Assembly: GCF_018771565.1 (NCBI RefSeq)
Contig: NZ_CP076326.1
Coordinates: forward strand, 558,001 to 622,000
Reading direction: 5' to 3'
Length of the DNA: 64,000 bases
From: Thermoflexus hugenholtzii
Lineage (GTDB): Bacteria > Chloroflexota > Anaerolineae > Thermoflexales > Thermoflexaceae
The translations under genes were made by a program, and so were the position numbers. The notes under the pieces were generated by a model. The model had not been told where the DNA came from. It searched no databases and saw nothing but the letters and a program-made list of their open reading frames with translations. Position 1 is the stretch's first letter. Each line of letters opens with the position of its first letter. This document shows positions 1 to 64,000 of this stretch, piece after piece.

Positions 1-558
1 CGCACGTGGGCCGCCCAGGGACAGCAATGGGATTATGAGGCTCTGGTTCGTCTGGCGGAAGCGGCCCCTCCGCTCCGATCGCTTATCGATCCGGATGATC
101 CGCGATTCCTGCCTCCAGGAGAGATGCCCGCACGGATTCAGGCGTTCTGCCAGGAGACCGGCCAGCCTATCCCGGAGGAACCCGCAGAGATCGTCCGCTG
201 TATCCTGGAGAGCCTCGCCCTGAAGTATCGATGGGTGATCGAGCGCCTGGAGGCCCTGCTCGCACGCCCCATCCCGCTGATCCACGTAGTCGGCGGCGGA
301 TCCCGCAATGCCCTCCTCTGTCAGTGGACGGCGGACGCCGCCGGACGCCCGGTGCTGGCCGGGCCTGCCGAAGCCACAGCGCTGGGCAACCTCATCGTGC
401 AGGCGATGGCCCTGGGCCATCTCTCCAACCTCGAGGAGGCTCGCGCGGTGATCCGGCGCTCCTTCGCTCCGCTTCTCTATGAGCCCCGCGCTTCCTCCAC
501 CTGGGAGGAGGCTTACCAGCGCTTTGTCACCCGGATCCTTCCCGCTGGAAGGAAATGA
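1..558 (+). CDS. FGGY-family sugar kinase, probably rhamnulokinase (3' part only)
   Basis: The reading frame is open from the first base, so the start lies outside the window; about 185 C-terminal residues are present. It has the second actin-like domain of FGGY kinases, with the glycine-rich block HVVGGGSRNALLCQWTAD and the following PVLAGPAEATALGN segment, which form the ATP-binding end of the fold. Rhamnulokinase phosphorylates L-rhamnulose. The lactate-oxidation operon that follows fits, because rhamnose breakdown yields lactaldehyde and then lactate. The assignment to rhamnulose rather than another ketose rests on this context and on the C-terminal sequence style only. Confidence 0.75.
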   Translation, partial: RTWAAQGQQWDYEALVRLAEAAPPLRSLIDPDDPRFLPPGEMPARIQAFCQETGQPIPEEPAEIVRCILESLALKYRWVIERLEALLARPIPLIHVVGGGSRNALLCQWTADAAGRPVLAGPAEATALGNLIVQAMALGHLSNLEEARAVIRRSFAPLLYEPRASSTWEEAYQRFVTRILPAGRK

Positions 559-704
559 GGATAGAGACGACCCAGCAGGTCGCCCCTGCCGGATCGAACG
601 GCGATCGCCGCTTCCCGGTGCGCCCGATGGAGGCGTGTTGCATGAGGTAAACTGGGGAAGCGGCGGTGATTCGGCGGCCTGATCCGCCCAGAGGAGGAGA
701 GACG

Positions 705-2111
705 ATGAGCGTCCCCAGCCCGGCCTTTCGCGCGCGCATCCGCCAGGGGCTCTCCGATGCCGTCCTCCAGGAGGCGCTGCAGCGGGCCACCCGATCCTTC
801 CAGATCAGCCGCGAGAAGGCGTTCGCCGACCTCCCGGACGCCGAGGCGGTCCGCGACCGCGCCCGCGCCATCCGCGCCCACACCATCGCCCACCTGGACC
901 GCTACCTGGAGCAGTTCGCCCGGGAGGTGGAGCGACACGGCGGAAAGGTCTTCTGGGCCGCCACGGCACAGGAGGCGTGCGATTACATCCTGGGCCTGGC
1001 CCGCGCCCGGGGCATCTCCCTGGTCGCCAAGAGCAAGTCCATGGTCAGCGAGGAGATCGGCCTCAACGCCGCCCTGGAAGCCGCCGGGATCCGGGTGGTG
1101 GAGACCGACCTGGGAGAGTTCATCATCCAGCTGGCCGGGGAACGTCCCTCCCATATCATCACCCCGGCCATCCACAAGCGCCGGGAGGACGTCTCCCAGC
1201 TTTTCCAGAAGCATCTCGGAATGCCCCCCACGGATGAGATCCCCGCGATGACCGCCGCGGCCCGCCAGGCCCTGCGCCAGGTCTTCCTGGATGCCCGCAT
1301 GGGGATCAGCGGGGTCAACTTCGGGATCGCCGAGACGGGGACCCTGGTGCTGGTGACCAACGAGGGCAACGGCCGGATGGTGACCACCCTGCCGCCGATC
1401 CACGTGGCCCTGATGGGCATCGAGCGGGTGGTGCCCACGTGGGAAGACGCCGAGATCCTGCTGCGGGTGCTGGCCCGCAGCGCCACCGGCCAGGCCCTCA
1501 CCGCCTACACGTCGTTCCTCACCGGCCCCCGTCGACCCAAGGAGCCCGATGGACCCGAGGAGCTGCACGTGGTGCTGGTGGACAACGGCCGCTCCCGCTG
1601 GCTGGGCACCCCGCTGGAGGAGGCGCTTTACTGCATCCGTTGCGGGGCCTGCCTGAACGCCTGCCCGGTCTACCAGGCCATCGGGGGCCACGCTTACGGC
1701 AGCGTGTATCCCGGCCCCATCGGATCCATCGTCACGCCGATGCTGGGGGAGGGAGCCGGCGCGGAGCTCGCTTACGCCAGCAGCCTGTGCGGGGCCTGCC
1801 AGGAGATCTGCCCGGTGCGCATCGCCATCCCCGATCTTCTGATCCGCTGGCGTCAGATGGAGGCCAGCCGCCTCCTGCCGGCCTGGGAGCGGGCCGCCCT
1901 CTGGGCTTACGCTCGAATCGCCCGCCACCCCGCGGCCTGGGCGCGGCTCGGCCGCTGGGCGATGGCGCTCCTGCGTCGCCTGGGGCGAGGGGGATGGCTG
2001 CGGTGGGGCCCCGGGCCCCTGCGGGCCTGGACGGCGATCCGGGATCTCCCCGTCCCGCAACGTCCGGCTTTCCGGGAGTGGTGGGCCTCCCGGGGAGGAG
2101 GTGTCCCATGA
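705..2111 (+). CDS. lutB: LutB-type iron-sulfur lactate oxidation protein
   Basis: 468-residue protein of the LutB/YkgF family, the iron-sulfur electron-transfer subunit of the LutABC L-lactate oxidase that delivers electrons to the respiratory chain. The N-terminal two thirds form the LUD domain (KSKSMVSEEIGL, GISGVNFGIAETGTLV). The C-terminal third carries two ferredoxin motifs, CIRCGACLNACPVY and CGACQEICPVRI, giving eight Cys for two 4Fe-4S clusters. The ATG at 705 is chosen because GAGGAGGAG lies just upstream; an earlier in-frame start at 666 lacks a site. It overlaps the next gene by ATGA, showing translational coupling. Confidence 0.93.
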   Translation: MSVPSPAFRARIRQGLSDAVLQEALQRATRSFQISREKAFADLPDAEAVRDRARAIRAHTIAHLDRYLEQFAREVERHGGKVFWAATAQEACDYILGLARARGISLVAKSKSMVSEEIGLNAALEAAGIRVVETDLGEFIIQLAGERPSHIITPAIHKRREDVSQLFQKHLGMPPTDEIPAMTAAARQALRQVFLDARMGISGVNFGIAETGTLVLVTNEGNGRMVTTLPPIHVALMGIERVVPTWEDAEILLRVLARSATGQALTAYTSFLTGPRRPKEPDGPEELHVVLVDNGRSRWLGTPLEEALYCIRCGACLNACPVYQAIGGHAYGSVYPGPIGSIVTPMLGEGAGAELAYASSLCGACQEICPVRIAIPDLLIRWRQMEASRLLPAWERAALWAYARIARHPAAWARLGRWAMALLRRLGRGGWLRWGPGPLRAWTAIRDLPVPQRPAFREWWASRGGGVP

Positions 2112-2800
2112 CCCATCCGGTGCTGGAACGCGTCCGTCGGCAGGTCACCCGACGGCCCGTGCCCTCCGGGCCGGTCCCGCGGTGGCCCCTGGACGCGCCG
2201 CGGGGGAGCGCGGCCGCCCTCGAGCGGCTTCAGGCGGCATGGGCAGCGGTGGGCGTGGCCTTCGTCCACTGCCCCACCGAGGCCACGGCCTTCCGGGAGA
2301 TCGTCGCCCGGCTGCGGGAACGGAAGGTCCGGCACGTGCTGATGGATGCGCGCACCGACCACGCGTATCCCGGCCTGCGGGAGGCCCTGGAGGACGCGGG
2401 GCTGACGGTGATGAGCGGCGGACTTCTCCGGGAGGAAGGACCGCGCTACCTGGGGCTGGGGCGCTGGGCGACGGCGGAGGCCGGCATCACCGAGGTGGTG
2501 GCCGCCTTCGCGGACACCGGGACGCTGTGGGTGGCCGGGGGCGCGGGAGGGATGCGCTGCGCCTCGCTGTTGCCGCCGCTGCACGTCGCCCTGGTCCGGC
2601 GGGCCCAGGTCTATCCGTGTCTGGCCGCCTGGCTGGCGGAGGCCCGGGCCTCCGGGGCGCTGATGGAATGGGTGGAGGAAAGCAGCGCGCTGATCGCCAT
2701 CACGGGGCCCAGCCGGACCTCCGACATCGAGAAGACGCTGACGCTGGGGGTGCACGGGCCGCGGGAGGTGATCGCCTTTCTGATCGAGGAGGCCGTATGA
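2108..2800 (+). CDS. lutC: LutC-type LUD-domain protein
   Basis: 230-residue protein of the LutC/YkgG family, a LUD (DUF162) domain subunit of the lactate oxidation complex. Visible family features are the AEAGITEVVAAFADTGTLWV block, the LLPPLHVALVRRAQVYP strand and the C-terminal TGPSRTSDIEKTL signature. It overlaps lutB by four bases at the start and lutA by four at the end, so the three genes are certainly one translationally coupled operon. The gene order B-C-A differs from the A-B-C order of Bacillus. The LUD domain has no assigned catalytic residues, so the exact role in the complex is not readable from the sequence. Confidence 0.92.
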   Translation: MTHPVLERVRRQVTRRPVPSGPVPRWPLDAPRGSAAALERLQAAWAAVGVAFVHCPTEATAFREIVARLRERKVRHVLMDARTDHAYPGLREALEDAGLTVMSGGLLREEGPRYLGLGRWATAEAGITEVVAAFADTGTLWVAGGAGGMRCASLLPPLHVALVRRAQVYPCLAAWLAEARASGALMEWVEESSALIAITGPSRTSDIEKTLTLGVHGPREVIAFLIEEAV

Positions 2801-3519
2801 GCCCGACGGTCCAGCTCTTCGTCACATGCCTGGTGGACTGGCTGCGGCCGGAGATCGGGATCGCCAGCGTGCGGCTGCTGGAGCGAGCCGGCGTCGCGGT
2901 GCGCTTCCCGGAGGCCCAGACCTGTTGCGGACAGCCCGCTTTCAACGTGGGGCGCTGGGGGGAGGCCCGGGCCATGGCCGAACATTGGGTGCGGACCTTC
3001 GACCCCGAGCTCCCGGTGGTGGCCCCCTCCGGCTCGTGTGTGGCGATGATCCGCCACGGCTACCGGGCGCTCCTGGAGGGGCATCCCCTTTACGGACGCT
3101 GGGAGGCCCTGGCGGCCCGCACCTATGAGCTCAGTCAGTATCTGGTGAACGTGTTGGGGATCGAGGACCTGGGGATCCGGCGCGCGGGAGCGGTGACTTA
3201 TCATCCTTCGTGCCATCTCCTGCGGATGTTGGGGGTGCGGGAGGCGCCGGAGCGGCTGATCCGGGCTGCCGGGGCGGAATATCGCCTGCTCCCGGAGGCG
3301 ACCGCCTGCTGCGGCTTCGGGGGGCTCTTCTCCGTGCACTTCGAGGAGGTCTCCGGCGCGATGCTCGCCCGCAAGATCCAGGCCATCCGTTCCACCGGCG
3401 CGGAGGTGGTCCTGGGGTGCGACTGGAGCTGTCTGATGCACATCGGCGGCGGGCTGCACCGCCAGGGCCTGCCGGTCCGCGCCCTGCACCTCGCCGAGTG
3501 GCTGGCAGAGGGGGAATGA
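2797..3519 (+). CDS. lutA: LutA-type CCG-domain iron-sulfur oxidoreductase
   Basis: 240-residue protein with two cysteine-rich CCG domains, as in LutA/YkgE and heterodisulfide reductase subunit B. The first half has CLVDW and TCCGQPAFN; the second has YHPSCHLLR and ACCGFGG, and a further Cys sits in GCDWSC. Such domains hold a non-cubane or linear Fe-S cluster and pass electrons from lactate. The start overlaps the lutC stop as ATGA, with GAGGAGG upstream. Length and motifs match the family fully. Confidence 0.93.
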   Translation: MSPTVQLFVTCLVDWLRPEIGIASVRLLERAGVAVRFPEAQTCCGQPAFNVGRWGEARAMAEHWVRTFDPELPVVAPSGSCVAMIRHGYRALLEGHPLYGRWEALAARTYELSQYLVNVLGIEDLGIRRAGAVTYHPSCHLLRMLGVREAPERLIRAAGAEYRLLPEATACCGFGGLFSVHFEEVSGAMLARKIQAIRSTGAEVVLGCDWSCLMHIGGGLHRQGLPVRALHLAEWLAEGE

Positions 3520-3523
3520 CCCG

Positions 3524-4024
3524 ATGGACCTGCACACCCTGCGGGAACGCCTGATCGCCTTCTTCGCCGACCAGCCGGACGTGGCGGCGGCGTATCTGTT
3601 CGGATCCGCGGCCCGCGGGGAGGCCACGCCGCGCTCGGATCTGGACATGGCGGTCTTGCTGGCGCCTGCACCCACGTCCCCCCAGGAGGAATGGGAGCGC
3701 CGGGAAGCCCTGTCGAAGGCCCTCAGCCGGATCGTCGGCCGCCCGGTGGATGTGGTGATCCTGAACCGGGCTCCTCCGCTGCTCTGCCATCAGGTGCTGC
3801 GGGAAGGCCAGCGGATCTACGAGCGGGATCCGGAGGCCCGGATCGAGTTCGAGGTGCGTGCAGGAAAGATCTACGCCGATCTCCGGCCGATGTGGGACTT
3901 CTTCGATCGGATCCTGGAGCAGGAGCTCGAGGAGGGCCGCTTTGGGGAGCCCCGACGAGGTCATCCGGGAAAGGCTTCGCTGGCTTCGAAGCGAGATCGC
4001 CTATCTAAAAAGCGAAAGGGATAA
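3524..4024 (+). CDS. MNT-type nucleotidyltransferase antitoxin (MntA-like)
   Basis: 166-residue minimal nucleotidyltransferase. The polymerase-beta signature GSAARGEATPRSDLDMAVLL is present (GSx10DxD), and the downstream VDVVIL supplies the third acidic residue. In MntA/HepT pairs the MNT protein AMPylates the HepT RNase on a tyrosine and silences it. The tail beyond about residue 130 is basic and runs through the start of the next gene, an overlap of 83 bases in another frame. The gene begins four bases after lutA, so it could be co-transcribed, but a link to lactate use is unlikely. Confidence 0.85.
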   Translation: MDLHTLRERLIAFFADQPDVAAAYLFGSAARGEATPRSDLDMAVLLAPAPTSPQEEWERREALSKALSRIVGRPVDVVILNRAPPLLCHQVLREGQRIYERDPEARIEFEVRAGKIYADLRPMWDFFDRILEQELEEGRFGEPRRGHPGKASLASKRDRLSKKRKG

Positions 4025-4388
4025 AATCCGCTCGTTCCAGGCATACGTCCAGGATGCTCGCCTGAAACGCGCGGTCGAACGCAGCCTTCAGGTGGCGATC
4101 GGGGCATGCCTGGATATCGGCCGCCGCCTGATCGCCCGAGAGGGGTTTCGATATCCGGAGGATAACGCCGACGTCTTCCGGGTGCTGGCGGAGCATGGAA
4201 TCGTGCCGCCGGACCTGTTGCCCCGTCTCATCGATATGGCGCGCTTCCGGAACGTCATTGTGCACGACTACGTCCGGGTTGACGATGCGATCGCCTATGG
4301 AATCCTCAAGAAGCATCTTGGAGATTTTGAGGCCTTCGCTCGCGCTGTCACCGCTTATCTCCGGCGTTCTCGCGCATCCTCTCCCTGA
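3942..4388 (+). CDS. HepT-like ribonuclease toxin (HEPN domain)
   Basis: 148-residue DUF86/HEPN protein. The catalytic Rx4HxY motif is seen as RNVIVHDY near residue 105, the RNase site of HepT toxins and also the tyrosine region that MntA modifies. No ATG lies at a sensible place. A TTG at 3942 has GAGGAGG eight to fourteen bases upstream and gives a start (LGSPDEVIRERL) matching family N-termini, so it is preferred over a more distant GTG at 3858. It overlaps the MNT gene, typical of a coupled toxin-antitoxin module. Confidence 0.82.
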   Translation: MGSPDEVIRERLRWLRSEIAYLKSERDKIRSFQAYVQDARLKRAVERSLQVAIGACLDIGRRLIAREGFRYPEDNADVFRVLAEHGIVPPDLLPRLIDMARFRNVIVHDYVRVDDAIAYGILKKHLGDFEAFARAVTAYLRRSRASSP

Positions 4389-4535
4389 GAGGGTTCTTCC
4401 AGGGCTCCGGGAGGGAGGAAAGGCTTTCTTCCGGCGAAGGGGGCCCGGGGCGATGGAGGACTTTGACCCAACGCAACGTCTCGGCGGAGGGATCCGGGCA
4501 TCCTCTCGTTGGATCTCCGGCCGGAGGCATCCCGC

Positions 4536-5042
4536 ATGCGGACGCTGTATTTCATCACCGTGGGCTTGCACCTGCTGACGGCGATCTTCTGGATCGGCGG
4601 GCTGCTCTTCCTGGCCCTGGCGGTGGTCCCGGTGGTCCGTCGGCCGGCGTTCCGCGCGCTCTCCCCCGCGCTTCTGGAGGCCATCGGCCTGCGGTTTCGA
4701 AGCCTGGGCTGGATCGCGATGGGGGTTCTGGTCCTCACGGGCCTGATCAACCTGCTCGCCCGGGGGGTGACGCCGGCGCTCCTAATGGATCCCGCCTTCT
4801 GGGGAGGCGCCTTCGGGCGGGCGCTGGCGGGGAAGCTGCTCACGGTGGCCCTGGTCATCGGCTTGAACGCGTTGCACGATTTCTGGGCCGGTCCCCGGGC
4901 GACCCGGGCCCTCGCGGTCGATCCCGAGGGGGTCGAGGCGGCGCGCTGGCGGCGCCTCGCCTCCTGGCTGGCCCGCCTGACGCTGCTGGCCAGCCTGGGG
5001 GCGTTGATCTTCGCCGTCTTCATGGTCCGCGGTTGGCCGTAA
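4536..5042 (+). CDS. CopD-like integral membrane protein
   Basis: 168-residue protein with four hydrophobic spans (about residues 4-30, 52-75, 88-110 and 143-165). The opening FITVGLHLLTAIFWIGGLLF places a His and a Trp in helix 1, as in the CopD/DUF4149 type of small membrane proteins, some of which bind copper or haem. The ATG at 4536 follows CGGAGG. It heads a run of three small membrane genes. Function unproven. Confidence 0.7.
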   Translation: MRTLYFITVGLHLLTAIFWIGGLLFLALAVVPVVRRPAFRALSPALLEAIGLRFRSLGWIAMGVLVLTGLINLLARGVTPALLMDPAFWGGAFGRALAGKLLTVALVIGLNALHDFWAGPRATRALAVDPEGVEAARWRRLASWLARLTLLASLGALIFAVFMVRGWP

Positions 5043-5060
5043 GGCGGGGAGGAGGCGAGG

Positions 5061-5480
5061 ATGCCGCGGCTCACCCGATGGTTCATCCGCGCGGCGCTGG
5101 GGCATCTCCTCGTCGCCCTGCTTCTGGGGGCGTTGCTGGGATGGGGGCGGGTGATCTCCCTGCCGCCGATCCTCACGGCGGCCACCCCGGTGTATTTCCA
5201 TCTCCTGATGCTGGGCGGGGTGGCCCAGTTCATCATCGGGGTGGCCTGGTGGATGTTCCCGCCGCTTTCGAAGGAGCGTCCCCGGGGGAACGAGGCCCTG
5301 GCCTGGGCGGTCTTCTTCCTGCTGAACGGCGGGTTGATCCTGCGGGCGATCTGCGAACCATGGGTCGCGGTGGATCCGCAGCCGATCGCCCGCGGGGGGC
5401 TGTTCCTGAGCGCCCTGGCCCTGGTGGCAGCCGGATGGATCTTCGTGGGCCTGCTCTGGCCCCGGGTGAAGGGGAGGTGA
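5061..5480 (+). CDS. Four-helix membrane protein, paralogue of the next gene
   Basis: 139-residue protein with four predicted membrane helices. The second helix region, YFHLLMLGGVAQFIIGVAWW then MFPPLS, resembles the first haem-binding helices of haem-copper oxidase subunit I and NorB-like proteins, with a His at the helix start and a GVAWWMFP turn. It has the same length, spacing and residue pattern as the following gene, so the two are tandem paralogues. GGAGG lies upstream of the ATG. No catalytic subunit is nearby. A role in haem or quinone handling is only a guess. Confidence 0.65.
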   Translation: MPRLTRWFIRAALGHLLVALLLGALLGWGRVISLPPILTAATPVYFHLLMLGGVAQFIIGVAWWMFPPLSKERPRGNEALAWAVFFLLNGGLILRAICEPWVAVDPQPIARGGLFLSALALVAAGWIFVGLLWPRVKGR

Positions 5481-5481
5481 G

Positions 5482-5895
5482 ATGCCGCCCTTGAGCCGGT
5501 ATATGGTCCGTCTGGCGTTGCTCCATCTGGCCCTCGGCTTCTTTTTCGGCGGCCTGATGCTCGCGCATAAGGCCTTCCCCATCGCGCCGTGGGCGATGCG
5601 GTTGCTCCCCTGGCACATCCACGGCCTGCTGATCGGCTGGACGATCCAGCTGGCCTTTGGGGTGGCTTACTGGATCTTCCCGCGGTTCGCCCTGGAGCGG
5701 CCGGGAGATCCGCGGGGGCGGGCGGGATGGGCCTGGGCTTCCCTGGTGCTGCTGAACGCCGGGGTCCTGTGCGCCGGCCCGGCGGGGGCGATGGGCTGGG
5801 GGCCCGGGCTTGCCCTCGGGTCGGCCCTGGAGACCCTGGGGGTCCTCGCCTTCGTCATCCATCTGTGGCCCCGGGTGCGCCCCGCGGTTCTATGA
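5482..5895 (+). CDS. Four-helix membrane protein, paralogue of the previous gene
   Basis: 137-residue membrane protein starting one base after the preceding stop, so the pair is coupled. It has LPWHIHGLLIGWTIQLAFGV followed by AYWIFPRF, the counterpart of the preceding protein's YFHLLML...GVAWWMFP segment. Both end in a hydrophobic helix and LWPRV. Two His in the HIH motif could ligate haem or metal. It is too short to be an oxidase by itself. The two may form a heterodimer. Confidence 0.65.
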   Translation: MPPLSRYMVRLALLHLALGFFFGGLMLAHKAFPIAPWAMRLLPWHIHGLLIGWTIQLAFGVAYWIFPRFALERPGDPRGRAGWAWASLVLLNAGVLCAGPAGAMGWGPGLALGSALETLGVLAFVIHLWPRVRPAVL

Positions 5896-5983
5896 TCCAC
5901 CCGGATACCGTGGCGAGCCGGGATTCGATACAATAGGGGCCTTGAGCGCGGCGCGGATTCCGTCGTAACCCGGGAGGCGCTCG

Positions 5984-6733
5984 ATGTGGGATGTGCCCAT
6001 CGTCTGGATCGCGGCCTTCATCGCCGGGGCGATGAACGCCATCGCCGGCGGGGGGACGCTGGTGTCCTTCCCCACCCTGGTGTGGCTGGGCCGTCCGCCG
6101 GTCCTGGCCAACGCCACCAACACCGTGGCCTTGCTGCCCGGCTCCATCGCCGGGGCCTTCGGCTTCCGGCGGGAGCTTCCGAAGCTCCGCCGCTGGCTCC
6201 TGATCCTGTTCTGGCCCTCCCTGGTGGGCGGCTTCCTGGGCTCGTATGTCCTGCTCCATACCCCGGAGCGCCTCTTCCGTGGCATCATCCCGTATCTGTT
6301 GCTGTTCGCCACCATCCTCCTGATGGTCGGCCCCCGGTTGCAGCGCTGGGTCCCCCGCCCCGCCGGACCGATCTCTCCGTGGCGGTGGGCGGCTCTGGCG
6401 TTCTTCCAGCTCCTGGTGGGCTTTTACGGCGGCTATTTCGGGGCGGGCATCGGCATCCTGATGCTGGCCGCGCTGGAGCTGATGGGCCTGGAGGACATCC
6501 ATCAGATGAACGCCCTCAAAAACGTGCTGGCCTTCACCATCAACGGCATCGCGGCCCTGTATTTCATCCAATCCCACGCCGTGCTCTGGGGGGACGCGCT
6601 GTGGATGGCCGTGGGGGCGATGGCCGGCGGATACGCCTCCTCCACCATTGCCCAGCGCGTGGATCGGAGCTGGGTGCGCCGCACGGTGGTCGCGATCGGC
6701 TTCCTCGTGGCCTTCCGCTCCTTCTTCCATTGA
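5984..6733 (+). CDS. TauE/SafE family exporter
   Basis: 249-residue membrane protein of the TauE/SafE (DUF81) family, which moves sulfite, sulfoacetate or similar organosulfur anions. The two family repeats are visible: FIAGAMNAIAGGGTLVSFPT early on, and GFYGGYFGAGIGILMLAALE in the second half, with about eight hydrophobic spans. It has its own short upstream region containing a TACAAT-like box near 5929. No sulfur gene is adjacent, so the substrate is unknown. Confidence 0.88.
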   Translation: MWDVPIVWIAAFIAGAMNAIAGGGTLVSFPTLVWLGRPPVLANATNTVALLPGSIAGAFGFRRELPKLRRWLLILFWPSLVGGFLGSYVLLHTPERLFRGIIPYLLLFATILLMVGPRLQRWVPRPAGPISPWRWAALAFFQLLVGFYGGYFGAGIGILMLAALELMGLEDIHQMNALKNVLAFTINGIAALYFIQSHAVLWGDALWMAVGAMAGGYASSTIAQRVDRSWVRRTVVAIGFLVAFRSFFH

Positions 6734-6739
6734 GCTCGC

Positions 6740-7306
6740 TCAGGGGGAGCTCTCCTCCGGAACGAGCACGAGATCAAACTGCCCCCGCGTCTGGCCGGGT
6801 TGCGGGTAATACTGGGTCACCAGCACCCGATGCCCTTCCGCAGTAACCCGGATGTGGATGTGGGGCGGGCGGCCGCCGTAGGAGGGGGGGAAGTGGCTTT
6901 CGAAGGCGTAAGCGCCCTGTTCGTCGGCGAAGACCGTGGCCCGATACGCGTCGGCGTAGCGCCCGTCTGGCCCCGCCAGCCAGAACTCGATGCGCGCGCC
7001 CGGCAGCGGCCGGCAGCCCTGGCTGGAGCGCACCACACCCTCCAGCCGGAATCCCTCGCCGACTTTGGAGCGGACCGGCGCTCCCGGCCGGTAGAACGGC
7101 CCCAGGGCGTCGGGCGGGGTAGGAACGCAGGCCTCCAGCTCCGGAGTGGAAGGGGATTCAGTAGGGGAGAGTGTAGGCGGCGAGGTTTCCTGGAGGATGG
7201 CCATGGGCGTGGGGGCAGGGGGTGCCGGAGGGCCGTTCCCCCCTCGAACCGCCTCGCAGAACCCGAGAAGCCCGATCATCGCCAGAACCTCCCATATCCG
7301 GCTCAT
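6740..7306 (-). CDS. Secreted intradiol-dioxygenase-like protein
   Basis: 188-residue protein with an N-terminal signal-like segment (WEVLAMIGLLGFCEAV), a Pro/Thr/Ser-rich linker to about residue 60, and a C-terminal domain of the intradiol ring-cleavage dioxygenase family. The iron-site block YGGRPPHIHIRV gives one Tyr and two His ligands; Tyr in GPFYRPG or GRYADAY could be the fourth. Cytosolic catechol dioxygenases are longer (about 250-300). This is the short secreted type whose substrate is usually unknown. The start at 7306 is chosen for the GGGAGG upstream. Confidence 0.75.
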   Translation of the reverse strand: MSRIWEVLAMIGLLGFCEAVRGGNGPPAPPAPTPMAILQETSPPTLSPTESPSTPELEACVPTPPDALGPFYRPGAPVRSKVGEGFRLEGVVRSSQGCRPLPGARIEFWLAGPDGRYADAYRATVFADEQGAYAFESHFPPSYGGRPPHIHIRVTAEGHRVLVTQYYPQPGQTRGQFDLVLVPEESSP

Positions 7307-7338
7307 CGCGTCCCTCCCTTCGTCCTCGTTTGACAGGC

Positions 7339-8154
7339 TCATTGTCCGGACCCCGCCTCCAGCAGGGACTGCATCCGGTTGAAGATCAAGTGCGCAGCCC
7401 GTTTCGGACTGACCCGATAAAGGAGGTCCATCCACACCGCGTCCGACCCGACGAGAATGCGGTAGCGGTCCCGCTCCATCCCATCCAAGATGATCCGCGC
7501 CGCCTCCCGGGGAGGCAGCGCCCGGATGGAACGCGGGGCGCTCACCGGGGAATGGATCTCCACGCCCGAATGGGCGGCGATGTCAGTGGCCACGGCCCCT
7601 GGGAAGACCACCGTCACGAGGACCGGGGTGCCGAGCAGCTCGGTGTATAGCCCTTCCGTCGGCAGCTTGACCGCTGCCTTGGATGCCCCATAGATGGTCT
7701 GGCCGGGGACCGGCAGGAAGCCTCCCATGCTGGAGATGTTCACGATGTGGGCCTCGGGACGTTTGAGAAGGTAGGGCAAAAAGGCCCGGACCATGTAGAG
7801 GGTCCCATAGAAGTTCACCCGCCTCACCCGCTCGATGGCCTCCTCATCCAGATCCTGGACGCGGACGAAGGGCTGGATGATCCCGGCGTTGTTGATGAGG
7901 CCGTCGACGGTGCCGTGGTGCGCGATGACCTGCTCGGGCAGCCGACGGACGGCCTCCCGATCGGTGATGTCCAGGACGTGAAGGGGTAGGCGATCGAGAG
8001 GCGCTCCGGCCTGGGCGGCCGTCTCCCGGAGGGCCGGCTCCCGGATGTCCACCACAGCGACGCGGGCGCCCCGAGCCAGGAGGCCCAGCACCAGCTCCCG
8101 GCCGATGCCGCTACCCCCGCCGGTGACCACGATGACCTTACCGCGAACCTTCAT
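7339..8154 (-). CDS. Short-chain dehydrogenase/reductase
   Basis: 271-residue classical SDR. The cofactor motif TGGGSGIG is at residues 11-18, NNAG near 89 and the catalytic YGASK near 157, with Ser in NISSMGG before it. The Asp at the end of strand 2 (AVVDIRE) favours NAD over NADP. The tail after residue 220 (DLLYRVSPKRAAHLIFNRM) is typical of lipid- or steroid-like SDRs. It lies 32 bases upstream of the dioxygenase-like gene on the same strand, so the two are probably co-transcribed. Substrate not determinable. Confidence 0.85.
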   Translation of the reverse strand: MKVRGKVIVVTGGGSGIGRELVLGLLARGARVAVVDIREPALRETAAQAGAPLDRLPLHVLDITDREAVRRLPEQVIAHHGTVDGLINNAGIIQPFVRVQDLDEEAIERVRRVNFYGTLYMVRAFLPYLLKRPEAHIVNISSMGGFLPVPGQTIYGASKAAVKLPTEGLYTELLGTPVLVTVVFPGAVATDIAAHSGVEIHSPVSAPRSIRALPPREAARIILDGMERDRYRILVGSDAVWMDLLYRVSPKRAAHLIFNRMQSLLEAGSGQ

Positions 8155-8180
8155 GGCTTCCTCCAGCTGGTGGGATGAAC

Positions 8181-9410
8181 TTAAGGCCCCGGCACGATGC
8201 GCAGGATCCGATCGTCCTCAGGACCCGGGCGTCCCCGGCCGTCGCGGTTGCTGGTCGTGAAGTAGAGATAGCCGTCCGGCCCCATCTTCACCTCGCGGAT
8301 GCGCCCGAAGACGCCCTGGAACAGCGCCTCGTGGAAGATCACCGTGGTCCCATCCGGCCCCAGGATCACGTGATGGAGATGCTGCCCCCGCAGGGCGCCG
8401 AAGAACAGGTGCCCTTTCCACGGAGCCAGCCGGTCCCCGGTCACGAAATCCATCCCGGCGGGTGCCCACGTGGTGCTTTCCCCGCTATACAGGATGGGAT
8501 CCGTGAAGCGAGGGTCGCCGGCGATGCCGGTCACGATGGGCCAGCCGTAGTTCGCGCCGGGCCGGATGAGGTTGAGCTCATCGCGGCAGCACAGGCCCAT
8601 CTCGCCGCTGGGGCCGTGCTCCGTGCTGTAGAGCTGTTGGGTCTCCGGGTGCCAGGCCAGGCCCTGGGGATTGCGGTGGCCCAGCGAATAGACATAGGAG
8701 CCCGGGAAGGGGTTATCCGCCGGCACCGAGCCGTCCGGGTTCAGGCGGAGGATCTTCCCCGCCAGGCTGTCCAGTCGCTGGGCTTGATCGCGCTGGGTCG
8801 CGTCCCCTGTGGTGGCGTAGAGCTTGCCATCCGGGCCGAAAGCGAGGCGGCCGCCGTCGTGGATCCCGGCTCCCGGGATGCCGTCCAGGAGGACGCGCTC
8901 CTCCCCTGCAACCTCCCCCCGCAGGGTGAGCCGGGAGATCCGGTTGCGCAGGGCGCCCCCGGCCCGATAGGTATACATCACGTAGAGATAGCCGTTGCGG
9001 GGGAAGTCCGGATCCAGGGCCAGGCCCATCAGCCCGCCCTCGCCGGTGGCGGCCACCGGGAGGACGGCCACCGGCTCCGGGCGCAGCCGGCCGTTCTCGA
9101 TCACCCGGATCCGGCCGGGGCGCTCGGTGACGAAGATCCGACCGTCCGGCGCGAAGGCGAGGGCCCACGGCACCTCCAGGCCGGTCGCCACCACCTCCAC
9201 CCGGGGCTGGAAGGCCGCCGACGGAGAGGGGGAGGCGCTGGGCGTGGAGGGGGCAGGAGAAGGTCGGAGCGGGGTCGCCGTCGGCGATGGGCGGGGCGCA
9301 GGGGAGGAGATCCCGGTCGGGGAAGCCCTCGGCGCGGGCGAAGCGGGCCCCCGACCGCACGCGCCCATCCAGAGCAGCGCAAGTCCTATCAGCGGCAACG
9401 CTTTTCGCAT
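8181..9410 (-). CDS. PQQ-dependent aldose-type sugar dehydrogenase, lipoprotein
   Basis: 409-residue protein of the soluble glucose/sorbosone dehydrogenase (GSDH) beta-propeller family. It has a lipobox (WMGAC, Cys near residue 17), a long Pro/Ser/Thr/Ala linker to about residue 60, then GLEVPWALAFAPDGRIFVTE and the family segments GLALDPDFPRNGYLYV, LGHRNPQGLAW, STEHGPSG, ELN and NYGWP. These hold the PQQ-site His and Arg and the calcium site. It oxidises aldoses at the cell surface. The start at 9410 is chosen for GGAGG and the lipoprotein signal. Confidence 0.88.
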   Translation of the reverse strand: MRKALPLIGLALLWMGACGRGPASPAPRASPTGISSPAPRPSPTATPLRPSPAPSTPSASPSPSAAFQPRVEVVATGLEVPWALAFAPDGRIFVTERPGRIRVIENGRLRPEPVAVLPVAATGEGGLMGLALDPDFPRNGYLYVMYTYRAGGALRNRISRLTLRGEVAGEERVLLDGIPGAGIHDGGRLAFGPDGKLYATTGDATQRDQAQRLDSLAGKILRLNPDGSVPADNPFPGSYVYSLGHRNPQGLAWHPETQQLYSTEHGPSGEMGLCCRDELNLIRPGANYGWPIVTGIAGDPRFTDPILYSGESTTWAPAGMDFVTGDRLAPWKGHLFFGALRGQHLHHVILGPDGTTVIFHEALFQGVFGRIREVKMGPDGYLYFTTSNRDGRGRPGPEDDRILRIVPGP

Positions 9411-9480
9411 GGGAAGCCTCCGGCATCGAATGGCGCAGGCGGAAAGCCATCCTTGGATCCACGGCCGGGCCCTGGCATAT

Positions 9481-9654
9481 GTTGCGGGAGCGGCTTCCGC
9501 CGCGACCCTCACGGGATCGAAGGCGGAGGTTCGGGGCTGAAGCCCCTCCTCCGTAAGCCGAAATTCATTTCGGCATCTACGTTGTAGGAGCGGCTTTCGC
9601 CGCGACCTTTGCGTCATCCGAGATGGAGAGTTCGGGGCTGAAGCCTTTCCTGCA
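9481..9654. repeat. REP-like repeat cluster 1
   Basis: The 345-base gap between the dehydrogenase start and the ferritin end has no gene. It holds a cluster of short repeats: GTTGCGGGAGCGGCTTCCGC at 9481, TTCGGGGCTGAAGCCCCTCC near 9530, a palindrome GCCGAAAT-TC-ATTTCGGC at 9557-9574, TTGTAGGAGCGGCTTTCGCC at 9582, and another TTCGGGGCTGAAGCC at 9631. The same modules recur at 23970-24072, 37256-37305 and 38431-38735. Confidence 0.8.
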
Positions 9655-9703
9655 AAGATCGATGAGGGCGTTCTTCGATCGCCACCTGAAGGGCGCTGGG
9701 TAA

Positions 9704-9741
9704 TCGAAAGGGGACAGACCAGATGGCCTGTCCCCTTTCGA
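9704..9741. terminator. Hairpin downstream of ferritin
   Basis: Perfect 14-bp stem TCGAAAGGGGACAG / CTGTCCCCTTTCGA with a 10-base loop, just past the ferritin stop on the minus strand. There is no clear T-run, so it may act as a terminator or an RNA-stabilising end. The GGGGACAG/CTGTCCCC core reappears in hairpins at 56807 and 58906. Confidence 0.6.
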
Positions 9742-9755
9742 TAGCGGGATGGAGT

Positions 9756-10253
9756 TTATTCCGCTTCCCGACGGGCCAGCTCGCGGTCCATCATCACCAG
9801 CCCAGCCCCATCCTCGCCGATGCGCCGGAGCGCCTCCAGGATCTGCTCCACGGTCTTCTCTTCCTCGATCTGTTCTTCCAGGAACCAGTGGAGCAGGGGC
9901 AGGCTGGAGGGATCGTTCTCGCGAACGGCGATCTGGTAAAGGTTCTGGATCAGACCGGTGACCCGCCGCTCGTGCTGGAGGGCCTGGGCGAAGGCCTCCT
10001 GCGGCGAGGCGAAATCGGCCGGAGGCTGCTCAATGGCCTGCAGGACCACCCGCTCCCCCCGATCGCAAAGGTGATCGAAGAACTTCATGGCGTGGCCCAC
10101 TTCCTCACGGGCCTGGACCCGCATCCAGTGAGCGAACCCGGGTAGATGGAGGGCCTCGAAGTAAGCGGCCATGGAAAGATAGAGATAGGCGGAGTAGAGT
10201 TCATGCCGGATCTGATCGTTCATCGCATCGCGGAGGGCTTGGCTCATCGCCAT
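9756..10253 (-). CDS. Ferritin (FtnA type)
   Basis: 165-residue iron-storage ferritin. Ferroxidase ligands are visible: Glu in RHELYSAYLY, Glu and His in AREEVGHAMKFFDH, and later Glu in LEEQIEEEKTVEQI. There is no Cys ligand pair for haem. It oxidises Fe2+ with oxygen or peroxide and stores the mineral in a 24-mer. The start at 10253 has AAAGGAGG six bases upstream; a second ATG lies two codons further in. Divergent from the sigma-factor gene. Confidence 0.93.
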   Translation of the reverse strand: MAMSQALRDAMNDQIRHELYSAYLYLSMAAYFEALHLPGFAHWMRVQAREEVGHAMKFFDHLCDRGERVVLQAIEQPPADFASPQEAFAQALQHERRVTGLIQNLYQIAVRENDPSSLPLLHWFLEEQIEEEKTVEQILEALRRIGEDGAGLVMMDRELARREAE

Positions 10254-10410
10254 GGGAGGCCTCCTTTCGCATCTGAAGTGAACGGGGCGGATCCAGATCC
10301 AGTCTAAACCACAAATCCGGATCTCGCCACCTCGACGGAGCGGGGGACGGCGGCCGGGTCGGCCATCACGATGAGGCGACGTTTCCGTTAAATGATTTGG
10401 GAACATTGCG

Positions 10411-11004
10411 ATGGGGGAATCTTCGGCGCGAGCCCCTTCGATGGAGGCCCGCATCGCCTCCGGGGATGTGGAGGCGGAGGTCATCCGGCGGGCACAGGCG
10501 GGCGACCCGGAGGCGATCGGGTGGCTCTACGATCGCTATTACCTGCCCATCTACCGCTACCTGCGGGTCCGGGTGGAGGACCAGGAGGCCGCTGAGGATC
10601 TGGCTGCCGAGGTGTTCGTGCGCATGATCGAGCATCTGCCCCGCTACCAGTCCCGCGGGCGCCCCTTCCTCGCCTGGCTCTACACCATCGCCCGCAACCT
10701 GCTGACGGACTATTACCGCTCCCAGCGCTGGGCTCCGCTGGATCTTCCGGATCCGGAGCGAGGGCGAGGGGATGAAGGGATGATGGAGCGGATCGAGGCG
10801 CGGGCTGAGCAGGACTGCCTGTGGCGGGCCCTCCGGCAGCTGACCCCGGAGCAGCAGGAGGTGCTCTTCCACCGCTTCTTCGAGGGGCGCTCGGTGGAGG
10901 AGACCGCCCAGCTGATGGGCAAACAGCCCGGCGCGATCAGGGCCTTGCAGCATCGCGCCCTGGCCGCCCTGCGGCGGCGGATGGAGGAGATGGGATGTCG
11001 TTGA
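10411..11004 (+). CDS. ECF-type RNA polymerase sigma factor
   Basis: 197-residue sigma-70 family protein. Region 2 is seen from about residue 35 (LYDRYYLPIYRYL) to 95 (PFLAWLYTIARNLLTDYYR), and region 4 from about 140 (LTPEQQEVLFHRFFEGRSVEETAQLMGK). It begins at 10411, with another ATG at 10441 that may be the true start. It overlaps the DUF5667 gene by ten bases, the usual sigma/anti-sigma arrangement in Chloroflexota. The signal that controls it is unknown. Confidence 0.9.
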   Translation: MGESSARAPSMEARIASGDVEAEVIRRAQAGDPEAIGWLYDRYYLPIYRYLRVRVEDQEAAEDLAAEVFVRMIEHLPRYQSRGRPFLAWLYTIARNLLTDYYRSQRWAPLDLPDPERGRGDEGMMERIEARAEQDCLWRALRQLTPEQQEVLFHRFFEGRSVEETAQLMGKQPGAIRALQHRALAALRRRMEEMGCR

Positions 11005-11789
11005 AGCAACCCTCGTTCGAGGAAGCGCTGGCCCGCTGCCTGGAGGAGGTGGCGGCCGGCGCGGATGTGGAGCGCGTGGTGGCCCGGTATCCGACCTACG
11101 CGGCGGAGCTCCGCCCCTTGCTGGAGACCGCCCTCCGACTTCGCGGGGCTGCACTTCCGCCCCCGCGCGAGGAGGCGGTCCGGCGCGGCCGCATGCGCGC
11201 GGTGGCGGCCGCTCGCCGGATGCGCTCCGCGACCCGAAGCGGGCTCACAGCCCGCCGGTGGGTGTCCGCCCTCCTCACCGCCGGGCTGTTGTTGGCGTTG
11301 CTCTTCGGAGGAGGCGCCCTGGGGGTCCGGGCCGCCGAGGCCAGCTTGCCGGGCGATCCCCTCTATCCGCTCAAGCTGCTGAAGGAATCCGCGGAGCTGA
11401 CCTGGGCGGAGTGGCAGGGGGATCCCGCGCCGGCCCTGATCCATCAGCTGGAGCGCCGTTCCGAGGAGATCGAGGCCCTGCAGCGCCAGGGCCGCCCGGT
11501 GCATCCGGCGGCGTTGCAGCGCTCCACCCGTTTGCTGATCCGGTTGATCATCCTGGCCGAGCGGCATCCGGATCATCCGCTCCTGCGGCAGCGCGCGCTG
11601 CAGGCCATCGAGAGGCATCGGATGGTCCTTCTGGCCCTGCGGGATCGGGTCCCGCCGGCCGCGCGGCCGGCCCTGGAGCGGGCCCTGGAGCGGGCGGAGC
11701 GGGCTCGGGAGGTGATCCGGAAGGCCCCCATCCCCCCAGGCCCCCCCGGACGCCGTCCGGAGCCCCCGGTTCCGGGGCCGAAGCGATGA
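10995..11789 (+). CDS. DUF5667 protein, probable anti-sigma factor
   Basis: 264-residue protein. The N-terminal FEEALARCLEEVAAGADVER section recalls short anti-sigma segments that bind the sigma factor. One membrane span lies at about residues 90-110 (VSALLTAGLLLALLFGGGAL). After it comes the DUF5667 signature LPGDPLYPLKLLKESAELTW and a helical, Arg/Glu-rich extracytoplasmic domain. The gene overlaps the sigma gene. The family is routinely paired with ECF sigma factors, so it probably holds the sigma factor at the membrane. Confidence 0.82.
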   Translation: MSLKQPSFEEALARCLEEVAAGADVERVVARYPTYAAELRPLLETALRLRGAALPPPREEAVRRGRMRAVAAARRMRSATRSGLTARRWVSALLTAGLLLALLFGGGALGVRAAEASLPGDPLYPLKLLKESAELTWAEWQGDPAPALIHQLERRSEEIEALQRQGRPVHPAALQRSTRLLIRLIILAERHPDHPLLRQRALQAIERHRMVLLALRDRVPPAARPALERALERAERAREVIRKAPIPPGPPGRRPEPPVPGPKR

Positions 11790-11790
11790 G

Positions 11791-11812
11791 GGGCGCTGCG
11801 GCGCAGCGACCC
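11791..11812. terminator. Convergent GC-rich hairpin
   Basis: GGGCGCTGC and GCAGCGACCC form a 9-bp stem with one bulge, in the 32 bases between the converging DUF5667 and metal ATPase genes. It could serve both directions. No T-run is seen. Confidence 0.45.
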
Positions 11813-11821
11813 GAGATGGGC

Positions 11822-13741
11822 TCAGCGCCGCAGCAGGCGGGCGCTGTTCAGGAGGATGCCCACGTCCGGCACCACCTGGGCCGCCGCCGCGAGGATCGGC
11901 GGGAGGATCCCCAGGGCGGCCAGCAGCGCCCCGAGCCCGTTGTAGACCGTGGCGAGGGCGAAGTTCCACCGGATGACATCCATGGTGGACCGGGCGATCC
12001 GGACCGCCTCGGGCAGGAGCCGCCAGTCGTCCCGCAGCAGGACGATGTGACCGGCCTCCAGGGCCACATCCGTGCCGCTCCCCATGGCGATCCCCACGTC
12101 GGCCTGGGCCAGGGCCGGGGCGTCGTTGACGCCGTCCCCCACCATCCCCACGACCCGCCCCTGGGCCTGGTAGGCCCGGACCACTGCGATCTTGTCCTCC
12201 GGGAGGAGCCCGGCCCGGAAGGGGATGCCGAGGGACCTCGCCACGGCCGCCGCCGCCTCCGGGCGGTCCCCGGTCAGGAGTTCGATCCGCCGGATCCCCA
12301 GCCGCTGGAGTTCCTGGAGGACGTCGCGCACCTCCGGACGGAGGGTGTCCTGCACGGTGAGAAGCCCAATCGGCCGGCCGTCGAGCCGGACGGCGACCAC
12401 GGTCTTCCCCTCGGCCGCCAGGCGGGCGGCGAGGGCCTGGAGGCGGTCCTCTCCGTCCGGCTTGATCCGGCCCACCGTCACCGTGTGGCCGCCGATCTGC
12501 GCCCGCACGCCGATCCCCGGCAGGGCCTCGAAGGTTTCGACCGCCGGAACCTGGACGCCCCGCTCCCGGGCGAGGGCGCGCACGGCCTCGGCCAGCGGGT
12601 GCTCGGAGTCCCGCTCGGCCGCGGCGGCGAAGGCCAGCACCTCCTCCTCCCGCCACCCGTCGAGGGGGATCACGTCGGTCACCTGCGGGCGGCCGAGGGT
12701 CACCGTCCCCGTCTTGTCGATCAGGAGCACCTCCACCCGGGCGAGGACTTCAAGGAAGCGACCGCCCTTGATGAGGAGGCCCCGGCGGGCGGCGGCGCCG
12801 ATGGCCGCGAGCATCGCCACCGGGGTGGCGAGGGCGAAGGCGCACGTGCAGGCCACCGCGAACACCGCGGCCATGGCCAGCGGATCGCGCCGCAGCACCA
12901 GCGTGAGGAGCCCAACCGTTGCCACCACCGGCAGATACCATGTCGCCACTCGATCGGCGAGCCGTTGGACTTCGGGCCGGCTCCGCTCCGCCTCCTCCAC
13001 GAGGCGCAGGATCCGACCGAAGGTGGTATCCGCCCCCACCGACGTCGCCCGGACGCGCAGGCTCCCGAGCTGACAGATCGAGGCGGCCCAAACCCGATCC
13101 CCCGGCCCTACCTCTACGGGCATCGCCTCCCCGGTGAGGGCGCTCGGGTCCACCGTGGCGTGTCCCTCGATCACCTCGCCGTCCACCGGGATCCGCTCGC
13201 CGGGCCGCACGACCACCACCTCGCCCGGCTGCACCGCCTCCACCGGGACCTCGCGTTCCTCCCCGGCGCGGAGCACCCGCGCCCGCTGGGGCCGCAGGGC
13301 GAGGAGGGACCGCATGGCGCGGCGGGCCTGCTCCACCGTGAGGCGCTCGACTTCCTCGCCGATCCGCATGAAAAGCGCCAGCACGAGGGCGCTCGACCAC
13401 TCCCCCACAAGAGCGGTGGCGAGGACCCCTGCCGTCATCAGGGTGTGGGGAGTCACCCGCCCCCGGCGGGCCGCCCATGCCACATCCCGGAACGCCGGGA
13501 AGCCGGCCAGGAGCGTCCCGCTGGCCCACAAGGGCCACGGGATCCGGGATTCCAGAAGATGGAACCATCCCAGTCGCTCCCCGACGACGATGAGGAGGAC
13601 CAGCATCAGAAGGCCCGCGAAGGCCGCGGAGGCCCGGGCGCCCACCTCCGCGATCACAGGGCCGGCTCCTGGGCGGCCCTCACGTGCCTTTCCCGCCTCC
13701 TCCGGGACGTCCACGCAGCATCGTTCGCAGCCTTGCGACAT
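11822..13741 (-). CDS. P1B-type heavy-metal transporting ATPase
   Basis: 639-residue metal-exporting P-type ATPase. Visible are SALTGEAMPVEVG (actuator TGE), DKTGTVTLG (phosphorylated Asp), DSEHPLAEAV (the P1B HP motif) and VGDGVNDAPALAQADVG (hinge). The membrane metal motif is normally CPC; here it reads CTCAFALATP, with Thr in place of Pro. There is no N-terminal CxxC HMA domain, only a short Cys cluster (CERCC) at residues 5-9. Metal specificity therefore cannot be assigned from the usual rules. Four direct repeats lie upstream. Confidence 0.9.
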   Translation of the reverse strand: MSQGCERCCVDVPEEAGKAREGRPGAGPVIAEVGARASAAFAGLLMLVLLIVVGERLGWFHLLESRIPWPLWASGTLLAGFPAFRDVAWAARRGRVTPHTLMTAGVLATALVGEWSSALVLALFMRIGEEVERLTVEQARRAMRSLLALRPQRARVLRAGEEREVPVEAVQPGEVVVVRPGERIPVDGEVIEGHATVDPSALTGEAMPVEVGPGDRVWAASICQLGSLRVRATSVGADTTFGRILRLVEEAERSRPEVQRLADRVATWYLPVVATVGLLTLVLRRDPLAMAAVFAVACTCAFALATPVAMLAAIGAAARRGLLIKGGRFLEVLARVEVLLIDKTGTVTLGRPQVTDVIPLDGWREEEVLAFAAAAERDSEHPLAEAVRALARERGVQVPAVETFEALPGIGVRAQIGGHTVTVGRIKPDGEDRLQALAARLAAEGKTVVAVRLDGRPIGLLTVQDTLRPEVRDVLQELQRLGIRRIELLTGDRPEAAAAVARSLGIPFRAGLLPEDKIAVVRAYQAQGRVVGMVGDGVNDAPALAQADVGIAMGSGTDVALEAGHIVLLRDDWRLLPEAVRIARSTMDVIRWNFALATVYNGLGALLAALGILPPILAAAAQVVPDVGILLNSARLLRR

Positions 13742-13774
13742 CTCCTTCTCCCTTCCGCATCGACCCCTTTCATT

Positions 13775-13813
13775 TTATGCCACATTATGCCACTTATGCC
13801 ACATTATGCCACA
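13775..13813. promoter_or_regulatory. Four direct repeats upstream of the metal ATPase
   Basis: TTATGCCAC occurs four times, at 13775, 13785, 13794 and 13804, with 10/9/10-base spacing, about one helical turn. The array lies 34 bases upstream of the ATPase start. A single-face array of this kind suggests an operator for a repressor or activator. No metalloregulator gene is adjacent. Confidence 0.5.
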
Positions 13814-13888
13814 GGCCGTTGGGATCGCTTCGGCCACGCCCACCGCTGCTCCCGGGTATGTCCCGATTTTGTCGGGCCTGGCCGCCTT

Positions 13889-13916
13889 GTAGGACAACTG
13901 CGAGCAGTTGTCCTAC
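13889..13916. repeat. Perfect 13-bp palindrome, CAACTGC family
   Basis: GTAGGACAACTGC and GCAGTTGTCCTAC with a two-base centre, followed by GATTTT on the plus strand. Related palindromes with the same CAACTGC/GCAGTTG core occur at 29847 and 38771. It could be a terminator, an operator or a dispersed repeat. Confidence 0.65.
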
Positions 13917-13943
13917 GATTTTGGGACGCACCGCTGCTCCCCC

Positions 13944-13971
13944 TTGACAACCCCTGTCCAGCCCATATAAT
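13944..13971 (+). promoter_or_regulatory. Consensus promoter for the SorC operon
   Basis: TTGACA at 13944-13949 and TATAAT at 13966-13971, spaced by 16 bases. Both hexamers are perfect sigma-70 consensus. Transcription should begin near 13978, leaving a 5' leader of about 28 bases before the regulator's ATG. Confidence 0.8.
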
Positions 13972-14005
13972 AAAGGTGACTCCGTGCTCAACTTTGTGAA
14001 TCCCC

Positions 14006-14962
14006 ATGGATGACGAGCGATTGGCCCAGATTGCGTCCTGGTATTACGAGGAGGGGCTGGATCAGGGGGCGATCGCCCGGCGGCTGGGGTGCTCGCGTTC
14101 CATGGTCTCGCGTTACCTCAAGGAGGCCCGGGCCCGGGGCCTGGTGGAGATCCGGATCCGGCATCCCCTGAAGACCGATCCCCGGCTGGAGGAAGCGCTG
14201 CGCGCGGCCTTCTCCCTGCGGGAGGCCTGGGTGCTGGGCAACCCTCCTGCGGATGACCGCCTGCGGTTGCGCCGGCTGGGGGAGCTGGGGGCGCGGGCGC
14301 TGCAACGCCGGCTGCGCCCGGGGATCCGCATCGGGGTGAGCTGGGGCACGGCCGTCTATGAGGTGGTGCGGGCGATGCCCGAGATCCCGCTGAAGGGCGC
14401 CCAGGTGATCCAGATCATCGGCGCCCTGGGCGCCGGCGACCCGATGATCGATGGGCCGGAGCTCGCCCGCTGGCTGGCGGAGAAGCTGGAGGCCCCGGTC
14501 CGTCACCTCCACGCCCCCCTGCTGGTGGAAAGCGAAGCGGTGGCCCAGGCCCTGCGGCACGAGCGGACCATCGCCGAGACCCTGGCCCTGGCCCGCAAGG
14601 TCCATGTGGCTCTGATCGGGATCGGCTCGGTGGACCCTCGACTCTCCAGCCTGCGGCGGGCAGGTTACCTCACGGAGGCGGAGCTGGAGGCGCTCCGGGC
14701 CGCCGGGGCGGTGGGGGATGTGCTGGCCCGGGCGCTGGACGCGGAGGGAAATCCCCTGGATCATCCTCTGAACCGGCGGGTGATCGGCCTGGAGCTCGAG
14801 GCGCTGCGCCGGATCCCCACGGTGATCGCCGTGGCCGGGGGCGTGGCCAAGGCCCCGGCGATCCGGGCCGCGCTGCGCGGCGGCTATGTCGATGTGCTGG
14901 TCACCGACGCAGAGGCGGCGGCGGCCGTCCTCGCCATGGAGGGAGCGCTGGCCTATGCGTGA
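14006..14962 (+). CDS. SorC/DeoR-family sugar-responsive transcriptional regulator
   Basis: 318-residue regulator. The N-terminal helix-turn-helix is at about residues 18-40 ([20 protein letters not shown]). The rest is the SorC effector domain, with [15 protein letters not shown] and [17 protein letters not shown], the phosphosugar-binding loop region. It is the first gene of the sugar operon and overlaps the next by eight bases, so it probably represses its own operon until a PTS-made phosphosugar binds. No strong ribosome binding site is visible before the ATG. Confidence 0.9.
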
Positions 14963-17012
14963 AGCGCCGACGACGTCTCTTCTCGACGCGACGCTCGATC
15001 TCCCCCGGGAGCGCCTGATCGATTGGCTCTACCAGATGCTCCTCATCCGAGCCTTCGAGGAGACGGTGGAGCAGCTCTACGCGGCCGGCAAGATGCACGG
15101 CACCATGCATCTTTACATCGGCCAGGAGGCGGTGGCGGTGGGGGCCATCGCCGCCCTGCGCCCCGATGACTACATCACCTCGACCCATCGTGGCCACGGC
15201 CATGCCATCGCCAAAGGGCAGGACCTGCGGGCGATGCTGGCGGAGCTGTTGGGGAAAGAGACGGGGGTGTGCCGCGGCCGCGGCGGCTCGATGCACCTGG
15301 CCGATCTCGAGCGGGGCAATCTGGGGGCCAACGGCATCGTGGCCGGGGGGATCCCCATCGCGGTGGGGGCGGGGCTCAGCATCCGCATGCAGGGGCAGGA
15401 CCGGGTGGTGCTGTGCTTCTTCGGCGATGGGGCGGCCAACCACGGCAACTTCCACGAGGGCCTGAACATGGCCGCCATCTGGCGGCTCCCTGTGGTCTTC
15501 CTTTGCGAGAATAACCAATACGCCATGTCTATGGCGGTCCGACGGGCCATGGCCGTGCCCCGGGTGGCCGATCGGGCGGTGGCCTACGGAATCCCCGGGG
15601 AGACCGTGGACGGCATGGATGTGGTGGCGGTGTATCGGGCGGTCCGGGCGGCGGTGGAGCGGGCCCGGCGCGGGGAGGGCCCCACGCTGATCGAGGCGAT
15701 CACGTATCGCTACAGGGGGCATTCCAAAAGCGATCGCCAGGTGTATCGCACGAAGGACGAGGTGCAGGCCTGGATGGCTCGTGATCCCATCGCCCGGCTC
15801 CGCGAGGCGCTGATCGCCCGGGGGTGGCTCTCGGAGGCGGAGGCGGCGGCGCTGGAGGAGCGGGCCCGGGAGGCCGTGGCGGAGGCCCTCCGGGCCGCCG
15901 AAGGAGATCCGGAGCCCGACGTGGCGCAGTTGACCGAAGGCGTCTACGCCGAGGACCCGCTCTTCCCTCCTCGCTGGATCCGGCAGGCCTTCGGCTCCGA
16001 GGTCCCGGTGGAGCCGCCGGCGGGAACGCGGGAGCTCTCTTACGCGGAGGCCCTGCGGGAGGCGATGGCCCAGGCCATGGCCGCCGACGAACGGGTCTTC
16101 CTGATGGGCGAGGACATCGGGGTCTACGGCGGGGCCTTCGGGGTCACCCAGGGGCTGATCGAGCGGTTCGGGCCGGAGCGGGTGCGGGACACGCCGATCT
16201 CGGAGAACACCATCGTGGGGGCCGGCGTCGGGGCGGCCCTCACCGGGATGCGCCCCATCGTGGAGATGCAGTTTATGGACTTCGTGACCCTGGCCATGGA
16301 GCAGACCGTCCTCCAGGCCGCCAAGGTCCGCTACATGTTCGGGGGGAAGGCCCGGGTTCCGCTGGTGCTGCGGCTCCCCGGAGGCTCCGGCACGGGGGCG
16401 GCGGCCCAGCACTCGGAGAGCCTGGAGGCGTGGTTCGTGCACGTGCCGGGGTTGAAGGTGGTGGCGCCCGCCACGCCTTATGATGCCAAAGGGCTGCTCC
16501 TGGCCGCCCTGGCCGATGACAACCCGGTGATCTTCGTGGAGCACAAGCTCCTTTATCGAACCCGCGGGCCGGTGCCGGAGGAGCCCTATCTCGTCCCCTT
16601 GGGGAAGGCGGCTGTGCGGCGGCCGGGGCGCCATCTCACCATCGTCGCTTACTCCATCGCGGTGTTGCGGGCCCTGGAGGCGGCGGAACGGCTGGCGGCG
16701 GAAGGGATCGAAGCAGAGGTGATCGATCTGCGCACCCTGAAGCCCTACGATGCCGAGACGGTGATCGCCTCGGTGAAGAAGACGGGGAAGTTGCTGATCG
16801 TGCACGAGGCGCCGCTGCTGGGCGGCTTCGGCGGGGAGCTGGCGGCCGCGGTCGCCCAGAGCGAGGCCTTCGCCTATCTGGAGGCCCCCATCGTCCGCCT
16901 GGGCGGCGCGGATGTCCCCATCCCCTATCATCCGCGCCTGGAGCGGGCGGCGGTTCCCCAGGTGGAAGATATCGTCGAGGCGGCCCGGCGGCTGGCGCGC
17001 CTGGAGATCTGA
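14955..17012 (+). CDS. Fused alpha-beta E1 component of a 2-oxo acid (pyruvate/acetoin type) dehydrogenase
   Basis: 685-residue protein joining two usually separate subunits. Residues 1 to about 340 are E1-alpha, with the thiamine diphosphate motif [15 protein letters not shown] running to ENN and the RGHGHA and [10 protein letters not shown] segments. Residues from about 360 are E1-beta ([44 protein letters not shown]). The linker is short and no frameshift is seen. It decarboxylates a 2-oxo acid and passes the acyl group to the E2 encoded next. No E3 is present in the window. Substrate probably pyruvate or acetoin, judged from the PTS context. Confidence 0.9.
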
Positions 17013-18334
17013 TGGGGGAGGCTCGGAAACGCATGCCAGTCCCGGTGATCATGCCCAAATTCGAGATGGCCCAGGAGAGCGGGAAGGTCCTCCGCTGGCT
17101 GAAGCAGGAAGGGGAAGCGGTCACCAAAGGCGAGGCGATCCTGGAGGTGGAGACCGACAAGGTGGCGATGGAGGTGGAGGCGCCGGCCAGCGGAACCCTG
17201 GTGGGGATCCGGGCGGGGCCTGGCGAGGTGGTGCCCATCGGCCAGCCCATCGCCTACATCCTCCTGCCCGGGGAGGTCTGGGAGGGCGCGCCGGGCGCAT
17301 CGCCGGCTGCCTCGCCGGCCGGCGCCCCGCGGGCGACGCCGGTGGCGGAGCGGATCGCCCAGGCCCACGGGGTGGATCTTTCGGCGGTGCCGGGCACCGG
17401 CCCGGGAGGACGCGTGACCAAGGCGGATGTGGAGGCGTTTCTGGCTCAGCGCGCGGCGGAGGGGAAGGTGAAGGCGGCCCCGGCGGCGCGGCGGCTGGCT
17501 CGGGAGCTCGGGGTGGATCTGCAGCAGGTGAAGGGGACCGGCCCGGGCGGGCGGATCCAATCCGAGGATGTGCGGCGGGCGGCGGAGGCGTTGCGCGCGG
17601 GCGTCTCCCCGGAGGCCCTCGAAGCCCCGGCCCGCCCGGCGATCCGCCGTCGGGTGCCGCTGGCCGGGATGCGGCGGATCATCGCGGAGCGGATGAGCCG
17701 GAGCGTCCGAGAGGCGCCGCAATTCACGGTCAGCATCGATGTGGAGATGGGCCGGGCGATGGCCATCGTCGAGGATCTCGCCGCCTGGGCGGAGCGGGAG
17801 GGAGGGCCCCGGGTGACCCTCACGGCGCTGCTGGTGAAGGCCTGCGCCTGGGCCCTGCGGCGGCATCCGGCCCTCAACGCGACGCTGGAGGGCGAGGAGA
17901 TCCTGGAATGGGAGGATGTGAACATCGGGGTGGCGGTGGCCGTTCCCGAGGGCCTGGTGGTGCCGGTGATCCCCGAGGCGGACCGGCGCGGGGTGTGGGA
18001 GATCGCCCGCATGCTGGAGGAGAAAGTCGGACGGGCGCGGGAGGGGCGGCTACGGCCGGAGGATGTGCAGGGAGGGACTTTCACCCTATCGAACCTGGGG
18101 ATGTATGGGATCGATCGCTTCACGGCGATCCTGAACCCGCCTCAGGCGGGCATCCTGGCGGTGGGACGGGTGGCCAAGCGGCCGGTGGTCGGGGAAGGAG
18201 ATGAGGTCGTGGTGCGCCCGGTGGCAACCCTCACCCTGACGGCGGACCACCGGGTGATCGACGGCGCGCAGGCGGCTCAGTTCATGGAGACCCTCCGGGC
18301 AGTCCTGGAGCGGCCAGGGCTGCTGCTGGGGTGA
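17012..18334 (+). CDS. E2 dihydrolipoamide acyltransferase with two subunit-binding domains
   Basis: 440-residue E2. The lipoyl domain is at about residues 8-85, with the lipoylated Lys in VETDKVAMEV. Two peripheral subunit-binding domains follow, each with a GTGPGGR motif, near 130 and 170. The catalytic domain begins near 215 and has the active-site motif DHRVIDGAQAAQF. Most bacterial E2 proteins have one subunit-binding domain, so two is unusual. The ATG at 17012 overlaps the E1 stop by one base; an ATG at 17033 is the alternative start. Confidence 0.92.
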   Translation: MGEARKRMPVPVIMPKFEMAQESGKVLRWLKQEGEAVTKGEAILEVETDKVAMEVEAPASGTLVGIRAGPGEVVPIGQPIAYILLPGEVWEGAPGASPAASPAGAPRATPVAERIAQAHGVDLSAVPGTGPGGRVTKADVEAFLAQRAAEGKVKAAPAARRLARELGVDLQQVKGTGPGGRIQSEDVRRAAEALRAGVSPEALEAPARPAIRRRVPLAGMRRIIAERMSRSVREAPQFTVSIDVEMGRAMAIVEDLAAWAEREGGPRVTLTALLVKACAWALRRHPALNATLEGEEILEWEDVNIGVAVAVPEGLVVPVIPEADRRGVWEIARMLEEKVGRAREGRLRPEDVQGGTFTLSNLGMYGIDRFTAILNPPQAGILAVGRVAKRPVVGEGDEVVVRPVATLTLTADHRVIDGAQAAQFMETLRAVLERPGLLLG

Positions 18335-18348
18335 GAGGAAGCGTGGGG

Positions 18349-18801
18349 ATGCTTCTAACGCCACAGCGGGTCTTATTGCGTGTGTCGGCGGCTTCGGCGG
18401 AGGAGGTGATCCGCCGGCTGGCGGCCCTTCTGGAGGCGGAAGGAGTGGTCCGCCCTTCCTTCGTGGAAGCAGTTCTGGAGCGGGAGCGGACCCATCCCAC
18501 GGGGCTTCCGCTGGCGGGGGACCTGCATGCGGCGATCCCTCACGCGGATGTGACGCATGTGATCGCGCCGGCCCTGGCCGTTGCAACCCTTGCCTGTCCG
18601 GTGAGTTTCCGGAATATGGTGAATCCCGATGAGATCGTGCCGGTCTCTATTGTTATTTTGATGGCCCTGGATGAGCCGCATTCTCAGATTGAGATGCTGC
18701 AGCGTCTGGCAGCTTTTTTTCAAGACCCCGAGCGTGTACGCAAGGTCTACGAAGCTCGAACAGCTGAGGATCTGATTCAGGCGCTTGACATCCTCGCTTA
18801 A
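18349..18801 (+). CDS. PTS IIA component, galactitol/fructose type
   Basis: About 150 residues. The phosphorylated His lies in the DLHAAIPHADVTHV segment, the HAD pattern of EIIA-Gat/Fru domains. It takes the phosphate from HPr and passes it to IIB. The start at 18349 follows AGAGGAA; GTG codons at 18331 and 18343 are alternatives, the first overlapping the E2 stop. The genes for enzyme I and HPr are not in this window. Confidence 0.87.
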   Translation: MLLTPQRVLLRVSAASAEEVIRRLAALLEAEGVVRPSFVEAVLERERTHPTGLPLAGDLHAAIPHADVTHVIAPALAVATLACPVSFRNMVNPDEIVPVSIVILMALDEPHSQIEMLQRLAAFFQDPERVRKVYEARTAEDLIQALDILA

Positions 18802-18816
18802 AGCAAGGAGGTGGCT

Positions 18817-19110
18817 ATGGCTCAACCCAAACGTGTGCTGGTGGCATGTGGCACCGCGATCGCCACATCCACAGTTGTGGCGAAGGCCATCGAGGAAGGG
18901 CTCGCTGCGCGGGGCATCCAGGTGATCACCCGTCAATGCAAGGCGGCGGAGGTCCCTGCGCTGGCGAAGGATTTCGATTTGGTGGTGACCACCACTCCCG
19001 TGCCCACAGATCTCGGGATTCCTGTGATCCAGACATTGGCCTTCCTGACCGGTATCGGAAAGGATCAGGTGCTGGATCAGATCGCCGAGATCCTGCGCCG
19101 CTCCGGGTAG
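18817..19110 (+). CDS. PTS IIB component, galactitol type
   Basis: 97-residue IIB domain. The phospho-Cys is in VLVACGTAIATSTVV (Cys at residue 12), followed by the Rossmann-like strand pattern to VVTTTPVP. It carries phosphate from IIA to the sugar bound by IIC. The ATG at 18817 is six bases after AAGGAGG, a very strong site. Confidence 0.9.
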   Translation: MAQPKRVLVACGTAIATSTVVAKAIEEGLAARGIQVITRQCKAAEVPALAKDFDLVVTTTPVPTDLGIPVIQTLAFLTGIGKDQVLDQIAEILRRSG

Positions 19111-19125
19111 GGGTGGATTTTCTTG

Positions 19126-19158
19126 GGGCGCTTCGGTCCATGTGCACGTGAAGCGCCC
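19126..19158 (+). terminator. Intercistronic hairpin between IIB and IIC
   Basis: GGGCGCTTC (19126-19134) pairs with GAAGCGCCC (19150-19158), followed by TCACTTTTAG. The 167-base IIB-IIC spacer holds no gene. The hairpin may act as a partial terminator or stabilise the upstream mRNA, lowering expression of the membrane subunit. Confidence 0.5.
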
Positions 19159-19277
19159 TCACTTTTAGTTCCCCCGCACAAGAAAGGAGGTGAGTGGGGC
19201 GGGTTTTGTAGATCTTGGTGTTCGTGATAAGGATGTATATAAGTTTAATCTCCATATTCTTAACCAAGGAGGTAGCC

Positions 19278-20669
19278 ATGGAGGTCTTCCTGAGCACGTT
19301 GAAGGCGATTATTGACAATCTGGGAGCTACGGTTGCGTTGCCGATTATCATCTTCCTGTTCGCTGTCGCTTTGGGGGCGCAGCCCGGTCGTGCTTTCCGG
19401 GCGGGCGTGACCATCGGCATCGCCTTCATCGGAATCAACCTGGTCATTGGGCTGATGTGGACGAATCTGTCCGAGGTCGCCCAGGCGATGGTGAAGAACA
19501 CCGGCATCCAGCGGGATGTGGTGGATGTGGGGTGGCCGTCGGCAGCAGCCATCGCCTTCGGTTCGGCCGTTGGCCTGTGGGTGATCCCACTCACGCTGGC
19601 CATTAACATCCTGATGCTGGCGGCCCGTCTCACCAAGACGCTGGATATCGATATCTGGAACTACTGGCATTTCGCGTTTATCGGTTCTCTCGTCGTCGCT
19701 GCCACAGGCAACCTGCTCCTGGGCCTTCTGGCGGCGGCGATCGCGGCGGCGCTGGCTCTCTTCTTCGCGGACTGGACGGCCCCTGCGGTTCAACGCTTCT
19801 ACGGCTTGCCCGGGATCTCCATCCCACATCTGACCACTGCCCCTGGTGTGCCTATCGCCATTGTGGTGAACTGGATCATCGATCGTATTCCTGGCCTGCG
19901 CGAGGTGCAGGCGGATCCGGAGGCGATCCGTCGCCGGCTGGGCATCGCCGGGGAACCGGTGATCCTGGGCCTGATCATCGGGCTGGTGCTTGGGATCCTG
20001 GGCTTCTATAATGCCGGCGACGTCCAGACGGTGGTGGTGAAGGTTCTCAAGACAGCGATGAACCTGGCGGCGGTGATGCTGCTTCTGCCGCGGATGGTCC
20101 AGATCCTGATGGAAGGCCTGATCCCTGTCTCGGAGGCGGCTCGGGACTTCATGCAACGGCGGGCCGGAGGTCGAGAGATCTACATCGGGCTCGATTCCGC
20201 GATTCTCATCGGCCATCCGGCGGCTATCTCGACCGCCCTGGTCCTGGTGCCGGTGGCGATCTTGCTTAGCGCCATCCTGCCCGGCAACCGGGTGATCCTC
20301 TTCGCAGATCTCGCGGTGATTCCCTTTGTGGTGGCGATGTTCGCTCCGCTGATGCGGGGGAACATTTTCCGGATGATCATCGCAGGCACGATCACCCTGG
20401 CTATCGGTTTCTACATCGCCACCGGGATGGCGGATCTGTTCACTGCGGCTGCCGTGGCATCGGGCTTCAAGATGCCAGAGGGGGCGGTGCGCATCACCAG
20501 CATTGCTGATGGCTTCCTCTGGCCACCCTTCGTTTTCGTCACCGCAGTGCGACTGGCAGGGGTGGTGGGGCTCTTGATCCTGCTGGTCCTCCTGGCGGTA
20601 GCGCTCTTCCTCTACCAGCGTAATGCGAGGGCGTGGGAGATCGCGGCCGGAGCTCCGGCTGAGGGATGA
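19278..20669 (+). CDS. PTS IIC component, galactitol type
   Basis: 463-residue membrane permease with about ten hydrophobic spans. It matches the EIIC-Gat family in length and in GVTIGIAFIGINLVIGLMW and the PGISIPHLTTAPGVPIAIVV segment. It imports a hexitol or similar polyol with phosphorylation. The ATG at 19278 has AAGGAGG upstream. With SorC, a zinc alcohol dehydrogenase and cupins alongside, a sugar alcohol is the likely substrate. Confidence 0.9.
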   Translation: MEVFLSTLKAIIDNLGATVALPIIIFLFAVALGAQPGRAFRAGVTIGIAFIGINLVIGLMWTNLSEVAQAMVKNTGIQRDVVDVGWPSAAAIAFGSAVGLWVIPLTLAINILMLAARLTKTLDIDIWNYWHFAFIGSLVVAATGNLLLGLLAAAIAAALALFFADWTAPAVQRFYGLPGISIPHLTTAPGVPIAIVVNWIIDRIPGLREVQADPEAIRRRLGIAGEPVILGLIIGLVLGILGFYNAGDVQTVVVKVLKTAMNLAAVMLLLPRMVQILMEGLIPVSEAARDFMQRRAGGREIYIGLDSAILIGHPAAISTALVLVPVAILLSAILPGNRVILFADLAVIPFVVAMFAPLMRGNIFRMIIAGTITLAIGFYIATGMADLFTAAAVASGFKMPEGAVRITSIADGFLWPPFVFVTAVRLAGVVGLLILLVLLAVALFLYQRNARAWEIAAGAPAEG

Positions 20670-20696
20670 TCAGGCCTTGACTTTTATATGATAGCT

Positions 20697-20731
20697 CCAG
20701 GGGGTTGGGGTGTGATCGCCCAACCCCCTGG
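20697..20731 (+). terminator. Strong hairpin after the PTS genes
   Basis: Perfect 13-bp stem CCAGGGGGTTGGG / CCCAACCCCCTGG with a nine-base loop, 28 bases after the IIC stop. Only a weak T-rich tail (TTGCCTAAT) follows. It may end the operon or reduce transcription into the cupin and dehydrogenase genes. Confidence 0.65.
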
Positions 20732-20792
20732 TTGCCTAATATGGAACTCGAGCCTTCCGGAGATTCAGCAATCTAAACCGAGGCTCCTTGAG

Positions 20793-21060
20793 ATGGGTGT
20801 CGTGCATCGTCGGAAGCCGAACGGATGGGACTGGGAGGGGGTGCCTGTCGTCCCTTATGGAGGACCGGGAGGCGTCTGCGGCTCCCGACGGGTGCTGATC
20901 GGCCCGCGGGAGCGCGCGCCCTATTTCGTGATCCGCTACTTCGAGCTCCCACCCGGCTGCCGGTCCTCTCTGGATCGCCATCTCCACGACCACGGGGTGG
21001 TGGTCCTGCGGGGCCGCGCCCGGGTGCAGCTGGGGGAGGAGCGCTTCGAGGTGGGGCCCG
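20793..21060 (+). pseudogene. Cupin gene, 5' part, split by an IS1-like element
   Basis: The first 89 codons or so of a cupin-fold protein (YFVIRYFELPPGCRSSLDRH, HDHGVVVLRGRARV). The frame is cut after EERFEVGPG by the IS at 21061. Removing the IS and one copy of its 8-bp target duplication joins this exactly in frame to 22194-22324, giving a 132-residue cupin. The metal-site His residues (RHLHDHG) are in this half. It is a paralogue of the cupin at 23356-23850. Start taken at ATG 20793. Confidence 0.9.
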
Positions 21061-22185
21061 GGTAATCACCCCCCTGAGTAGTGCTCGGTGGTATAATCGG
21101 GGCCAGATTCCGACGGAGGTGGGCCCGATGAATCGAAAGCCCAATTCCCAGAACCCCCCCTGCCCTCGCTGTGGGGCCACCCATGTGGTAAAGAACGGCA
21201 GTAAGGGTGGGCGGCCCCGTTGGGTCTGTCGGAACTGCGGGCGCTCGTTTGGGCCTACCCTGGGCACGGCGATGTATCGCTTGCGTGTGACCCCTGCGGA
21301 AGTGGCGCGCACCCTGCTGGTGGTGATGCGTCGGGGGAGCCTGAGCGCCGCTGAGGAGATCACCGGCCACAAATATGAAACCATTGGCCGATGGCTCCGG
21401 ATGGCCGCCCAACACGCTGAGGCCCTCACCGAGGTCCTGGTCCACGACCTGCATTTGAGCGAGGTCGAGGTGGATGCTTTCTGGTCGTTTGTCAAAAAAA
21501 GTGTCCAGAGGCTGGAGATCCAGACGCCTCGGCGGGCGGGGTGGGCCCGCGTTGGGGATGTTTGAGCCAGGACCGGGCGACTCGTTTTGTGGTGGCGTGG
21601 GGCTTTGGGTCTTCGGAGGATGAGGTCGCGCCGAAGGTGGTGGCGCAGACCCGCCAGCGCACATCTGGCAGGGGGGCGTGATCTGGATCAGCGATGGACG
21701 GCCGGTCTACCGACGGGCGGTTCGTCAGGTCTATCGGGACGCGCAACCGACGGGAAAGCGGGGGCGTCCGCCCCTGGTGCTCACGCCTGGGGTGGGGTTG
21801 ACGCAAGCGGTCAAGCGTCGTCATCAGGGCCGGATGGTGCGCGTGGAGGTGCGTCAGGTTCTGGGGAGGCGGTGGATTGCCCCTATCCGGTGCATGAGGA
21901 ACGGTTGAATGGCATGTTGCGCGATCGGTTGAATGCGCTGACGCGTAAGACCCATGCCTTTGCGAAGACGACAGGGACCTGGGATGCGCTGGTGATCCTC
22001 TGTTTGTTTGAGCACAACTGGCTGCGGCCCCATCGGGCCTTGCGGGAAGCGGGGGAGGGCCTGCCGGAGGGGCGGCGGTATCGGCCGCGGACGCCGGCGA
22101 TGGCCATCGGGTTGACCGATCATATCTGGACCTGGGAAGAGTTCTTGACCTTCAAGCATTATCAATACCAAAAGGAGTGACTACC
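21061..22185 (+). mobile_element. IS1-family-like insertion sequence, copy 1
   Basis: 1125-bp element. The ends are imperfect inverted repeats: GGTAATCACCCC at the left and, read inward from the right, GGTAGTCACTCC. It is flanked by an 8-bp target duplication GGGGCCCG (21053-21060 and 22186-22193), the size made by IS1-family elements. An identical copy lies at 37306-38430. The insertion interrupts a cupin gene inside the sugar operon. IS1 itself is 768 bp; this length fits the longer members of the family. Confidence 0.93.
21128..22180 (+). pseudogene. IS1-like transposase with three -1 frame breaks (copy 1)
   Basis: The N-terminus has an InsA-like zinc finger (CPRCG...CRNCGRSF) and a helix-turn-helix, then the DDE domain with VEVDAFWSF (first D), WISDGRPVYRR (second D) and VHEERLNGMLRDRLN (E). 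The coding frame breaks at an A7 run (21494-21500), a G6 run (21671-21676) and a G4 run (21863-21866). Adding one base at each run gives one continuous protein of about 350 residues. The breaks may be real mutations, slippage sites, or homopolymer read errors. The first lies where IS1 uses programmed frameshifting. Confidence 0.85.
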
Positions 22186-22193
22186 GGGGCCCG

Positions 22194-22324
22194 GGGACGT
22201 GATCTATATCGCCCCCCAGGAGATCCATCAGTTCGTCAACATCGGCGAGGAGCCCTTCGGCTTCCTCTGCGTGATCCCGAACAAGGCGTTGTTGCAAGAA
22301 CGGCGATCGGAGGAAGAGGGATGA
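22194..22324 (+). pseudogene. Cupin gene, 3' part
   Basis: C-terminal 43 codons of the split cupin (DVIYIAPQEIHQFVNIGEEP, FGFLCVIPN), beginning right after the second copy of the target duplication. The second metal-site His is here (EIHQF). Its stop overlaps the start of the next gene as ATGA, showing that the intact cupin was coupled to the dehydrogenase. Confidence 0.88.
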
Positions 22325-23346
22325 TCTCCCATGCCCGGGCCCTGATCTACCACAGCCGGGAGGATCTGCGGATCGCGGAGGTCCCCCTGCGGCCCCTGAC
22401 GGAGGGGGAAGTGCTGGTGCGCATCCGGGTCTGCGGGCTGTGCCCCGGGGAGATCATGGACTGGTATATGGCGAAGAAGGCCCCCTTCACCCCCGGCCAC
22501 GAGCTGGTCGGCGAGGTGGTGGCCGTGGGCCCGGGGGTCACCGCCTTTCAAGGCGGGGAGCGCGTGGTGGTGCATCACCACGCCCCATGCGGCGCGTGCC
22601 GGTTCTGCCGGCGGGGCGATTACGTGCACTGCCCCACCTGGCGCTCCACCCGCCTGATCCCCGGCGGCCTCAGCACCTACGCCATCGTCCCCCCGCCGGT
22701 GGTGGACCGGGATCTCCTTCCGATCCCCGACTATGTCCCGGATGAGGTCGCAACCTTCACCGAGCCTTTGGCCACAGTGGTGAAAGCCCTGCGGCGGGCC
22801 GGGCTGCGGGAGGGGGATCGGGTGGCGGTGATCGGGCTGGGGGTGATGGGGCTGTTGCACGGGATGGTGGCCCTGCGGTGGGGGGCCGAACGCGTGTGGG
22901 GGATCGAGCGGCTTCCCGCGCGCCGGGAGATCGCCGCCCGGTTCGGGATCCGCCCGCTCTCTCCCGAGGAGGCAGCGGAACGGATCCGGGAGGAGAGCGA
23001 GGGATGGGGGGCGGACGTGGTCGTCATCGGCCCGGGCTCCGTGGAGGCCATCGCCCTGGGATGGTCCCTCGCGGCGCCAGGAGGGACGCTGTTGCTGTTC
23101 ACCCCCACGCCTCCCGAGGCCCGCTGGCCGGTCGATGTCCATACGCTCTATTTCCGGGAGATCCGCGTGGTCCCCAGCTACTCCGCGGGCCCTCCGGATA
23201 TGCGCGAAGCCCTGGCCCTCCTCTCGGAAGGCCTGCCGGTGGAATCCCTGATCACCCACCGCCTGTCCCTGGAGGAGGCCCCTCAGGGATATCAGGCCAT
23301 GCGCTCCTACGAGGCGTTGAAGGTCCTGGTGTATCCGTTCCGGTGA
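22321..23346 (+). CDS. Zinc-dependent alcohol (polyol) dehydrogenase
   Basis: 341-residue medium-chain dehydrogenase of the sorbitol-dehydrogenase type. Catalytic zinc ligands are Cys in RVCGLCPGE and the GHE of TPGHELVGEV. The structural zinc site is the four-Cys set CGACRFCRRGDYVHC. The cofactor loop is VIGLGVMGLLHG, with Glu (WGIERLP) at the end of strand 2, favouring NAD. It probably oxidises the polyol or polyol phosphate brought in by the PTS. Its expression may be altered by the IS just upstream. Confidence 0.88.
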   Translation: MISHARALIYHSREDLRIAEVPLRPLTEGEVLVRIRVCGLCPGEIMDWYMAKKAPFTPGHELVGEVVAVGPGVTAFQGGERVVVHHHAPCGACRFCRRGDYVHCPTWRSTRLIPGGLSTYAIVPPPVVDRDLLPIPDYVPDEVATFTEPLATVVKALRRAGLREGDRVAVIGLGVMGLLHGMVALRWGAERVWGIERLPARREIAARFGIRPLSPEEAAERIREESEGWGADVVVIGPGSVEAIALGWSLAAPGGTLLLFTPTPPEARWPVDVHTLYFREIRVVPSYSAGPPDMREALALLSEGLPVESLITHRLSLEEAPQGYQAMRSYEALKVLVYPFR

Positions 23347-23355
23347 AATTTGATC

Positions 23356-23850
23356 TCAGAACACGTAGGGCGCGGTCTTCGGATTCCGCTTGAGGGCTTT
23401 CCATTCTTCTTCATCGACCGGGCGTGGGGGATCGCGCTCCGCGTCCACCGGGCAGAGGAACCCGAAGGGTTCATCGCCGTCGTTGATCCAGCGATGGGGG
23501 ACCTCCGGGGGGACGTAGACGATGTCGAAGGGGGCGACCTCGAAGACCTCCGGCCCGACCAGGGCCTTCCCCTTCCCCCGGATGACGATGATGAGGTGGA
23601 TGTGCTGGTGTTTCTCCAGGCTGGAGTAGGCGCCGGGGGCCAGCTCGAAGTAACGCATCTGGAACCGGCAGGGGATGTCCGGCGGCCCCCCCAGGGTGAA
23701 GCGGGTGATCCCCCGCCAGCCCATCCCGCGGGCATCCCCCAGGCTGAACTTGTAGGCCTCCGGTTCCACGCCTTCCCAGCGGAAGGTCCGGGCATCAAAG
23801 GAGATCCGCCGGCCGAATTGGAGGGTCGCTTTCTCTCGGATCTCTGCCAT
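23356..23850 (-). CDS. Cupin-domain protein
   Basis: 164-residue cupin. Motif 1 is YSSLEKHQHIHLIIVIRGKG and motif 2 is VPPEVPHRWINDGDEPFGFLC, giving three His and a Glu as possible metal ligands. It is clearly paralogous to the split cupin (shared GEEPFGFLC and RYFEL segments) and lies on the other side of the dehydrogenase, convergent to it. Small cupins of this type are often sugar isomerases or sensors. It may substitute for the broken copy. Confidence 0.82.
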   Translation of the reverse strand: MAEIREKATLQFGRRISFDARTFRWEGVEPEAYKFSLGDARGMGWRGITRFTLGGPPDIPCRFQMRYFELAPGAYSSLEKHQHIHLIIVIRGKGKALVGPEVFEVAPFDIVYVPPEVPHRWINDGDEPFGFLCPVDAERDPPRPVDEEEWKALKRNPKTAPYVF

Positions 23851-23969
23851 CTTGCCGCACCCCGTTCGAGGAAGGAATCAGGGTTCATTGTGCCCCTGTT
23901 CGAAGGCTTCGCGCAAATCCTGAGGGGATGCACGGTGGATCGCGGCGGAGGCTGCCCCTACAAATGGTT

Positions 23970-24072
23970 TCTGTAGGAGGGACTTCAGCCCCGAACCTCT
24001 GGTTCTCGATGACGCCAAGGTCGCGGCGAAAGCCGCTCCTGCAACAAAAAGGATGCCGAAATGAATTTCAGC
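23970..24072. repeat. REP-like repeat cluster 2
   Basis: The 365-base gap between the divergent cupin and FeoB genes holds no gene. It carries TGTAGGAGGGACTTCAGCCC near 23972, GGTCGCGGCGAAAGCCGCTC near 24019, and an imperfect GCCGAAATGAATTTCAGC palindrome at 24055. Here the order is inverted relative to the cluster at 9481. Confidence 0.8.
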
Positions 24073-24215
24073 ACCCCATCGGGTGGGCCCACCCGGATGG
24101 GTGGCTGCAGATGATCACCCGGGCTTCGTGAAGTTCCTCACTGCTCCTCTCGTAACCTTCACTTTAATGTAGAAAGCGATGATTCGAACGATCTCGAACG
24201 GAGAAAAGGACGGCT

Positions 24216-26183
24216 GTGGCGTCCTGTCATTTAGAGCTGATGGAGCGAATGGAGGATCTTCCCCGGCGTCCGGTGGTGCTGGTAGGGCCGCCGAACGTGG
24301 GCAAATCGGCGTTGTTCTTCCGGCTCACCGGCCGCTACGCCACCGTCTCCAACTACCCGGGCACCACGGTGGACCTGCTGATGGGGCGCCTCCCGGAGGG
24401 GGCCCCCTTGCTGGACACCCCGGGGATCCACAGCCTGTTCCCTCTCTCCGCTGAGGAGCAGGTGACGCAAGCGCTGATCCTGAGCGCCCAGCCTCAGGCG
24501 GTGATCCAGGTGGCGGACGCCCGGCATCTCCGCCAGGCTCTCCTGCTCACTCTCCAGCTGGCCGAGCTGGAGCTCCCCCTCGTCCTGGATCTGAACCTGA
24601 TGGACGAGGCGCAGGCAGAGGGCATCGAGATCGACCTGGAGGGGCTGGCGGCCCGCCTGGGGATCCCGGTGGCCGCCACGGTGGCGGTCTCCGGGCATGG
24701 GCTGGACCGCCTGCGCGCCCTCATCCCGGAGGCCCGCATCCCTCGGGTTCGTCCCACCTATGAGGCGCCCCTGGAGGAGGCCTTGCGACGACTGGAGGAG
24801 CGCCTGCCTCCGGCCCCCGGCCGCCGGTATCGGGCCATCGGGCTGTTGCTGGGGGATCCCTGGACCTGCCAGCAGGTCCCGGATGAGGGGCTCCGTCAGG
24901 AGGCGGCCGCCCTGCGGGGGGCCCTGGAGGCCCATTACGGACGGCCCCTGCTCTATGTCCTGACCCGGCAGCGCTACCAGTGGGCGGAGCGGTTGCTGGA
25001 CGGCCTGGTGCGCCGGACGCCTCGTGCGGCGGGCGTCCGTCAGGGGCTGCGGGAGCGGCTGGACGCACTGATGCTCCACCCTATCGGGGGCTGGCTGGTC
25101 ATCGCGGTCGCCCTCTGGCTCACGTATCAGATCGTCGGCGTGTTCGGCGCCCAGGTGCTGGTAGGGTTCCTGGAGGAGACGGTGTTCGGAGCCTGGATCC
25201 TTCCCGCGCTGACGGCGCTGGCCCAGCGATGGATCCCGTGGGGACTGGTTCGGGATTTCCTCCTCGGGCCCTACGGTCAGATCTCTATGGCGCTGACCTA
25301 CGGGCTGGCCATCGTGCTCCCCATCGTGGGGACGTTCTTCCTGATGTTCAGCCTGATGGAGGACTCTGGATATCTTCCCCGTCTGGCGGTGATGCTGAAC
25401 CGTCCCTTCAAAGCCCTGGGGCTGAACGGCCGGGCGGTCCTCCCCATGGTGCTGGGCCTGGGGTGCGTGACCATGGCCACGATGACCACGCGGGTGCTGC
25501 AGACCCGGCGGGAACGGGTGCTGGTCACCCTGTTGCTGGCCCTGGCCGTCCCTTGCTCGGCGCAGCTGGGAGTGATCTTCGGGATGATCGCCATGGCCGG
25601 CCCGGGAGCCCTGGGGATCTGGCTCGCCGTGGTGGCGACGGTGCTGGGCCTGGTGGGCGCCCTGGCCGCCCGGGTGCTCCCCGGGGAGCCCTCGGATTTC
25701 ATCCTGGAGCTGCCTCCGCTGCGGGCGCCCCGCCTTGAGAACCTGGCCCTCAAGACCCTGGCCCGAATCGAGTGGTATCTCAAGGAGGTGGTGCCCTTGT
25801 TTATGCTCAGCACGGCCATCCTCTTCGCGTTGGATCGCCTGGGCCTGCTTGGGGGGATCGAGCGGGCGATGGCGCCGCTGGTGACCGGATGGCTGGGGCT
25901 GCCGCCGCAGACCGCCGGGATGTTCCTCCTCGGCTTCCTGCGACGGGATTACGGCGCGGCAGGGCTGTTCGATCTCGCCCGGGAGGGCGCGCTGACGCCC
26001 CATCAGATCCTGGTGAGCCTGGTGGTGGTCACGCTGTTCGTCCCGTGCATCGCCACGGTGATGATGATGATCAAGGAGCACGGCTGGCGCACAGCGGCGG
26101 CCATCTCCGCCTTTGTCTTCCCCTTCGCCTTCCTGGTGGGCGGGGTGATCCATCACGCGTTGCGATGGCTGGGATGGGGGTGA
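24216..26183 (+). CDS. feoB: Ferrous iron transporter FeoB
   Basis: 655-residue FeoB. The N-terminal G domain has GPPNVGKS (G1), PGTTVD (G2), DTPG (G3) and NLMD (G4, the usual NxxD). The membrane part carries two Gate domains, with the Cys-containing segments LGLGCVTMAT and AVPCSAQLG lining the pore. It imports Fe2+ across the inner membrane. It is shorter than E. coli FeoB (773), mainly at the C-terminus. The start is a GTG at 24216 after AAAAGGA; ATGs at 24240 and 24249 are alternatives. Confidence 0.94.
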   Translation: MASCHLELMERMEDLPRRPVVLVGPPNVGKSALFFRLTGRYATVSNYPGTTVDLLMGRLPEGAPLLDTPGIHSLFPLSAEEQVTQALILSAQPQAVIQVADARHLRQALLLTLQLAELELPLVLDLNLMDEAQAEGIEIDLEGLAARLGIPVAATVAVSGHGLDRLRALIPEARIPRVRPTYEAPLEEALRRLEERLPPAPGRRYRAIGLLLGDPWTCQQVPDEGLRQEAAALRGALEAHYGRPLLYVLTRQRYQWAERLLDGLVRRTPRAAGVRQGLRERLDALMLHPIGGWLVIAVALWLTYQIVGVFGAQVLVGFLEETVFGAWILPALTALAQRWIPWGLVRDFLLGPYGQISMALTYGLAIVLPIVGTFFLMFSLMEDSGYLPRLAVMLNRPFKALGLNGRAVLPMVLGLGCVTMATMTTRVLQTRRERVLVTLLLALAVPCSAQLGVIFGMIAMAGPGALGIWLAVVATVLGLVGALAARVLPGEPSDFILELPPLRAPRLENLALKTLARIEWYLKEVVPLFMLSTAILFALDRLGLLGGIERAMAPLVTGWLGLPPQTAGMFLLGFLRRDYGAAGLFDLAREGALTPHQILVSLVVVTLFVPCIATVMMMIKEHGWRTAAAISAFVFPFAFLVGGVIHHALRWLGWG

Positions 26184-26187
26184 ACGG

Positions 26188-26607
26188 ATGCGGACGCGCT
26201 GTCCGATGTGCGGTCACGTCTTCGATCCGGCCGAGCTGCAGTGCCACACCGCGTGTCCAATCGGCGCGCGATGCGCCCTGACGTGTTGCCCCCAGTGCGG
26301 CTACCAGATGCCGGACCTGGAGCGCTCGGTCGGCGCGCGGTGGCTGCGGGGGCTGCTGGGCCGGCTCCGCCCGTCCGGGCCGGTCTCCGTCCCCACGCTG
26401 GCCGACCTCCCGCCCGGCCGCTCCGCCGTGGTGACGGACGTGGAGGAGATCCAGGGGGAACGGCTGGCCCGGCTGGCCCAGATGGGCTTGCTCCCCGGCG
26501 CGGAAGTCCGGGTTCTCCGGAGGCGCCCCGCGCTGATCGTGGAGGTGGACGGCATGACCCTGGCCCTGGATCCCGCCGTGGCCGCGCGCATCCGGGTGGC
26601 CCCCTGA
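26188..26607 (+). CDS. feoA: FeoA-domain protein with Cys-rich N-terminus
   Basis: 139 residues. The C-terminal 75 form an SH3-like FeoA domain (LADLPPGRSAVVTDV, LGLLPGAEVRVLRR pattern). The N-terminal 50 hold CPMCGHVF, CHTACPIGARCALTCC and PQCGYQMP, about nine Cys that could bind zinc or an Fe-S cluster. It begins four bases after FeoB. Canonical FeoA lacks the Cys-rich part, which recalls FeoC-type Fe-S modules, so this may be a FeoA-FeoC-like fusion. Confidence 0.85.
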   Translation: MRTRCPMCGHVFDPAELQCHTACPIGARCALTCCPQCGYQMPDLERSVGARWLRGLLGRLRPSGPVSVPTLADLPPGRSAVVTDVEEIQGERLARLAQMGLLPGAEVRVLRRRPALIVEVDGMTLALDPAVAARIRVAP

Positions 26608-26613
26608 CGGCCC

Positions 26614-29061
26614 TTAGGGTCCGGGGACCGTCCTGGGGGAGGGGAAGGGCTGGATCCGCCAGTCGGCGCAGGTGTCCGTGTCTCGCCCCGCCGGGTAGCG
26701 CTCGAGGCTCTGCCCCCGAGGCGGAGCCGGGCAGCGGGGCGCGCTCCCCCATTCCACCCGGTCCACCTCTCCCTCCGGCCCCAGCAGGACCACCTCATCC
26801 TGCGTGTTGTTGAGGTTCCAGGTTCCCCGTCCCCAGGTCGAATCGGGAAGGAGATCCGGGACCTCGGGATCGGTCCCAGCCAGCTCGAAGTCCGGCGGGA
26901 TCCCGTAACGCATGCGGAAGGCCTGGGCGGAGACGGCGATGATCCGGACCTGGCCGGGGGCGATGGTGGCGCCGGGCGGAAAGCGATACATCCCCTCATA
27001 GTCCCCCGGCGTCGCCGCGTCGCCGATGCGATGCAGCGAGAGATCCAGGGGCTCGCCGCCGGGGTTGTAGATCTCCACCCACTCTTCGTTGGGGTCGATC
27101 CCGAAGGCGTTGACCAGCACCTCGCTGATCAACAGATGCGGCGGGCGGTGATCCCGAAAGACCAGGGGCAGGTAGATCTTCGGCCGGGCGAGCTCCCAGT
27201 CGAACCGGAACAGCTCCGCCAGGGCATGGAACCCTTCCTCCGACCGGAAGATCAGCATCAGCTCCCGGTTCAGCTTGTGGGAGGTCTCCGTCCCGTTGGC
27301 CGAACCCAGGATCACGTAGGGCTCTTCCCCTCGACGGAGGAGGAACATCTTGTTGTGCAGGCCGCCCCCGCCGGGGTTGCCCAGACGCACCTGGAGGGTG
27401 GCGGAGAGGGTCGGGCTCGTCGCTCGGAGGGCTTCCAGATAGGCGGCGGTGGCGCTGTTCCCCCGTGGGGCGTTCGGATCATCGTAAAAGCGATCCAGCA
27501 TGATCTGCACCGATGCCCCGCGCCCGGCGGCCTCGATGAGGGTGGCCAGGATCAGGTTGGGGGAGATCACCGGGGCGATGCCGGGATCCGCCGCGCTGGG
27601 CCCCCACCAGGGCGGCAGGGCCAGCTGCTGAACCCGGAGGACGTCCCCCGCGCCGGCCGAACGCAGCGGACGCCACATCGGGTTCTCGAAATCCAGGATG
27701 CCCTCCGGTCCGACGATGAGGGCGACCTCGGTGGCGGTGATCGGGATCGGCTCCCGGAAACGGACCGGGTAAGCGGTCCCGCCCAGGGAGAGGGGCGGGG
27801 TGTAGGTGAGGGGAGGATCTTCCATCAGGGGGACGACGTCCCGGAAGACGGGGTCCGTGTCGAAGCGGAAGAGATCGGTCAGGAAGCCTGCCATCTCGGC
27901 GGACTCGAAGGCCACCAGGACGCCGCGCTGGCCCAGCGTGCCATCGTCCTTCGGATCATCGGGCATCGCCCGGGGGCTCAGGTTCTCCGTCCCGATCAGC
28001 ACCCGCCGGTCGTCTGCCACCAGGAATTTGGCGTGGGCGTAGGCGTAGCGGCGCAGGGCCGGCGGGCTGGCCGCGGGCATGTTGCGCATGATCAGACACT
28101 GGCCACCGGCCTCCCGCAAGAGCCGGCAGGCGTAGCGGGCGTCGTCCGTGAGGCCGCCCGGAGGCGTGCCGTCCAGCAGCAGGGTGACCGAGACCCCGCG
28201 GCGGGCGGCGGCGGCGAGGCGCTCCGCCAACCGGGGATGCTCGAACGTGAAGAGCTCCCCCCGGATGGAATGTTGCGCCGCATCGATCCAGGCCGAGACC
28301 GCCTCGAAGGCGTGATCCGGGGCGATGATCAGGGTCATCGGGAAGGTCCCGCTCAGGCGGAACGGGGTCCCGAAGCGCTCCGGGGCCCAGCCCGGGAACC
28401 GCATGCGGCGCCCGGTCCACGGATCCTCCCGATCGCTGGCCCAGTCGGAGGCGGTGTCGGTATCCAGGGGAAGTCCTGTGGCCGGATCCGTCCGTCGGAC
28501 CAGGAGACGCCCTTCGGTGCGGGTGCCCGGGACGCCGTAAACCTGGAGGAGGCGCCCCTGCCAGCCCAGGGTCTCCGTGTAACCCTCTCCATACAGCACC
28601 GCGTCCACCAGGGTGCCGGCGGCGTCGCGGAGGACTACCTCATCGCCGGCGTTGGCGAAGCCCGGCCACGTCCCGCTGATCGGCCGCACCCCATCCAGCC
28701 CGTCCGGGAAGACCGCGGCGTCCGGAGGACGGCCGAAGGCGAGGGTGAACGAGAGGGCGTGGTGGGCGATCCAGAGGGAGGCGGGCGGGGTGATGAGGAA
28801 GCCCGCGGGGAAGCGCACCCCACCGGTCCCCGTGATGCGATCCCGCAGCGTCCACCCGCTGAGATCGATGGGTTCCGTCCCGAGGACGGTGAGCTGCACC
28901 GCTTCGTCGGGCTCGCCGGAGAAAACGCCGTCCGGATGGACGGCGGTGATCCACACCGGAGGTCGGCCGGCCTGGAAGGCGCGGGGCGGGACGAGGAAGG
29001 CGATGAGGGCGCCGGTCAGGCCCAGCAGCAGAGAGAGGATCAGGCGGCGGACGCGGTGCAT
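26614..29061 (-). CDS. Secreted LTD-PLD-PLD-LTD protein (phospholipase D-like)
   Basis: 815-residue exported protein with an N-terminal hydrophobic segment (LILSLLLGLTGALIAFLV). A first lamin-tail domain is at about residues 35-160 (VQLTVLGTEPIDLSGWTLRD). Two phospholipase D half-sites follow: AHAKFLVADDRRVLIGTENL and LHNKMFLLRRGEEPYVILGS (HxKx4D and its variant). A second lamin-tail domain is at the C-terminus (EWVEIYNPGGEPLDLS). PLD pairs hydrolyse phosphodiesters of lipids or nucleic acid; lamin-tail domains are common on exported nucleases. Start chosen at 29061 for GAGGA and the signal. Confidence 0.87.
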   Translation of the reverse strand: MHRVRRLILSLLLGLTGALIAFLVPPRAFQAGRPPVWITAVHPDGVFSGEPDEAVQLTVLGTEPIDLSGWTLRDRITGTGGVRFPAGFLITPPASLWIAHHALSFTLAFGRPPDAAVFPDGLDGVRPISGTWPGFANAGDEVVLRDAAGTLVDAVLYGEGYTETLGWQGRLLQVYGVPGTRTEGRLLVRRTDPATGLPLDTDTASDWASDREDPWTGRRMRFPGWAPERFGTPFRLSGTFPMTLIIAPDHAFEAVSAWIDAAQHSIRGELFTFEHPRLAERLAAAARRGVSVTLLLDGTPPGGLTDDARYACRLLREAGGQCLIMRNMPAASPPALRRYAYAHAKFLVADDRRVLIGTENLSPRAMPDDPKDDGTLGQRGVLVAFESAEMAGFLTDLFRFDTDPVFRDVVPLMEDPPLTYTPPLSLGGTAYPVRFREPIPITATEVALIVGPEGILDFENPMWRPLRSAGAGDVLRVQQLALPPWWGPSAADPGIAPVISPNLILATLIEAAGRGASVQIMLDRFYDDPNAPRGNSATAAYLEALRATSPTLSATLQVRLGNPGGGGLHNKMFLLRRGEEPYVILGSANGTETSHKLNRELMLIFRSEEGFHALAELFRFDWELARPKIYLPLVFRDHRPPHLLISEVLVNAFGIDPNEEWVEIYNPGGEPLDLSLHRIGDAATPGDYEGMYRFPPGATIAPGQVRIIAVSAQAFRMRYGIPPDFELAGTDPEVPDLLPDSTWGRGTWNLNNTQDEVVLLGPEGEVDRVEWGSAPRCPAPPRGQSLERYPAGRDTDTCADWRIQPFPSPRTVPGP

Positions 29062-29216
29062 CCCCGGGTTCCTCTTTCCGGATGAGTGTCTGCTCTGTAA
29101 AGATGATAGACACTTGCCCCGGAGAAACCGTTTCCGACCGGGGGTGCCGCATCCGCCGGCTCCCGGGCTCCGTCTTTCATTAGATGAAGGTTCGCGGTGG
29201 GCCCTCCGATCGCGGG

Positions 29217-29753
29217 TCACGGGCTGAGATCGGGTGGGGCGGGGCGAGCGGTCAGGGCTTCGGGGGCGAGGACCTCGGGCAGGTCGTCGAGGGAACGGGT
29301 CATCCGGACCCATTTCCCCCAGCGGCCGTTCTCCTGGAAGCCGAGGTTCCGGTAGAGGGCCCGGGCCCGCTCGTTGCGCTCCCCCACCCAGAGCTCGCAC
29401 TCCCGACAGCCCCGGGCGCGCAGGTAGGCCATCCCCCGCAGCAGCAGCGCGCGCCCCAGCCCCATGCCCTGATACTCGGGGTCCACCACCAGCTCATGGA
29501 TCGCCCCCACCGTCCCGTGGTCCCAGTGGGAGTCGGTGGCGATGAAGCCGACCGGGCGCGGGCCATCGTAGGCGATGAAGGAGCCCGTGGGATCGCGGTG
29601 GCGGAGCCATTTCAGGTAGGCCTTCACTTCTGCGCGATGGCGGTAGAAGTAGTCCCCCAGCGGCTGATAGGCGCGGAAGTAGAGATCGATCAGATCCGCG
29701 GAGCCGGATAGGGGCTCCTGGACGATGCGGATGGCTTCGATGGAGCGCGGCAA
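29217..29753 (-). CDS. GNAT-family N-acetyltransferase
   Basis: 178-residue GNAT protein. The acetyl-CoA site is VDPEYQGMGLGRALLLRGMA (Q/RxxGxG/A pattern), with LYRNLGFQENGRW at the end of the domain. The start is a TTG at 29753, with a full-length AAGGAGGTGATC site upstream and no alternative ATG. The acceptor substrate is unknown. Confidence 0.85.
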   Translation of the reverse strand: MPRSIEAIRIVQEPLSGSADLIDLYFRAYQPLGDYFYRHRAEVKAYLKWLRHRDPTGSFIAYDGPRPVGFIATDSHWDHGTVGAIHELVVDPEYQGMGLGRALLLRGMAYLRARGCRECELWVGERNERARALYRNLGFQENGRWGKWVRMTRSLDDLPEVLAPEALTARPAPPDLSP

Positions 29754-29846
29754 AGAAGATCACCTCCTTCCAGGGCGCGTTTCATCCCGCGGCGATGTCC
29801 GCCCGGTCCCGATTGGAGCCTGGAGGTTCTGTGGCCACAGGAGGCC

Positions 29847-29872
29847 TGGGGCAACTGCGCGCAGTTGTCCCA
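29847..29872. repeat. CAACTGC-family palindrome
   Basis: TGGGGCAACTGC and GCAGTTGTCCCA with a two-base centre and one wobble pair, in the 257-base gap between the GNAT and RelE-like genes. No gene is seen in that gap. Shares its core with the palindromes at 13889 and 38771. Confidence 0.6.
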
Positions 29873-30010
29873 AAGCGCTCGCGGACGGAGAACCGGAGGC
29901 AGAGGCTCTGATCCACCGGTCCGGCCGGGGAAACCCGGGCGTTGGGCTTCGGGAAGGGCCTGCCGATCCTCCTGCGTTACCGGACGGATGCCGTTCCGGC
30001 ATGGCGGCTC

Positions 30011-30256
30011 TCAACGATAGGCATCGTTCCGCTTGCGGATGTCCTCAACCCAAAGCGTATGCTCGTCCCAGGTCAGGTAGATCCGATACTCGCCTGCCCG
30101 ATAAGACAATAATTCTCCCCGATCATGGCGGATCTTCGTCAGCAGGGGGCGCTGGGCTCGCTCCAGCTGACGGATCCGCCGCATGACCTGCTCCCGATGC
30201 TTGGGATGCAGCTCTTCCAGCGCGCGCTGGGCTCGCTCTGTGATCCGAAGCACCAT
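30011..30256 (-). CDS. RelE/ParE-family toxin, solitary
   Basis: 81-residue protein with the RelE/ParE fold pattern: RITERAQRALEELHP helix, RPLLTKIRHDRGELLSYRAG strands, EYRIYLTWDE, then a basic tail (IRKRNDAYR). RelE members cleave mRNA on the ribosome; ParE members act on gyrase; the sequence does not tell which. No antitoxin gene is adjacent on either side. Start taken at ATG 30256, six bases after GAGG. Confidence 0.75.
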   Translation of the reverse strand: MVLRITERAQRALEELHPKHREQVMRRIRQLERAQRPLLTKIRHDRGELLSYRAGEYRIYLTWDEHTLWVEDIRKRNDAYR

Positions 30257-30404
30257 TTGAACCTCACCACCCTCTCCCGTCATCCATCGCCCGTTTTCTA
30301 ACCTTATTTTACATCGGCCGGTTCCCCTCCGGCGAATTGGAGGCCCGGATCCCGGGAGAAGGAGTCTCGGACCAGGAGATCGGTTTCTAAGCGTTTTGAG
30401 GATT

Positions 30405-31226
30405 TCAGGTCCCAGGACTCAATTTTTCTGAGATCTGTTCCAGCTGGGCCCGGCAGGTTTCGATGAGCTGGGTGATCCGAACGGGGTCGCGGGGGGTCCT
30501 CCAGAGCGCCTGCTGGAGGGCGTCCAGCGTGCGGGTGAGGTCGCTCCAGGCCTGGAGGAGGGGATCCGGGCTGGGGGGTGGGGCGGGACGGGGGGCTGGG
30601 AAGATGGGGAGGGGTTGGGGGGCGGGGCCGAGGCCCAGGGCGCCGCGGACCTGATCCAGGATCTCCTGGAAGACCGTTTCGTCCTGGACGAAGTTGCGGG
30701 TGGCGTCGATGATCAGGAAGGGACCGGGGTAGGCGGCGAAGAAGGACTCGTAAGCGAGGCGCAGGCGCTCGATGTAGCCGCGGTCCATCCCGCGCTCGTA
30801 GGGGCGATCCCGCAGGGCGATGCGGGCCATCAGCGTGTCGGTATCCGCCCGAAGATAGAGGACCAGGGTGGGCGTGGGGATCTTCTCCGCCAGGGCCTGG
30901 TGGAGCTGCTCGTAAAGGGCCAGCTCGTCCCCGGTCAGGTTCAGGCGCGCGAACAGGCGGTCCTTGGCGAACATGTAATCGCTGACCACCGGCCCGTGCT
31001 CCAGGTGGGCGGCGAGCTCCTGATGCTGCCGGTAGCGGCTGAGCAGGAAGAAGATCTGGGTGGGGAAGGCATAGCGGGCGCGGTCCTGATAGAAGTGGGG
31101 GAGGAACGGGTTCTCCTCGAACCGCTCCAGGAAGGGACGGGCCTGCAGGGCAGGGGCCAGCATGCGGGCCAGGGTGGTCTTGCCGACGCCGATCACGCCT
31201 TCGATGGCCAGAAACCAGTGGGGCAT
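30405..31226 (-). CDS. Deoxynucleoside kinase with C-terminal extension
   Basis: 273 residues. The first 205 form a deoxynucleoside kinase of the Dgk/Dck type: P-loop IEGVIGVGKTTLARML, ENPFLPHFYQD, the ERS-like SDYMFAKDRLFA, and the lid RDRPYERGMDR. It salvages deoxynucleosides to 5'-monophosphates. The last 65 residues are a Pro-rich linker plus a helical segment (WSDLTRTLDALQQALWR), absent from Bacillus homologues, which are near 210-220. It could mediate oligomerisation. Confidence 0.87.
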   Translation of the reverse strand: MPHWFLAIEGVIGVGKTTLARMLAPALQARPFLERFEENPFLPHFYQDRARYAFPTQIFFLLSRYRQHQELAAHLEHGPVVSDYMFAKDRLFARLNLTGDELALYEQLHQALAEKIPTPTLVLYLRADTDTLMARIALRDRPYERGMDRGYIERLRLAYESFFAAYPGPFLIIDATRNFVQDETVFQEILDQVRGALGLGPAPQPLPIFPAPRPAPPPSPDPLLQAWSDLTRTLDALQQALWRTPRDPVRITQLIETCRAQLEQISEKLSPGT

Positions 31227-31253
31227 AAACGCCTCCGGCCCCCGGGATGATCG

Positions 31254-32054
31254 CTAACTCGAGAGGAATCCACCATCCACGGCGAGGACCGCTCCGTTGA
31301 CATAGCTGGCCAGATCGCTGGCCAGAAAAAGGGCGGCCCGGGCCACCTCATCCGGATCCCCGAACCGGCCCATGGGAAGCCGGGCGTTGAAGTGGAAGGC
31401 GAGGATCATCCGCCGGATGTTCAGCCTTCGGAGGGTCTCCCGCTGGAGCCGGCGCACGCCTTCTGTTCGGATCCCCCCAGGGATCAGGACGTTGGCCCGG
31501 ATCCCCCGGCGGCCGAACTCTCTGGCGATGGCGCGCGTCAGGGCCACCACGCCCAGTTTGGCGGCGTCGTAGTGAACGAGCCCCTCCGCAAAGGGCAGGA
31601 AGGCCTCCACCGAGCTGATGTTCACGATAGCACCCCCTCGTCCCCGGGGTAAAGCGCGGATGAACGCCTGGCACATCCAGAAGACGGCGTCCAGGTTCAC
31701 CGCCATGGCCCCGTCATAGAAGGCTTCATCGATCTCCTCGAAAGGCCGGAACGTGTAAACCCCTGCGTTGTTCACCAGGATCTCCACCGAGTGGCCTTTG
31801 AGCCGCGCCCACAGGGCCTCGATCTCCTCCTTGCGGGAGAGATCCGCTCGATGGATGTGGACCTCCACCCGGCTCTCCCGGAGCGTTTCGCGAAGGCGTC
31901 GAAGGCCCTCTTCGTCCCGATCCACGAGCTCCAGGTTCGCCCCGGCCTCCGCGAACCGGAGGGCGATGGCCCTCCCGATCCCGGACGCCGCCCCGGTGAT
32001 GAGCGCTCTCTTCCCTTTCAGGGAGAGAAGGTCCGGAAGCGCGGGATCCGCCAT
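31254..32054 (-). CDS. Short-chain dehydrogenase/reductase
   Basis: 266-residue classical SDR: TGAASGIG cofactor loop, VDRDE after strand 2 (NAD preferred), NNAG, NISSVEAF and the catalytic HYDAAKLG. The C-terminal PMGRFGDPDEVARAALFLAS matches FabG-like/glucose dehydrogenase-like members. The start at 32054 follows GGAGGG. It is 49 bases after the following NACHT-like gene on the same strand. Substrate unknown. Confidence 0.86.
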   Translation of the reverse strand: MADPALPDLLSLKGKRALITGAASGIGRAIALRFAEAGANLELVDRDEEGLRRLRETLRESRVEVHIHRADLSRKEEIEALWARLKGHSVEILVNNAGVYTFRPFEEIDEAFYDGAMAVNLDAVFWMCQAFIRALPRGRGGAIVNISSVEAFLPFAEGLVHYDAAKLGVVALTRAIAREFGRRGIRANVLIPGGIRTEGVRRLQRETLRRLNIRRMILAFHFNARLPMGRFGDPDEVARAALFLASDLASYVNGAVLAVDGGFLSS

Positions 32055-32103
32055 AGACGGTTCCCTCCTTCGAGGAGATCTCGCCGTGTTCGGGTTCAAG
32101 GGG

Positions 32104-34464
32104 CTACAGCACCCGGGCGCCGGTGCGGCGGGCGATGGCCTCCAGGGCGCGGAGGGCGAGATCGCGGGTCAGCGCGTCCACCCGGGGATCGAAGGCCACA
32201 GCCCGGATAGCGGCCAGGTCGTCGGCCTCCCCGATCCGGGCCAGGGTGAGCAACGCCGCCCGCTGCACCTCTGGCTCCCCTCGTTCCAGCGCCCGATACA
32301 GGCTTTGCCGGGCCGACCCGCCCCCAACTCCTTCTCCTTCCCGCACCGCCCACTCGATCAGCCACCCCAGCTGCTCGAGGACCACCGGGCGCAGGTCGGG
32401 CGAGGCGGGCTCCCGGCCGGCCCCCCAGCGGGCCAGGGCGTCCTGGGCGGCCGAGCGCACCAGCCACTCCCGATCCTCTCGAGCCAGGGCCTCCAGCCGG
32501 GTCTTCGCCCACTCCTCCCGAAAGCCAGCCAGGGCGAAGGCGGCCGCCCGCCGCACGCGCCAGTCCGCCTCCTCCGTCGCCTCCTGGAGCAGCTGAGGGC
32601 CCTCCGGGTAGTTCCGCAGCGCCTCCGCCGCCAGGATCCGGATTTCCTCTTCGGCCTCCAGGAGCAGAAGAACCAGCCGTTGCATGGCGGGTTCGGTGCC
32701 GTGCTCCCCCAGGGCGATCACCGCGGCCCGGCGGACCTCAGGATCGGGATCCGACAGGGCCTGCTCCAGGAAGGGCAGGTCGCTCTCCTGCCCCAGCCAT
32801 CCCAGCCCGCGGACCGCAGCGAGACGGATCTCAGGGTCCGAGTGGCGGAGGGCTTTGCGGAACAGCACCGGCACCCCCCGGTCGCCGGTGCGGACCAGAG
32901 CCTCGGCGAGGCGCCGGCGCAGGGTGGGGGGCAGGCCGGGCTTCAGAAAGGCCCGGGCCAGGGCGGCCATCCCGTCCGCGCGCCATGGCGCCTGGGGCGA
33001 GGCCACGGCGATCCACTCGGCTACCCGCAGCAGCCGCGTGTGGAAGGCGTCGTCGGGCTCCGACAAGGCGCGTTCGACGATCCCGATCATCGGTCCAAGG
33101 GCCGCGTAGAACGTGAAGACGGCTTCCCATCGCGGATCATCGAGATGGCGCGCAAGGGGCGCCGGATCGCCGGCTTGGGCGATTGCCCACGCCGCCAGAT
33201 ACGCCTGGAGGAGGGGATGGCGGAAGTGTCCGTGCTCCTCATCGATGGGGACGATGGGCCGGCCGGGGGCGGTGAGGGCTTCGATGGCGGCGTCCATCTG
33301 ACGTCGGGCGGCCGGGGCCGCCAGCTCCGGGAGGGTCTGGCGGATGGTCTCTTCCAGATCCTCCAGGGTGATCGGAAAGCGTTCCTCCTCCAGGAGCCGC
33401 AAAGCCACCCGCCCGAGGACCAGCCGGGCGCCGGGCATGGTCAGCGCGGTCTTCCCGATGATCCCCTGGAGCAGGCGTTCCAGGATGGCGTCGTAGAGCC
33501 CCGGATCCCCTGGGCGTTCGGATCCCAGGGCGAGGGCAGCCGCCACATCCGCCGGACGCCAGCGTCCCGTCCGATCCTGGCGCCATGCGGCGGATCGCTC
33601 CCGGAGATCCGGGAGGGGGATCCCCGTCGCCTCCGCCCATCCCTCGAGGAATCGCTCAACCTGGGCTCTGGACCAGGGAGCCAGCGGGAGGGCGACGAAG
33701 CCCATTGCCTCCAGGGGCTGGGTGGGGAAGTGATCCCCCGCCACCACGATGCGAAGCTCAGGATAGGCCTCGACGAGCCGTCCCAGCCAGCGGATGACCT
33801 CCGGCCGGCGGGGAGGAGGGACCTCCTCCAGCTCGTCGAGGAGCAGGAGGGCGCTTCCATCCTTCAGGGCGGTCCGGATCATCCCGTCCAGGCGGGGTCG
33901 GAGGATGAGGGGGACTATCCGGCCCAGGAACCTGAGGAGCAGGGCCTCGGGCGAGGCAGTGGGATCGGGTTCGATGAGCGGGAGGCGCACGTAGAGGGGA
34001 AGCGGCGCCTCCCCATCTGGGCGCCCGGCCAGGGCCTCCCAGATCAGGTAGCAGAGGGCGCCGGTGCGGCCGCTGCCGGGAGGGCCGTAGATGAAGAGCC
34101 GTCGGGTTGCCCGCAGCGCCTGCCGCAGGGGGATGGGATCCTCCGAGGGGGGCGTCTGGATGCGGGTGGAGGGATAGGGGGGCGGCGGGAGCAGGGCGGG
34201 CTCGATCAGGCAACGGGCGAGCCGGGGATCCAGGGCGGACCAGGCGATCCAGTGGGGGAGCTGTTCGGCCAGCCACTGGCGATACTGGGACTCGGCGGCG
34301 AGGCGCAGGCGCTGGCCGGCCTGCTCCAGGCGGCCTCTCAGCGCGGCGTAGCGGGCTTGCAGGGGACGCCGGACCGCATAAAGCAATCCGACGCCGAGCA
34401 GGGCCAGCATGGCCCCGATCAGGGCGGAGAGGGGATCGAAGCGCCATGCGCCGGGGAATCCCAC
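32104..34464 (-). CDS. Membrane-anchored NACHT-like NTPase with HEAT repeats
   Basis: 786 residues. One membrane span is at about residues 12-30 (LSALIGAMLALLGVGLLYAV). The NTPase domain has a P-loop GPPGSGRTGAL near residue 125, with Arg where the catalytic Lys should be, and a Walker B block ALLLLDELEEV. Residues 260-490 are helical, as in STAND regulators. From about 520 come HEAT/PBS-lyase repeats (LRHSDPEIRLAAVRGLGWLG, LSDPDPEVRRAAVIALGEHG and others). STAND proteins are signal-responsive switches. No effector domain is evident. It lies 13 bases after the response regulator gene. Confidence 0.8.
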   Translation of the reverse strand: MGFPGAWRFDPLSALIGAMLALLGVGLLYAVRRPLQARYAALRGRLEQAGQRLRLAAESQYRQWLAEQLPHWIAWSALDPRLARCLIEPALLPPPPYPSTRIQTPPSEDPIPLRQALRATRRLFIYGPPGSGRTGALCYLIWEALAGRPDGEAPLPLYVRLPLIEPDPTASPEALLLRFLGRIVPLILRPRLDGMIRTALKDGSALLLLDELEEVPPPRRPEVIRWLGRLVEAYPELRIVVAGDHFPTQPLEAMGFVALPLAPWSRAQVERFLEGWAEATGIPLPDLRERSAAWRQDRTGRWRPADVAAALALGSERPGDPGLYDAILERLLQGIIGKTALTMPGARLVLGRVALRLLEEERFPITLEDLEETIRQTLPELAAPAARRQMDAAIEALTAPGRPIVPIDEEHGHFRHPLLQAYLAAWAIAQAGDPAPLARHLDDPRWEAVFTFYAALGPMIGIVERALSEPDDAFHTRLLRVAEWIAVASPQAPWRADGMAALARAFLKPGLPPTLRRRLAEALVRTGDRGVPVLFRKALRHSDPEIRLAAVRGLGWLGQESDLPFLEQALSDPDPEVRRAAVIALGEHGTEPAMQRLVLLLLEAEEEIRILAAEALRNYPEGPQLLQEATEEADWRVRRAAAFALAGFREEWAKTRLEALAREDREWLVRSAAQDALARWGAGREPASPDLRPVVLEQLGWLIEWAVREGEGVGGGSARQSLYRALERGEPEVQRAALLTLARIGEADDLAAIRAVAFDPRVDALTRDLALRALEAIARRTGARVL

Positions 34465-34477
34465 AGCCCTCCTCCTC

Positions 34478-35176
34478 TTACTCCACCGTCCCCAGCTCGT
34501 CCGGGCCGACGAGCCGGTAGCCGATCCCCCGCTCCGTTCGGATGAAGAGCGGGTGATCGGGGTCCGGCTCGATCTTCTGGCGGAGATACCAGATGTAGAG
34601 CTTGAGGTAGCCGCGGTCCTGGACGTGCTCCTCCCCCCATACCTCCCGGAGGAGGAAGTCGTGGGTGAGGGGGCGGCCGGCGAAGCGGGCGAGGGTGGAG
34701 AGGAGCCGGAACTCCGTGGGCGTCAGCTCCACCGGGCGTCCGTCGACCCGGACCTCCTGGGTGATCAGGTTGACGTAGAGGCGGCCGTTGTCGTAGACCC
34801 CGCGGGCGGTAGTGGACTCGTAGCGCCGCAGGACAGCCTGGACGCGAGCCAGGAGCTGGCGGGGGCCGAAGGGCTTGGTCAGGTAATCATCCGCGCCGGC
34901 CTCCAGGCCGCGCACGATATCGGACTCCGCTCCCAGGGCGCTGATGATGATCACGGGGATCTCGGAGGTGGCGCGGATGGCCCGCAGGACCTCCCAGCCG
35001 TCCATGCCAGGCAGCATCAGGTCCAGAAGGATCAGGTCGGGCCTCTGCGCTTGCAGGAGAGCGAGGCCTTCCGGGCCGCTGTGGGCGACGAGAGCCTGGT
35101 AGTTGTTCTGTTCCAGCTGCCAGGCCAGGAAGCGGGCGAGCTCCACGTCGTCTTCGATCAGCAGGATCTTTTTCAC
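34478..35176 (-). CDS. OmpR/PhoB-family response regulator
   Basis: 232 residues. Receiver domain: IEDDVE acidic pair, phosphorylated Asp in LILLDLMLPGMDGWE, Ser in IIISALG, Lys in YLTKPFG. The winged-helix DNA-binding domain runs from about 135 (VELTPTEFRLLSTLARFAG, GYLKLYIWYLRQKIE, ERGIGYRL). No sensor kinase is adjacent; instead it precedes the NACHT-like gene in an apparent two-gene unit. Confidence 0.93.
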   Translation of the reverse strand: MKKILLIEDDVELARFLAWQLEQNNYQALVAHSGPEGLALLQAQRPDLILLDLMLPGMDGWEVLRAIRATSEIPVIIISALGAESDIVRGLEAGADDYLTKPFGPRQLLARVQAVLRRYESTTARGVYDNGRLYVNLITQEVRVDGRPVELTPTEFRLLSTLARFAGRPLTHDFLLREVWGEEHVQDRGYLKLYIWYLRQKIEPDPDHPLFIRTERGIGYRLVGPDELGTVE

Positions 35177-35347
35177 GTCCGACCCCCCACGGATTCAGCC
35201 TGAGCCTGCTCTTGGGTATCACCGGAGGTGGAAGCGCCGGGCTCCTGCTTTATGTTTTTACCACAAAACGCGGATCATCGCCTGCGCGTTGCGCATGGAC
35301 GCGGGGGCGGTCGAGGGATATGAGGCCAGCCCGGAGCGCGTCGCGCC

Positions 35348-36146
35348 CTAATCCCAGCGTCGGAGATCCAGCAGGCGCGGGCTTCCCGGAGGGAGTTCTT
35401 CAGGAGGGATCAGGAGGATCTCCGCCTGGAAGCGCAACCCATCCCGGATGGCCTCTCGCAGGCGCGCCCGCACGGCCTCCGGATCGGAGGGCGGCTCCCG
35501 GAGGACCACCCGGAAGGTCAGGCGGTCGACGTGGGCTTCCCGGTCGATCACGGCCTGGTAGGCCTGGACCTCGGGGAAGCGGGCGAAGACGGCTTCCATC
35601 TGGCGGGGGTGCAGGAACATCCCCCGCACCTTGACCGCTTCGCCCACCCGGCCCAGGATCCCGGCCAGGCGTGGGGTGGCGCGCCCGCAGGGGCAGGGCT
35701 CCGGCAGCCAGCGGGAGAGATCCCCGGTCCCGAAGCGGATCAGCGCGTAGGCCGGATGGAAGAGGGTGACCACGATCTCCCCCAGCTCGCCCGGGGGAAC
35801 CGGCTCACCGGTCTGGGGGTCGCACAGCTCGACGTAAGCATCCTCCGGCACGTGAAGCCCTTCCTCCCGCTCGCATTCGTAACCCAGGCAGCCGCACTCC
35901 GCGGTGCCGTAGCCCTGGCGCACGGACAGCCCGAATCGTTGCAGGTCCTGACGCAGGGAGGCGGGGAGGGGTTCGGCGGTGATGAACGCCTTGCGCAGCG
36001 CCAGATCCCGCTGGGGATCCCATCCGAAGGACCTCTCCGGGATGCCGCGCGGGGGAATCCATGCCGCCCACTCCCTCCGGCCAGGAAGGGAAGAGCCTTC
36101 GGCCGCGAGGAACCCTGGCCCTATTTTGAATCTGTTTGCTTGTCAA
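35348..36146 (-). pseudogene. Phenylacetate-CoA ligase family, N-terminally truncated
   Basis: An open frame of about 265 codons matching the C-terminal 60% of PaaK-type acyl-CoA ligases: QGYGTAECG, PPGELGEIVVTLF, RFGTGDLSRWLPEPCPCGR and the GRVGEAVKVRGMFLHP hinge. The N-terminal half, including the ATP-binding loop, is missing. The frame is closed by a stop near 36148 and has no ATG; the first standard start (GTG 35923) would leave only 191 residues. Probably a deletion relic. Confidence 0.75.
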
Positions 36147-36260
36147 GCATTAGGGCCTGAAAAACGCTGAAACCGCTCATCTCTTAGGCCCTGGAACCCC
36201 CTGCGGATGTGGGGGGAATCATCTGCTCTCGATTGGGAAGAGCGGTCGCGGGGTCGATGG

Positions 36261-36290
36261 TTGACGAGGAGCGAAGATCACGGATAGACT
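36261..36290 (+). promoter_or_regulatory. Probable promoter of the TPP riboswitch transcript
   Basis: TTGACG at 36261-36266 and TAGACT at 36285-36290 with 18-base spacing, about 30 bases before the riboswitch begins. A plausible but not perfect sigma-70 match. The 36147-36260 stretch shows no gene. Confidence 0.5.
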
Positions 36291-36322
36291 GGAGCGTGTA
36301 ACGCTTTTCGCTGCAGCAGGCG

Positions 36323-36441
36323 GATTCCCGGGGGAGTCCGCGGGGAAGCGGGCTGAGAGGGCGCCTTCCGGAGGGGATTCCCCGAAGGCCCGGCGCCGAC
36401 TCCTTGAACCGGATCCGGGTCATGCCGGCGGAGGGAAGGGA
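36323..36441 (+). promoter_or_regulatory. TPP riboswitch (THI element)
   Basis: The conserved core is present: CTGAGA at 36353-36358, CCTTGAACC at 36402-36410 and GATCCGGGTCATGCCGGCG at 36412-36430, closing with GAGGGAAG; GATTCCC and GGGAAG can pair as P1. It senses thiamine pyrophosphate and should switch off the following thiamine genes. The 36442-36586 stretch is the expression platform and contains no gene. Confidence 0.93.
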
Positions 36442-36586
36442 GCGATGCCTCCTCTTCAAGCGCGATGGGCCCCTTCGACGCTTTCGCCTCTGCCCCCGGT
36501 GCGGATTCCTCTGGCAAGCCGCAGCCCATCCGGCGGGGTCCATGCGAAGCGTTTCTTCCTTCATCTCGGACCATGGGGGCGCGGGG

Positions 36587-37219
36587 ATGATCGTGGTGGT
36601 GGCGGGCGGGGACGTTGAGGGCGAGGCGTTGCGCCGGGCGACCTCCGGCGCGCGTTGGATCCTGGCCGCGGATGGGGGGGCGGCCCACCTGCGGGCCATC
36701 GGCGTCCTCCCCCATCGGGTGATCGGGGATTTGGATTCCATGGATCCGGAGACCCTCGCCTGGCTGGAGGCCCACGAGGTCTCCATCGAGCGTCATCCGG
36801 TGGATAAAGACGCCACGGATCTGGAGCTGGCCCTGGACTACGCCCGAACCCTGGGGACGACCATCCGGGTGTTCGGGGCATGGGGCTCCCGGCTGGATCA
36901 GACCCTGGCCTCGCTGCTGCTTCTGGCCCACCCGCGATGGGCAGGCTGGGACGTCCGCTTCGTGGGGGCGGGGCGGGAGGCCTTCGTGATCCGGGAGGAG
37001 GGCTGGATCGAGGGGGAGCCGGGAGATCGGGTCTCCCTGATCCCGCTGATCGGGGACGCGGAGGGGGTGACGTTAGAGGGGCTGTTCTACCCTCTGACAG
37101 AGGGGACGTTGCCCTTTGGAGTCACCCTGGGGGTGAGCAACCGGATGATCGCCCCCCGGGCCCGGGTGCGGGTCCGACGGGGCCTCCTTCTGGTGATCCA
37201 CGAGCGGGGAGAGGGTTAA
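36587..37219 (+). CDS. thiN: Thiamine pyrophosphokinase
   Basis: 210-residue thiamine pyrophosphokinase, converting thiamine plus ATP to TPP and AMP. Visible are ILAADGGAAHLRAIG, VIGDLDSMD (the DxDS metal-binding motif), KDATDLELALDYA, and the C-terminal LSNR-like LGVSNRMI. The start is placed at ATG 36587, since upstream ATGs lie in or next to the riboswitch. The TPP riboswitch upstream fits feedback control of TPP supply. The site GCGGGG before the ATG is weak. Confidence 0.9.
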   Translation: MIVVVAGGDVEGEALRRATSGARWILAADGGAAHLRAIGVLPHRVIGDLDSMDPETLAWLEAHEVSIERHPVDKDATDLELALDYARTLGTTIRVFGAWGSRLDQTLASLLLLAHPRWAGWDVRFVGAGREAFVIREEGWIEGEPGDRVSLIPLIGDAEGVTLEGLFYPLTEGTLPFGVTLGVSNRMIAPRARVRVRRGLLLVIHERGEG

Positions 37220-37255
37220 ACCCGCAACCGGGGATGGCTGCAACCGGCCGACAGG

Positions 37256-37305
37256 ATCATGGAGGACCGCCGGTTCGGGACGAAAGTGGCTTCCGCCGCG
37301 ACCCA
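37256..37305. repeat. REP-like unit cut by the IS
   Basis: GGTTCGGGACGAAAGTGGC and TTCCGCCGCGACCCA belong to the REP-like family. The unit is broken at 37305/38431 by IS copy 2; it continues on the far side as GCGACCCACAAAGCAGGCCG. Confidence 0.7.
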
Positions 37306-38430
37306 GGTAATCACCCCCCTGAGTAGTGCTCGGTGGTATAATCGGGGCCAGATTCCGACGGAGGTGGGCCCGATGAATCGAAAGCCCAATTCCCAGAACC
37401 CCCCCTGCCCTCGCTGTGGGGCCACCCATGTGGTAAAGAACGGCAGTAAGGGTGGGCGGCCCCGTTGGGTCTGTCGGAACTGCGGGCGCTCGTTTGGGCC
37501 TACCCTGGGCACGGCGATGTATCGCTTGCGTGTGACCCCTGCGGAAGTGGCGCGCACCCTGCTGGTGGTGATGCGTCGGGGGAGCCTGAGCGCCGCTGAG
37601 GAGATCACCGGCCACAAATATGAAACCATTGGCCGATGGCTCCGGATGGCCGCCCAACACGCTGAGGCCCTCACCGAGGTCCTGGTCCACGACCTGCATT
37701 TGAGCGAGGTCGAGGTGGATGCTTTCTGGTCGTTTGTCAAAAAAAGTGTCCAGAGGCTGGAGATCCAGACGCCTCGGCGGGCGGGGTGGGCCCGCGTTGG
37801 GGATGTTTGAGCCAGGACCGGGCGACTCGTTTTGTGGTGGCGTGGGGCTTTGGGTCTTCGGAGGATGAGGTCGCGCCGAAGGTGGTGGCGCAGACCCGCC
37901 AGCGCACATCTGGCAGGGGGGCGTGATCTGGATCAGCGATGGACGGCCGGTCTACCGACGGGCGGTTCGTCAGGTCTATCGGGACGCGCAACCGACGGGA
38001 AAGCGGGGGCGTCCGCCCCTGGTGCTCACGCCTGGGGTGGGGTTGACGCAAGCGGTCAAGCGTCGTCATCAGGGCCGGATGGTGCGCGTGGAGGTGCGTC
38101 AGGTTCTGGGGAGGCGGTGGATTGCCCCTATCCGGTGCATGAGGAACGGTTGAATGGCATGTTGCGCGATCGGTTGAATGCGCTGACGCGTAAGACCCAT
38201 GCCTTTGCGAAGACGACAGGGACCTGGGATGCGCTGGTGATCCTCTGTTTGTTTGAGCACAACTGGCTGCGGCCCCATCGGGCCTTGCGGGAAGCGGGGG
38301 AGGGCCTGCCGGAGGGGCGGCGGTATCGGCCGCGGACGCCGGCGATGGCCATCGGGTTGACCGATCATATCTGGACCTGGGAAGAGTTCTTGACCTTCAA
38401 GCATTATCAATACCAAAAGGAGTGACTACC
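37306..38430 (+). mobile_element. IS1-family-like insertion sequence, copy 2
   Basis: 1125 bp, apparently identical to the copy at 21061-22185, including the terminal repeats. The 8-bp target duplication is GCGACCCA (37298-37305 and 38431-38438), within a REP-like repeat. It separates the thiamine kinase gene from the thiamine-type ABC transporter genes. Sequence identity and intact duplications imply recent movement of both copies. Confidence 0.93.
37373..38425 (+). pseudogene. IS1-like transposase with three -1 frame breaks (copy 2)
   Basis: Same as copy 1: zinc finger, helix-turn-helix and DDE domain spread over three frames. The breaks are at the A7 run 37739-37745, the G6 run 37916-37921 and the G4 run 38108-38111. 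Because both copies share all three, the breaks predate the last transposition, or reflect slippage sites, or a consensus base-calling error. Confidence 0.85.
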
Positions 38431-38735
38431 GCGACCCACAAAGCAGGCCGAAATTCATTTCGGCCCGCATCCTGTCATCAAATCGAAGACGGGCGTTCGG
38501 GGCGAAGGTCCCTCCTACCGAAGCACGTTTTTGTAGGAGCGGCTTCAGCCGCGACCCTTGTGTCATCGAGAACCAGGGCTCGGGGTTGCCGGAGTCGCCT
38601 TCACCGCGACCATCGTGTCATCGAAGACGGGAGTTCGGGGCGAAAGTCCCTCCTACAGAAGCACGTTTTTGTAGGAGCGGCTTTCGCCGCGACCTTCGTG
38701 TCATCGAGAACCGGAGGTTCGGGTCGAAGGATCGC
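38431..38735. repeat. REP-like repeat cluster 3, two tandem units
   Basis: After the palindrome GCCGAAAT-TC-ATTTCGGC (38447-38464) come two near-identical units of about 140 bases starting near 38475 and 38619. Each has CGAAGACGGG, TTCGGGGCGAA, TCCCTCCTAC, AAGCACGTTTTTGTAGGAGC, a GCCGCGACC arm and GTGTCATCGAGAACC. A partial third copy (GGAGTCGCCTTCACCGCGAC) lies between. No gene is seen in the 507 bases from the IS to 38937. Confidence 0.8.
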
Positions 38736-38770
38736 GGCGCTTTCTCTCCGATGATCGCAGATGGGATGGA

Positions 38771-38790
38771 GGGCAACTGCCCGCAGTTGC
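38771..38790. repeat. CAACTGC-family palindrome
   Basis: GGGCAACTGC and GCAGTTGCTC around a CC centre; the inner eight base pairs are perfect. Third member of the family at 13889 and 29847. Confidence 0.5.
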
Positions 38791-38937
38791 TCGGCTTGGA
38801 CCGCAGGGCGCAACGGGAGGGGAGAGGCTGGCCTCTGCTCCTCTCCGATCGTTCAAGGACATGGGCCAAAGCGAAAGCCCCTTCTGCCGTTGTAGGGTGA
38901 AGCGGCTTTCAGATCTTCCCATCCGGAGGGAGGAACG

Positions 38938-40065
38938 ATGAAGCGCCGAGCGATTCTCATCGGCGTGCTGATGGTGTTCACAGCGGCCTGCACCACGCCT
39001 GCGGCGCCGCCGGCGCCCTCGCCGGCTCCGGCGACGCCGGCCCCCACGCTCTCCCCGAGCCCATCGGCCCCCACGGCCACACCGGCGGGCCCGCGGGAGC
39101 TGGTGCTGATGACCCACGACAGCTTCGCCGTCAGCGAAGAGGTGTTGCGGGAGTTCGAGCAGCGCTACAACGCGCGGGTCCAGATCCTCAAAGCAGGCGA
39201 TGCGGGGGCCGCTCTCAACAAGGCCATCCTGGCCAAGGGAGCGCCCCTGGCCGATGTGTTCTTCGGGGTCGACAACACCTTCTTCAGCCGGGCCATCCGG
39301 GAGGACCTCTTCGAACCCTACCGGCCGAAGGGCCTGGAGGAGATCCCCGCGGAGTTCATCCTGGACCCCGAGCTCCGGCTGATCCCCATCGATTACGGCG
39401 ACGTCTGCGTGAACTACGACAAGAAATACTTTCGGGAGAAGGGACTGAAGCCGCCGGAGACCCTGGAGGACCTCGCGCGGCCGGAGTATCGGGGCTTGCT
39501 GGTGGTGGAGAACCCGGCCACCTCCTCCCCGGGCCTGGCGTTCATGCTGGCCACCATCGCCCACTTCGGGGAGGAGCGCTGGCTGGATTTCTGGCGGGCC
39601 CTGAAGGCCAATGATGTGAAGATCACCGAGGGCTGGGAGGACGCGTATTACAAAGAGTTCAGCGGGGCCACGGGGAGCCCGGGGACACGCCCGCTGGTGG
39701 TGAGCTACGCCACCAGCCCGGCGGCGGAGGTGTATTTCAGCCAGGGCCAGCTCTCCGAGCCCCCCACCGGGAACGTCCTGGGGAAGGACGCCTGCTTCCG
39801 CCAGATTGAGTTCGCCGGCATCCTGAAAGGGGCGCGGAACCGGGACCTGGCGGAGCGCTGGATGGATTACATGATCAGCCTGCGCTTCCAGGAAGACATC
39901 CCCCTCCAGATGTTCGTCTTCCCGGTCCACCCGAAGGCCAAGCTCCCGGACTTCTTCCAGAAGTTCGCAGAGGTCCCGAGGGAGCCCGCCCGCCTGGATC
40001 CCGCCCGGATCGATGCCAACCGGGAGCGGTGGATTCAGGAGTGGACGGATTTGATGTTGCGATGA
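38938..40065 (+). CDS. thiB: Thiamine-type ABC transporter substrate-binding lipoprotein
   Basis: 375 residues. Lipobox FTAAC (Cys near residue 18), an Ala/Pro/Ser/Thr linker to about 55, then a periplasmic binding fold of the TbpA/Fe3+ type: LVLMTHDSFAVSEEVLREFE, ADVFFGVDNTFFSRA, IPIDYGDVCVNYDKKYF, NPATSSPGLAFMLATI. These match thiamine-binding TbpA. GGAGG precedes the ATG. The TPP riboswitch and thiN lie upstream beyond the IS, supporting thiamine as ligand. Confidence 0.87.
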   Translation: MKRRAILIGVLMVFTAACTTPAAPPAPSPAPATPAPTLSPSPSAPTATPAGPRELVLMTHDSFAVSEEVLREFEQRYNARVQILKAGDAGAALNKAILAKGAPLADVFFGVDNTFFSRAIREDLFEPYRPKGLEEIPAEFILDPELRLIPIDYGDVCVNYDKKYFREKGLKPPETLEDLARPEYRGLLVVENPATSSPGLAFMLATIAHFGEERWLDFWRALKANDVKITEGWEDAYYKEFSGATGSPGTRPLVVSYATSPAAEVYFSQGQLSEPPTGNVLGKDACFRQIEFAGILKGARNRDLAERWMDYMISLRFQEDIPLQMFVFPVHPKAKLPDFFQKFAEVPREPARLDPARIDANRERWIQEWTDLMLR

Positions 40066-40130
40066 GGATCGAGGAAAATGTGAAGAACGCAGATCCGGCT
40101 CGCCCGAACCGGGGTGCGGGAGGTCCGGCG

Positions 40131-40775
40131 ATGAGGGTTCGGTTGATGACGGAAAGCGGCGAGGAGATCCGGGGCGCTTTCCTGCTCCGTCTGGGAGGAT
40201 GGACCGAGGCCCGTTACTTGGAAGAGGCGCCGGAGGACCACATCTGGGAGTTTGAGGACGGGGAGGTGATCGTGCACTCGCCCGCCACGCTCTCCCACCA
40301 GCGCCTGGTGGGATTTCTATCCTTTCTGCTGCGGGGCTACGTCGAAGCGCATGGGCTGGGAGAAGTCTTCAATGGGCCGGCGGTTCTTCGCCTGCGGCCG
40401 GGGGCGGTCAAAGAGCCGGACCTCTTCTTCGTGCATCGGGATCGTCTCCCGGGGAGCCGCTCTGACTGGGTGGAGGGCCCGGCGGACCTGGTGGTGGAGG
40501 TCGTCTCTCCATCCACCCGGCGCTATGATCTCGAAGAGAAAGCCCGGATATACGAGGAGGGCGGAGTTCGGGAATACTGGGTGGTGGATCCTGAGCTCCG
40601 GGTGGTGACCATCCACCGGCTCGATCACCCCGGCTACCGGGTGGGGGAGATCTCTCAGGGGCGGATCCCGTCCACGGCGGTCCCGGGGTTCTGGATCGAA
40701 GCGGAATGGCTATGGCGGGATCCGCTCCCCGCTGCTCTGGAATGTCTCCGGCAGATCCTGGAGGCGTCCGGGTAA
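40131..40775 (+). CDS. Uma2-family putative endonuclease
   Basis: 214-residue DUF820/Uma2 protein of the PD-(D/E)XK nuclease fold. The active-site pattern is EPDLFFVHRD, then LVVEVVSPSTRRYDLEEKAR and YWVVDPELR. Such genes are very numerous in Chloroflexota and Cyanobacteria and their targets are unknown. It sits between the thiamine binding protein and permease genes. The start at 40131 follows GGGAGGT; ATG 40062 is the alternative. Confidence 0.83.
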   Translation: MRVRLMTESGEEIRGAFLLRLGGWTEARYLEEAPEDHIWEFEDGEVIVHSPATLSHQRLVGFLSFLLRGYVEAHGLGEVFNGPAVLRLRPGAVKEPDLFFVHRDRLPGSRSDWVEGPADLVVEVVSPSTRRYDLEEKARIYEEGGVREYWVVDPELRVVTIHRLDHPGYRVGEISQGRIPSTAVPGFWIEAEWLWRDPLPAALECLRQILEASG

Positions 40776-40817
40776 ACCGGGCGTCTGTCGGGGATCGATC
40801 GGGGCTGCCTGCTCAGG

Positions 40818-42566
40818 ATGCGAACCCGCATGGGAAAAGTGGGCCGACGAGATCTCCTGCTGGCGCTGCCGCTTCTGTTCTTTTCCCTCTTCTACGCATA
40901 TCCCATCATCTCGATCCTGCGCCTGAGCCTCATGCCCGCAGGCGTCCTGGAAGGGGAGGCGATCCTCCGGACCCTGGGAAGCCCGTCCTTCCGGAAGGTC
41001 CTGGGGTTCACGGTGGGGCAGGCGGCCCTTTCCACGGCGGTGACCCTTCTCCTGGGGCTCCCCCTGGCGGGCCTCTTCGCCCGTTATCAGCTGCCGGGCC
41101 GCCGCCTGTGGCAGGCGATGGCCACCGTCCCCTTCGTGCTCCCCACGGTGGTGGTGGCGGCGGCCTTCACGGCCCTCCTGGGCCCTCGGGGCTGGGTGAA
41201 TCAGGCCCTGATGGCCCTGTTCGGCCTCCCGGAACCGCCGATCCCCTTCGTGAACACCCTGACCGCGATCGTCGTCGCCCACGTGTTCTACAACCTCACG
41301 CTGGTGCTGCGCATCGTGGGGAATGCCTGGAGCCATCTGGATCCCACCCTGGAGATGGCGGCCCGGACCCTGGGGGCGGATCGCTGGCGGGTCCTCACGC
41401 GGGTGACCGGGCCGTTGTTGCTCCCGGCCATCCTGGCCGCCGCGGCCCTGGTGTTCCTGTTCGATTTCACCAGCTTCGGGGTGGTGTTGCTGCTGGGTGG
41501 TCCTCAGTATGCTACGCTGGAGGTGGAGATCTACCGGCAGGCCGTCGGCCTCTTCCGTTTGCCGGCGGCGGCCACCCTCGCCCTGGTCCAGCTGGCCCTG
41601 AACTTCGCGCTCCTCTATCTTTACACGCGGCTTCAGGCCCGCTGGGTGGTTCCTCTGGAATGGCGGCCGGAGGCTTCCACCGGTCGCCCGTTGCGGACGT
41701 GGAGGGAGCGCCTGATGGCCGGCCTGGGGCTGGCGATCCTTTTCCTCTGGATCGGCATGCCGTTGCTGGCCCTGGCCCTGCGCTCGGTGACCCCGATGAC
41801 CCTGCGCAAGCCCGGAGAGCCGGCTTACTACACCGGGTGGATCACCCTGGGCTACTATCGGGAGCTCTGGATCAACCGGCGCGGCGCCGTCACTTACGTG
41901 GCGCCCATCGAGGCGGTTCGCAATTCGTTGCTCTTCGCCGCCGCGACCATGGGCCTCTCGCTGTCCCTGGGCGGGCTGGCCGCTTACGGGCTGGCGGGCC
42001 GGCGTCGCATCCGCTGGCTGGATCCGCTGCTGATGCTTCCCCTTTCCACGTCAGCGGTCACCCTGGGGTTCGGGTTCCTGGTCGGCTTCAGCCATCCGCC
42101 TGGGTTCCTGAAAGCGTGGCCGGGGCTCGTGGCGGCGGTGCAGGCCCTGCGCACCTCGCCGCTGCTGGTGGTGATCGCCCACACCTTGATCGCCTATCCG
42201 TTCGTGGTGCGCATCCTCCTGCCGGCCCTGGAGGGGATGAACCCGCGCTGGCGGGAGGCGGCGATGACCCTGGGGGCCTCGCCGGCGCAGGTCTGGTGGC
42301 GGGTGGAGGCGCCCCTGCTGGGCCGGGCGTGGCTGGCCGCCGCCGTCTTCGCCTTCTGCGTCTCCCTGGGGGAGTTCGGGGCCACCGCCCTCATCGCCCG
42401 GCCCACCATGCCCACCATGCCCCTGGCCATCGCCCGCTTCCTGAGCCAGCCCGGGGAGCTGAACCTGGGCCAGGCGATGGCCATGAGCACGCTGTTGCTC
42501 CTCCTCACCTTCCTCGGTATCCTTCTCATCGAGCGGTTCCGCTACCAGGGGATCGGGACGTTCTAA
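40818..42566 (+). CDS. thiP: ABC transporter permease, ThiP/iron type (two fused halves)
   Basis: 582 residues with about twelve membrane spans and two permease halves. Each half has an EAA loop: LEMAARTLGADRWRVLTRV and REAAMTLGASPAQVWWRVEA. This duplicated layout is typical of ThiP and FbpB. With ThiB it should import thiamine or TPP. No ATPase gene (ThiQ) is nearby; it must be encoded elsewhere or shared. The distance from thiB is taken up by the Uma2 gene. Confidence 0.87.
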   Translation: MRTRMGKVGRRDLLLALPLLFFSLFYAYPIISILRLSLMPAGVLEGEAILRTLGSPSFRKVLGFTVGQAALSTAVTLLLGLPLAGLFARYQLPGRRLWQAMATVPFVLPTVVVAAAFTALLGPRGWVNQALMALFGLPEPPIPFVNTLTAIVVAHVFYNLTLVLRIVGNAWSHLDPTLEMAARTLGADRWRVLTRVTGPLLLPAILAAAALVFLFDFTSFGVVLLLGGPQYATLEVEIYRQAVGLFRLPAAATLALVQLALNFALLYLYTRLQARWVVPLEWRPEASTGRPLRTWRERLMAGLGLAILFLWIGMPLLALALRSVTPMTLRKPGEPAYYTGWITLGYYRELWINRRGAVTYVAPIEAVRNSLLFAAATMGLSLSLGGLAAYGLAGRRRIRWLDPLLMLPLSTSAVTLGFGFLVGFSHPPGFLKAWPGLVAAVQALRTSPLLVVIAHTLIAYPFVVRILLPALEGMNPRWREAAMTLGASPAQVWWRVEAPLLGRAWLAAAVFAFCVSLGEFGATALIARPTMPTMPLAIARFLSQPGELNLGQAMAMSTLLLLLTFLGILLIERFRYQGIGTF

Positions 42567-42577
42567 AGGAGGAGGGG

Positions 42578-43150
42578 ATGCGGCAGCGGGTGGTTGCGGT
42601 GTTCGGCGGCCACGCCCCGGCGCCGGGATCCGCGGATTACGAGATGGCCCGGGAGCTGGGCCGCCGCCTGGCCGAGGCCGGCTTCATCGTGATGAGCGGC
42701 GGGTATGGGGGGACGATGGAGGCGGTCAGCCGCGGGGCGCGGGAAGCCGGCGGGCTCGCCATCGGGGTCACGGTGGACCTGTTCGACCGCTGGGGGTTGA
42801 AGGCCAACCCCTATCTCGATGTGGAGATCAAGTTCCCCACGCTCTTCCAGCGCCTGCATTACCTGGTGACCGCCGGCGACGCCATGGTCGCCCTGCCCGG
42901 CGGCATCGGGACGCTGAGCGAGATGGCCATGGCCTGGAGCCTCCTCCAGACCCGGGAGCTGGCCCCCCGGCCCTTTCTCCTGATCGGGACGCGCTGGCGT
43001 CGCCTGCTGGAGGCCTATCACGATCCCCTCTACATCCGGGAGGAGGACCTGGGCCTGCTGCAGGTGGTGGAAAGCGTGGGGGAGGCGGTTCTTCGATTGC
43101 AGGCCATGATGGCGGAAGGGACGCCGGTGGGATCGGGGCCGCGAGGTTGA
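42578..43150 (+). CDS. LOG-family protein (TIGR00725-like)
   Basis: 190-residue Rossmann-like LOG/lysine-decarboxylase-like protein. The signature PGGIGTLSEM is complete, and the N-terminal GGHAPAPGS and MSGGYGGTMEAVSRGA match. Some members hydrolyse nucleoside 5'-monophosphates (cytokinin activation in plants); bacterial roles vary. AAGGAGGAGG lies five bases before the ATG, and the gene follows the permease by 11 bases. Confidence 0.87.
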   Translation: MRQRVVAVFGGHAPAPGSADYEMARELGRRLAEAGFIVMSGGYGGTMEAVSRGAREAGGLAIGVTVDLFDRWGLKANPYLDVEIKFPTLFQRLHYLVTAGDAMVALPGGIGTLSEMAMAWSLLQTRELAPRPFLLIGTRWRRLLEAYHDPLYIREEDLGLLQVVESVGEAVLRLQAMMAEGTPVGSGPRG

Positions 43151-43175
43151 GATCGTTTCGAAAAGGGAAGCGGCG

Positions 43176-44306
43176 ATGAAGATCCTGTGCGTGGACATCG
43201 GGACCGGGACCCAGGACATCCTTCTCTACGACAGCGAGAAGGAGCTGGAGAACGCCTATCAGCTGGTTCTGCCTTCGCCGACCATGCGGGTGGCGCGAGC
43301 GGTGCGGCAGGCCACCCGGGAGCGCCGGCCGATCCTCTTAACCGGCGTCCTGATGGGCGGTGGGCCATGCCAGTGGGCGGTGGAGGACCACCTGCGGGCC
43401 GGCCTCCCGGTGTATGCGACGCCGGAGGCGGCGCGGACCTTCAACGACGATCTGGATGTGGTGCAGGCGATGGGGGTGCGCCTCGTCAGCGAGGACGAGG
43501 CCGCTCGCATGGGGGATCGGGTGGTTCGTCTGGTGTTGCGGGACTTCGACTGGGAGGCGTTGCGGCAGGCCTTCGAGGCCTTCGGAGTGCCCTTCCGGCC
43601 GGACGGGGTCGCCGTGGCGGTCTTCGATCACGGGGCGGCGCCCCCCGGTTACTCCGACCGCAAGTTCCGGTTCGATTACCTGGCCCAGCGTTTGGCCGAG
43701 CATCGGGCGCTCACCGTCTTCGCCCATCGAGGGGAGGAGATCCCTGCCCCCCTCACCCGGTTGCAGGCGGTGGTGCGCACAGTGCGGGAGGCCTTCGACG
43801 GCCCTGTGGTGGGGATGGACACCGCCCCCGCGGCGGCCCTGGGTGCCACCCTGGATCCCCGGGTGGCGGCCTGGCGGCAGTGCCTGGTGGTGAACATCGG
43901 GAACTTCCACACCCTGGCCTTTCGGCTGCGGGAAGGGCAGGTGGAGGGGCTCTTTGAGCACCACACAGGCTTTCTGGATGGGGAGAAGCTGGATCGCCTG
44001 CTGGGCCGGCTGGCGGAGGGCGCCCTGGGTTTTGAGGAGGTGTTCGACGACATGGGCCACGGGGCGCTGGTGTTCGAGGCCGCGCCGATGCGGCCGGAGG
44101 GGGTGGCCGTCGTCGGGCCCCGCCGCGGATTGTTGCGGGGGTCCCGCCATCCGGTTTACTTTGCGGTCCCCTATGGGGACATGATGCTGGCGGGCTGCTT
44201 CGGGTTGCTCTGCGCCTTCGCCGCGTGCTATCCCGAGTTCGCCCCGCTCATCCGGGATTCCCTTCAAGGCGCCCCGCGGCCCGCCCCCTGGGAGGTGGAG
44301 CGATAA
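43176..44306 (+). CDS. DUF1786 protein with actin-like ATPase features
   Basis: 376 residues. The N-terminal LCVDIGTGTQDILLYD is a phosphate-1 loop of the actin/hexokinase fold, and VGMDTAPAAALGAT and VVNIGNFHTLAFRL could be later nucleotide loops. It matches DUF1786, known from archaea and anaerobic bacteria and sometimes mislabelled as a pyruvate formate-lyase activating protein. No radical-SAM Cys motif is present. The function is unknown. Confidence 0.8.
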   Translation: MKILCVDIGTGTQDILLYDSEKELENAYQLVLPSPTMRVARAVRQATRERRPILLTGVLMGGGPCQWAVEDHLRAGLPVYATPEAARTFNDDLDVVQAMGVRLVSEDEAARMGDRVVRLVLRDFDWEALRQAFEAFGVPFRPDGVAVAVFDHGAAPPGYSDRKFRFDYLAQRLAEHRALTVFAHRGEEIPAPLTRLQAVVRTVREAFDGPVVGMDTAPAAALGATLDPRVAAWRQCLVVNIGNFHTLAFRLREGQVEGLFEHHTGFLDGEKLDRLLGRLAEGALGFEEVFDDMGHGALVFEAAPMRPEGVAVVGPRRGLLRGSRHPVYFAVPYGDMMLAGCFGLLCAFAACYPEFAPLIRDSLQGAPRPAPWEVER

Positions 44307-44408
44307 CCGGGGGTCCCACAGGGAGCGCCCCCCTATTTGCTCCGGCTTCGACCTGTTGCGGCGGGTCCATCCCATCAGCCCGGGGGTATCGCTTCTCCAA
44401 GCAGCAAG

Positions 44409-44501
44409 TCAGCGTTTTCGGAAGAAAGCCAGAGAGCGCACAAGGGCAAACACGATGGCGAAGCGGAGGGTGCCGGCCAGCACCGGGAGGATCGCCTCCA
44501 A
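44409..44501 (-). CDS. Possible 30-residue membrane peptide
   Basis: A short frame starting at TTG 44501 and reading EAILPVLAGTLRFAIVFALV then RSLAFFRKR: one hydrophobic helix with a basic end. It follows the small membrane protein gene by 16 bases. No good ribosome binding site is seen. It could instead be a frame-broken tail of that gene. Confidence 0.25.
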   Translation of the reverse strand: MEAILPVLAGTLRFAIVFALVRSLAFFRKR

Positions 44502-44517
44502 TTGAACTCGTATGACC

Positions 44518-44844
44518 TCAGGTCAGATGAGGGGACCTGGCCTGCCGGATCCGCCCCCATTCCCCGAAGGCGATGCCCAGGGGGATCATAAGGGCCAGGG
44601 CATCGAAGAGGGAGCGAGCCTGGCCGGAAAGCCCGGCTGCCAGGGCCAAGGCAAAGCTGAGCCCGATCAAAGCCAGGGCCAGGCGAGGGCGGGGGGATGG
44701 ACGCAAGGGGGAGCGCAACTGCCCGTAGGCCAGGAAACCCAGGGTCAGGGCCTCGATCTTCAAGAGCTCCAGGGAAAGGCCCAGTGCCACCACCGGGATC
44801 AGGAGCATCAGAATCCCCAATAGGTCCAGGAGATCCACCTTCAT
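44518..44844 (-). CDS. Small membrane protein of unknown family
   Basis: 108 residues with three hydrophobic spans (about 5-25, 55-75 and 80-97) and a basic Pro/Arg loop between the first two. GGAGG precedes the ATG at 44844. It lies 20 bases after the DCC-like gene with the Cys-rich tail and probably belongs to the same transcript. I recognise no family. A membrane partner or immunity-like protein for the Cys-rich tail is one possibility. Confidence 0.6.
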   Translation of the reverse strand: MKVDLLDLLGILMLLIPVVALGLSLELLKIEALTLGFLAYGQLRSPLRPSPRPRLALALIGLSFALALAAGLSGQARSLFDALALMIPLGIAFGEWGRIRQARSPHLT

Positions 44845-44864
44845 CTTAGGACCTCCAAGCAAGT

Positions 44865-45686
44865 TTAGCAGAAATAACACAAAACAGCGGCGCAGAACGC
44901 CGCAACTCCGGCCGCGCAAGCAGCGCAGCTAGCGGGGGTATAACAACAGCATACACTGCATAGGCCCAGTCCCTCGGCAATGCAAATCCATATTTCGGGC
45001 TGGTGGCAGCAAATCGCTTGGGAAGGCCTCGGGTGACCCGGAGGGCGGTTTTGGGGAGATCGTGATGCTTCCCCTTCGCCCTTGGGGAGGTCGGCTGTCA
45101 GCAGGATCCTTCCATCTGGATGATAAAGCCGCATGCGCCCTGTCATTGAGGCGCTCTCCTCCCACTCGATCTCTACCACATACAGGACTAGGATCTCCGT
45201 CCCGCGAACTGAGGCGGTCAGGAAGCGATGCGATGAACCCGATGGGAACAGCGGGGCGACCAGGGCGGAGCCCCTCTCAAAAGAAAAAGAATATAGCCAC
45301 ACCTCCTTCCAGTCGGGCTCAGCGTTCCAGGTCTCAAGGCGGAACTGTTTCTGAGCCTGTTGGAAGAGGGCGCTGTAGAGGGGTTCCCCCCGTTGCACCC
45401 GTCGGCGGGAGGGCGGCCGGGATTGGGAGGGGATGGGGGGTCCGGCTGTCCCAGAGCGAAGCGGAGCTCCCGGGCCTTGTAGCGTTAGAAGGCCAAGCAG
45501 AGCCCCTCCGGCCCGGCGCAGGAAATCGCGCCTTCCCCAATCCACGCCCAGCACCGGGCCTCCCATCCGGGCCACCGCCTGGGCCACCCGCAACGCCCGC
45601 ACCGGACCTAAGACCTGCACCAGGCGCGCCCGCAGGGAAAGGCCCGCAAAGATTCGCACCCACTCCCCCTCGATCTCGACGAGCAT
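44865..45686 (-). CDS. DCC-like protein lacking its N-terminus, with Cys-rich tail
   Basis: The frame is open from about 45750, just after a stop. It aligns with the DCC proteins at 55766 and 52436 from their residue 38 on (PEVQALLD, GWQWEPMLVEIEGE), so the CxxC part is lost. It keeps a textbook twin-Arg segment, WGRRDFLRRAGGALLGLLTL. The outer domain differs from the paralogues and ends in about 50 residues with some 15 Cys (CCHQPEIWICIAEG, CSVCCCYTPASCAACAAG). Such tails recall Cys-rich secreted peptides. First usable ATG is 45686. Confidence 0.65.
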   Translation of the reverse strand: MLVEIEGEWVRIFAGLSLRARLVQVLGPVRALRVAQAVARMGGPVLGVDWGRRDFLRRAGGALLGLLTLQGPGAPLRSGTAGPPIPSQSRPPSRRRVQRGEPLYSALFQQAQKQFRLETWNAEPDWKEVWLYSFSFERGSALVAPLFPSGSSHRFLTASVRGTEILVLYVVEIEWEESASMTGRMRLYHPDGRILLTADLPKGEGEASRSPQNRPPGHPRPSQAICCHQPEIWICIAEGLGLCSVCCCYTPASCAACAAGVAAFCAAVLCYFC

Positions 45687-45804
45687 CGGCTCCCACTGCC
45701 AGCCGGGGTGGGCCTGGTCCAGCAGGGCCTGGACCTCGGGCTTCTGCGGGTTGCGCTCCTCTCATCGCTCTCCATCCTCCGGAGGCGAGCCAGGTTCTCC
45801 GCGC

Positions 45805-47718
45805 TTATGGGGGCATCTGCCAGAGGCTTACCCGGCCATCCTCCAGGACTACGGCCAGCCATCGCCCGTCCGGACTAAAGGTGGCGACCGCGTTTGCCCC
45901 CCATCCGTTCAAACGGCCGCCGGGCTTCCCATCCCCCGGCAGATCTCGCCGGAGATCCCACCACATCCATTCCTCCCCGATCTGGATGACCAACCATCGT
46001 CCATCGGGAGAGGTGATCAGTGCTCCGGGCCATCCAGTCAGTGGAAACTCTTCCCGAAGCATGCATCCCGGCACCTCCACCCACCGGCCGCGCCACTGGG
46101 TTTTCATCAACTCCGGTGTGTTTTCCGGCTTCGTGGCTACGCCCAGGGCCAGCAATCGCTGATTATCCGGATGAAAAGCCAGTCGCATCACGTCCACCTG
46201 CCCGAGCCGATCCTGGGCTCCCCACCCCAGATCCGTCGCGCAGACCAGCCGTCCACTGGCCGTTTCCCATATCCGCAAAGGAGTCTCATCCATCGCCGGG
46301 CCCGGGCCGTGCTGGGAACTGCCGGCGGCCACCCATCGTCCGTCCGGGGAAAAGGTCAGCGCCTGGATCGGGTTGGGTCCTCCTTGCGCCCACCACTGCC
46401 AGCGCTCCCTGTCCACTTCCCCCACCCATATGGTCCCATCCTCGGTCCCCACGGCCCACCGCGAACGATCCGGAGCCACTGCCAGACTGTAGACTCCCCG
46501 TGGACCCGGGGGAACTTTCCACGACCGGAGCGTCCGGAGATCCCAAACCCACCGCTCGCCGGCCTGTTCCCCCCTTAAGAGCTCCCTATCTGGCCAAGCC
46601 GGCTGCCACTGTCCTTCCCCCAAGGGGATACGGGTCTGCTCCTGTCCCCCTGGCACCTCCAGCACCCGGATCGTGCCATCGCGCCCCAGATAGGCCAGCG
46701 TCTCTCCGGTGGCGCTGAAGGCCAGTCCGGGCGCCGCCGCTCCCGTCTCGAGCAGCTGCCGCCGATCCCCGGTCGCCGTTTCCATCCACACCGTCTCGCC
46801 TTCCTGCCAGAGCCGCGCGGTTCCCCCAGGCCGGGCAGCCTGCCACACCGTGAGGGGCTCCTGTCGGTCTCCCAGGCGGCGCCCGGTCGCTACCTCCCAC
46901 TCCCCGTGCTGGGAGCGCAGCACCCGTCCCCCGTCCGCGAAGGCCAGGGCCCCGGGGTTCCTCTCGGCCAACCGCTGAACCACCTCACCCGTCCTCAGAT
47001 CCCAGATCGTGATGCCCTCCGCGTCGCTTCCCGCTGCCCACCGGCCATCGGGCGACACCGCCAGTGCCTTCACATCCCCCGTTGTGTTCAGGGCCCCAAT
47101 CTGCTGGCCGGTTTCCACCGAGAGCCGGAGCACAACGCCTGCATCCACCAGCACCTCCTGTCCATCCGGCGTGAACGCGATGGCCTCCCCAGCGCGTGCA
47201 TCCTCAAAATCCGGAAGGGGGAAGGTCCCATGCAGGGTGGGCGTCGGCTCCAAACGCCAGAGGAACCCATGAACGTCGGTCACGGCGGCGAGGAATCGCC
47301 CGTCTGGAGAGAAAGCCAGGTCGTTCACCGGTTCCGGTTCCCGCAACAGCACGTGCTGCGGTTGCTCGTAGGGAGGGTCGTAGAGGGCCAGGGAGGGACA
47401 ACCCCGAAGGCAGGCGATGGCCAGGGTGACGGCGTGGGGCCGTGCGGCCAGGTGGGCGATCCATCCCCGGGATACCCATTTCCCCTGAGGTGGTTCGGAG
47501 GTCAAGTCCATAAGCAGGAGGCCGGTGGTAAGCCCCACCGCCAGGGCCGGGGGCTCCTCCAGCAAGGCCAGCCCGGTGAGGCTTCCCATGCCGCGCGTCC
47601 ACACCTGCACCGGCTCGGGTAGCGTCCGGGGGGTCATTTCCCCTTTGACGCACGCGCCCATCGCCAGTGCAATGCCGATCCAGAAGTAACTGAGCCACCA
47701 CGGTTTCTCGCGCATCAT
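45805..47718 (-). CDS. WD40-type beta-propeller lipoprotein
   Basis: 637 residues. Signal with lipobox (IGIALAMGAC, Cys near residue 21), then many WD40/TolB-like blades with the recurring pattern FSPDGRWxAAG and IWDLRTGE (for example LAVSPDGRWAAGSD, LTFSPDGRWVAAGS). Fourteen or so blade repeats suggest two propellers. Propellers are protein-binding platforms; no catalytic residues are seen. The start at 47718 (MMREK) is chosen for the signal, though the site GGTGGG is weak. The frame continues upstream through relic sequence. Confidence 0.8.
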   Translation of the reverse strand: MMREKPWWLSYFWIGIALAMGACVKGEMTPRTLPEPVQVWTRGMGSLTGLALLEEPPALAVGLTTGLLLMDLTSEPPQGKWVSRGWIAHLAARPHAVTLAIACLRGCPSLALYDPPYEQPQHVLLREPEPVNDLAFSPDGRFLAAVTDVHGFLWRLEPTPTLHGTFPLPDFEDARAGEAIAFTPDGQEVLVDAGVVLRLSVETGQQIGALNTTGDVKALAVSPDGRWAAGSDAEGITIWDLRTGEVVQRLAERNPGALAFADGGRVLRSQHGEWEVATGRRLGDRQEPLTVWQAARPGGTARLWQEGETVWMETATGDRRQLLETGAAAPGLAFSATGETLAYLGRDGTIRVLEVPGGQEQTRIPLGEGQWQPAWPDRELLRGEQAGERWVWDLRTLRSWKVPPGPRGVYSLAVAPDRSRWAVGTEDGTIWVGEVDRERWQWWAQGGPNPIQALTFSPDGRWVAAGSSQHGPGPAMDETPLRIWETASGRLVCATDLGWGAQDRLGQVDVMRLAFHPDNQRLLALGVATKPENTPELMKTQWRGRWVEVPGCMLREEFPLTGWPGALITSPDGRWLVIQIGEEWMWWDLRRDLPGDGKPGGRLNGWGANAVATFSPDGRWLAVVLEDGRVSLWQMPP

Positions 47719-48399
47719 CGGACCCACCAGTAAAGCACCGTTGATCCTCCGCTTACGGAGGCCTCGCATGCGAAATAGGCCCGATAAGCCTGCCCTCCAT
47801 CTCCAAGCATCCTGCATCGTGAAGGAGCCATCGTTCGCTCCTCGCTTCCCCCTCCGCTCGCGGATCGGCTTTCGGTTTTCATGCGATCCAGCCAGCGGAA
47901 GCCGTGATCCTCCAAAAAGGAGGACCAATTCGGGTGGTGTCCTCCAAAAGGGAGGACACCGCGCGGCCATCGGGGTCCTCTGTCCCGGGCGGCCAGGGGG
48001 TCTCCCCGAAGCCCGGCGGCGATGGCGGGGTCCTCCAGCCCGCCGGCCCGCAGGGCCTGTCGGCCGGGGAGTCCCAGACGGGCGAACAGCCGTTGGAGGT
48101 GGGCGCGCCGCGGGCTCCGGCGGATCGACAGGGCCTGGGCGATCTCTTCGTCTAAGCTGGGCCGGGCTGCCCGAAGCCGCCGGAGGCCGTTGAAGAAGCC
48201 GCGGACTCGGATCCTCCGGGGCCACGCGCAGCGCCTCCGCCCACGGCCCCGCATCCCCGCCACCCCACCCGAGCGCCCCCGCTCTCCGGACCGCACCGAT
48301 GCGGCACAGGGTGGACCGTGCGGCTGCAGCGCGGGCCTCCTCGACCGCAGGGCGCATCCATCTCCTGCGCCCGCCCGGTTCCGGATCCCGGGCCCCGCC
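47719..48399 (-). other. Decayed region: DCC N-terminus scar and hairpins
   Basis: 681 bases without an intact gene. Near 47806-47842 one frame reads SERWLLHDAGC, the same as the N-terminus of the DCC proteins (WLLYDAGC), then stops. Two adjacent perfect hairpins follow: TCCTCC/GGAGGA at 47908-47924, and GTGTCCTCC/GGAGGACAC at 47937-47959. The rest contains the LuxR relic listed separately. Confidence 0.6.
47985..48370 (-). pseudogene. LuxR-type regulator relic
   Basis: A frame reading RRAHLQRLFARLGLPGRQAL then RAGGLEDPAIAAGLRGDPL parallels the end of the intact regulator at 56851 (VRTHLARALARLGRVDRVDL, AQGGLLDPRCAALLEEDPL). Further upstream another frame reads STLCRIGAVRRAGALGWGGG against its SLWTPGAVRQAQRWWASWGD. 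At least one frameshift separates the parts and the receiver domain is gone. It lies just ahead of the DCC scar, as the intact gene lies ahead of an intact DCC gene. Confidence 0.55.
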
Positions 48400-49830
48400 T
48401 TAGGGTCCGCCGGAAAGGCGTAGCAACGCCTCCCGTTCGGCCAGATACAGGAAATCGGCCGGCCGGCCCTGCGGCAACGGCGGCGGCGTGGCGACCCACT
48501 CCAGGGCCTCCGAGACCCAGGCCAGCCACCGCCCATCGGCCGAGAGGACCGGGTTGTAGCTCGGCCCGGCCAGCCGACCGGCCTCGCCCCGGCTCAGGAT
48601 CGTCATCCGACCCGTCGCCCGATCCCACACCGCCAGCCACAGGTCGCAGGGCCGCCCCCACACCGGCCGGGCGGGACACTCCGTCGCGCCCACCGACCCC
48701 AGGTTGCGCGCCCGGGTGGCGAAGACCACCCAGCGGCCATCCCCCGAGATCGCCGGACCCTCGGCCGCCCCATCCCCCGGCTCCCCCGCCGCGTTCGCAT
48801 CCACCAGCTCCATCTGCCCCGTCTCCCGGTCATACAGGTAGATGTGGCGGCAGAAAGGCAACGGCTCCGCCCCGGGCCAGGGCGCGCAGGGCTTCAGCGG
48901 GCGATCCACCAGCCGGGCCGCGGCGGCGAAGGCCAGGAAGCGGCCGTCGGCCGAGAGGGCGATGCCCCCTTCCCACGCCCCATCGGTGCCGGGAACCAGC
49001 TGCAGGCCACTGGGCTGGGGAGGATCCTCGGGCCGAACCGGCCGGCTGACCCAGACGGTCTTCCCCGTCTCCCGGTCGTAGAGGAAGACATCGAACTGGC
49101 CGTTGCGGTCCTCCGGGACCACGCCGTCGTCGTTCGTGACGAAGGCCAGAAAGCGGCCGTCGGCAGAAAGGGCCACGAGGGCGCCGCCGGAGGCGGCGGG
49201 GGATTCGGTGGGCGGATGAACCCGATGGAGCCGCTGGCTGTAGCGGTCATAGAGATACACCCCGGGGCCGGGGTTACAGGCGCTGTCGTTGGCCCAGGCG
49301 ATCCAGCGGCCGTCGGCGGAGAGGGCAGGGCCGGCGTGGCCGGCCAGCCCCATACGGGAGACGCCCCCAGGGAGCCATTCCAGCCCGCCGGTGAGGCGGT
49401 CATAGACGGCCAGGGGGTAGCAATCGGGATCGGCAGCGGAGGCGGGGAGCGGGGAACGGGCGAAAAAGGCCAGGAAGCGGCCGTCGGCCGAGAGAGCCGG
49501 GCCGAGGCCGGCGGCTGGCTGCCCCTCCGGGCCCACGCGTAGGGGCTCAAAGACCCCCCGCCCGGCGTCCCAGAGAAAGAGGGACTCCCGGTCCATCCCC
49601 ACCCCCCAGCGGCCGTCGGCGGACAGACGGAGCCGATCTCCGAGGCCGAGCAGCCGGATGAGCTCGGGAGCGGCCGTGGGAGCCGGCGTTGCAGTGGGGA
49701 GCTGTGTCGGGGAGGGCGAAGCCCCGGGCGCGGAGGTCGCGGGCCGATCCGGGGATGCCCCTATGCATCCTCCCAGCAACCCCAAAAAGCTCAGCATCAG
49801 GAGAACTTGGAGAAGAGGTGTTTTCATCAT
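48400..49830 (-). CDS. TolB-like beta-propeller lipoprotein
   Basis: 476 residues. Lipobox LGGC (Cys near residue 22), a Pro/Ala/Thr linker to about 55, then seven or eight blades, each with LSADGRFLAF or a variant, and VYLYDRYSQR/IYLYDRETGQ strands. The start at 49830 is chosen for the lipoprotein signal. An in-frame ATG at 49893 with a better site (GGGGGAAGCG) would add the DCC-like N-terminus MSERWLPYDAGP. No catalytic residues visible. Confidence 0.8.
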   Translation of the reverse strand: MMKTPLLQVLLMLSFLGLLGGCIGASPDRPATSAPGASPSPTQLPTATPAPTAAPELIRLLGLGDRLRLSADGRWGVGMDRESLFLWDAGRGVFEPLRVGPEGQPAAGLGPALSADGRFLAFFARSPLPASAADPDCYPLAVYDRLTGGLEWLPGGVSRMGLAGHAGPALSADGRWIAWANDSACNPGPGVYLYDRYSQRLHRVHPPTESPAASGGALVALSADGRFLAFVTNDDGVVPEDRNGQFDVFLYDRETGKTVWVSRPVRPEDPPQPSGLQLVPGTDGAWEGGIALSADGRFLAFAAAARLVDRPLKPCAPWPGAEPLPFCRHIYLYDRETGQMELVDANAAGEPGDGAAEGPAISGDGRWVVFATRARNLGSVGATECPARPVWGRPCDLWLAVWDRATGRMTILSRGEAGRLAGPSYNPVLSADGRWLAWVSEALEWVATPPPLPQGRPADFLYLAEREALLRLSGGP

Positions 49831-49859
49831 GGCTGTTCCCTTAGGAGAATTGCCTTCAG

Positions 49860-49893
49860 GCCCCGCATCGTAAGGGAGCCATCGTTCGCTCAT
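49860..49893 (-). pseudogene. DCC-protein N-terminal scar
   Basis: ATG at 49893 begins MSERWLPYDAGP, matching MGTRWLLYDAG of the intact DCC protein at 56746; the CxxC and the rest are missing. It is in frame with the propeller lipoprotein gene. The 49894-50031 stretch shows no gene. Confidence 0.6.
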
Positions 49894-50031
49894 CGCTTCC
49901 CCCCGCTTGCGGTGCGGAATCGGCACCGGCCGGGGAGGGGCGGGAGCGGTTCCTCGGCCCCTCCCGCACGCCCCCAGCGTCAGGGCCATTGTCCCACATC
50001 CATCCCCATCGCTTCCACCATCCCACCCGCC

Positions 50032-51750
50032 TTATGGAACCCCCCTTCGAGCTCCCGGGTCTGGATCCCGTCCCCGAGCGACCAACCGCACGGGCGATGC
50101 AGATCCCAGCTGGAGGGAAAGGTCTCTCGACTGATCGTCATCGGCGGCCGGATCGCCGGATTCGTTTGTTCCGGGATGTGAAGCAGGCGATGGCGGGGGG
50201 ATCCATTCAATCAACCCCCACTGACACCGTCCGTCCGAACGAGGGGAGATCGCCTGGGCGCCGATCCACACCCGTTTCAGCAGGCGCCCTTGGATTTCAG
50301 GAAGCAACGCATATATGCCTTGGTAGAAGGGGAAGAGATCCAGGGTCGCCTGGGGGACTCCCTCCAGGTTCAGCCACACCGCCTGTTCCCCATGCTCCCC
50401 CCTTACGGCCAACACGCCGTCTGGAACAGGAACGAGGGGCGGTCGCGCGCCGGCGAGGGGAATTCCAAGGGATCCCGGAGCTGCGGGCAGGCGCAACACA
50501 CGCAGCTCACCGGTTTGCAGATCTTTCAGGAAGACGGCAGGGGGATCGACCCCCCAGGTCATTATGGAGACCCCTTCCAGAAGCCGGCCGGCTTTGAGAT
50601 GGGCTCCCGGGGCAAGGTAGAGGACTCGGGCGGGATCTTCGGGCCCTTTGAGGTGCTGGCCTACGCGCACCATGGCGATCGCCAGCCATTGTCCATCCGG
50701 GGAAAGGGCGTAGTCGAAGAAGTTCCAATCTGAAAGCCCCAGGTCGGCGGGCCTCACCACCCGGCCGGCGTGGAGGTCCAGAAGGAAGCCCTTCCCGAAT
50801 GCATCGTTGGGCACCCCGATGAGCCAGTGAGGGCCGTTTCCGATCTCCCTGGTCGGTGGGATGTTCGGGTCGTCTGATCCAAGGATGTGAAGCGGCAGAT
50901 CGATCCGGCGGGCTGGCGCGCCCATGCGGGCGGGGACTTGCCAGATCCGGATCCGCGGCAGCCCATCCGGGGTTTCCACCTCTTGCAGCGCCAACCCGTA
51001 AGCGCTATCCCGGGCCATGATCACCCCCCACAGTCCCCGCTCACTCTCCAGGACCTTCTCCCAGGTCCCGGTGTTCAGATCTACTCGCCACACCGTCCCG
51101 TTTGGGGAGGAGGCGAGGGCCACTGCGTCCCGGGCCAGGAGAAGGTCACGAATCGGTTCCGGCGGCTCCAGAACGCGGGAGCGGTGATCCTCTTCCAGGA
51201 TCAGGCGAATGAGGCCGACATGGGTGCGGGTGGCCCTGAGCCGTCGGCCATCCGAAAGGGTCCAGCAGCAGACTTCCTCCACGGTCTCTTTCTCACGGAT
51301 GGCGCTCCCGTCCTGGATGAGCCAGTGGTGGGTATTGCCTTCCGTATCCAGTTCTGCGGAGGCCAGGAAACCTGCATTCTGAAGTGGGGGCTCCAGGGGC
51401 CAGCGCCACACCACCGTAAGGCGGCGGCCGTCCCGGGAGATCGACTCCGGGAAGATGGGATACGGAGAACCCGGGAGGTGGCGCAGGCGTCGGTCGGGTC
51501 GGGCCAGCTCCTCCCAGCGGAGATCCCGAAGGTCCAGGAGCGGCGAGGGCGTCTCCCCGCTCGAAATATCCGGTGGAGGAAGGCAGGGGGAAGTGGGGAG
51601 TGTGGGCGGAGGAGGGGTAGAGAGGGGTGAACCGAACCCCTTCTCCAACGTGGGCCGGGGTCCAGGAGCCCGCGGCATCCTACAGCTCAGCAGGCTTAGC
51701 ACCATCAGCATCATGATCGCAATCCGACCCGGCTTAGACAGAACACACAT
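50032..51750 (-). CDS. Propeller-like lipoprotein of the accessory cassette (copy A)
   Basis: 572 residues. Lipobox LSLLSC (Cys near residue 20), a Pro/Thr-rich linker to about 65, then a beta-rich domain with blade-like ALSPDGQWLAIAM, PNGTVWRVDLNTGTWEKVLE and GPHWLIGVPNDAFGKGFLLD. It is paralogous to the protein at 53639 (shared ARMGAPA, LLDLxxGRVxRPxDLGL and LYLxPxxxLxAG), with about 35 extra residues at the end from read-through past the shared stop point. AAGGAG lies upstream of ATG 51750, 14 bases after the Cys-rich gene. Confidence 0.78.
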   Translation of the reverse strand: MCVLSKPGRIAIMMLMVLSLLSCRMPRAPGPRPTLEKGFGSPLSTPPPPTLPTSPCLPPPDISSGETPSPLLDLRDLRWEELARPDRRLRHLPGSPYPIFPESISRDGRRLTVVWRWPLEPPLQNAGFLASAELDTEGNTHHWLIQDGSAIREKETVEEVCCWTLSDGRRLRATRTHVGLIRLILEEDHRSRVLEPPEPIRDLLLARDAVALASSPNGTVWRVDLNTGTWEKVLESERGLWGVIMARDSAYGLALQEVETPDGLPRIRIWQVPARMGAPARRIDLPLHILGSDDPNIPPTREIGNGPHWLIGVPNDAFGKGFLLDLHAGRVVRPADLGLSDWNFFDYALSPDGQWLAIAMVRVGQHLKGPEDPARVLYLAPGAHLKAGRLLEGVSIMTWGVDPPAVFLKDLQTGELRVLRLPAAPGSLGIPLAGARPPLVPVPDGVLAVRGEHGEQAVWLNLEGVPQATLDLFPFYQGIYALLPEIQGRLLKRVWIGAQAISPRSDGRCQWGLIEWIPPPSPASHPGTNESGDPAADDDQSRDLSLQLGSASPVRLVARGRDPDPGARRGVP

Positions 51751-51764
51751 CACATTCTCCTTGT

Positions 51765-52418
51765 TTAACAAGTATAACCAGGATTGTAATAGAAGCGATA
51801 GATGGCCGTGGTCCCTTGAGCGACATCAACACAGCAACAAGGAGCTACTGTCTCGCCTAAGTATCTTTCAAGATGAACATGGGATCCACTATAACAAACT
51901 GTGCACCTGCAATCACGATTTGAGCAAGAGCATGTTGGACAATTGCATTGATCGGATGGGTTTGGCCATGATTTGCAGAGATAGCATCCTCCAACAATAT
52001 CGCCAAGTTTATATGAACGGGAAGTTAAATCAATCCACTGTCCGTTGCTTACAGTAGGATTAGCGACATGACCATACATCACTGAACCAACATAACAATA
52101 CTTTCCGTTATCGTATATATACAAATCAACTGTGATTGAACGAGCGTAGCTATTGTTCGGTTCTTTACAGCAACACAGATATTCGACCCATGTTTGCACG
52201 CGACGAACCGTTGGATAATTGACATATAGACAAATCGATCCGGGTGTTGGGCATGTTGATCCAGTTCCTGCAATGTCAATTGGTGAAGACCAATTCTTGC
52301 AACGACCATGAGCGTTTAAACATCCGCTACAATTCCCGTAGCAAGCTGGGCAATCACAATAATAATCCCGCCCGGTCACGATTCCCGATATCGGTGCATA
52401 AACATATGCATACGCCAT
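51765..52418 (-). CDS. Cys-rich LytM/M23-like protein (copy A)
   Basis: 217 residues with 25 Cys (11.5%). The N-terminus is MAYAYVYAPISGIVTGRD, followed by a Cys cluster, then SITVDLYIYDNGKYCYVGSV, MYGHVANPT, NGQWIDLT, KLGDIVGG and SGSHVHLER. The order APxSGxVT ... YGH ... LGDxxG ... HxHxE recalls M23/LytM zinc peptidases, but the first zinc His is not found (SPID in place of HxGxD). There is no signal peptide. Base composition is far more AT-rich than its neighbours. AAAGGAGG precedes the ATG. The copy at 55191 lacks the middle Cys insert. Confidence 0.75.
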   Translation of the reverse strand: MAYAYVYAPISGIVTGRDYYCDCPACYGNCSGCLNAHGRCKNWSSPIDIAGTGSTCPTPGSICLYVNYPTVRRVQTWVEYLCCCKEPNNSYARSITVDLYIYDNGKYCYVGSVMYGHVANPTVSNGQWIDLTSRSYKLGDIVGGCYLCKSWPNPSDQCNCPTCSCSNRDCRCTVCYSGSHVHLERYLGETVAPCCCVDVAQGTTAIYRFYYNPGYTC

Positions 52419-52435
52419 GGAAAACCTCCTTTCGC

Positions 52436-53419
52436 TTAAAATTTTGTTAATGAGGTTGTAATGATGGGCATCAAGGATCCCTCAGGATCCTGATAAGTCA
52501 CGAGGGTGTAAAGAACATCTTGTTCGATCCAATGCACCATATAGCCATCCACGGTCGGAAGCAGCACCCCAGGGGCCGGCGTGAAGAAAACCTTTGCCGG
52601 TGGGACTGGAATCTCTGGCTGCTCAGGATGCCGCACCGGCCACACTGGATAAGGACGAGGATAAATGGGACGCGCCCACAGGCTCCCTTCGGGTTCAGAG
52701 GCCCGCCCGAAGTCCAGTATCACGATGAACACTCGACCGCCTCCTCGGAACCGGATCACCTGCCCTTGTTGAAAGAGCAACTCTGTTGGCCGGTAGAGGG
52801 GGAAGGGGATCTGCGCTCGTGCCTCGGCCAGATCCTGCACCGGAAGGGTCTCCCCGCGCAGGGCCTCGGCTTCGGGGCTGCCATCGGTCTGGCATAGGAT
52901 GGGAGCGGGGGCACAGCTCACGAAGGAGGGCAGCGGGGCGCCTTCCGGAAGCAGCACGAACCTCTCCCAGAGCTCCCCCTCCCCTGGGCCGAGACGAGGA
53001 GGGGCCGAACCGGCGGTTCGAGGGGTATGGGTCCCTCCGGGGATCCGCCGCAGCAGCGCCAGCCCGGCCAGGGCCAGGCTCTGGCGCAGCAACCGCCGCC
53101 TCCCCCAATCCACGCCCAGCACCGGCCCGCCGTGCCGGGCCACGGCCTGGGCCACCCGCAACGCCCGCACTGGGCCTAAGACCTGCACTAGGCGCGCCCG
53201 CAGGGAAAGGCCCGCAAAGATTCGCACCCGCTCCCCCTTGATCTCAACGAGCATCGGCTCCCACCGCCAGCCGGGACGGGCGCGGTCCAGCAGGGCCCGG
53301 ACCTCGGGCTCCCACAAACTTCGCACCCCCAGCTGCCCGCCGCTCCGGGCTTTCACCTCCCGGGCCAGGGCCGCGCACACGGAACACCCGCTGTCAAAGG
53401 GAAGATACCGTTTTGGTAT
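52436..53419 (-). CDS. DCC-family thiol protein with internal twin-Arg segment (copy A), ATA start
   Basis: 327 residues, aligning end to end with copy B at 55766. The N-terminus PFDSGCSVCAALAREV carries the CxxC of DCC (DUF393) proteins. A twin-Arg hydrophobic segment follows near residue 107 (DWGRRRLLRQSLALAGLALL), then an outer domain of about 190 residues (SFVSCAPAPILCQTD, RPIYPRPYPVWPVRHP, TPAPGVLLPTVDGYM). Where copy B has ATG, this copy has ATA (53417-53419). The next start, GTG 53380, would remove the first active Cys. It may be poorly expressed. Confidence 0.75.
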   Translation of the reverse strand: MPKRYLPFDSGCSVCAALAREVKARSGGQLGVRSLWEPEVRALLDRARPGWRWEPMLVEIKGERVRIFAGLSLRARLVQVLGPVRALRVAQAVARHGGPVLGVDWGRRRLLRQSLALAGLALLRRIPGGTHTPRTAGSAPPRLGPGEGELWERFVLLPEGAPLPSFVSCAPAPILCQTDGSPEAEALRGETLPVQDLAEARAQIPFPLYRPTELLFQQGQVIRFRGGGRVFIVILDFGRASEPEGSLWARPIYPRPYPVWPVRHPEQPEIPVPPAKVFFTPAPGVLLPTVDGYMVHWIEQDVLYTLVTYQDPEGSLMPIITTSLTKF

Positions 53420-53638
53420 GGCCTCGCCGCCCCGGGAGGGATTCCCCTTCTCGTCTTATCCCCTTCGCCCTCGGCGCGCTTCCTCGTTTTTGGAGGAACC
53501 CCGCTTCGATGCGATCCTCCGTGAGTAGCGGAGGGCCTGGGCGATCCTCCGGGCTGGCCGGAGCGGATGTTGCTTAGACATCAGACGAGGCGCGCATTCT
53601 GCGTTTTCCGACTCGGGGGCAGGCAGCTGCGCCCACCC

Positions 53639-55177
53639 TCAGGGGCCTGAGGCCCATTCGACCAGGGCATAGCGGCACGTTTCATCCGGCCCGGGCGTTT
53701 TCAGAACGGCCCCCAGATAGACCCGATTGCCCTGACCCCGGATCCATTCGATGCGGGCGTAGAAAGGAGACAGATCCAGCCGCTCCCGGATTTGCCCCTC
53801 CGGCGTCAGCTGAAGGAGGCGGGCCGGCGTGCCGCGTTCCACCCCGAGCCATACGCCTCGTGCGCTCCCCAGGGGGAGCCCCACTCCCTTCAGGGGCACC
53901 TCGGTGATCCGCCCTCCTCGCTCCAGGCGCATAGCCCGCAGCGTCTCGGCACCCGCTTCTCGAAGGACAATACCGGCCGGATCTTCCAGCCAGGCAACGA
54001 ACAGGGCGCCGGGCTGCTGGATCCCGGCTCGGAGATCCGTCACCGGCGTCAGATAAAGGATTTGGGTCGGATCCTCCGGTCCCTGAGGGGTGTGTCCCGC
54101 GGGCAGCAGCGCGATGGCCACCCATTCCCCGGAAGGGTGCACAAAATATTTCCAGAATCGGAGCGACTGGGGAAGTCCCAAATCGGTCGGACGAATCACG
54201 CGACCGGTTCGGAGATCCAGCAGAAAGCCCTCTCCCAGCTCCTCATTGGGCATGAAAACATACCAGTATGGGCCATCTCCTAACGCCTGGGTCTGGGTTT
54301 CTTCGGGGCTTCCCTCCCGACCGACCCAACGGAGTTTCAGCTCGGGAAGGGGCTCTGCAGGGGCGCCTATCCGCGCTGGGATCCGCCAGACTCGCACGAT
54401 CCCGGGTTCCTCTGGCTGCACAGCCAGGCCGTAGGTTCCGTTGGGGGCCAGCGTAAAGGCATTGCCCAGTTTGCCGGTTTGAGGGGGACGGGGGCTGATC
54501 ACGCGTTCCCAGCGTCCAGAGCGGATCTCCATGCGCCACAGTTCCCCTTCTCCATCCCGCGCGAACAGGATCCCGTTGGCTGCCCTCCATACCCATGTGA
54601 TCTCTGTGGGGGGGTTCAAGGATTGGGCCTGGGGCGGCTCGCCGAGGAAGAGGGACTTTCCGTATCCCCACACCGGCCGCCCATCGGGTAGCCAGGTGTA
54701 GAGGATGCGCTCATCAGGCGGCCGGACCAGCCAGCGATGCTGGGATCCCTCCCGATCGATCAAGGCCTCCGCGATCGCCCCGAACATCTGAGGATGGAGT
54801 TCCAGGCGCACCTTCAACCAGCGGCCATCCGGGGAGCTTTCTTCCAGAATGGGAGGGAAAGGGAATCCGGCCAGCTGGCGGATCTGCGTCCCTGGGAGGG
54901 GAAGTTCTTCCCAGGACCACCCGGCCAGATCCGGCAAGTAAGCGGCTTCCGGGGTTTCCAGGTTTGGCTCCAGACGCCGGCAGGCGGTCGCCGTTGAAGT
55001 TTTCGGGATCGTGGGGGAAGGGATCAGCGACGCGGTTGGGATGGATGGCGAAGGAACAGGGGGGTGTGCCTCCCTGCCAGAGGGCGCCGGAGTTCCGAGA
55101 GGTCCCCCACATCCCAGTGCCATTCCGAGCCAGGCGATCCACAATGCCCGAGCCAGCTTTCGGAGGATCCTGTTCAT
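53639..55177 (-). CDS. Propeller-like lipoprotein of the accessory cassette (copy B)
   Basis: 512 residues. Signal with lipobox GMALGC (Cys near residue 23), Pro/Ser/Thr linker to about 70, then a beta-rich domain with ESSPDGRWLKVRL, LAPNGTYGLAVQ, YWYVFMPNEELGEGFLLDL and VHPSGEWVAIALL. It ends in CRYALVEW, as does copy A (CQWGLIEW). AAGGAGGAGG lies five bases before ATG 55177, 13 bases after the Cys-rich gene. Structure suggests a surface-exposed protein-binding platform. Confidence 0.8.
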   Translation of the reverse strand: MNRILRKLARALWIAWLGMALGCGGPLGTPAPSGREAHPPVPSPSIPTASLIPSPTIPKTSTATACRRLEPNLETPEAAYLPDLAGWSWEELPLPGTQIRQLAGFPFPPILEESSPDGRWLKVRLELHPQMFGAIAEALIDREGSQHRWLVRPPDERILYTWLPDGRPVWGYGKSLFLGEPPQAQSLNPPTEITWVWRAANGILFARDGEGELWRMEIRSGRWERVISPRPPQTGKLGNAFTLAPNGTYGLAVQPEEPGIVRVWRIPARIGAPAEPLPELKLRWVGREGSPEETQTQALGDGPYWYVFMPNEELGEGFLLDLRTGRVIRPTDLGLPQSLRFWKYFVHPSGEWVAIALLPAGHTPQGPEDPTQILYLTPVTDLRAGIQQPGALFVAWLEDPAGIVLREAGAETLRAMRLERGGRITEVPLKGVGLPLGSARGVWLGVERGTPARLLQLTPEGQIRERLDLSPFYARIEWIRGQGNRVYLGAVLKTPGPDETCRYALVEWASGP

Positions 55178-55190
55178 CGTTGCCTCCTCC

Positions 55191-55748
55191 TTAGCAAGCA
55201 GATCCAGCGTTGTAGTAAAAGCGGTAAATCGCGGTGGTGCCTGCGGTCACGCTCGCACAGCAACACGGCGCCACGGTTTCTCCCAGGTTTCGCTCAAGAT
55301 GCACGTGAGCTCCAGAATAACAAGTGAAAGTGCACGTATATGTGCCTCCTATTACGTCTCCTAATTTGAGGGAACTTGAGGTCAAATCGATCCATTGTCC
55401 ATTGTTTACGGTGGGGTTAGCGATATGGCCATACATTACCGAGCCCACATAACAATATTTCCCGTTATCATACACATACAAATCGACCGTGATAGAGCGC
55501 GCGTAGCTGTTGTTGGTCTCCTGGCAGCAACATTTGTATTCCACCCATGTTTGCACACGGCGAACAGTAGGATAGTTAACGTAGAGGTAGATGGATCCGG
55601 TTCCCGCGATATCGATGGGGGAAGCCCAATTCTTGCAGCGACCGTGGGCACTGCCACATCCGTTGCAGTTCCCGCAAGGGCAGCTGCAGTAGGAATCCCG
55701 CCCGGTCACTGTTCCGGAAATGGGCGCATAAACATACGCATACGCCAT
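55191..55748 (-). CDS. Cys-rich LytM/M23-like protein (copy B)
   Basis: 185 residues with 16 Cys. It shares MAYAYVYAPISGTVTGRD, SITVDLYVYDNGKYCYVGSV, NGQWIDLT, KLGDVIGG, GAHVHLERNLGETVAPCCC and IYRFYYNAG with copy A. The HVHLE motif and preceding YGH and LGDVIGG match the second half of M23 peptidases, while the first HxxxD zinc motif is not recognisable. No signal peptide. AAAGGAGG precedes ATG 55748, 18 bases after the DCC gene. More AT-rich than the surrounding genes. Confidence 0.77.
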   Translation of the reverse strand: MAYAYVYAPISGTVTGRDSYCSCPCGNCNGCGSAHGRCKNWASPIDIAGTGSIYLYVNYPTVRRVQTWVEYKCCCQETNNSYARSITVDLYVYDNGKYCYVGSVMYGHIANPTVNNGQWIDLTSSSLKLGDVIGGTYTCTFTCYSGAHVHLERNLGETVAPCCCASVTAGTTAIYRFYYNAGSAC

Positions 55749-55765
55749 GTCTATCCTCCTTTCGA

Positions 55766-56746
55766 TTAAAGTCGAGCTAGTGATTGTGCGATCTTGTAAA
55801 TCGAGGAGCCATCGGGATCGTGATGGGTGAGGAGGGTATACAGGATCGACCTTTCGATCCACTGGACCATATATCCATCGGCGGTGGGCAACAGCACGCC
55901 GGGAGCAGGAGTGAAGGAAATTTTCTCCGGCTGGATCAGGCGCTCGGGTTGGTCCGGATGCCGCACGGGCCAGATGGGGTAAGGTCGAGGATAGATCGGA
56001 CGGGCCCACAAGCGGACTTCCGGCTCTTTCAGGCCGAAATCCAGCATGACGGAGAACACAGATCCTCCCTGCTGGAAGCGAATGATCCGTCCCTGATGAA
56101 GGGGCATCCCGACCGGTTGATACAGAGGGAGGGAGCTTCGTGCCCGTGCCTCATTAAGATCCTGCACCGGAAGGACCTCCCCCCGCAGGGCCTCGGCCTC
56201 CGGGCGGCCATCGGTCTGACATAGAATGGGGGCGGGGGCACAGGTCACGAAGGGAGGAATCGGGGCACCTTCCGGCAGGAGCACGAAGCCCTCCCAGACC
56301 TCGCCCGCTCCGGTGGCGGGCGGGGTGGGCGGGGCCTTCTCAGGCCTGGCCATTGGGGAGCCTCCGGGGAGGCGACGGAGGAGGGCCAGGGCAGCCAGGG
56401 CGCCGCCCTGCTGCAGCAACCGCCGCCTTCCCCAATCCACACCGAGCACCGGGCCTCCCATCCGGGCCACCGCCTGGGCCAGCCGCAACGCCCGCACCGG
56501 GCCCAGAACCTGCACCAGGCGCGCCCGCATCGCCAGGCCCACCAAGACCCGCACCCGCTCCCCTTCGATCTCGACGAGCATCGGCTCCCACTGCCAGCCG
56601 GGACGGGCGCGGTCCAGCAGGGCCTGGACCTCAGGCTCCCGCAAACTCCGCACCCGCAGCCGCCCGCCGCTGAGGGCCTCCACCTCCCGGGCCAGGGCGG
56701 CGCATATGGAACACCCCGCATCGTAAAGCAGCCACCGCGTCCCCAT
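55766..56746 (-). CDS. DCC-family thiol protein with internal twin-Arg segment (copy B)
   Basis: 326 residues. Residues 1-95 are DCC/DUF393-like with CxxC at 12-15 (YDAGCSICAALAREV). A twin-Arg membrane segment lies at 105-125 (DWGRRRLLQQGGALAALALL), and an outer domain follows (FVTCAPAPILCQTDGRPEAE, RPIYPRPYPIWPVRHP, TPAPGVLLPTADGYM). DCC proteins are thioredoxin-like. An inside CxxC domain joined to an exported domain, next to a Cys-rich gene, suggests thiol handling of the partner. GGGAGG precedes the ATG. Confidence 0.82.
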   Translation of the reverse strand: MGTRWLLYDAGCSICAALAREVEALSGGRLRVRSLREPEVQALLDRARPGWQWEPMLVEIEGERVRVLVGLAMRARLVQVLGPVRALRLAQAVARMGGPVLGVDWGRRRLLQQGGALAALALLRRLPGGSPMARPEKAPPTPPATGAGEVWEGFVLLPEGAPIPPFVTCAPAPILCQTDGRPEAEALRGEVLPVQDLNEARARSSLPLYQPVGMPLHQGRIIRFQQGGSVFSVMLDFGLKEPEVRLWARPIYPRPYPIWPVRHPDQPERLIQPEKISFTPAPGVLLPTADGYMVQWIERSILYTLLTHHDPDGSSIYKIAQSLARL

Positions 56747-56806
56747 CGCAGACCTCCCTTGCCTGGGCTTCCGCTTCTCATCCTAGCCCACTCCCCGCTT
56801 CTTGTC

Positions 56807-56828
56807 TGTCCCCCGCGTCGGGGGACAG
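56807..56828. terminator. Hairpin between the LuxR-type gene and cassette B
   Basis: CTGTCCCC and GGGGACAG with a six-base loop, in the 104-base gap. It may attenuate read-through from the regulator. The same stem occurs at 58906 and inside the hairpin at 9704. Confidence 0.5.
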
Positions 56829-56850
56829 ACCTTCCGCGGGCGGTCCCCGT

Positions 56851-57549
56851 CTACCCAAGGCCCATCAGGGCCTCGATCAGCTGCCGGAAGTCCGGCAAGG
56901 GATCCTCTTCCAGCAGCGCCGCGCAGCGGGGGTCCAGGAGGCCGCCCTGGGCCAGCCAGCGGGTCAGGTCCACCCGATCCACCCGCCCCAGGCGGGCCAG
57001 GGCCCGCGCCAGATGGGTGCGGACGGTCTCCGGCGCGATGCCGAGCACGCGGGCGATCTCCTTGTTGCTCAGGCCGTGGGCCGCCGCCCAGGCCACCGCC
57101 CGCTGCTGCGGGCTGAGGGCCGCCCACGGATCGCCCCAGCTCGCCCACCAGCGCTGGGCCTGCCGCACCGCCCCCGGGGTCCACAGCGACGTCCCGGCCA
57201 GGGCCTGCCGGACGGCGGCGAGGAGCCTTTCGCACGGTTGCCCCCGCCACAGGCAGCCCCGGGCGCCGGCCTTCCAGGCCAGGGCCTCCCGGGCAGGGTG
57301 GGGGACTTCCACCAGCAGCAGTCCCGAGCATTCCGGTTGCGCCTGGATGGCGGCGGCCAGCAGCGCCGCGCCGCTGCCGTCCAGCAGCTCGAAGGCCACC
57401 AGCAGGGCGGAAGGGGGATGGCGGGCCTGGGCGACCCGGGCCTCGGCGGCGGTGGCCGCCTCCCAGGCGATGGAGAAGCCCCAGGCGCTCAGGCGCTCGG
57501 CCCAGACAGCCCGGCGCATCGAATCGCTATCCACCAGCCCGACTGCCAT
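56851..57549 (-). CDS. LuxR/NarL-type regulator with atypical receiver domain
   Basis: 232 residues. The C-terminal LuxR helix-turn-helix is clear (LSPQQRAVAWAAAHGLSNKE, IARVLGIAPETVRTHLARAL). The N-terminal 120 residues follow the receiver fold (GLVDSDSMRRAVWAERL), but the phospho-acceptor Asp is replaced: the segment reads LLVAFELLDGSG, with Ala at the Asp site. It probably works without phosphorylation. It lies upstream of cassette B and is the likely regulator. GAAGGGGGG precedes the ATG. Confidence 0.83.
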   Translation of the reverse strand: MAVGLVDSDSMRRAVWAERLSAWGFSIAWEAATAAEARVAQARHPPSALLVAFELLDGSGAALLAAAIQAQPECSGLLLVEVPHPAREALAWKAGARGCLWRGQPCERLLAAVRQALAGTSLWTPGAVRQAQRWWASWGDPWAALSPQQRAVAWAAAHGLSNKEIARVLGIAPETVRTHLARALARLGRVDRVDLTRWLAQGGLLDPRCAALLEEDPLPDFRQLIEALMGLG

Positions 57550-57779
57550 CGCCCCCCTTCGGAGGAGAACGCCTGATCACATTATAGGAGGCCAACCGAT
57601 TGAGGGCAAGGCATGTCGGCCCGCAGAGGCCTCACCGTGGGTTTATCGTCCCCCATCGAAGCCATATCGATCGAACATGGGCTCCGGAAGAGAGAGCGGT
57701 TTGACGCTTTGCGATCAGGGGGGCAGGGATCTTCGGACCCCTGCTCTCCCTGGGCGGGAGGTTCCCCGCCATCTAAGGC

Positions 57780-58346
57780 TCAGCGCCCCCACCGCGCGGC
57801 CAGGGCCTGGACGGCCTGGTCCAGGAGCTGGCGTGTGGCGGCTTCCTGCGTCCCGTTCACGATCAGAAGGCTGAGGACCTCGCCGCGCACCTGCACCAGG
57901 GTCCGGAGGGCGCCCCCTTCGGAGTCCCGGCCCGAGACCTCCCAGCCTCCGACCTCCGGTCGCTCCTTCAGCCCCCAGGCGCGGATCAGCGCTTCCGCCG
58001 CCCGGCGGGCCTGGGCGGGGTCGGCATAGCGATAGAGGAAGTGAAACACCAGGCCGGTTTGCTGACCGTCATAAACGGCGAGCCCCACCCCATAGCCTTC
58101 CCGGAACCGGAGGGGTTCCTCCTTGATCCCCATGCTGGCGAGGTTCTCTGAATTCAGCGGATGATTGAGCGCCTGGGGGGAGAGAGGGCCCTCTTCCAGG
58201 CGATAACTTTGGGGGAAGGCCTCCGCAGGCAACGCTTGCGCCGTTAGCGGGGAGGGGGTGGAAGGCTGCGCCAGGGCCCGATGGAGAGCCGCCGCCACGC
58301 CCAGGGCCAGCATGAGAACGCCCACGCCAATTGCGATGCGCTTCAT
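57780..58346 (-). CDS. Secreted protein of unknown family
   Basis: 188 residues with a signal peptide (IGVGVLMLALGVAAALHRALA) and a compact alpha/beta domain after a Pro/Ser linker (VGLAVYDGQQTGLVFHFLYR, ALIRAWGLKERPEVGGWEVS, GALRTLVQVRGEVLSLLIVN). I recognise no family. GAGGCGGCC lies upstream of the ATG, and the gene begins 10 bases after the next secreted-protein gene, so the two form a unit. Confidence 0.65.
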   Translation of the reverse strand: MKRIAIGVGVLMLALGVAAALHRALAQPSTPSPLTAQALPAEAFPQSYRLEEGPLSPQALNHPLNSENLASMGIKEEPLRFREGYGVGLAVYDGQQTGLVFHFLYRYADPAQARRAAEALIRAWGLKERPEVGGWEVSGRDSEGGALRTLVQVRGEVLSLLIVNGTQEAATRQLLDQAVQALAARWGR

Positions 58347-58356
58347 GGCCGCCTCC

Positions 58357-58845
58357 TCAATCGAACCATACTCGAGCTGAGTAATTGCTGGGTTGCCATT
58401 TCGGCCCCCACGGAGGCTCCGTTGCTAGCCATCCCCCTTTGGGCAACAGCAACACATTTCGATCGGCCCCCCACCAGTTCCAGTTGGAAATGCAGCCGGC
58501 GCTGGAACTACAGGTCGCCGGGTCGCCGCCGGGCCCCAGATCGTGCGGATTATGCCCCCAGCGGCCCTGGAAGAAGGCTCCGAAATGGGGTTCCGGAATG
58601 GGCCAATAGGTCCAGAAGGCCACCGCAATGTAAGAGGCGGTCACGTTTGCCCACCATTGCGGCTGAGGCGGAGTAGGGGAAACACTTTGCATCCGTTCAC
58701 CGAATGCAGGGCTCCCGCCCAGGGAGAGCAATAGACAGCTGACCCATACGATCAGCCATCGACTTTCGCGAAAGCGTTGGGATCCCTGGGCCACCCGGAC
58801 ACCTGTCGCGCGATCCGTATGACGAGATCGCTCTCGCTCCTCCAT
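58357..58845 (-). CDS. Secreted Trp-rich small protein of unknown family
   Basis: 162 residues. A charged N-terminus of about 35 residues precedes a hydrophobic signal (WLIVWVSCLLLSLGGSPAFG). The mature part is rich in Trp, Gly and Pro (PQPQWWANV, WGHNPHDLGPGGD, SNWNWWGADRN) with two Cys. The start at 58845 fits GGAGG nine bases upstream; ATG 58851 and 58881 are alternatives. No homologue recognised; possibly wall- or glycan-binding. Confidence 0.6.
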   Translation of the reverse strand: MEERERSRHTDRATGVRVAQGSQRFRESRWLIVWVSCLLLSLGGSPAFGERMQSVSPTPPQPQWWANVTASYIAVAFWTYWPIPEPHFGAFFQGRWGHNPHDLGPGGDPATCSSSAGCISNWNWWGADRNVLLLPKGGWLATEPPWGPKWQPSNYSARVWFD

Positions 58846-58905
58846 TTCCATCTTCCTCCGTAAGGAATTTCTGTTCGGCATGATAGTGAGTCTTCTCCGA
58901 TCTGT

Positions 58906-58927
58906 CTGTCCCCTGCGTAGGGGGACA
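58906..58927. repeat. CTGTCCCC/GGGGACA hairpin
   Basis: CTGTCCCC and GGGGACA with a seven-base loop, in the divergent region between the Trp-rich protein gene and the glycosyltransferase gene. Nearly the same as the hairpin at 56807. Confidence 0.5.
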
Positions 58928-59025
58928 ATGCTCTCGCCACCGCGGGAGGTGGATCCGCGGAGGGGCAAAGCGCGCCCTTCGGCTAAAATATCCCCGGAAG
59001 ACGTCTCCCTGGAGGCCTCCGCTTC

Positions 59026-59787
59026 ATGGATCGGTCCGTTCGGGTGGATGTGGTCATCCCGGTCTACAACGAGGAGCGGGACCTGGAGCCCAGCGTTCAG
59101 AAGCTGCGCGCTTTCCTGCAGGCGAACTGCCCCTACCGCTGGCGCATCGTGATCGCCGACAACGCCTCGGTGGACCGCACGCCGGAGATCGGGCGGCGGC
59201 TGGCGGCCCAGTGGCCGGAGGAGGTGGCCTACATCCGGCTGAACCGGAAGGGACGGGGACGGGCGCTGCGCAAGGCCTGGCTGGAGAGCGACGCCGATGT
59301 GATGGCCTACATGGACGTCGATCTGTCCACTGACCTCAGCGCCTTCATGCCGCTGATCCAACCCCTGGTGGAGGGCCGCTATCACGTGGCCACGGGCAGC
59401 CGGCTGCACCCGCAATCCCGCATCACCCGCTCCCTCAAGCGCGAGATCATCTCCCGGATCTATAACTTCATCGTCTGGCTGCTCTTCCCCCGCCGCCGCT
59501 TCCGGGATGCCCAGTGCGGGTTTAAAGCCATCACCCGCCAGGCGGCCCAGGAGCTTGTCCCCCGGGTGGCCAATCAATCCTGGTTCTTCGACACGGAGCT
59601 GCTCCTGCGCGCCGAGCAGCGCGGCTACACCGTGTGGGAGGTCCCGGTGATCTGGCGGGAGGACCCCGACACCCGGGTGAAGATCCTGCGCACCGCCCTG
59701 GAGGACCTGCGGGGCCTGTGGCGCGTCCGACGGACTCCTGATCCACCCCCTATCTACACGGATCCGGAGGCCGATTACCCGGATTAG
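59026..59787 (+). CDS. Family 2 glycosyltransferase (dolichol-phosphate mannosyltransferase-like)
   Basis: 253 residues, GT-A fold: VDVVIPVYNEERDLEPSV, IADNASVDRTPEI, MAYMDVDLSTD (the DxD metal site), then RDAQCGFKAITR and WFFDTELLLRAE, which are DPM1/DPG synthase-like. It transfers a sugar from a nucleotide donor to a polyprenyl phosphate or lipid. No transmembrane extension is present. GGAGG lies upstream of the ATG. Confidence 0.88.
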   Translation: MDRSVRVDVVIPVYNEERDLEPSVQKLRAFLQANCPYRWRIVIADNASVDRTPEIGRRLAAQWPEEVAYIRLNRKGRGRALRKAWLESDADVMAYMDVDLSTDLSAFMPLIQPLVEGRYHVATGSRLHPQSRITRSLKREIISRIYNFIVWLLFPRRRFRDAQCGFKAITRQAAQELVPRVANQSWFFDTELLLRAEQRGYTVWEVPVIWREDPDTRVKILRTALEDLRGLWRVRRTPDPPPIYTDPEADYPD

Positions 59788-59887
59788 AGCCGGGAAGTCC
59801 TCCGGAAGCGGCGTCCCACCCGGTCGGGGAGGAGCGAGGCGGTTTTCGCGAAATAAATTTTGCGTTACAGAAGGAGGGAGGAAACCG

Positions 59888-61732
59888 ATGACGCGTTTCG
59901 GTCGGCTGCTGAGGGTGGATCTCTCCTCGCAGCGGATCCGGGAGGAGGAGATCCCCTCGGGGTGGGTGGAGGATTTCATCGGGGGCAGCGCCCTGGCGGC
60001 GCGGATGCTGTGGGAGCGCCTCCATCCGAAGGTGGATCCCCTGGGCCCGGAGAACCCCTTGCTGTTCCTCACCGGCCCGCTGACCGGCACCGCTGGCCCG
60101 GCCGTCGGACGGTTTACGATGTGCGCCCGCTCCCCCGCCACCGGGCTGTGGGGGGAGTCCAACTGCGGCGGGTTCTGGGGGCCGGAGCTGCGCTTCGCCG
60201 GCTACGATGCGCTATGGATCGAGGGACGCGCCCCGGAACCGGTCTACCTCTGGATCCACGACGGTCGGGTCGAGATCCGCCCCGCCGCTCATCTCTGGGG
60301 CCGCGATCCCTACGCCGTTCAGGCGGCCATCCGGCAGGAGGTGGGGGATCCCCTGGCCCGGGTGGCGGCCATCGGCGTCGCCGGGGAGAACCAGGTCCCC
60401 TTCGCCTTGATCCTGTGCGACCACGGTCGGGTAGCGGGCCGCACCGGGATGGGCGCGGTGATGGGCTCCAAGAACCTGAAGGCCATCGCGGTGCGGGGGA
60501 ACCAGCCGTTGCCCCTGGCCCGCCCGGAGGAGTTCGGGGCGCTGCGGTCGCAGGCCAACCGGGCGCTGCGGGAGGACAACCTGACCCGGGTGTTCCGGGA
60601 GACGGGGACGGCCGGTGCGGCGGAGTATTTCGAGCTGCTGGGGAGCATGCCCAAACGGTATTACGGGCAGGGCGCCTGGGAGGGCGCGTCGAAGGTGAGC
60701 GGGGCCGCCATGGCCGAGACGATCCTCTCGGGGGTCTCGGCCTGCCACGCCTGCGTGATCGCCTGCGGGCGGGTGGTGACCATCCCCGAAGGCCCCTATG
60801 CCCGGACGAAGGCGAAGGGCCCCGAATACGAGACCATCGCCGCCTTCGGTTCGAACCTCCTGAACGACGACCTCGCCCTCATCACGCATCTGGGGGATCT
60901 GTGCGATCGCTACGGGCTGGATTCCATCAGCATGGGGAACGTCCTCGGCCTGGCCTATCTGCTCTTCGAGCGCGGGGTCCTCACGGAACGGGACACCGGG
61001 GGGTTGGCCCTGCGCTGGGGGGATGCGCGGCCGGCGGAGATCCTCATCGCCCAGACGGCCCGGCGGGAGGGATTCGGGGCGCTGCTGGCCCAGGGGGCCC
61101 GCGGCCTGGCACGGGCCTTCGGCGCGGAGGATCTGGCGGTGGAGGTGAAAGGCCTGGAGGTCCCCTATCACGATCCGCGCGGGGTGGCGGGGATGGCCCT
61201 GAGCTACGCCACGTCCCCCCGCGGCGCGTGCCACAACCAGAGCGACTTCTTCATGGTGGAGCTGGGCCAATCCGATGAGGAGCTGGGCATCCCCTATCTC
61301 GATCGCCATCAATGCGAGGGCAAAGCCCGCTATGTGGCGATCCACCAGAACTGGCGGACGGTGTGCAACAGCCTGGTCCTCTGTTACTTCGCCCATGTGG
61401 CTCCCTCTACGGCCCTGGCCCTGCTCAACGCCGCGATGGGATGGGACTGGGACCTGGGGCGGATGCTGGAGGTGGGGGAACGGGCCTGGCAGCTGAAGCG
61501 GGCCCTCAACCATCGCCTGGGGGCGACCCGGGCGGACGACCGGCTTCCGAAACGGCTGCTGGAGCCGCTGGGGGAGGGCGGGGCGGCCGGCTTCGTCCCG
61601 GATCTGGAGGTCATGCTGCGCGAGTATTACGAGGTCCGCGGGTGGGACCCGGAGACCGGGCGGCCGAGGCCGGAGACCCTGCGGCGCCTCGGGCTGGCGT
61701 TCGCGGCCGACGATCTCGAGCGCTCCCCATAG
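59888..61732 (+). CDS. Tungsten-dependent aldehyde:ferredoxin oxidoreductase
   Basis: 614-residue AOR-family enzyme. It matches the family from RLLRVDLSSQRIREEEIPSG through GRTGMGAVMGSKNLKAIAV (pterin-binding) and WEGASKVSG. The 4Fe-4S ligands are the CHACVIAC cluster near residues 285-292 and the Cys near 493 (RTVCNSLVLC). It oxidises aldehydes to acids with ferredoxin as acceptor, using a tungsto-bispterin. Strong GGAGGGAGG site before the ATG. Such enzymes are oxygen-sensitive, pointing to anaerobic or microaerobic life. Confidence 0.92.
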   Translation: MTRFGRLLRVDLSSQRIREEEIPSGWVEDFIGGSALAARMLWERLHPKVDPLGPENPLLFLTGPLTGTAGPAVGRFTMCARSPATGLWGESNCGGFWGPELRFAGYDALWIEGRAPEPVYLWIHDGRVEIRPAAHLWGRDPYAVQAAIRQEVGDPLARVAAIGVAGENQVPFALILCDHGRVAGRTGMGAVMGSKNLKAIAVRGNQPLPLARPEEFGALRSQANRALREDNLTRVFRETGTAGAAEYFELLGSMPKRYYGQGAWEGASKVSGAAMAETILSGVSACHACVIACGRVVTIPEGPYARTKAKGPEYETIAAFGSNLLNDDLALITHLGDLCDRYGLDSISMGNVLGLAYLLFERGVLTERDTGGLALRWGDARPAEILIAQTARREGFGALLAQGARGLARAFGAEDLAVEVKGLEVPYHDPRGVAGMALSYATSPRGACHNQSDFFMVELGQSDEELGIPYLDRHQCEGKARYVAIHQNWRTVCNSLVLCYFAHVAPSTALALLNAAMGWDWDLGRMLEVGERAWQLKRALNHRLGATRADDRLPKRLLEPLGEGGAAGFVPDLEVMLREYYEVRGWDPETGRPRPETLRRLGLAFAADDLERSP

Positions 61733-61738
61733 CCGGCC

Positions 61739-62746
61739 ATGCGCATCCTGGTGACCGGCGCCACGGGCTTCCTGGGGCGGAACCTCTGCCCATATCTGGC
61801 GGAGCAGGGATATCGCGTGCGCGCCCTGGTTCGCCCGACTTCAGACTGGAAGTTCCTGGCCGCCCATGGGGTGGAGATCGCCTTCGGGGATATCCAGGAC
61901 CCCGTCTCCGTGCGGGCGGCGGTGGAGGGCTGCGACGCCGTGATCCACGCGGCGGGCTACTTCCGGTTCTGGGGTCCGCGGGCGCGCTACTGGGGGGTCA
62001 ACGTCGAGGGGACGCGGAACGTGGCGGAGGCGGCCCTGGCCGCAGGTGTGAGGCGGTTCGTCCACATCTCCACGGTGGCGGTGGTGGGGCGGCCGCGTCC
62101 GGGCGCGGTGATCGATGAAACCTATCCCTGCCGGCCGGTGGATGATTATCAGCGGACGAAGTGGGAGGGCGAGCGGCTGGTTCAGGAGGCGGTCGGGAGA
62201 GGGCTCCCGGCGGTGATCCTGCGCCCGGGAGCCTTCTACGGCCCCTGGGGGCGCTACGCCTTCAACCGGCTGTTCTTCGAGGACTTCCTGCGCGGGCTGC
62301 GCCTGCAGGTCCACGGCGGCCGCCGCTACACGTTCCCTATCTTCGTGCCGGACCTCTGTCGGGTGATCGAGGCGGCGCTGCATCGGGGGCGGGTGGGGGA
62401 GGTTTACAACGTGGCCGATCGAAGCCGGACCCACGGGGAGATCTACGAGATCGTCGCCCGCCTCGCCGGGGTTCCCGCATGGCGGATCAACGTCCCGGCG
62501 GCTCCCATGCGAGCTCTGGCCTGGGCCTGGACGAAGCTGGCAGACCTCACCGGGCGGGAGCCTTATTACCCGCTGACCCTGGCCACGTATGTGTTCTACG
62601 ACTGGGTGGTCTCCTCGGAGAAAGCCCGGCGGGAGCTGGGGTTCGAGCCCACGCCCTTTGAGGAGGGAGCCCGCCGCACTCTGGAATGGTATTGGGCGCA
62701 GGGGATCCTGAGGCCGCCGCGGCGGACTACGAGCAACCGGCTCTAA
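61739..62746 (+). CDS. NAD-dependent epimerase/dehydratase (extended SDR)
   Basis: 335 residues: TGATGFLG cofactor loop, HISTVAVVG Ser, and catalytic YQRTKWEGE (YxxxK). The C-terminal part (YNVADRSRTHGEIYEIVARL, YYPLTLATYVFYDW) resembles 3-beta-HSD-like and dihydroflavonol reductase-like extended SDRs. It begins six bases after the AOR stop and may be co-transcribed. Its end overlaps the convergent nucleotidyltransferase by four bases. Substrate unknown. Confidence 0.87.
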   Translation: MRILVTGATGFLGRNLCPYLAEQGYRVRALVRPTSDWKFLAAHGVEIAFGDIQDPVSVRAAVEGCDAVIHAAGYFRFWGPRARYWGVNVEGTRNVAEAALAAGVRRFVHISTVAVVGRPRPGAVIDETYPCRPVDDYQRTKWEGERLVQEAVGRGLPAVILRPGAFYGPWGRYAFNRLFFEDFLRGLRLQVHGGRRYTFPIFVPDLCRVIEAALHRGRVGEVYNVADRSRTHGEIYEIVARLAGVPAWRINVPAAPMRALAWAWTKLADLTGREPYYPLTLATYVFYDWVVSSEKARRELGFEPTPFEEGARRTLEWYWAQGILRPPRRTTSNRL

Positions 62747-63123
62747 AGCGTCAGGCGAGATCGAGCCACGGCTTCGCCGCCTCGTGCATAGAGAAGCACC
62801 CCCTTGGCCAGGATTTCCTCTCGCACAAATGGCCGTTCCCGAGCGAGCTGCTCGAACTCCTCCGGCGTGTAGACCAGCAGATCAGTGGCCACGCGGGGCT
62901 GAAGGAGCCGCCGGATGGTGTGAAGGCGCTCGATGAACGGCTGGTCCGTCCGCATGACGATGACGAGATCAATATCCGACCATGGCCCGATCTCCCCGGT
63001 CGCCAGGGATCCGAAGAGGATGATCCGCTCCGGATCCACCTCCCGGCGCAGGATCTCTACCAACCGGTGCAGCTCTTCCTCCAGCAACCGGCGGCGCTCC
63101 TGGGGCGAGGGATCCCGGCTCAT
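62743..63123 (-). CDS. Minimal nucleotidyltransferase (MNT type), solitary
   Basis: 126 residues with GSLATGEIGPWSDIDLVIVM (GSx10DxD) and VATDLLVY as the third acidic residue. It resembles MntA-type antitoxins, but no HEPN/HepT gene is adjacent, so it may be an orphan or act in trans. Confidence 0.83.
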   Translation of the reverse strand: MSRDPSPQERRRLLEEELHRLVEILRREVDPERIILFGSLATGEIGPWSDIDLVIVMRTDQPFIERLHTIRRLLQPRVATDLLVYTPEEFEQLARERPFVREEILAKGVLLYARGGEAVARSRLTL

Positions 63124-63169
63124 CGAGGCCTCCGGATTAAACCTGAAACGTCGCCGCCCTTTTCCGCAC

Positions 63170-63682
63170 TCAGCTCCTTCGAGCGACCGGGCGATCCCTT
63201 ATTCCCGGGACGATGGGAAACCCGGGATCTCGGACACGCTCTTCACCGGCGACCGGTAACCGGCTTTGATCATCTTCATCAAGCAGTCGTCCGCTTAGGG
63301 TGAGGTAGCCCTTCTTGACCAGCAATGCCAGCACTCCCAACGTGCCGGAAACGGGGATGCCAAGGCGAAGAGCGTAACGGCGCGCATCCCCGTCATCCGT
63401 GAACAGGATGCCTCCCCTCTCCAGAGCCACCGCGATGCAGGAGGCCTCGCCCTCCCCGAGGATTCGGCGAATGCGAGTAAGATGGTCTTCCTCTGTGGGG
63501 CTTAATTTCACGATTTCCAGCCATTCCCAGTCACAATCGAACAGATAGCCGGAAACCTCGCCGGCCTTTAATTCGTCTATCACATATGGTGTGGTTGCGG
63601 CGTTGGATAACACTGCACGCAACAAATCCAATCGGCCGATGCGGGCGAAATTGCTGAGAACCGTGGTGTCGAGCAGGATCAC
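63170..63682 (-). CDS. PIN-domain protein (DUF3368), putative toxin
   Basis: 170 residues. PIN acidic residues are visible in LLDTTVLSNFAR, GEGEASCIAVALE and LFTDDGDAR. Such proteins are RNases or toxins. The start is taken at GTG 63682, six bases after GGAG; a TTG at 63694 is the alternative. It follows the UPF0175 gene by 12 bases, the usual pairing. The last 25 residues are basic and Pro-rich, beyond the PIN fold. Confidence 0.82.
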   Translation of the reverse strand: MILLDTTVLSNFARIGRLDLLRAVLSNAATTPYVIDELKAGEVSGYLFDCDWEWLEIVKLSPTEEDHLTRIRRILGEGEASCIAVALERGGILFTDDGDARRYALRLGIPVSGTLGVLALLVKKGYLTLSGRLLDEDDQSRLPVAGEERVRDPGFPIVPGIRDRPVARRS

Positions 63683-63694
63683 TGCGCTCTCCAA

Positions 63695-64000
63695 CTAAGG
63701 GGTCTCGATGGAGAGGCCGACCGTGATCTCTGCCTGGGCTTCCTCCATCGTTTCCGGCCCAAGCCGCAAAGGCACGCCCAGCCGCAGGAAGCGTTCCCTG
63801 AGATCATCGACGGGGAGGTTCAGCAGCCGAGCCGCACGTCCGAGATTAATGTGACCGTCCAGATAAGCGGCAATGATTTGATTCCATCGGGCCTGGGATC
63901 CATCGGCTGCTTCCTCCGCCTCCGGCCTCAGTTCCTCCTCGCTCAACCCGACCGGTTCCAGCGTCGGTTCGGCGAGGGGAGAAGGATGCGGCGGCCTCGT
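63695..64000 (-). CDS. UPF0175 protein, putative antitoxin (5' end may lie outside)
   Basis: The conserved part is AAYLDGHINLGRAARLLNLP and DDLRERFLRLGVPLRLG, the UPF0175 helix-turn-helix region. A TTG start at 63946 would give 83 residues, but the frame stays open to the window edge (PSPLAEPTLEPVG), so the true start may be beyond 64000. Paired with the PIN gene downstream. Confidence 0.75.
   Translation of the reverse strand, partial: TRPPHPSPLAEPTLEPVGLSEEELRPEAEEAADGSQARWNQIIAAYLDGHINLGRAARLLNLPVDDLRERFLRLGVPLRLGPETMEEAQAEITVGLSIETP

Follow-up and report, generated by a model that had tools for sequence, protein, structure and literature searches.

A carrier, Cys-rich predicted LytM-fold protein and lipoprotein cassette in Thermoflexus hugenholtzii points to a little-described route by which disulfide-rich, probably antagonistic, proteins are produced and exported

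The Tat pathway transports folded proteins only, so how a disulfide-rich Tat cargo is made in the reducing cytoplasm is an open question, both practical and basic. In Tat hitchhiker complexes, such as that of the FAD glucose dehydrogenase, a signal-less protein crosses with a partner that bears the Tat signal. Halocin C8 precursors hold a Tat-type signal, a long middle domain and a Cys-rich C-terminal peptide. Maturation of the methylamine dehydrogenase small subunit is helped by MauE and MauD. In the decRiPPter candidate families, which the relevant section of PMC7794033 places in Streptomyces only, mauE and mauD adjoin genes for Cys-rich precursors and were proposed as modifiers; the same section links MauE to disulfide formation.

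The locus described here resembles each of these in part. As in hitchhiker complexes, a signal-bearing partner stands beside a signal-less one, but there is no cofactor enzyme and the hitchhiking is putative. As in halocin C8 (TIGR04449), a Tat-type signal, a middle domain and a Cys-rich C-terminal part occur, whereas here a DCC domain precedes them; Halocin C8 membership was rejected, as scores stayed below the cut-off of 24 bits (10.9 for the protein of genome G023, at most 16.4 elsewhere, no match for the tail of the 45 kb gene listed below). As with MauE/MauD, dedicated thiol-redox proteins accompany an exported Cys-rich protein, and MauE lies beside two cassettes lacking DCC, but no dehydrogenase is present and the Cys-rich protein is LytM-like. 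The decRiPPter families likewise have MauE/MauD genes beside Cys-rich precursors, although their description in that section of PMC7794033 contains no LytM-like protein, carrier or lipoprotein. Streptomyces members of the fulvocin C-related family (NF033852) combine the same DCC domain, an RR segment and a Cys-rich C-terminus in one frame; unlike here, the cargo that they carry in cis is a short Cys-rich tail, and the window proteins did not match this model.

The window is the whole stretch of 64,000 nucleotides from T. hugenholtzii NZ_CP076326.1 that was analyzed. Codon-usage gene calling missed the AT-richer Cys-rich genes, and frames were therefore read directly. The following features were found:

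56851..57549 (-): LuxR-type regulator, head of the array; degenerate receiver-like N-terminus, GerE helix-turn-helix (47.8 bits)
56746-55766 (-): DCC carrier of unit A, whole gene
56312..56746 (-): DCC-Tat module of unit A; CxxC (GCSIC) in a DCC-type domain, followed by the internal twin-Arg helix (GRRRLLQQGGALAALALL)
55766..56311 (-): carrier A, outer (exported) domain; in G354, G253 and G096 the same domain follows a plain Tat signal at the N-terminus
55191..55748 (-): Cys-rich protein A, predicted LytM/M23 fold; 185 aa, 16 Cys, signal peptide absent
53639..55177 (-): lipoprotein A; lipobox-like ALGC, putative propeller
52436..53410 (-): DCC-Tat carrier of unit B; open frame, ATA start codon, module 80% identical to A (protein)
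51765..52418 (-): Cys-rich LytM-like protein B; 217 aa, 25 Cys, additional Cys-rich insert
50032..51750 (-): lipoprotein B; lipobox LLSC, ~36% identical to lipoprotein A
49861..49893 (-): scar, 11 leading codons of a DCC module (MSERWLPYDAG)
48400..49830 (-): PD40 propeller lipoprotein (66.4 bits); genes 1 and 2 of the unit missing here
~47805..47843 (-): scar, start of a DCC module (SERWLLHDAGC), frame 1
45805..47718 (-): WD40 propeller lipoprotein (94.5 bits) of another decayed unit
44865..45776 (-), ORF from 45686: 45 kb gene; DCC-Tat module without CxxC, Tat motif GRRDFLRRAGGALLGLL, middle domain, Cys-rich tail CSVCCCYTPASCAACAAGVAAFCAAVLCYFC
44518..44844 (-): small membrane protein, 108 aa, directly 3' of the Cys-tail gene; two predicted TM segments, ribosome site

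Units A and B, first proposed in a sequence-only reading of this DNA, were both confirmed at the expected coordinates on the minus strand, in the order DCC, Cys-rich, lipoprotein. Intergenic gaps measured 13-17 bases, and ribosome sites of the AAAGGAGG type preceded the Cys-rich genes. The scars suspected near 47.8 kb and 49.9 kb are real remnants of DCC starts, each sitting before a lipoprotein gene. An 83% relative of the PD40 lipoprotein lies directly 3' of DCC and Cys-rich genes in G004 (locus L126), and relatives of the WD40 lipoprotein form the third gene of cassettes L109 and L111. At 45 kb the rearranged DCC module is genuine; its product, with relatives in G001, G004 and G006, belongs to another cargo class with a different Cys-rich tail and is not a scar of the same unit. 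The position of the small membrane protein next to it suggests an immunity-like role.

Using a profile of the Cys-rich protein, 396 genomes of the class were searched. The protein occurred in 14 of them, with a patchy distribution that left out some Thermoflexus genomes. The same order of carrier, Cys-rich and lipoprotein genes turned up in further Thermoflexus genomes and in three additional families of the class (G257, G077, G193), making the system larger than the first reading had shown. The outer domain lay upstream of each full-length Cys-rich gene examined, including, outside the genus, every strong match inspected (G077, G257, G193, G191, G354, G096, G253); in five more genomes the carrier either opened with a plain Tat signal (three genomes) or lacked a complete start. 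As the order is repeated in several bacterial families, it is not due to chance, and the three genes form a real system; the alternative that their homologues are widespread but never together was contradicted. It is very improbable that the array is decaying repetitive DNA, in which a DCC family spread by recombination without function as a set. Many truncated modules and scars are present, as such decay would leave, and the DCC-B frame holds none of ATG, GTG or TTG before its CxxC (the aligned codon being ATA), so that DCC-B is possibly translated poorly. Against this, order is retained with intact frames in divergent families, whose Cys-rich proteins are only 29-38% identical to A, ribosome sites are present and selection is purifying.

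The Cys-rich protein had no match in Pfam or NCBIfam, and a sequence search against the PDB returned chance matches only. The absence of a family match, together with the patchy distribution, led us to reject an unrelated housekeeping family. Following structure prediction with AF2 (protein A, pLDDT 71), a fold search ranked 44 PDB entries best, all M23/LytM, with Z of 5.2-8.1; the next, unrelated entry scored 4.0. When compared profile to profile with two M23 proteins from this genome, it aligned in the correct register but scored weakly. The protein thus has, as modeled, an M23/LytM peptidase fold, which bears out its earlier description as LytM-like. No hydrophobic signal was present at the N-termini of the Cys-rich proteins, where the model places a strand (residues 2-16). 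No match to any bacteriocin family was obtained for this cargo, nor were relatives found in phage records.

In the alignment D46, H108, H148 and H150 are invariant, as are C74 and C143. The zinc and catalytic motif of active M23/LytM peptidases (HxxxD plus HxH) is incomplete in all 12 members: the D and HxH are present in 12/12, and the His four residues before the D is replaced by A, S, C, V or Y in 12/12. Given the loss of this zinc-binding His, cell-wall binding by the LytM-like protein is more likely than cleavage. The degenerate LytM proteins EnvC and SpoIIQ, which were among the fold matches, share the fold and a broken zinc site; here, in contrast, the protein is Cys-rich, has no signal or coiled coil and stands beside a Tat carrier.

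Such a site would also suit a structure of the producer's own envelope, that is, a wall-binding, disulfide-hardened protein held by the lipoprotein and favored under heat or oxidation stress, with no part in antagonism. EnvC and SpoIIQ are structural proteins that have lost the His in this way, and the host is from a hot spring. Proteins A and B are 82% identical, and the synonymous sites of their genes are saturated; with pN at 0.12 and pS saturated, the protein is under strong constraint, unlike in an arms race. We nevertheless consider this explanation unlikely, in view of the patchy presence (14/396, with Thermoflexus genomes lacking it), the many decayed copies, the great variability of the third gene and the sharing of a module with bacteriocin-family proteins. 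Less probable still is a metalloprotein or metal binder with Cys, Asp and His ligands, in which DCC or MauE would help to insert a cofactor, as for other cofactor proteins exported by Tat, and not to form disulfides. The invariant residues could serve as ligands, a Cys occupies the position of the lost zinc-His in L115, L126 and L194, and cofactor proteins are often exported by Tat; however, the number of Cys varies from 8 to 25 between members, most of them unconserved, and MauE is tied to disulfide formation in the section of PMC7794033 cited above.

In the DCC proteins the N-terminal 130-145 residues make up the carrier module. Its description as a DCC-family CxxC protein with an internal twin-Arg helix stood as to CxxC, RR and relation to PF04134, whereas no window protein reached the Pfam gathering score (17-20 against 27.8 bits). 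The module of unit A alone scored 20.4 bits (E 0.0012), and 13 of 20 aligned modules matched PF04134 (best E 7e-5). From these weak scores, the domain probably derives from PF04134 and works like it, without being a scored member. Units A and B, like most modules, have a CxxC near the N-terminus in DxxCxxC context; its absence from the modules of G023, G003, G000 (2559 kb) and the 45 kb gene means that not every module depends on redox activity. R107 is invariant across the 20 modules and the RR pair invariant or nearly so. TIGR01409 was above its cut-off in G023 (17.3 against 16.7) and below but near it in the others, at residues ~105-140; the RR segments of units A and B show only mild hydrophobicity. 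A Tat signal after a folded 100-residue domain is unusual. The genome has a TatC gene. The predicted carrier structure (pLDDT 40) was too poor for use. Carriers of G354, G253 and G096 have a plain N-terminal Tat signal in place of DCC (MLTRRTFIKALAAFSGG, SRRQFMKGMFAGLG, MLSRRRFLKVAGALGV), and MauE adjoins the last two of these cassettes (79.7 and 91.2 bits, cut-off 27); in G253 it is the sole MauE of the 6.9 Mb genome.

In third place a lipoprotein was confirmed, and most proteins at this position outside units A and B match PD40 or WD40 (p529, WD637 and the third genes in G257, G077, G354, G253 and G372). Propeller models of Pfam and NCBIfam did not match lipoproteins A and B, for which this part of the initial description lacks profile support, nor did PD40/WD40 match that of G193; lipoprotein A occupies the same position as the PD40/WD40 lipoproteins of other loci. 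A role in anti-phage defence was rejected, PADLOC having returned a single weak match, for the WD40 protein.

The DCC-Tat module is also joined in cis to other Cys-rich cargo, in other bacteria too. Streptomyces DCC-RR proteins scored 93.8-105.6 bits against NF033852 (cut-off 35), so the suspected antimicrobial link holds through bacteriocin-like relatives of the carrier module. In two plasmids with NF033852 proteins the annotated start leaves out the DCC part, and no description of that part was found in the literature; searches on DCC/DUF393 with bacteriocins, or on halocin C8 with Tat, brought up nothing relevant. With the DCC part the family gains a conserved N-terminal domain. In Thermomicrobium and Chloroflexota the genes joining the module to Cys-rich cargo are followed by small membrane proteins, which could give immunity. 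They occupy the same position after the Cys tail in G004, G003, G023, G528, G561, G128 and T. roseum, the last locus consisting of a regulator, a DCC-RR-Cys tail protein and small membrane proteins.

Between units A and B, dS was 0.42 for the module, 1.12 for the outer domain, saturated for the Cys-rich gene and 2.0 for the lipoprotein, and in module trees no cargo type was accepted as a clade. Because of this gradient and these trees, A and B are old mosaics whose 5' module was swapped or homogenized, and simple tandem duplication was rejected; growth by repeated duplication was thus only partly right. It is the carrier module that spreads, and the trees show its movement between cargos.

We favor, with a probability of roughly 0.57, a thiol-redox and Tat-export module for disulfide-rich secreted proteins, in which the LytM-like protein rides Tat with its carrier and antagonism is the most likely purpose; the direction of thiol chemistry, hitchhiking, binding and antagonism we infer. 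The cytoplasmic thioredoxin-like DCC-type domain would oxidize, isomerize or guard thiols, and the internal Tat signal-anchor behind it would carry folded, oxidized proteins through the membrane. For the LytM cassette we propose a cargo that acts in trans: the outer domain may bind the signal-less Cys-rich protein, DCC, or MauE in cassettes lacking DCC, would assist disulfide formation, and carrier and cargo would leave together through Tat as a folded complex. The lipoprotein, made next, might hold, receive or neutralize the Cys-rich protein at the outer face. At other loci Cys-rich, bacteriocin-like cargo is attached in cis, frequently accompanied by a small membrane protein as possible immunity, and the system would serve contact or peptide antagonism, a role that is likely but unproven. 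Of the original proposal that the array makes, oxidizes and displays or secretes Cys-rich proteins, oxidation and secretion remain the best reading, given the Tat signal and DCC or MauE. More tentatively, and with some doubt, the module may be an exchangeable cross-phylum leader, its thioredoxin-like domain and internal Tat signal folding and exporting Cys-rich cargo in cis or trans, pseudo-LytM included, for antagonism or surface systems, and moving between cargos by recombination. If true, disulfide-rich Tat export would be naturally explained by a leader that brings its own thiol-redox domain, which could perhaps be used for producing disulfide-rich proteins. The module also predicts where to seek Cys-rich antimicrobial peptides in Chloroflexota, which to our knowledge are little described.

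The LuxR-type gene does head the array, but as a member of every unit it was rejected, since a LuxR gene lies upstream of the DCC module at 9/58 module places. A LuxR or response-regulator gene also stands directly upstream of DCC-Tat genes in G528 and Thermomicrobium roseum.

The array coordinates given by the sequence-only reading were correct on re-reading. As it had claimed, units A and B each run on the minus strand in the order DCC-type protein, Cys-rich protein, lipoprotein, with a LuxR-type gene upstream of unit A; gene gaps in both units are 13-17 bases and ribosome sites are strong. Besides these units, the array holds two decayed units, of which only start scars and lipoproteins remain, plus a unit belonging to a different cargo class; this make-up is read as the product of the module exchange described below. 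The window represents bases 558001-622000 of a complete genome of 3.32 Mb, whose closest named relative among the loci compared is Candidatus Thermoflexus tengchongensis. Upstream of the array region, a fragment (38117-38425) reads like an IS transposase.

The DCC protein (the carrier) consists of three parts: a CxxC part of ~100 residues and an internal twin-Arg segment, together forming the DCC-Tat module, and an outer domain for which no database name was found. The CxxC part resembles PF04134 (matches in 13 of 20 aligned modules, all weak, best E 7e-5). Using the NCBI Tat model TIGR01409, one relative scored over the cut-off (genome G023, 17.3 vs 16.7 bits) and several others just under it, the match always lying at ~residues 105-140; the window genome encodes TatC. 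In the frame of the unit B carrier (53410-52436), no usual start codon was found upstream of its CxxC: ATA occupies the position of ATG in other modules, and the first GTG falls between both cysteines.

The Cys-rich proteins carry 8-25 cysteines, no signal peptide and no family match. An AlphaFold2 model built from four sequences (pLDDT 71, pTM 0.72) matched M23/LytM structures: following structural re-alignment, the 44 top-ranked PDB entries were all M23 (Z 8.1 to 5.2), the first unrelated non-M23 entry scoring Z 4.0. The M23 Asp and HxH are invariant, as is a (Y/F)GH motif; fold and residues together bear out the earlier label 'LytM-like'. Since the His four residues upstream of the Asp is missing in 12/12 members, the protein is a probable non-enzyme. 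GC at four-fold sites of the unit B Cys-rich gene (51765-52418) is 0.30 vs 0.73-0.96 in most neighbours, as if it were of foreign origin or under other codon pressure.

It had been proposed to check whether the three genes occur together in order. They do, in several Thermoflexus genomes (G000, G001, G002, G004; in G005 and G006 the set is decayed or cut off) and, with the DCC domain, in three other families (G257, G077, G193). Searching 396 genomes of the class with a Cys-rich profile gave matches in 14; the phylum search drew on 400 genomes, and several contexts lie at contig ends. An outer domain was found upstream in all inspected contexts but that of G227, a fragment containing a stop. 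Carriers in G354, G253 and G096 (the last frame-broken) lack DCC and start with a plain Tat signal; those of G191 and G372 have incomplete starts. A PD40 lipoprotein follows the Cys-rich gene in G354, G253 and G372, and none was found in the G096 cassette. The core is therefore a Tat carrier plus the Cys-rich protein, usually with the lipoprotein, and DCC is a fused helper. A natural in-frame deletion (L122:246-1097, G002:C184) fuses DCC-Tat and the outer-domain start directly onto the Cys-rich protein's second half.

A disulfide-and-Tat carrier is the simplest reading consistent with all parts. In most bacteria it would carry its cargo in cis, and in the LytM cassette in trans; precedent for Tat hitchhiking is described in PMC6719666. 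Outside the cell, the LytM-like protein would bind the wall, probably in the service of competition, and the lipoprotein may be its anchor, receptor or protector.

MauE adjoins the DCC-less cassettes of G253 and G096 (79.7 and 91.2 bits, cut-off 27); G253 has no other in 6.9 Mb and G096 has three in total. In the account of PMC7794033, MauE is tied to disulfide formation in the small subunit of methylamine dehydrogenase, and Streptomyces mauE/mauD beside Cys-rich precursors are proposed peptide-modifying clusters. The position of MauE here is an independent sign of thiol chemistry. In several genomes from another family (G172, G184, G246, G206), the module precedes what looks by eye like a TlpA-like thioredoxin domain, apparently with CxxC at loci L158, L160, L161 and L172; an apparent TlpA-like gene lies immediately upstream of the DCC-RR gene in G206 and G077.

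Thermoflexus genomes also place the module at the front of proteins that combine a middle domain with a Cys-rich tail (window 45 kb, G001, G004), of a short Cys-rich protein ending in CCSGNNCWWGNICGCGNWRRTGIPC, behind which G005 and G008 have a large ABC-permease-like gene, and of metalloprotease-like frames with HExxH. Module fusions to a short Cys/Trp-rich protein (L130:3664-4275, L138:6007-6417) are very similar between Thermoflexus species; 54-61 bases further on begins a gene whose product is a large membrane protein resembling ABC permeases. Broken DCC modules continue into metalloprotease-like frames carrying HELGHGAGFAH or HEFGHALGLLH (L109:14593-14844, L113:3896-4162, L117:7862-8737). 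Many single-copy modules of other Chloroflexota bear Cys-rich tails (G023, G528, G561, G737, G128, G549), and the gene after the Cys-tail gene encodes a small multi-TM protein in the window, G004, G003, G023, G528, G561 and G128. Thermomicrobium roseum has, in a row, a regulator, a DCC-RR-Cys tail gene and three small membrane-protein-like genes. Downstream of the G528 Cys-tail gene (L197:5931-7402), a small membrane protein precedes an apparent ABC-2 permease and ABC ATPase, a layout recalling export or self-protection in bacteriocin producers. A plasmid search found the module-plus-Cys-tail architecture in ten Streptomyces records; three proteins tested scored 93.8-105.6 bits against NCBI's 'bacteriocin fulvocin C-related' family. 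Membership of the cargo in halocin C8 was rejected (score below the family cut-off). In two Streptomyces plasmids (L256:3986-4933, L260:2504-3481), the annotated start of the 'bacteriocin fulvocin C-related protein' lies downstream of the DCC domain, which runs on in frame upstream.

From unit A to unit B, dS rose from 0.42 in the module to 1.12 in the outer domain and 2.0 in the lipoprotein; in the Cys-rich gene it was saturated, despite which the two Cys-rich proteins are 82% identical. A 25-module tree grouped by genome more than by cargo, and each cargo class as a clade was rejected (AU p 0.002, 0.0016, 5e-91). For one cargo common to G000 and G001, cargo DNA is 98-100% identical and the module only 85-93%, identity changing sharply near the twin-Arg segment. 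The tree and this break indicate that the module is exchanged or converted between cargos.

Follow-up and report, generated by a model that had tools for sequence, protein, structure and literature searches.

A cysteine-rich M23/LytM-like protein and its predicted twin-arginine partner in Thermoflexus hugenholtzii

The stretch of DNA analysed here (64,000 nucleotides, hereafter the window) comes from Thermoflexus hugenholtzii, a hot-spring bacterium, and encodes a 185-residue protein with 16 cysteines. The protein carries, in order, the motifs APISGTVT, YGH, NGQ, KLGDVIGG and HVHLER. No signal peptide is present at its N-terminus (MAYAYVYAPISG). These properties had been listed in an initial annotation of the locus, and translation of the reading frame bore all of them out. 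Is the protein a hydrolase of the M23 type, a group that cleaves bacterial cell walls, and, if so, how would it leave the cell? With a rough probability of 0.55, we favour a disulfide-rich M23/LytM variant with a complete M23A-like site. It would fold in the cytoplasm, leave by Tat hitchhiking and cut peptide bonds outside.

The reading frame, its predicted fold and its relatives

55191..55748, minus strand (55748 to 55191): cysteine-rich protein with a predicted M23/LytM fold, 185 aa, no signal peptide (ORF, AlphaFold2, structure comparison)

The ATG lies 17 bases from the stop codon of the upstream gene and is preceded by a strong Shine-Dalgarno sequence, AAGGAGG. Comparison with a tandem paralogue gave a pN of 0.12 and a pS of 0.84, which indicates purifying selection. 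Eleven residues were invariant in 18/18 aligned rows (P9, D46, C74, G102, G107, H108, G130, C143, H148, H150 and I174), the relatives being 28-82% identical. The retention of these residues and the low pN/pS argue that the motif set is more than chance.

We modelled the protein with AlphaFold2 from an 11-row alignment (pLDDT 85.9, pTM 0.86). The best row of a Foldseek search against solved structures was an M23 hydrolase (probability 1.00, E 8.5e-3). All rows from rank 1 to 35 were M23/LytM or M23-bearing proteins, judged by title or by known identity. In a VIA comparison, the top 43 of the best 50 rows were M23/LytM proteins, with Z from 9.7 to 6.2. The LytM domain of EnvC scored Z 9.7 (rmsd 3.6, 114 residues aligned), DipM and StM23 9.5, and LasA 9.4. 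The highest-ranked row outside M23 had a Z of 6.2 over 61 aligned residues.

Sequence searches were less sensitive. The Pfam M23 model, PF01551, matched none of 18 family members. Single-sequence searches of Pfam, NCBIfam and the PDB with the window protein (P0001) returned nothing for M23, and the family profile had 0 matches among PDB sequences. We also aligned the family, using hhalign, with M23 domains from the Thermoflexus genome and its relatives. The score was 33.3, with a probability of only 52% and a P of 1.4e-4. In 300 shuffles of the family's columns, this score was never reached (best 23.7). In further controls, the reduced alignment scored 30.8 unshuffled and 11.9 when reversed. 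D46, H108, H148 and H150 were placed on the corresponding M23 residues. The kinship with M23/LytM proposed in the initial annotation thus held in the structure comparison and in the profile-profile alignment, and found no single-sequence Pfam or NCBIfam match. Taken together, the LytM/M23 fold and motif of the modelled protein are well supported.

The family is rare and patchy, and occurs in Chloroflexota and Acidobacteriota. Used alone as a query, P0001 found matches in 6/60 relatives, that in G026 being weak (E 2e-4, stops inside). A nine-member profile matched 12/298 genomes of the class and an 18-member profile 6/400 genomes drawn from the phylum. Among Acidobacteriota, 1/297 genomes matched, which was the starting genome itself. 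Scanning of genome contigs gave 10 loci, including those of Sulfidibacter corallicola and a Holophagae MAG. Our search found no relatives in viral contigs or plasmids. Interrupted or truncated M23-like copies were seen at L015, L007 (3428-3793), L021 (13954-14073), L024 (1546-1955) and L053 (7604-7744). The 3.3-Mb Thermoflexus genome has further, more distant copies at other sites. Only 4/18 inner branches of the family tree were starred and the Acidobacteriota members were left unplaced; given this poor resolution, we do not claim horizontal transfer. Copies of the M23-like gene seem to have been gained and to have decayed fast.

The upstream partner gene and a duplicated trio

The initial annotation mentioned neither a tandem duplication at this locus nor the Tat-type gene upstream. 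The relevant features are as follows.

55766..56746, minus strand: partner gene, 326 aa, with a DCC1-like CxxC head, an internal twin-arginine/hydrophobic segment and a C-terminal partner domain
56423..56428, minus strand: twin arginines R107-R108, proposed Tat signal (invariant in 11/11; N-terminal Tat signals in unfused homologues)
55772..56305, minus strand: partner domain proper (profile match)
53639..55177, minus strand: predicted lipoprotein, beta-propeller-like, third of the trio (N-terminus of lipobox type by eye; Pfam gave no match)
52436..53413, minus strand: paralogue of the partner gene, with an in-frame CxxC head and no ATG (partner profile, sequence)
51765..52418, minus strand: M23-like tandem paralogue with 25 Cys in 217 aa (sequence comparison)
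50032..51771, minus strand: another predicted lipoprotein, which follows the M23-like paralogue (ORF)
44865..45752, minus strand: DCC1-like/twin-arginine head on a different Cys-rich C-terminus with many CC/CCC clusters (sequence)

Partner gene, Cys-rich protein and predicted lipoprotein form a trio that is duplicated in tandem (56746-53639 and 53413-50032). In the paralogous partner (53380-53413, minus strand), ATA stands at the expected ATG, and a start at the first GTG would truncate the CxxC. Two propeller-repeat proteins adjoin the duplicated trio on the minus strand, one at 48400-49989 (PD40, 1.8e-18) and one at 45805-48357 (WD-like repeats by eye).

We searched for the partner at other loci with a profile. 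Members covering at least 150 of 174 positions were counted as full-length. A same-strand partner gene sits immediately upstream in 20/20 full-length members that have no signal peptide; 11 of these 20 adjacent partners built the profile, so that only 9 are independent. Left out of the count were decayed or truncated pieces at L007, L021 (13954), L024 (1546-1955), L029, L030 (contig edge) and L053. Partner sequence lies directly upstream of those at L007, L024 and L029 and not of those at L021, L030 and L053. One further locus (L120, G014:C67) was uncounted because the contig ends inside its partner gene. A partner-like match at L121 (G023:C178) was rejected as, by eye, an unrelated lipoprotein. 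Of the 21 full-length members, only L119/L090 carries a Sec-type signal itself; it has two cysteines, and the partner is absent from its 8.4-kb contig. The pattern E-x-Y/W-x-G-F-x-L-L ... PYP ... W-I-E-x-D-x-L-Y marks the partner domain and recurs upstream at every unrelated locus.

The twin-arginine (Tat-type) segment precedes the partner domain, and its RR pair was invariant in all 11 aligned partners. Unfused partners in two Acidobacteriota genomes, and at L028 of Chloroflexota, begin with an ordinary N-terminal twin-arginine signal. Of ten partners scanned, one from Holophagae passed the TIGR01409 cut-off (17.6 bits against 16.7) and the others fell below it; the window's own partner had no match to the Tat model. 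In this partner, a domain of some 105 residues precedes the Tat segment, an unusual arrangement. TatC is encoded in the Thermoflexus genome. A Tat-signal partner and a signal-less cargo in adjacent genes is the layout of Tat hitchhikers. From this layout we infer a complex and its export: lacking an export signal and preceded by a gene for a Tat-type partner, the 185-aa protein may exit already folded on that partner.

Alternatively, the partner could be an inhibitor, immunity protein or chaperone. The twin arginines would then export the partner only, and the hydrolase would take another route or stay inside. In a fold search with the partner domain, the best Z was 7.5 and the rows, all weak matches, included RseB/MucB, PsbP, immunity and effector-chaperone proteins. 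The alternative draws on Tsi3 (immunity, Z 6.7), the effector chaperones SciW (6.1) and EagT6 (5.1), and RseB/MucB; however, such Z values are common for unrelated folds. Furthermore, the partner is missing for the one member that bears a signal peptide, and an inhibitor or chaperone role would be compatible with hitchhiking as well. We consider a partner exported by itself somewhat unlikely, and retain hitchhiking as the preferred route.

In Thermoflexus, G077, G193 and G257 (Anaerolineae), the partners combine a DCC1-like CxxC N-terminal domain with the internal twin-arginine/hydrophobic segment. Scores against PF04134 (DCC1-like) reached 19.2 bits, and 17.2 for the window partner, all below the Pfam cut-off of 27.8. 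The head also occurs, without the partner domain, on other Cys-rich tails, both in Thermoflexus and in further genomes of the class (L113, L114, L116 and L117). The protein at 44865-45752 had no match in Pfam or NCBIfam. At L007 (373-1224 and 5604-6371, minus strand) the head is joined to a matrixin-type metalloprotease (PF00413, 7e-9, above the cut-off) and to a second, weak one. Two candidate passengers were dropped for want of support from Pfam and NCBIfam: a SleB-type cell-wall hydrolase (L111/L112) and halocin-C8-like proteins (window 44865 and L116). A literature search combining halocin C8, Tat and Chloroflexi gave nothing of use.

Tat carries folded proteins. For a Tat cargo, disulfide formation would hence need to take place in the cytoplasm, and a carrier headed by a CxxC DCC1-like domain is consistent with this. 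Tentatively, we propose that the modular head of Anaerolineae (DCC1-like domain plus internal Tat signal) oxidises a disulfide-rich cargo and then exports it folded. The cargo might be the carrier's own C-terminus (unrelated Cys-rich passengers or matrixin-type metalloproteases) or a separate, hitchhiking M23-type hydrolase. In two further genomes, a gene for a membrane protein of the MauE family (PF07291, 3.2e-24 and 7.9e-15) lies downstream of the M23-like gene, at L088 (2128-2754) and L089 (2665-3072). MauE has a role in maturing a disulfide-rich Tat substrate.

Candidate zinc site and conserved cysteines

55644..55646, minus strand: H35, candidate for the first zinc ligand, H(x)10D (upstream His in 22/22; ligation presumed)
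55611..55613, minus strand: D46, putative zinc ligand matching the Asp in the HxGxD of M23 (conservation, hhalign)
55425..55427, minus strand: H108 (YGH), catalytic-type His (invariant 18/18; aligned with M23 YxH)
55299..55307, minus strand: H148-V-H150, HxH motif (invariant 18/18; aligned with M23 HxH)
55527..55529, minus strand: C74, an invariant Cys that may pair with C143 (codon 55320-55322) in a disulfide (conservation; pairing presumed)

The initial annotation held that the first zinc ligand is missing. P0001 does lack HxxxD, the residue 4 before D46 being Ala42. It has four histidines only (H35, H108, H148 and H150), and the conserved H35 lies 11 residues upstream of D46, giving H(x)10D. 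Among 22 members, one of them a half gene, a His precedes the Asp in 22 and the Asp itself is kept in 21, that of L027 being placed by eye; L088 has Asn instead. The His-to-Asp distance is 10-16 (n = 9-15) in 20/22 members, with n = 12 in six, and 21 and 33 in L013 and L015. At L010 (1234-1776) and L027 (8001-8534) a Cys stands exactly at the His position of HxxxD, and the upstream His is also present.

Published first motifs of M23, H(x)nD, vary in length, with H(x)12D in LasA and H(x)7D in gp13 among the examples given in PMC9662197. To judge from the aligned members, the family spacing matches the long H(x)nD of M23A (LasA) better than it does HxxxD. We found no clearly M23A-type sequence for a direct alignment of H35 in two Acidobacteriota genomes, so the spacing argument rests on papers. 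The residue order, H35-D46-C74-H108-C143-H148xH150, can be compared with that of BLP, where the residues given are His22, Asp36, His82, His121 and His123 (PMC8715609). We read the site as complete because all four His fit M23 positions, the upstream His is present in all 22 members and the order is that of BLP. Thus, the zinc-site residues are probably all present, and the claim of a missing first ligand is probably wrong. Because the H35 loop was modelled with low confidence (pLDDT 53 and 67 in its blocks), H35 is put forward as a presumptive ligand.

Conceivably, the protein is an inert LytM-fold protein like the regulators of EnvC/NlpD type, its His residues being structural. The LytM domains of EnvC and DipM are among the best structural rows, and L088 is without the Asp. 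Conversely, the four His positions, and the Asp in 21/22, are retained in two phyla, against a background of drift at most other positions. Moreover, inactive M23-fold members are described in PMC9662197 as being without part of the catalytic set. We therefore regard inertness as unlikely, and the term non-catalytic, used in the initial annotation, as unsupported, the one Asp-to-Asn member excepted. An active hydrolase remains the preferred reading.

C74 and C143 are the only cysteines invariant in 18/18 rows. Their order relative to the active-site residues is that of one BLP disulfide, the two in BLP being 66-112 and 156-169 (PMC8715609). The M23A pattern is two disulfides, of which one links the region between Asp and the next His to the residues ahead of HxH. 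In the most divergent member, L090, the only two Cys fall in the same two intervals as C74 and C143. Complete signal-less members have 7-25 Cys. The description of the protein as disulfide-stapled is, by this conservation, plausible.

The 185-aa protein, having no signal peptide, might also be a thermophile's cytoplasmic Cys-rich protein that is unexported. Yet the family is also carried by Sulfidibacter, which we presume from its name to be coral-derived, and by other genomes; the pairing with a twin-arginine partner is 20/20, and one divergent member has a Sec signal. A cytoplasmic role is, in our judgement, quite improbable. The suggestion of a Cys as zinc ligand in place of the missing His, for which L010 and L027 offer a Cys exactly 4 before the Asp, is highly improbable, since P0001 has Ala42 at that site, C38, as the closest candidate, gives way to Val or a different residue in Acidobacteriota and several Anaerolineae, and the upstream His is always present.

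Proposed mechanism and comparison with known systems

The preferred reading, an exported disulfide-rich hydrolase, can be set out in steps. The 185-aa protein would fold, and its cysteines would be oxidised, in the cytoplasm, perhaps assisted by the upstream gene's DCC1-like CxxC domain. It would bind the C-terminal domain of the partner, and the folded complex would cross the membrane via Tat on the twin-arginine segment. H35, D46 and H150 would coordinate the zinc, and the attacking water would be placed by H108 and H148. Once outside, the protein would cleave peptide bonds, with peptidoglycan as the likeliest substrate. The analysis shows a predicted fold, conserved residues, a missing signal peptide and constant adjacency to a twin-arginine partner; from these we infer zinc binding, disulfides, a complex with the partner, export, activity and substrate.

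If this is true, the family would be an unrecognised branch of M23 hydrolases beneath the reach of current profiles, and a peptidase case of Tat hitchhiking. The locus would also be a genetic module that couples cytoplasmic disulfide formation to Tat export. That combination has so far been mainly engineered, as in CyDisCo with Tat (PMC6350376), and the module would be its natural counterpart. The cargo of a thermophile may be a very stable bacteriolytic enzyme. The Thermoflexus genome paper notes TatAC, and M23 is absent from its main text (PMC8129789). In the open-licence literature, we found nothing that combines M23 with twin-arginine hitchhiking, or a DCC thiol-disulfide oxidoreductase with twin-arginine export.

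Among known systems, the family resembles M23A (BLP, pseudoalterin and LasA) in its predicted LytM fold, the order H-(x)n-D-C-H-C-HxH, the long H(x)nD and the disulfides, presumed here. Secretion of BLP depends on the host thiol-disulfide oxidoreductases BdbDC (PMC8715609). Unlike M23A, the family has no detectable sequence match, has 7-25 Cys in complete signal-less members and is paired with a twin-arginine partner. Furthermore, whereas M23A enzymes are Sec pre-pro-enzymes, 20/21 full-length family members have no signal or propeptide. With M23B (LytM, lysostaphin and StM23) it shares the fold and the YxH and HxH motifs; it differs in being without HxxxD, Cys-rich and below Pfam detection.

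The partner resembles DCC1-like thiol-disulfide oxidoreductases (PF04134) in the YDxGCxxC motif at its N-terminus, but its head scores under the curated cut-off and is joined to a twin-arginine segment and to a range of passengers. The closest parallel for the layout is FAD-glucose dehydrogenase gamma/alpha, where a small subunit with a Tat signal and a signal-less catalytic subunit are thought to be co-exported (PMC6719666). Here, the cargo of the putative complex has a predicted peptidase fold and is not a flavoenzyme, and Anaerolineae partners place a DCC1-like domain ahead of the Tat segment.
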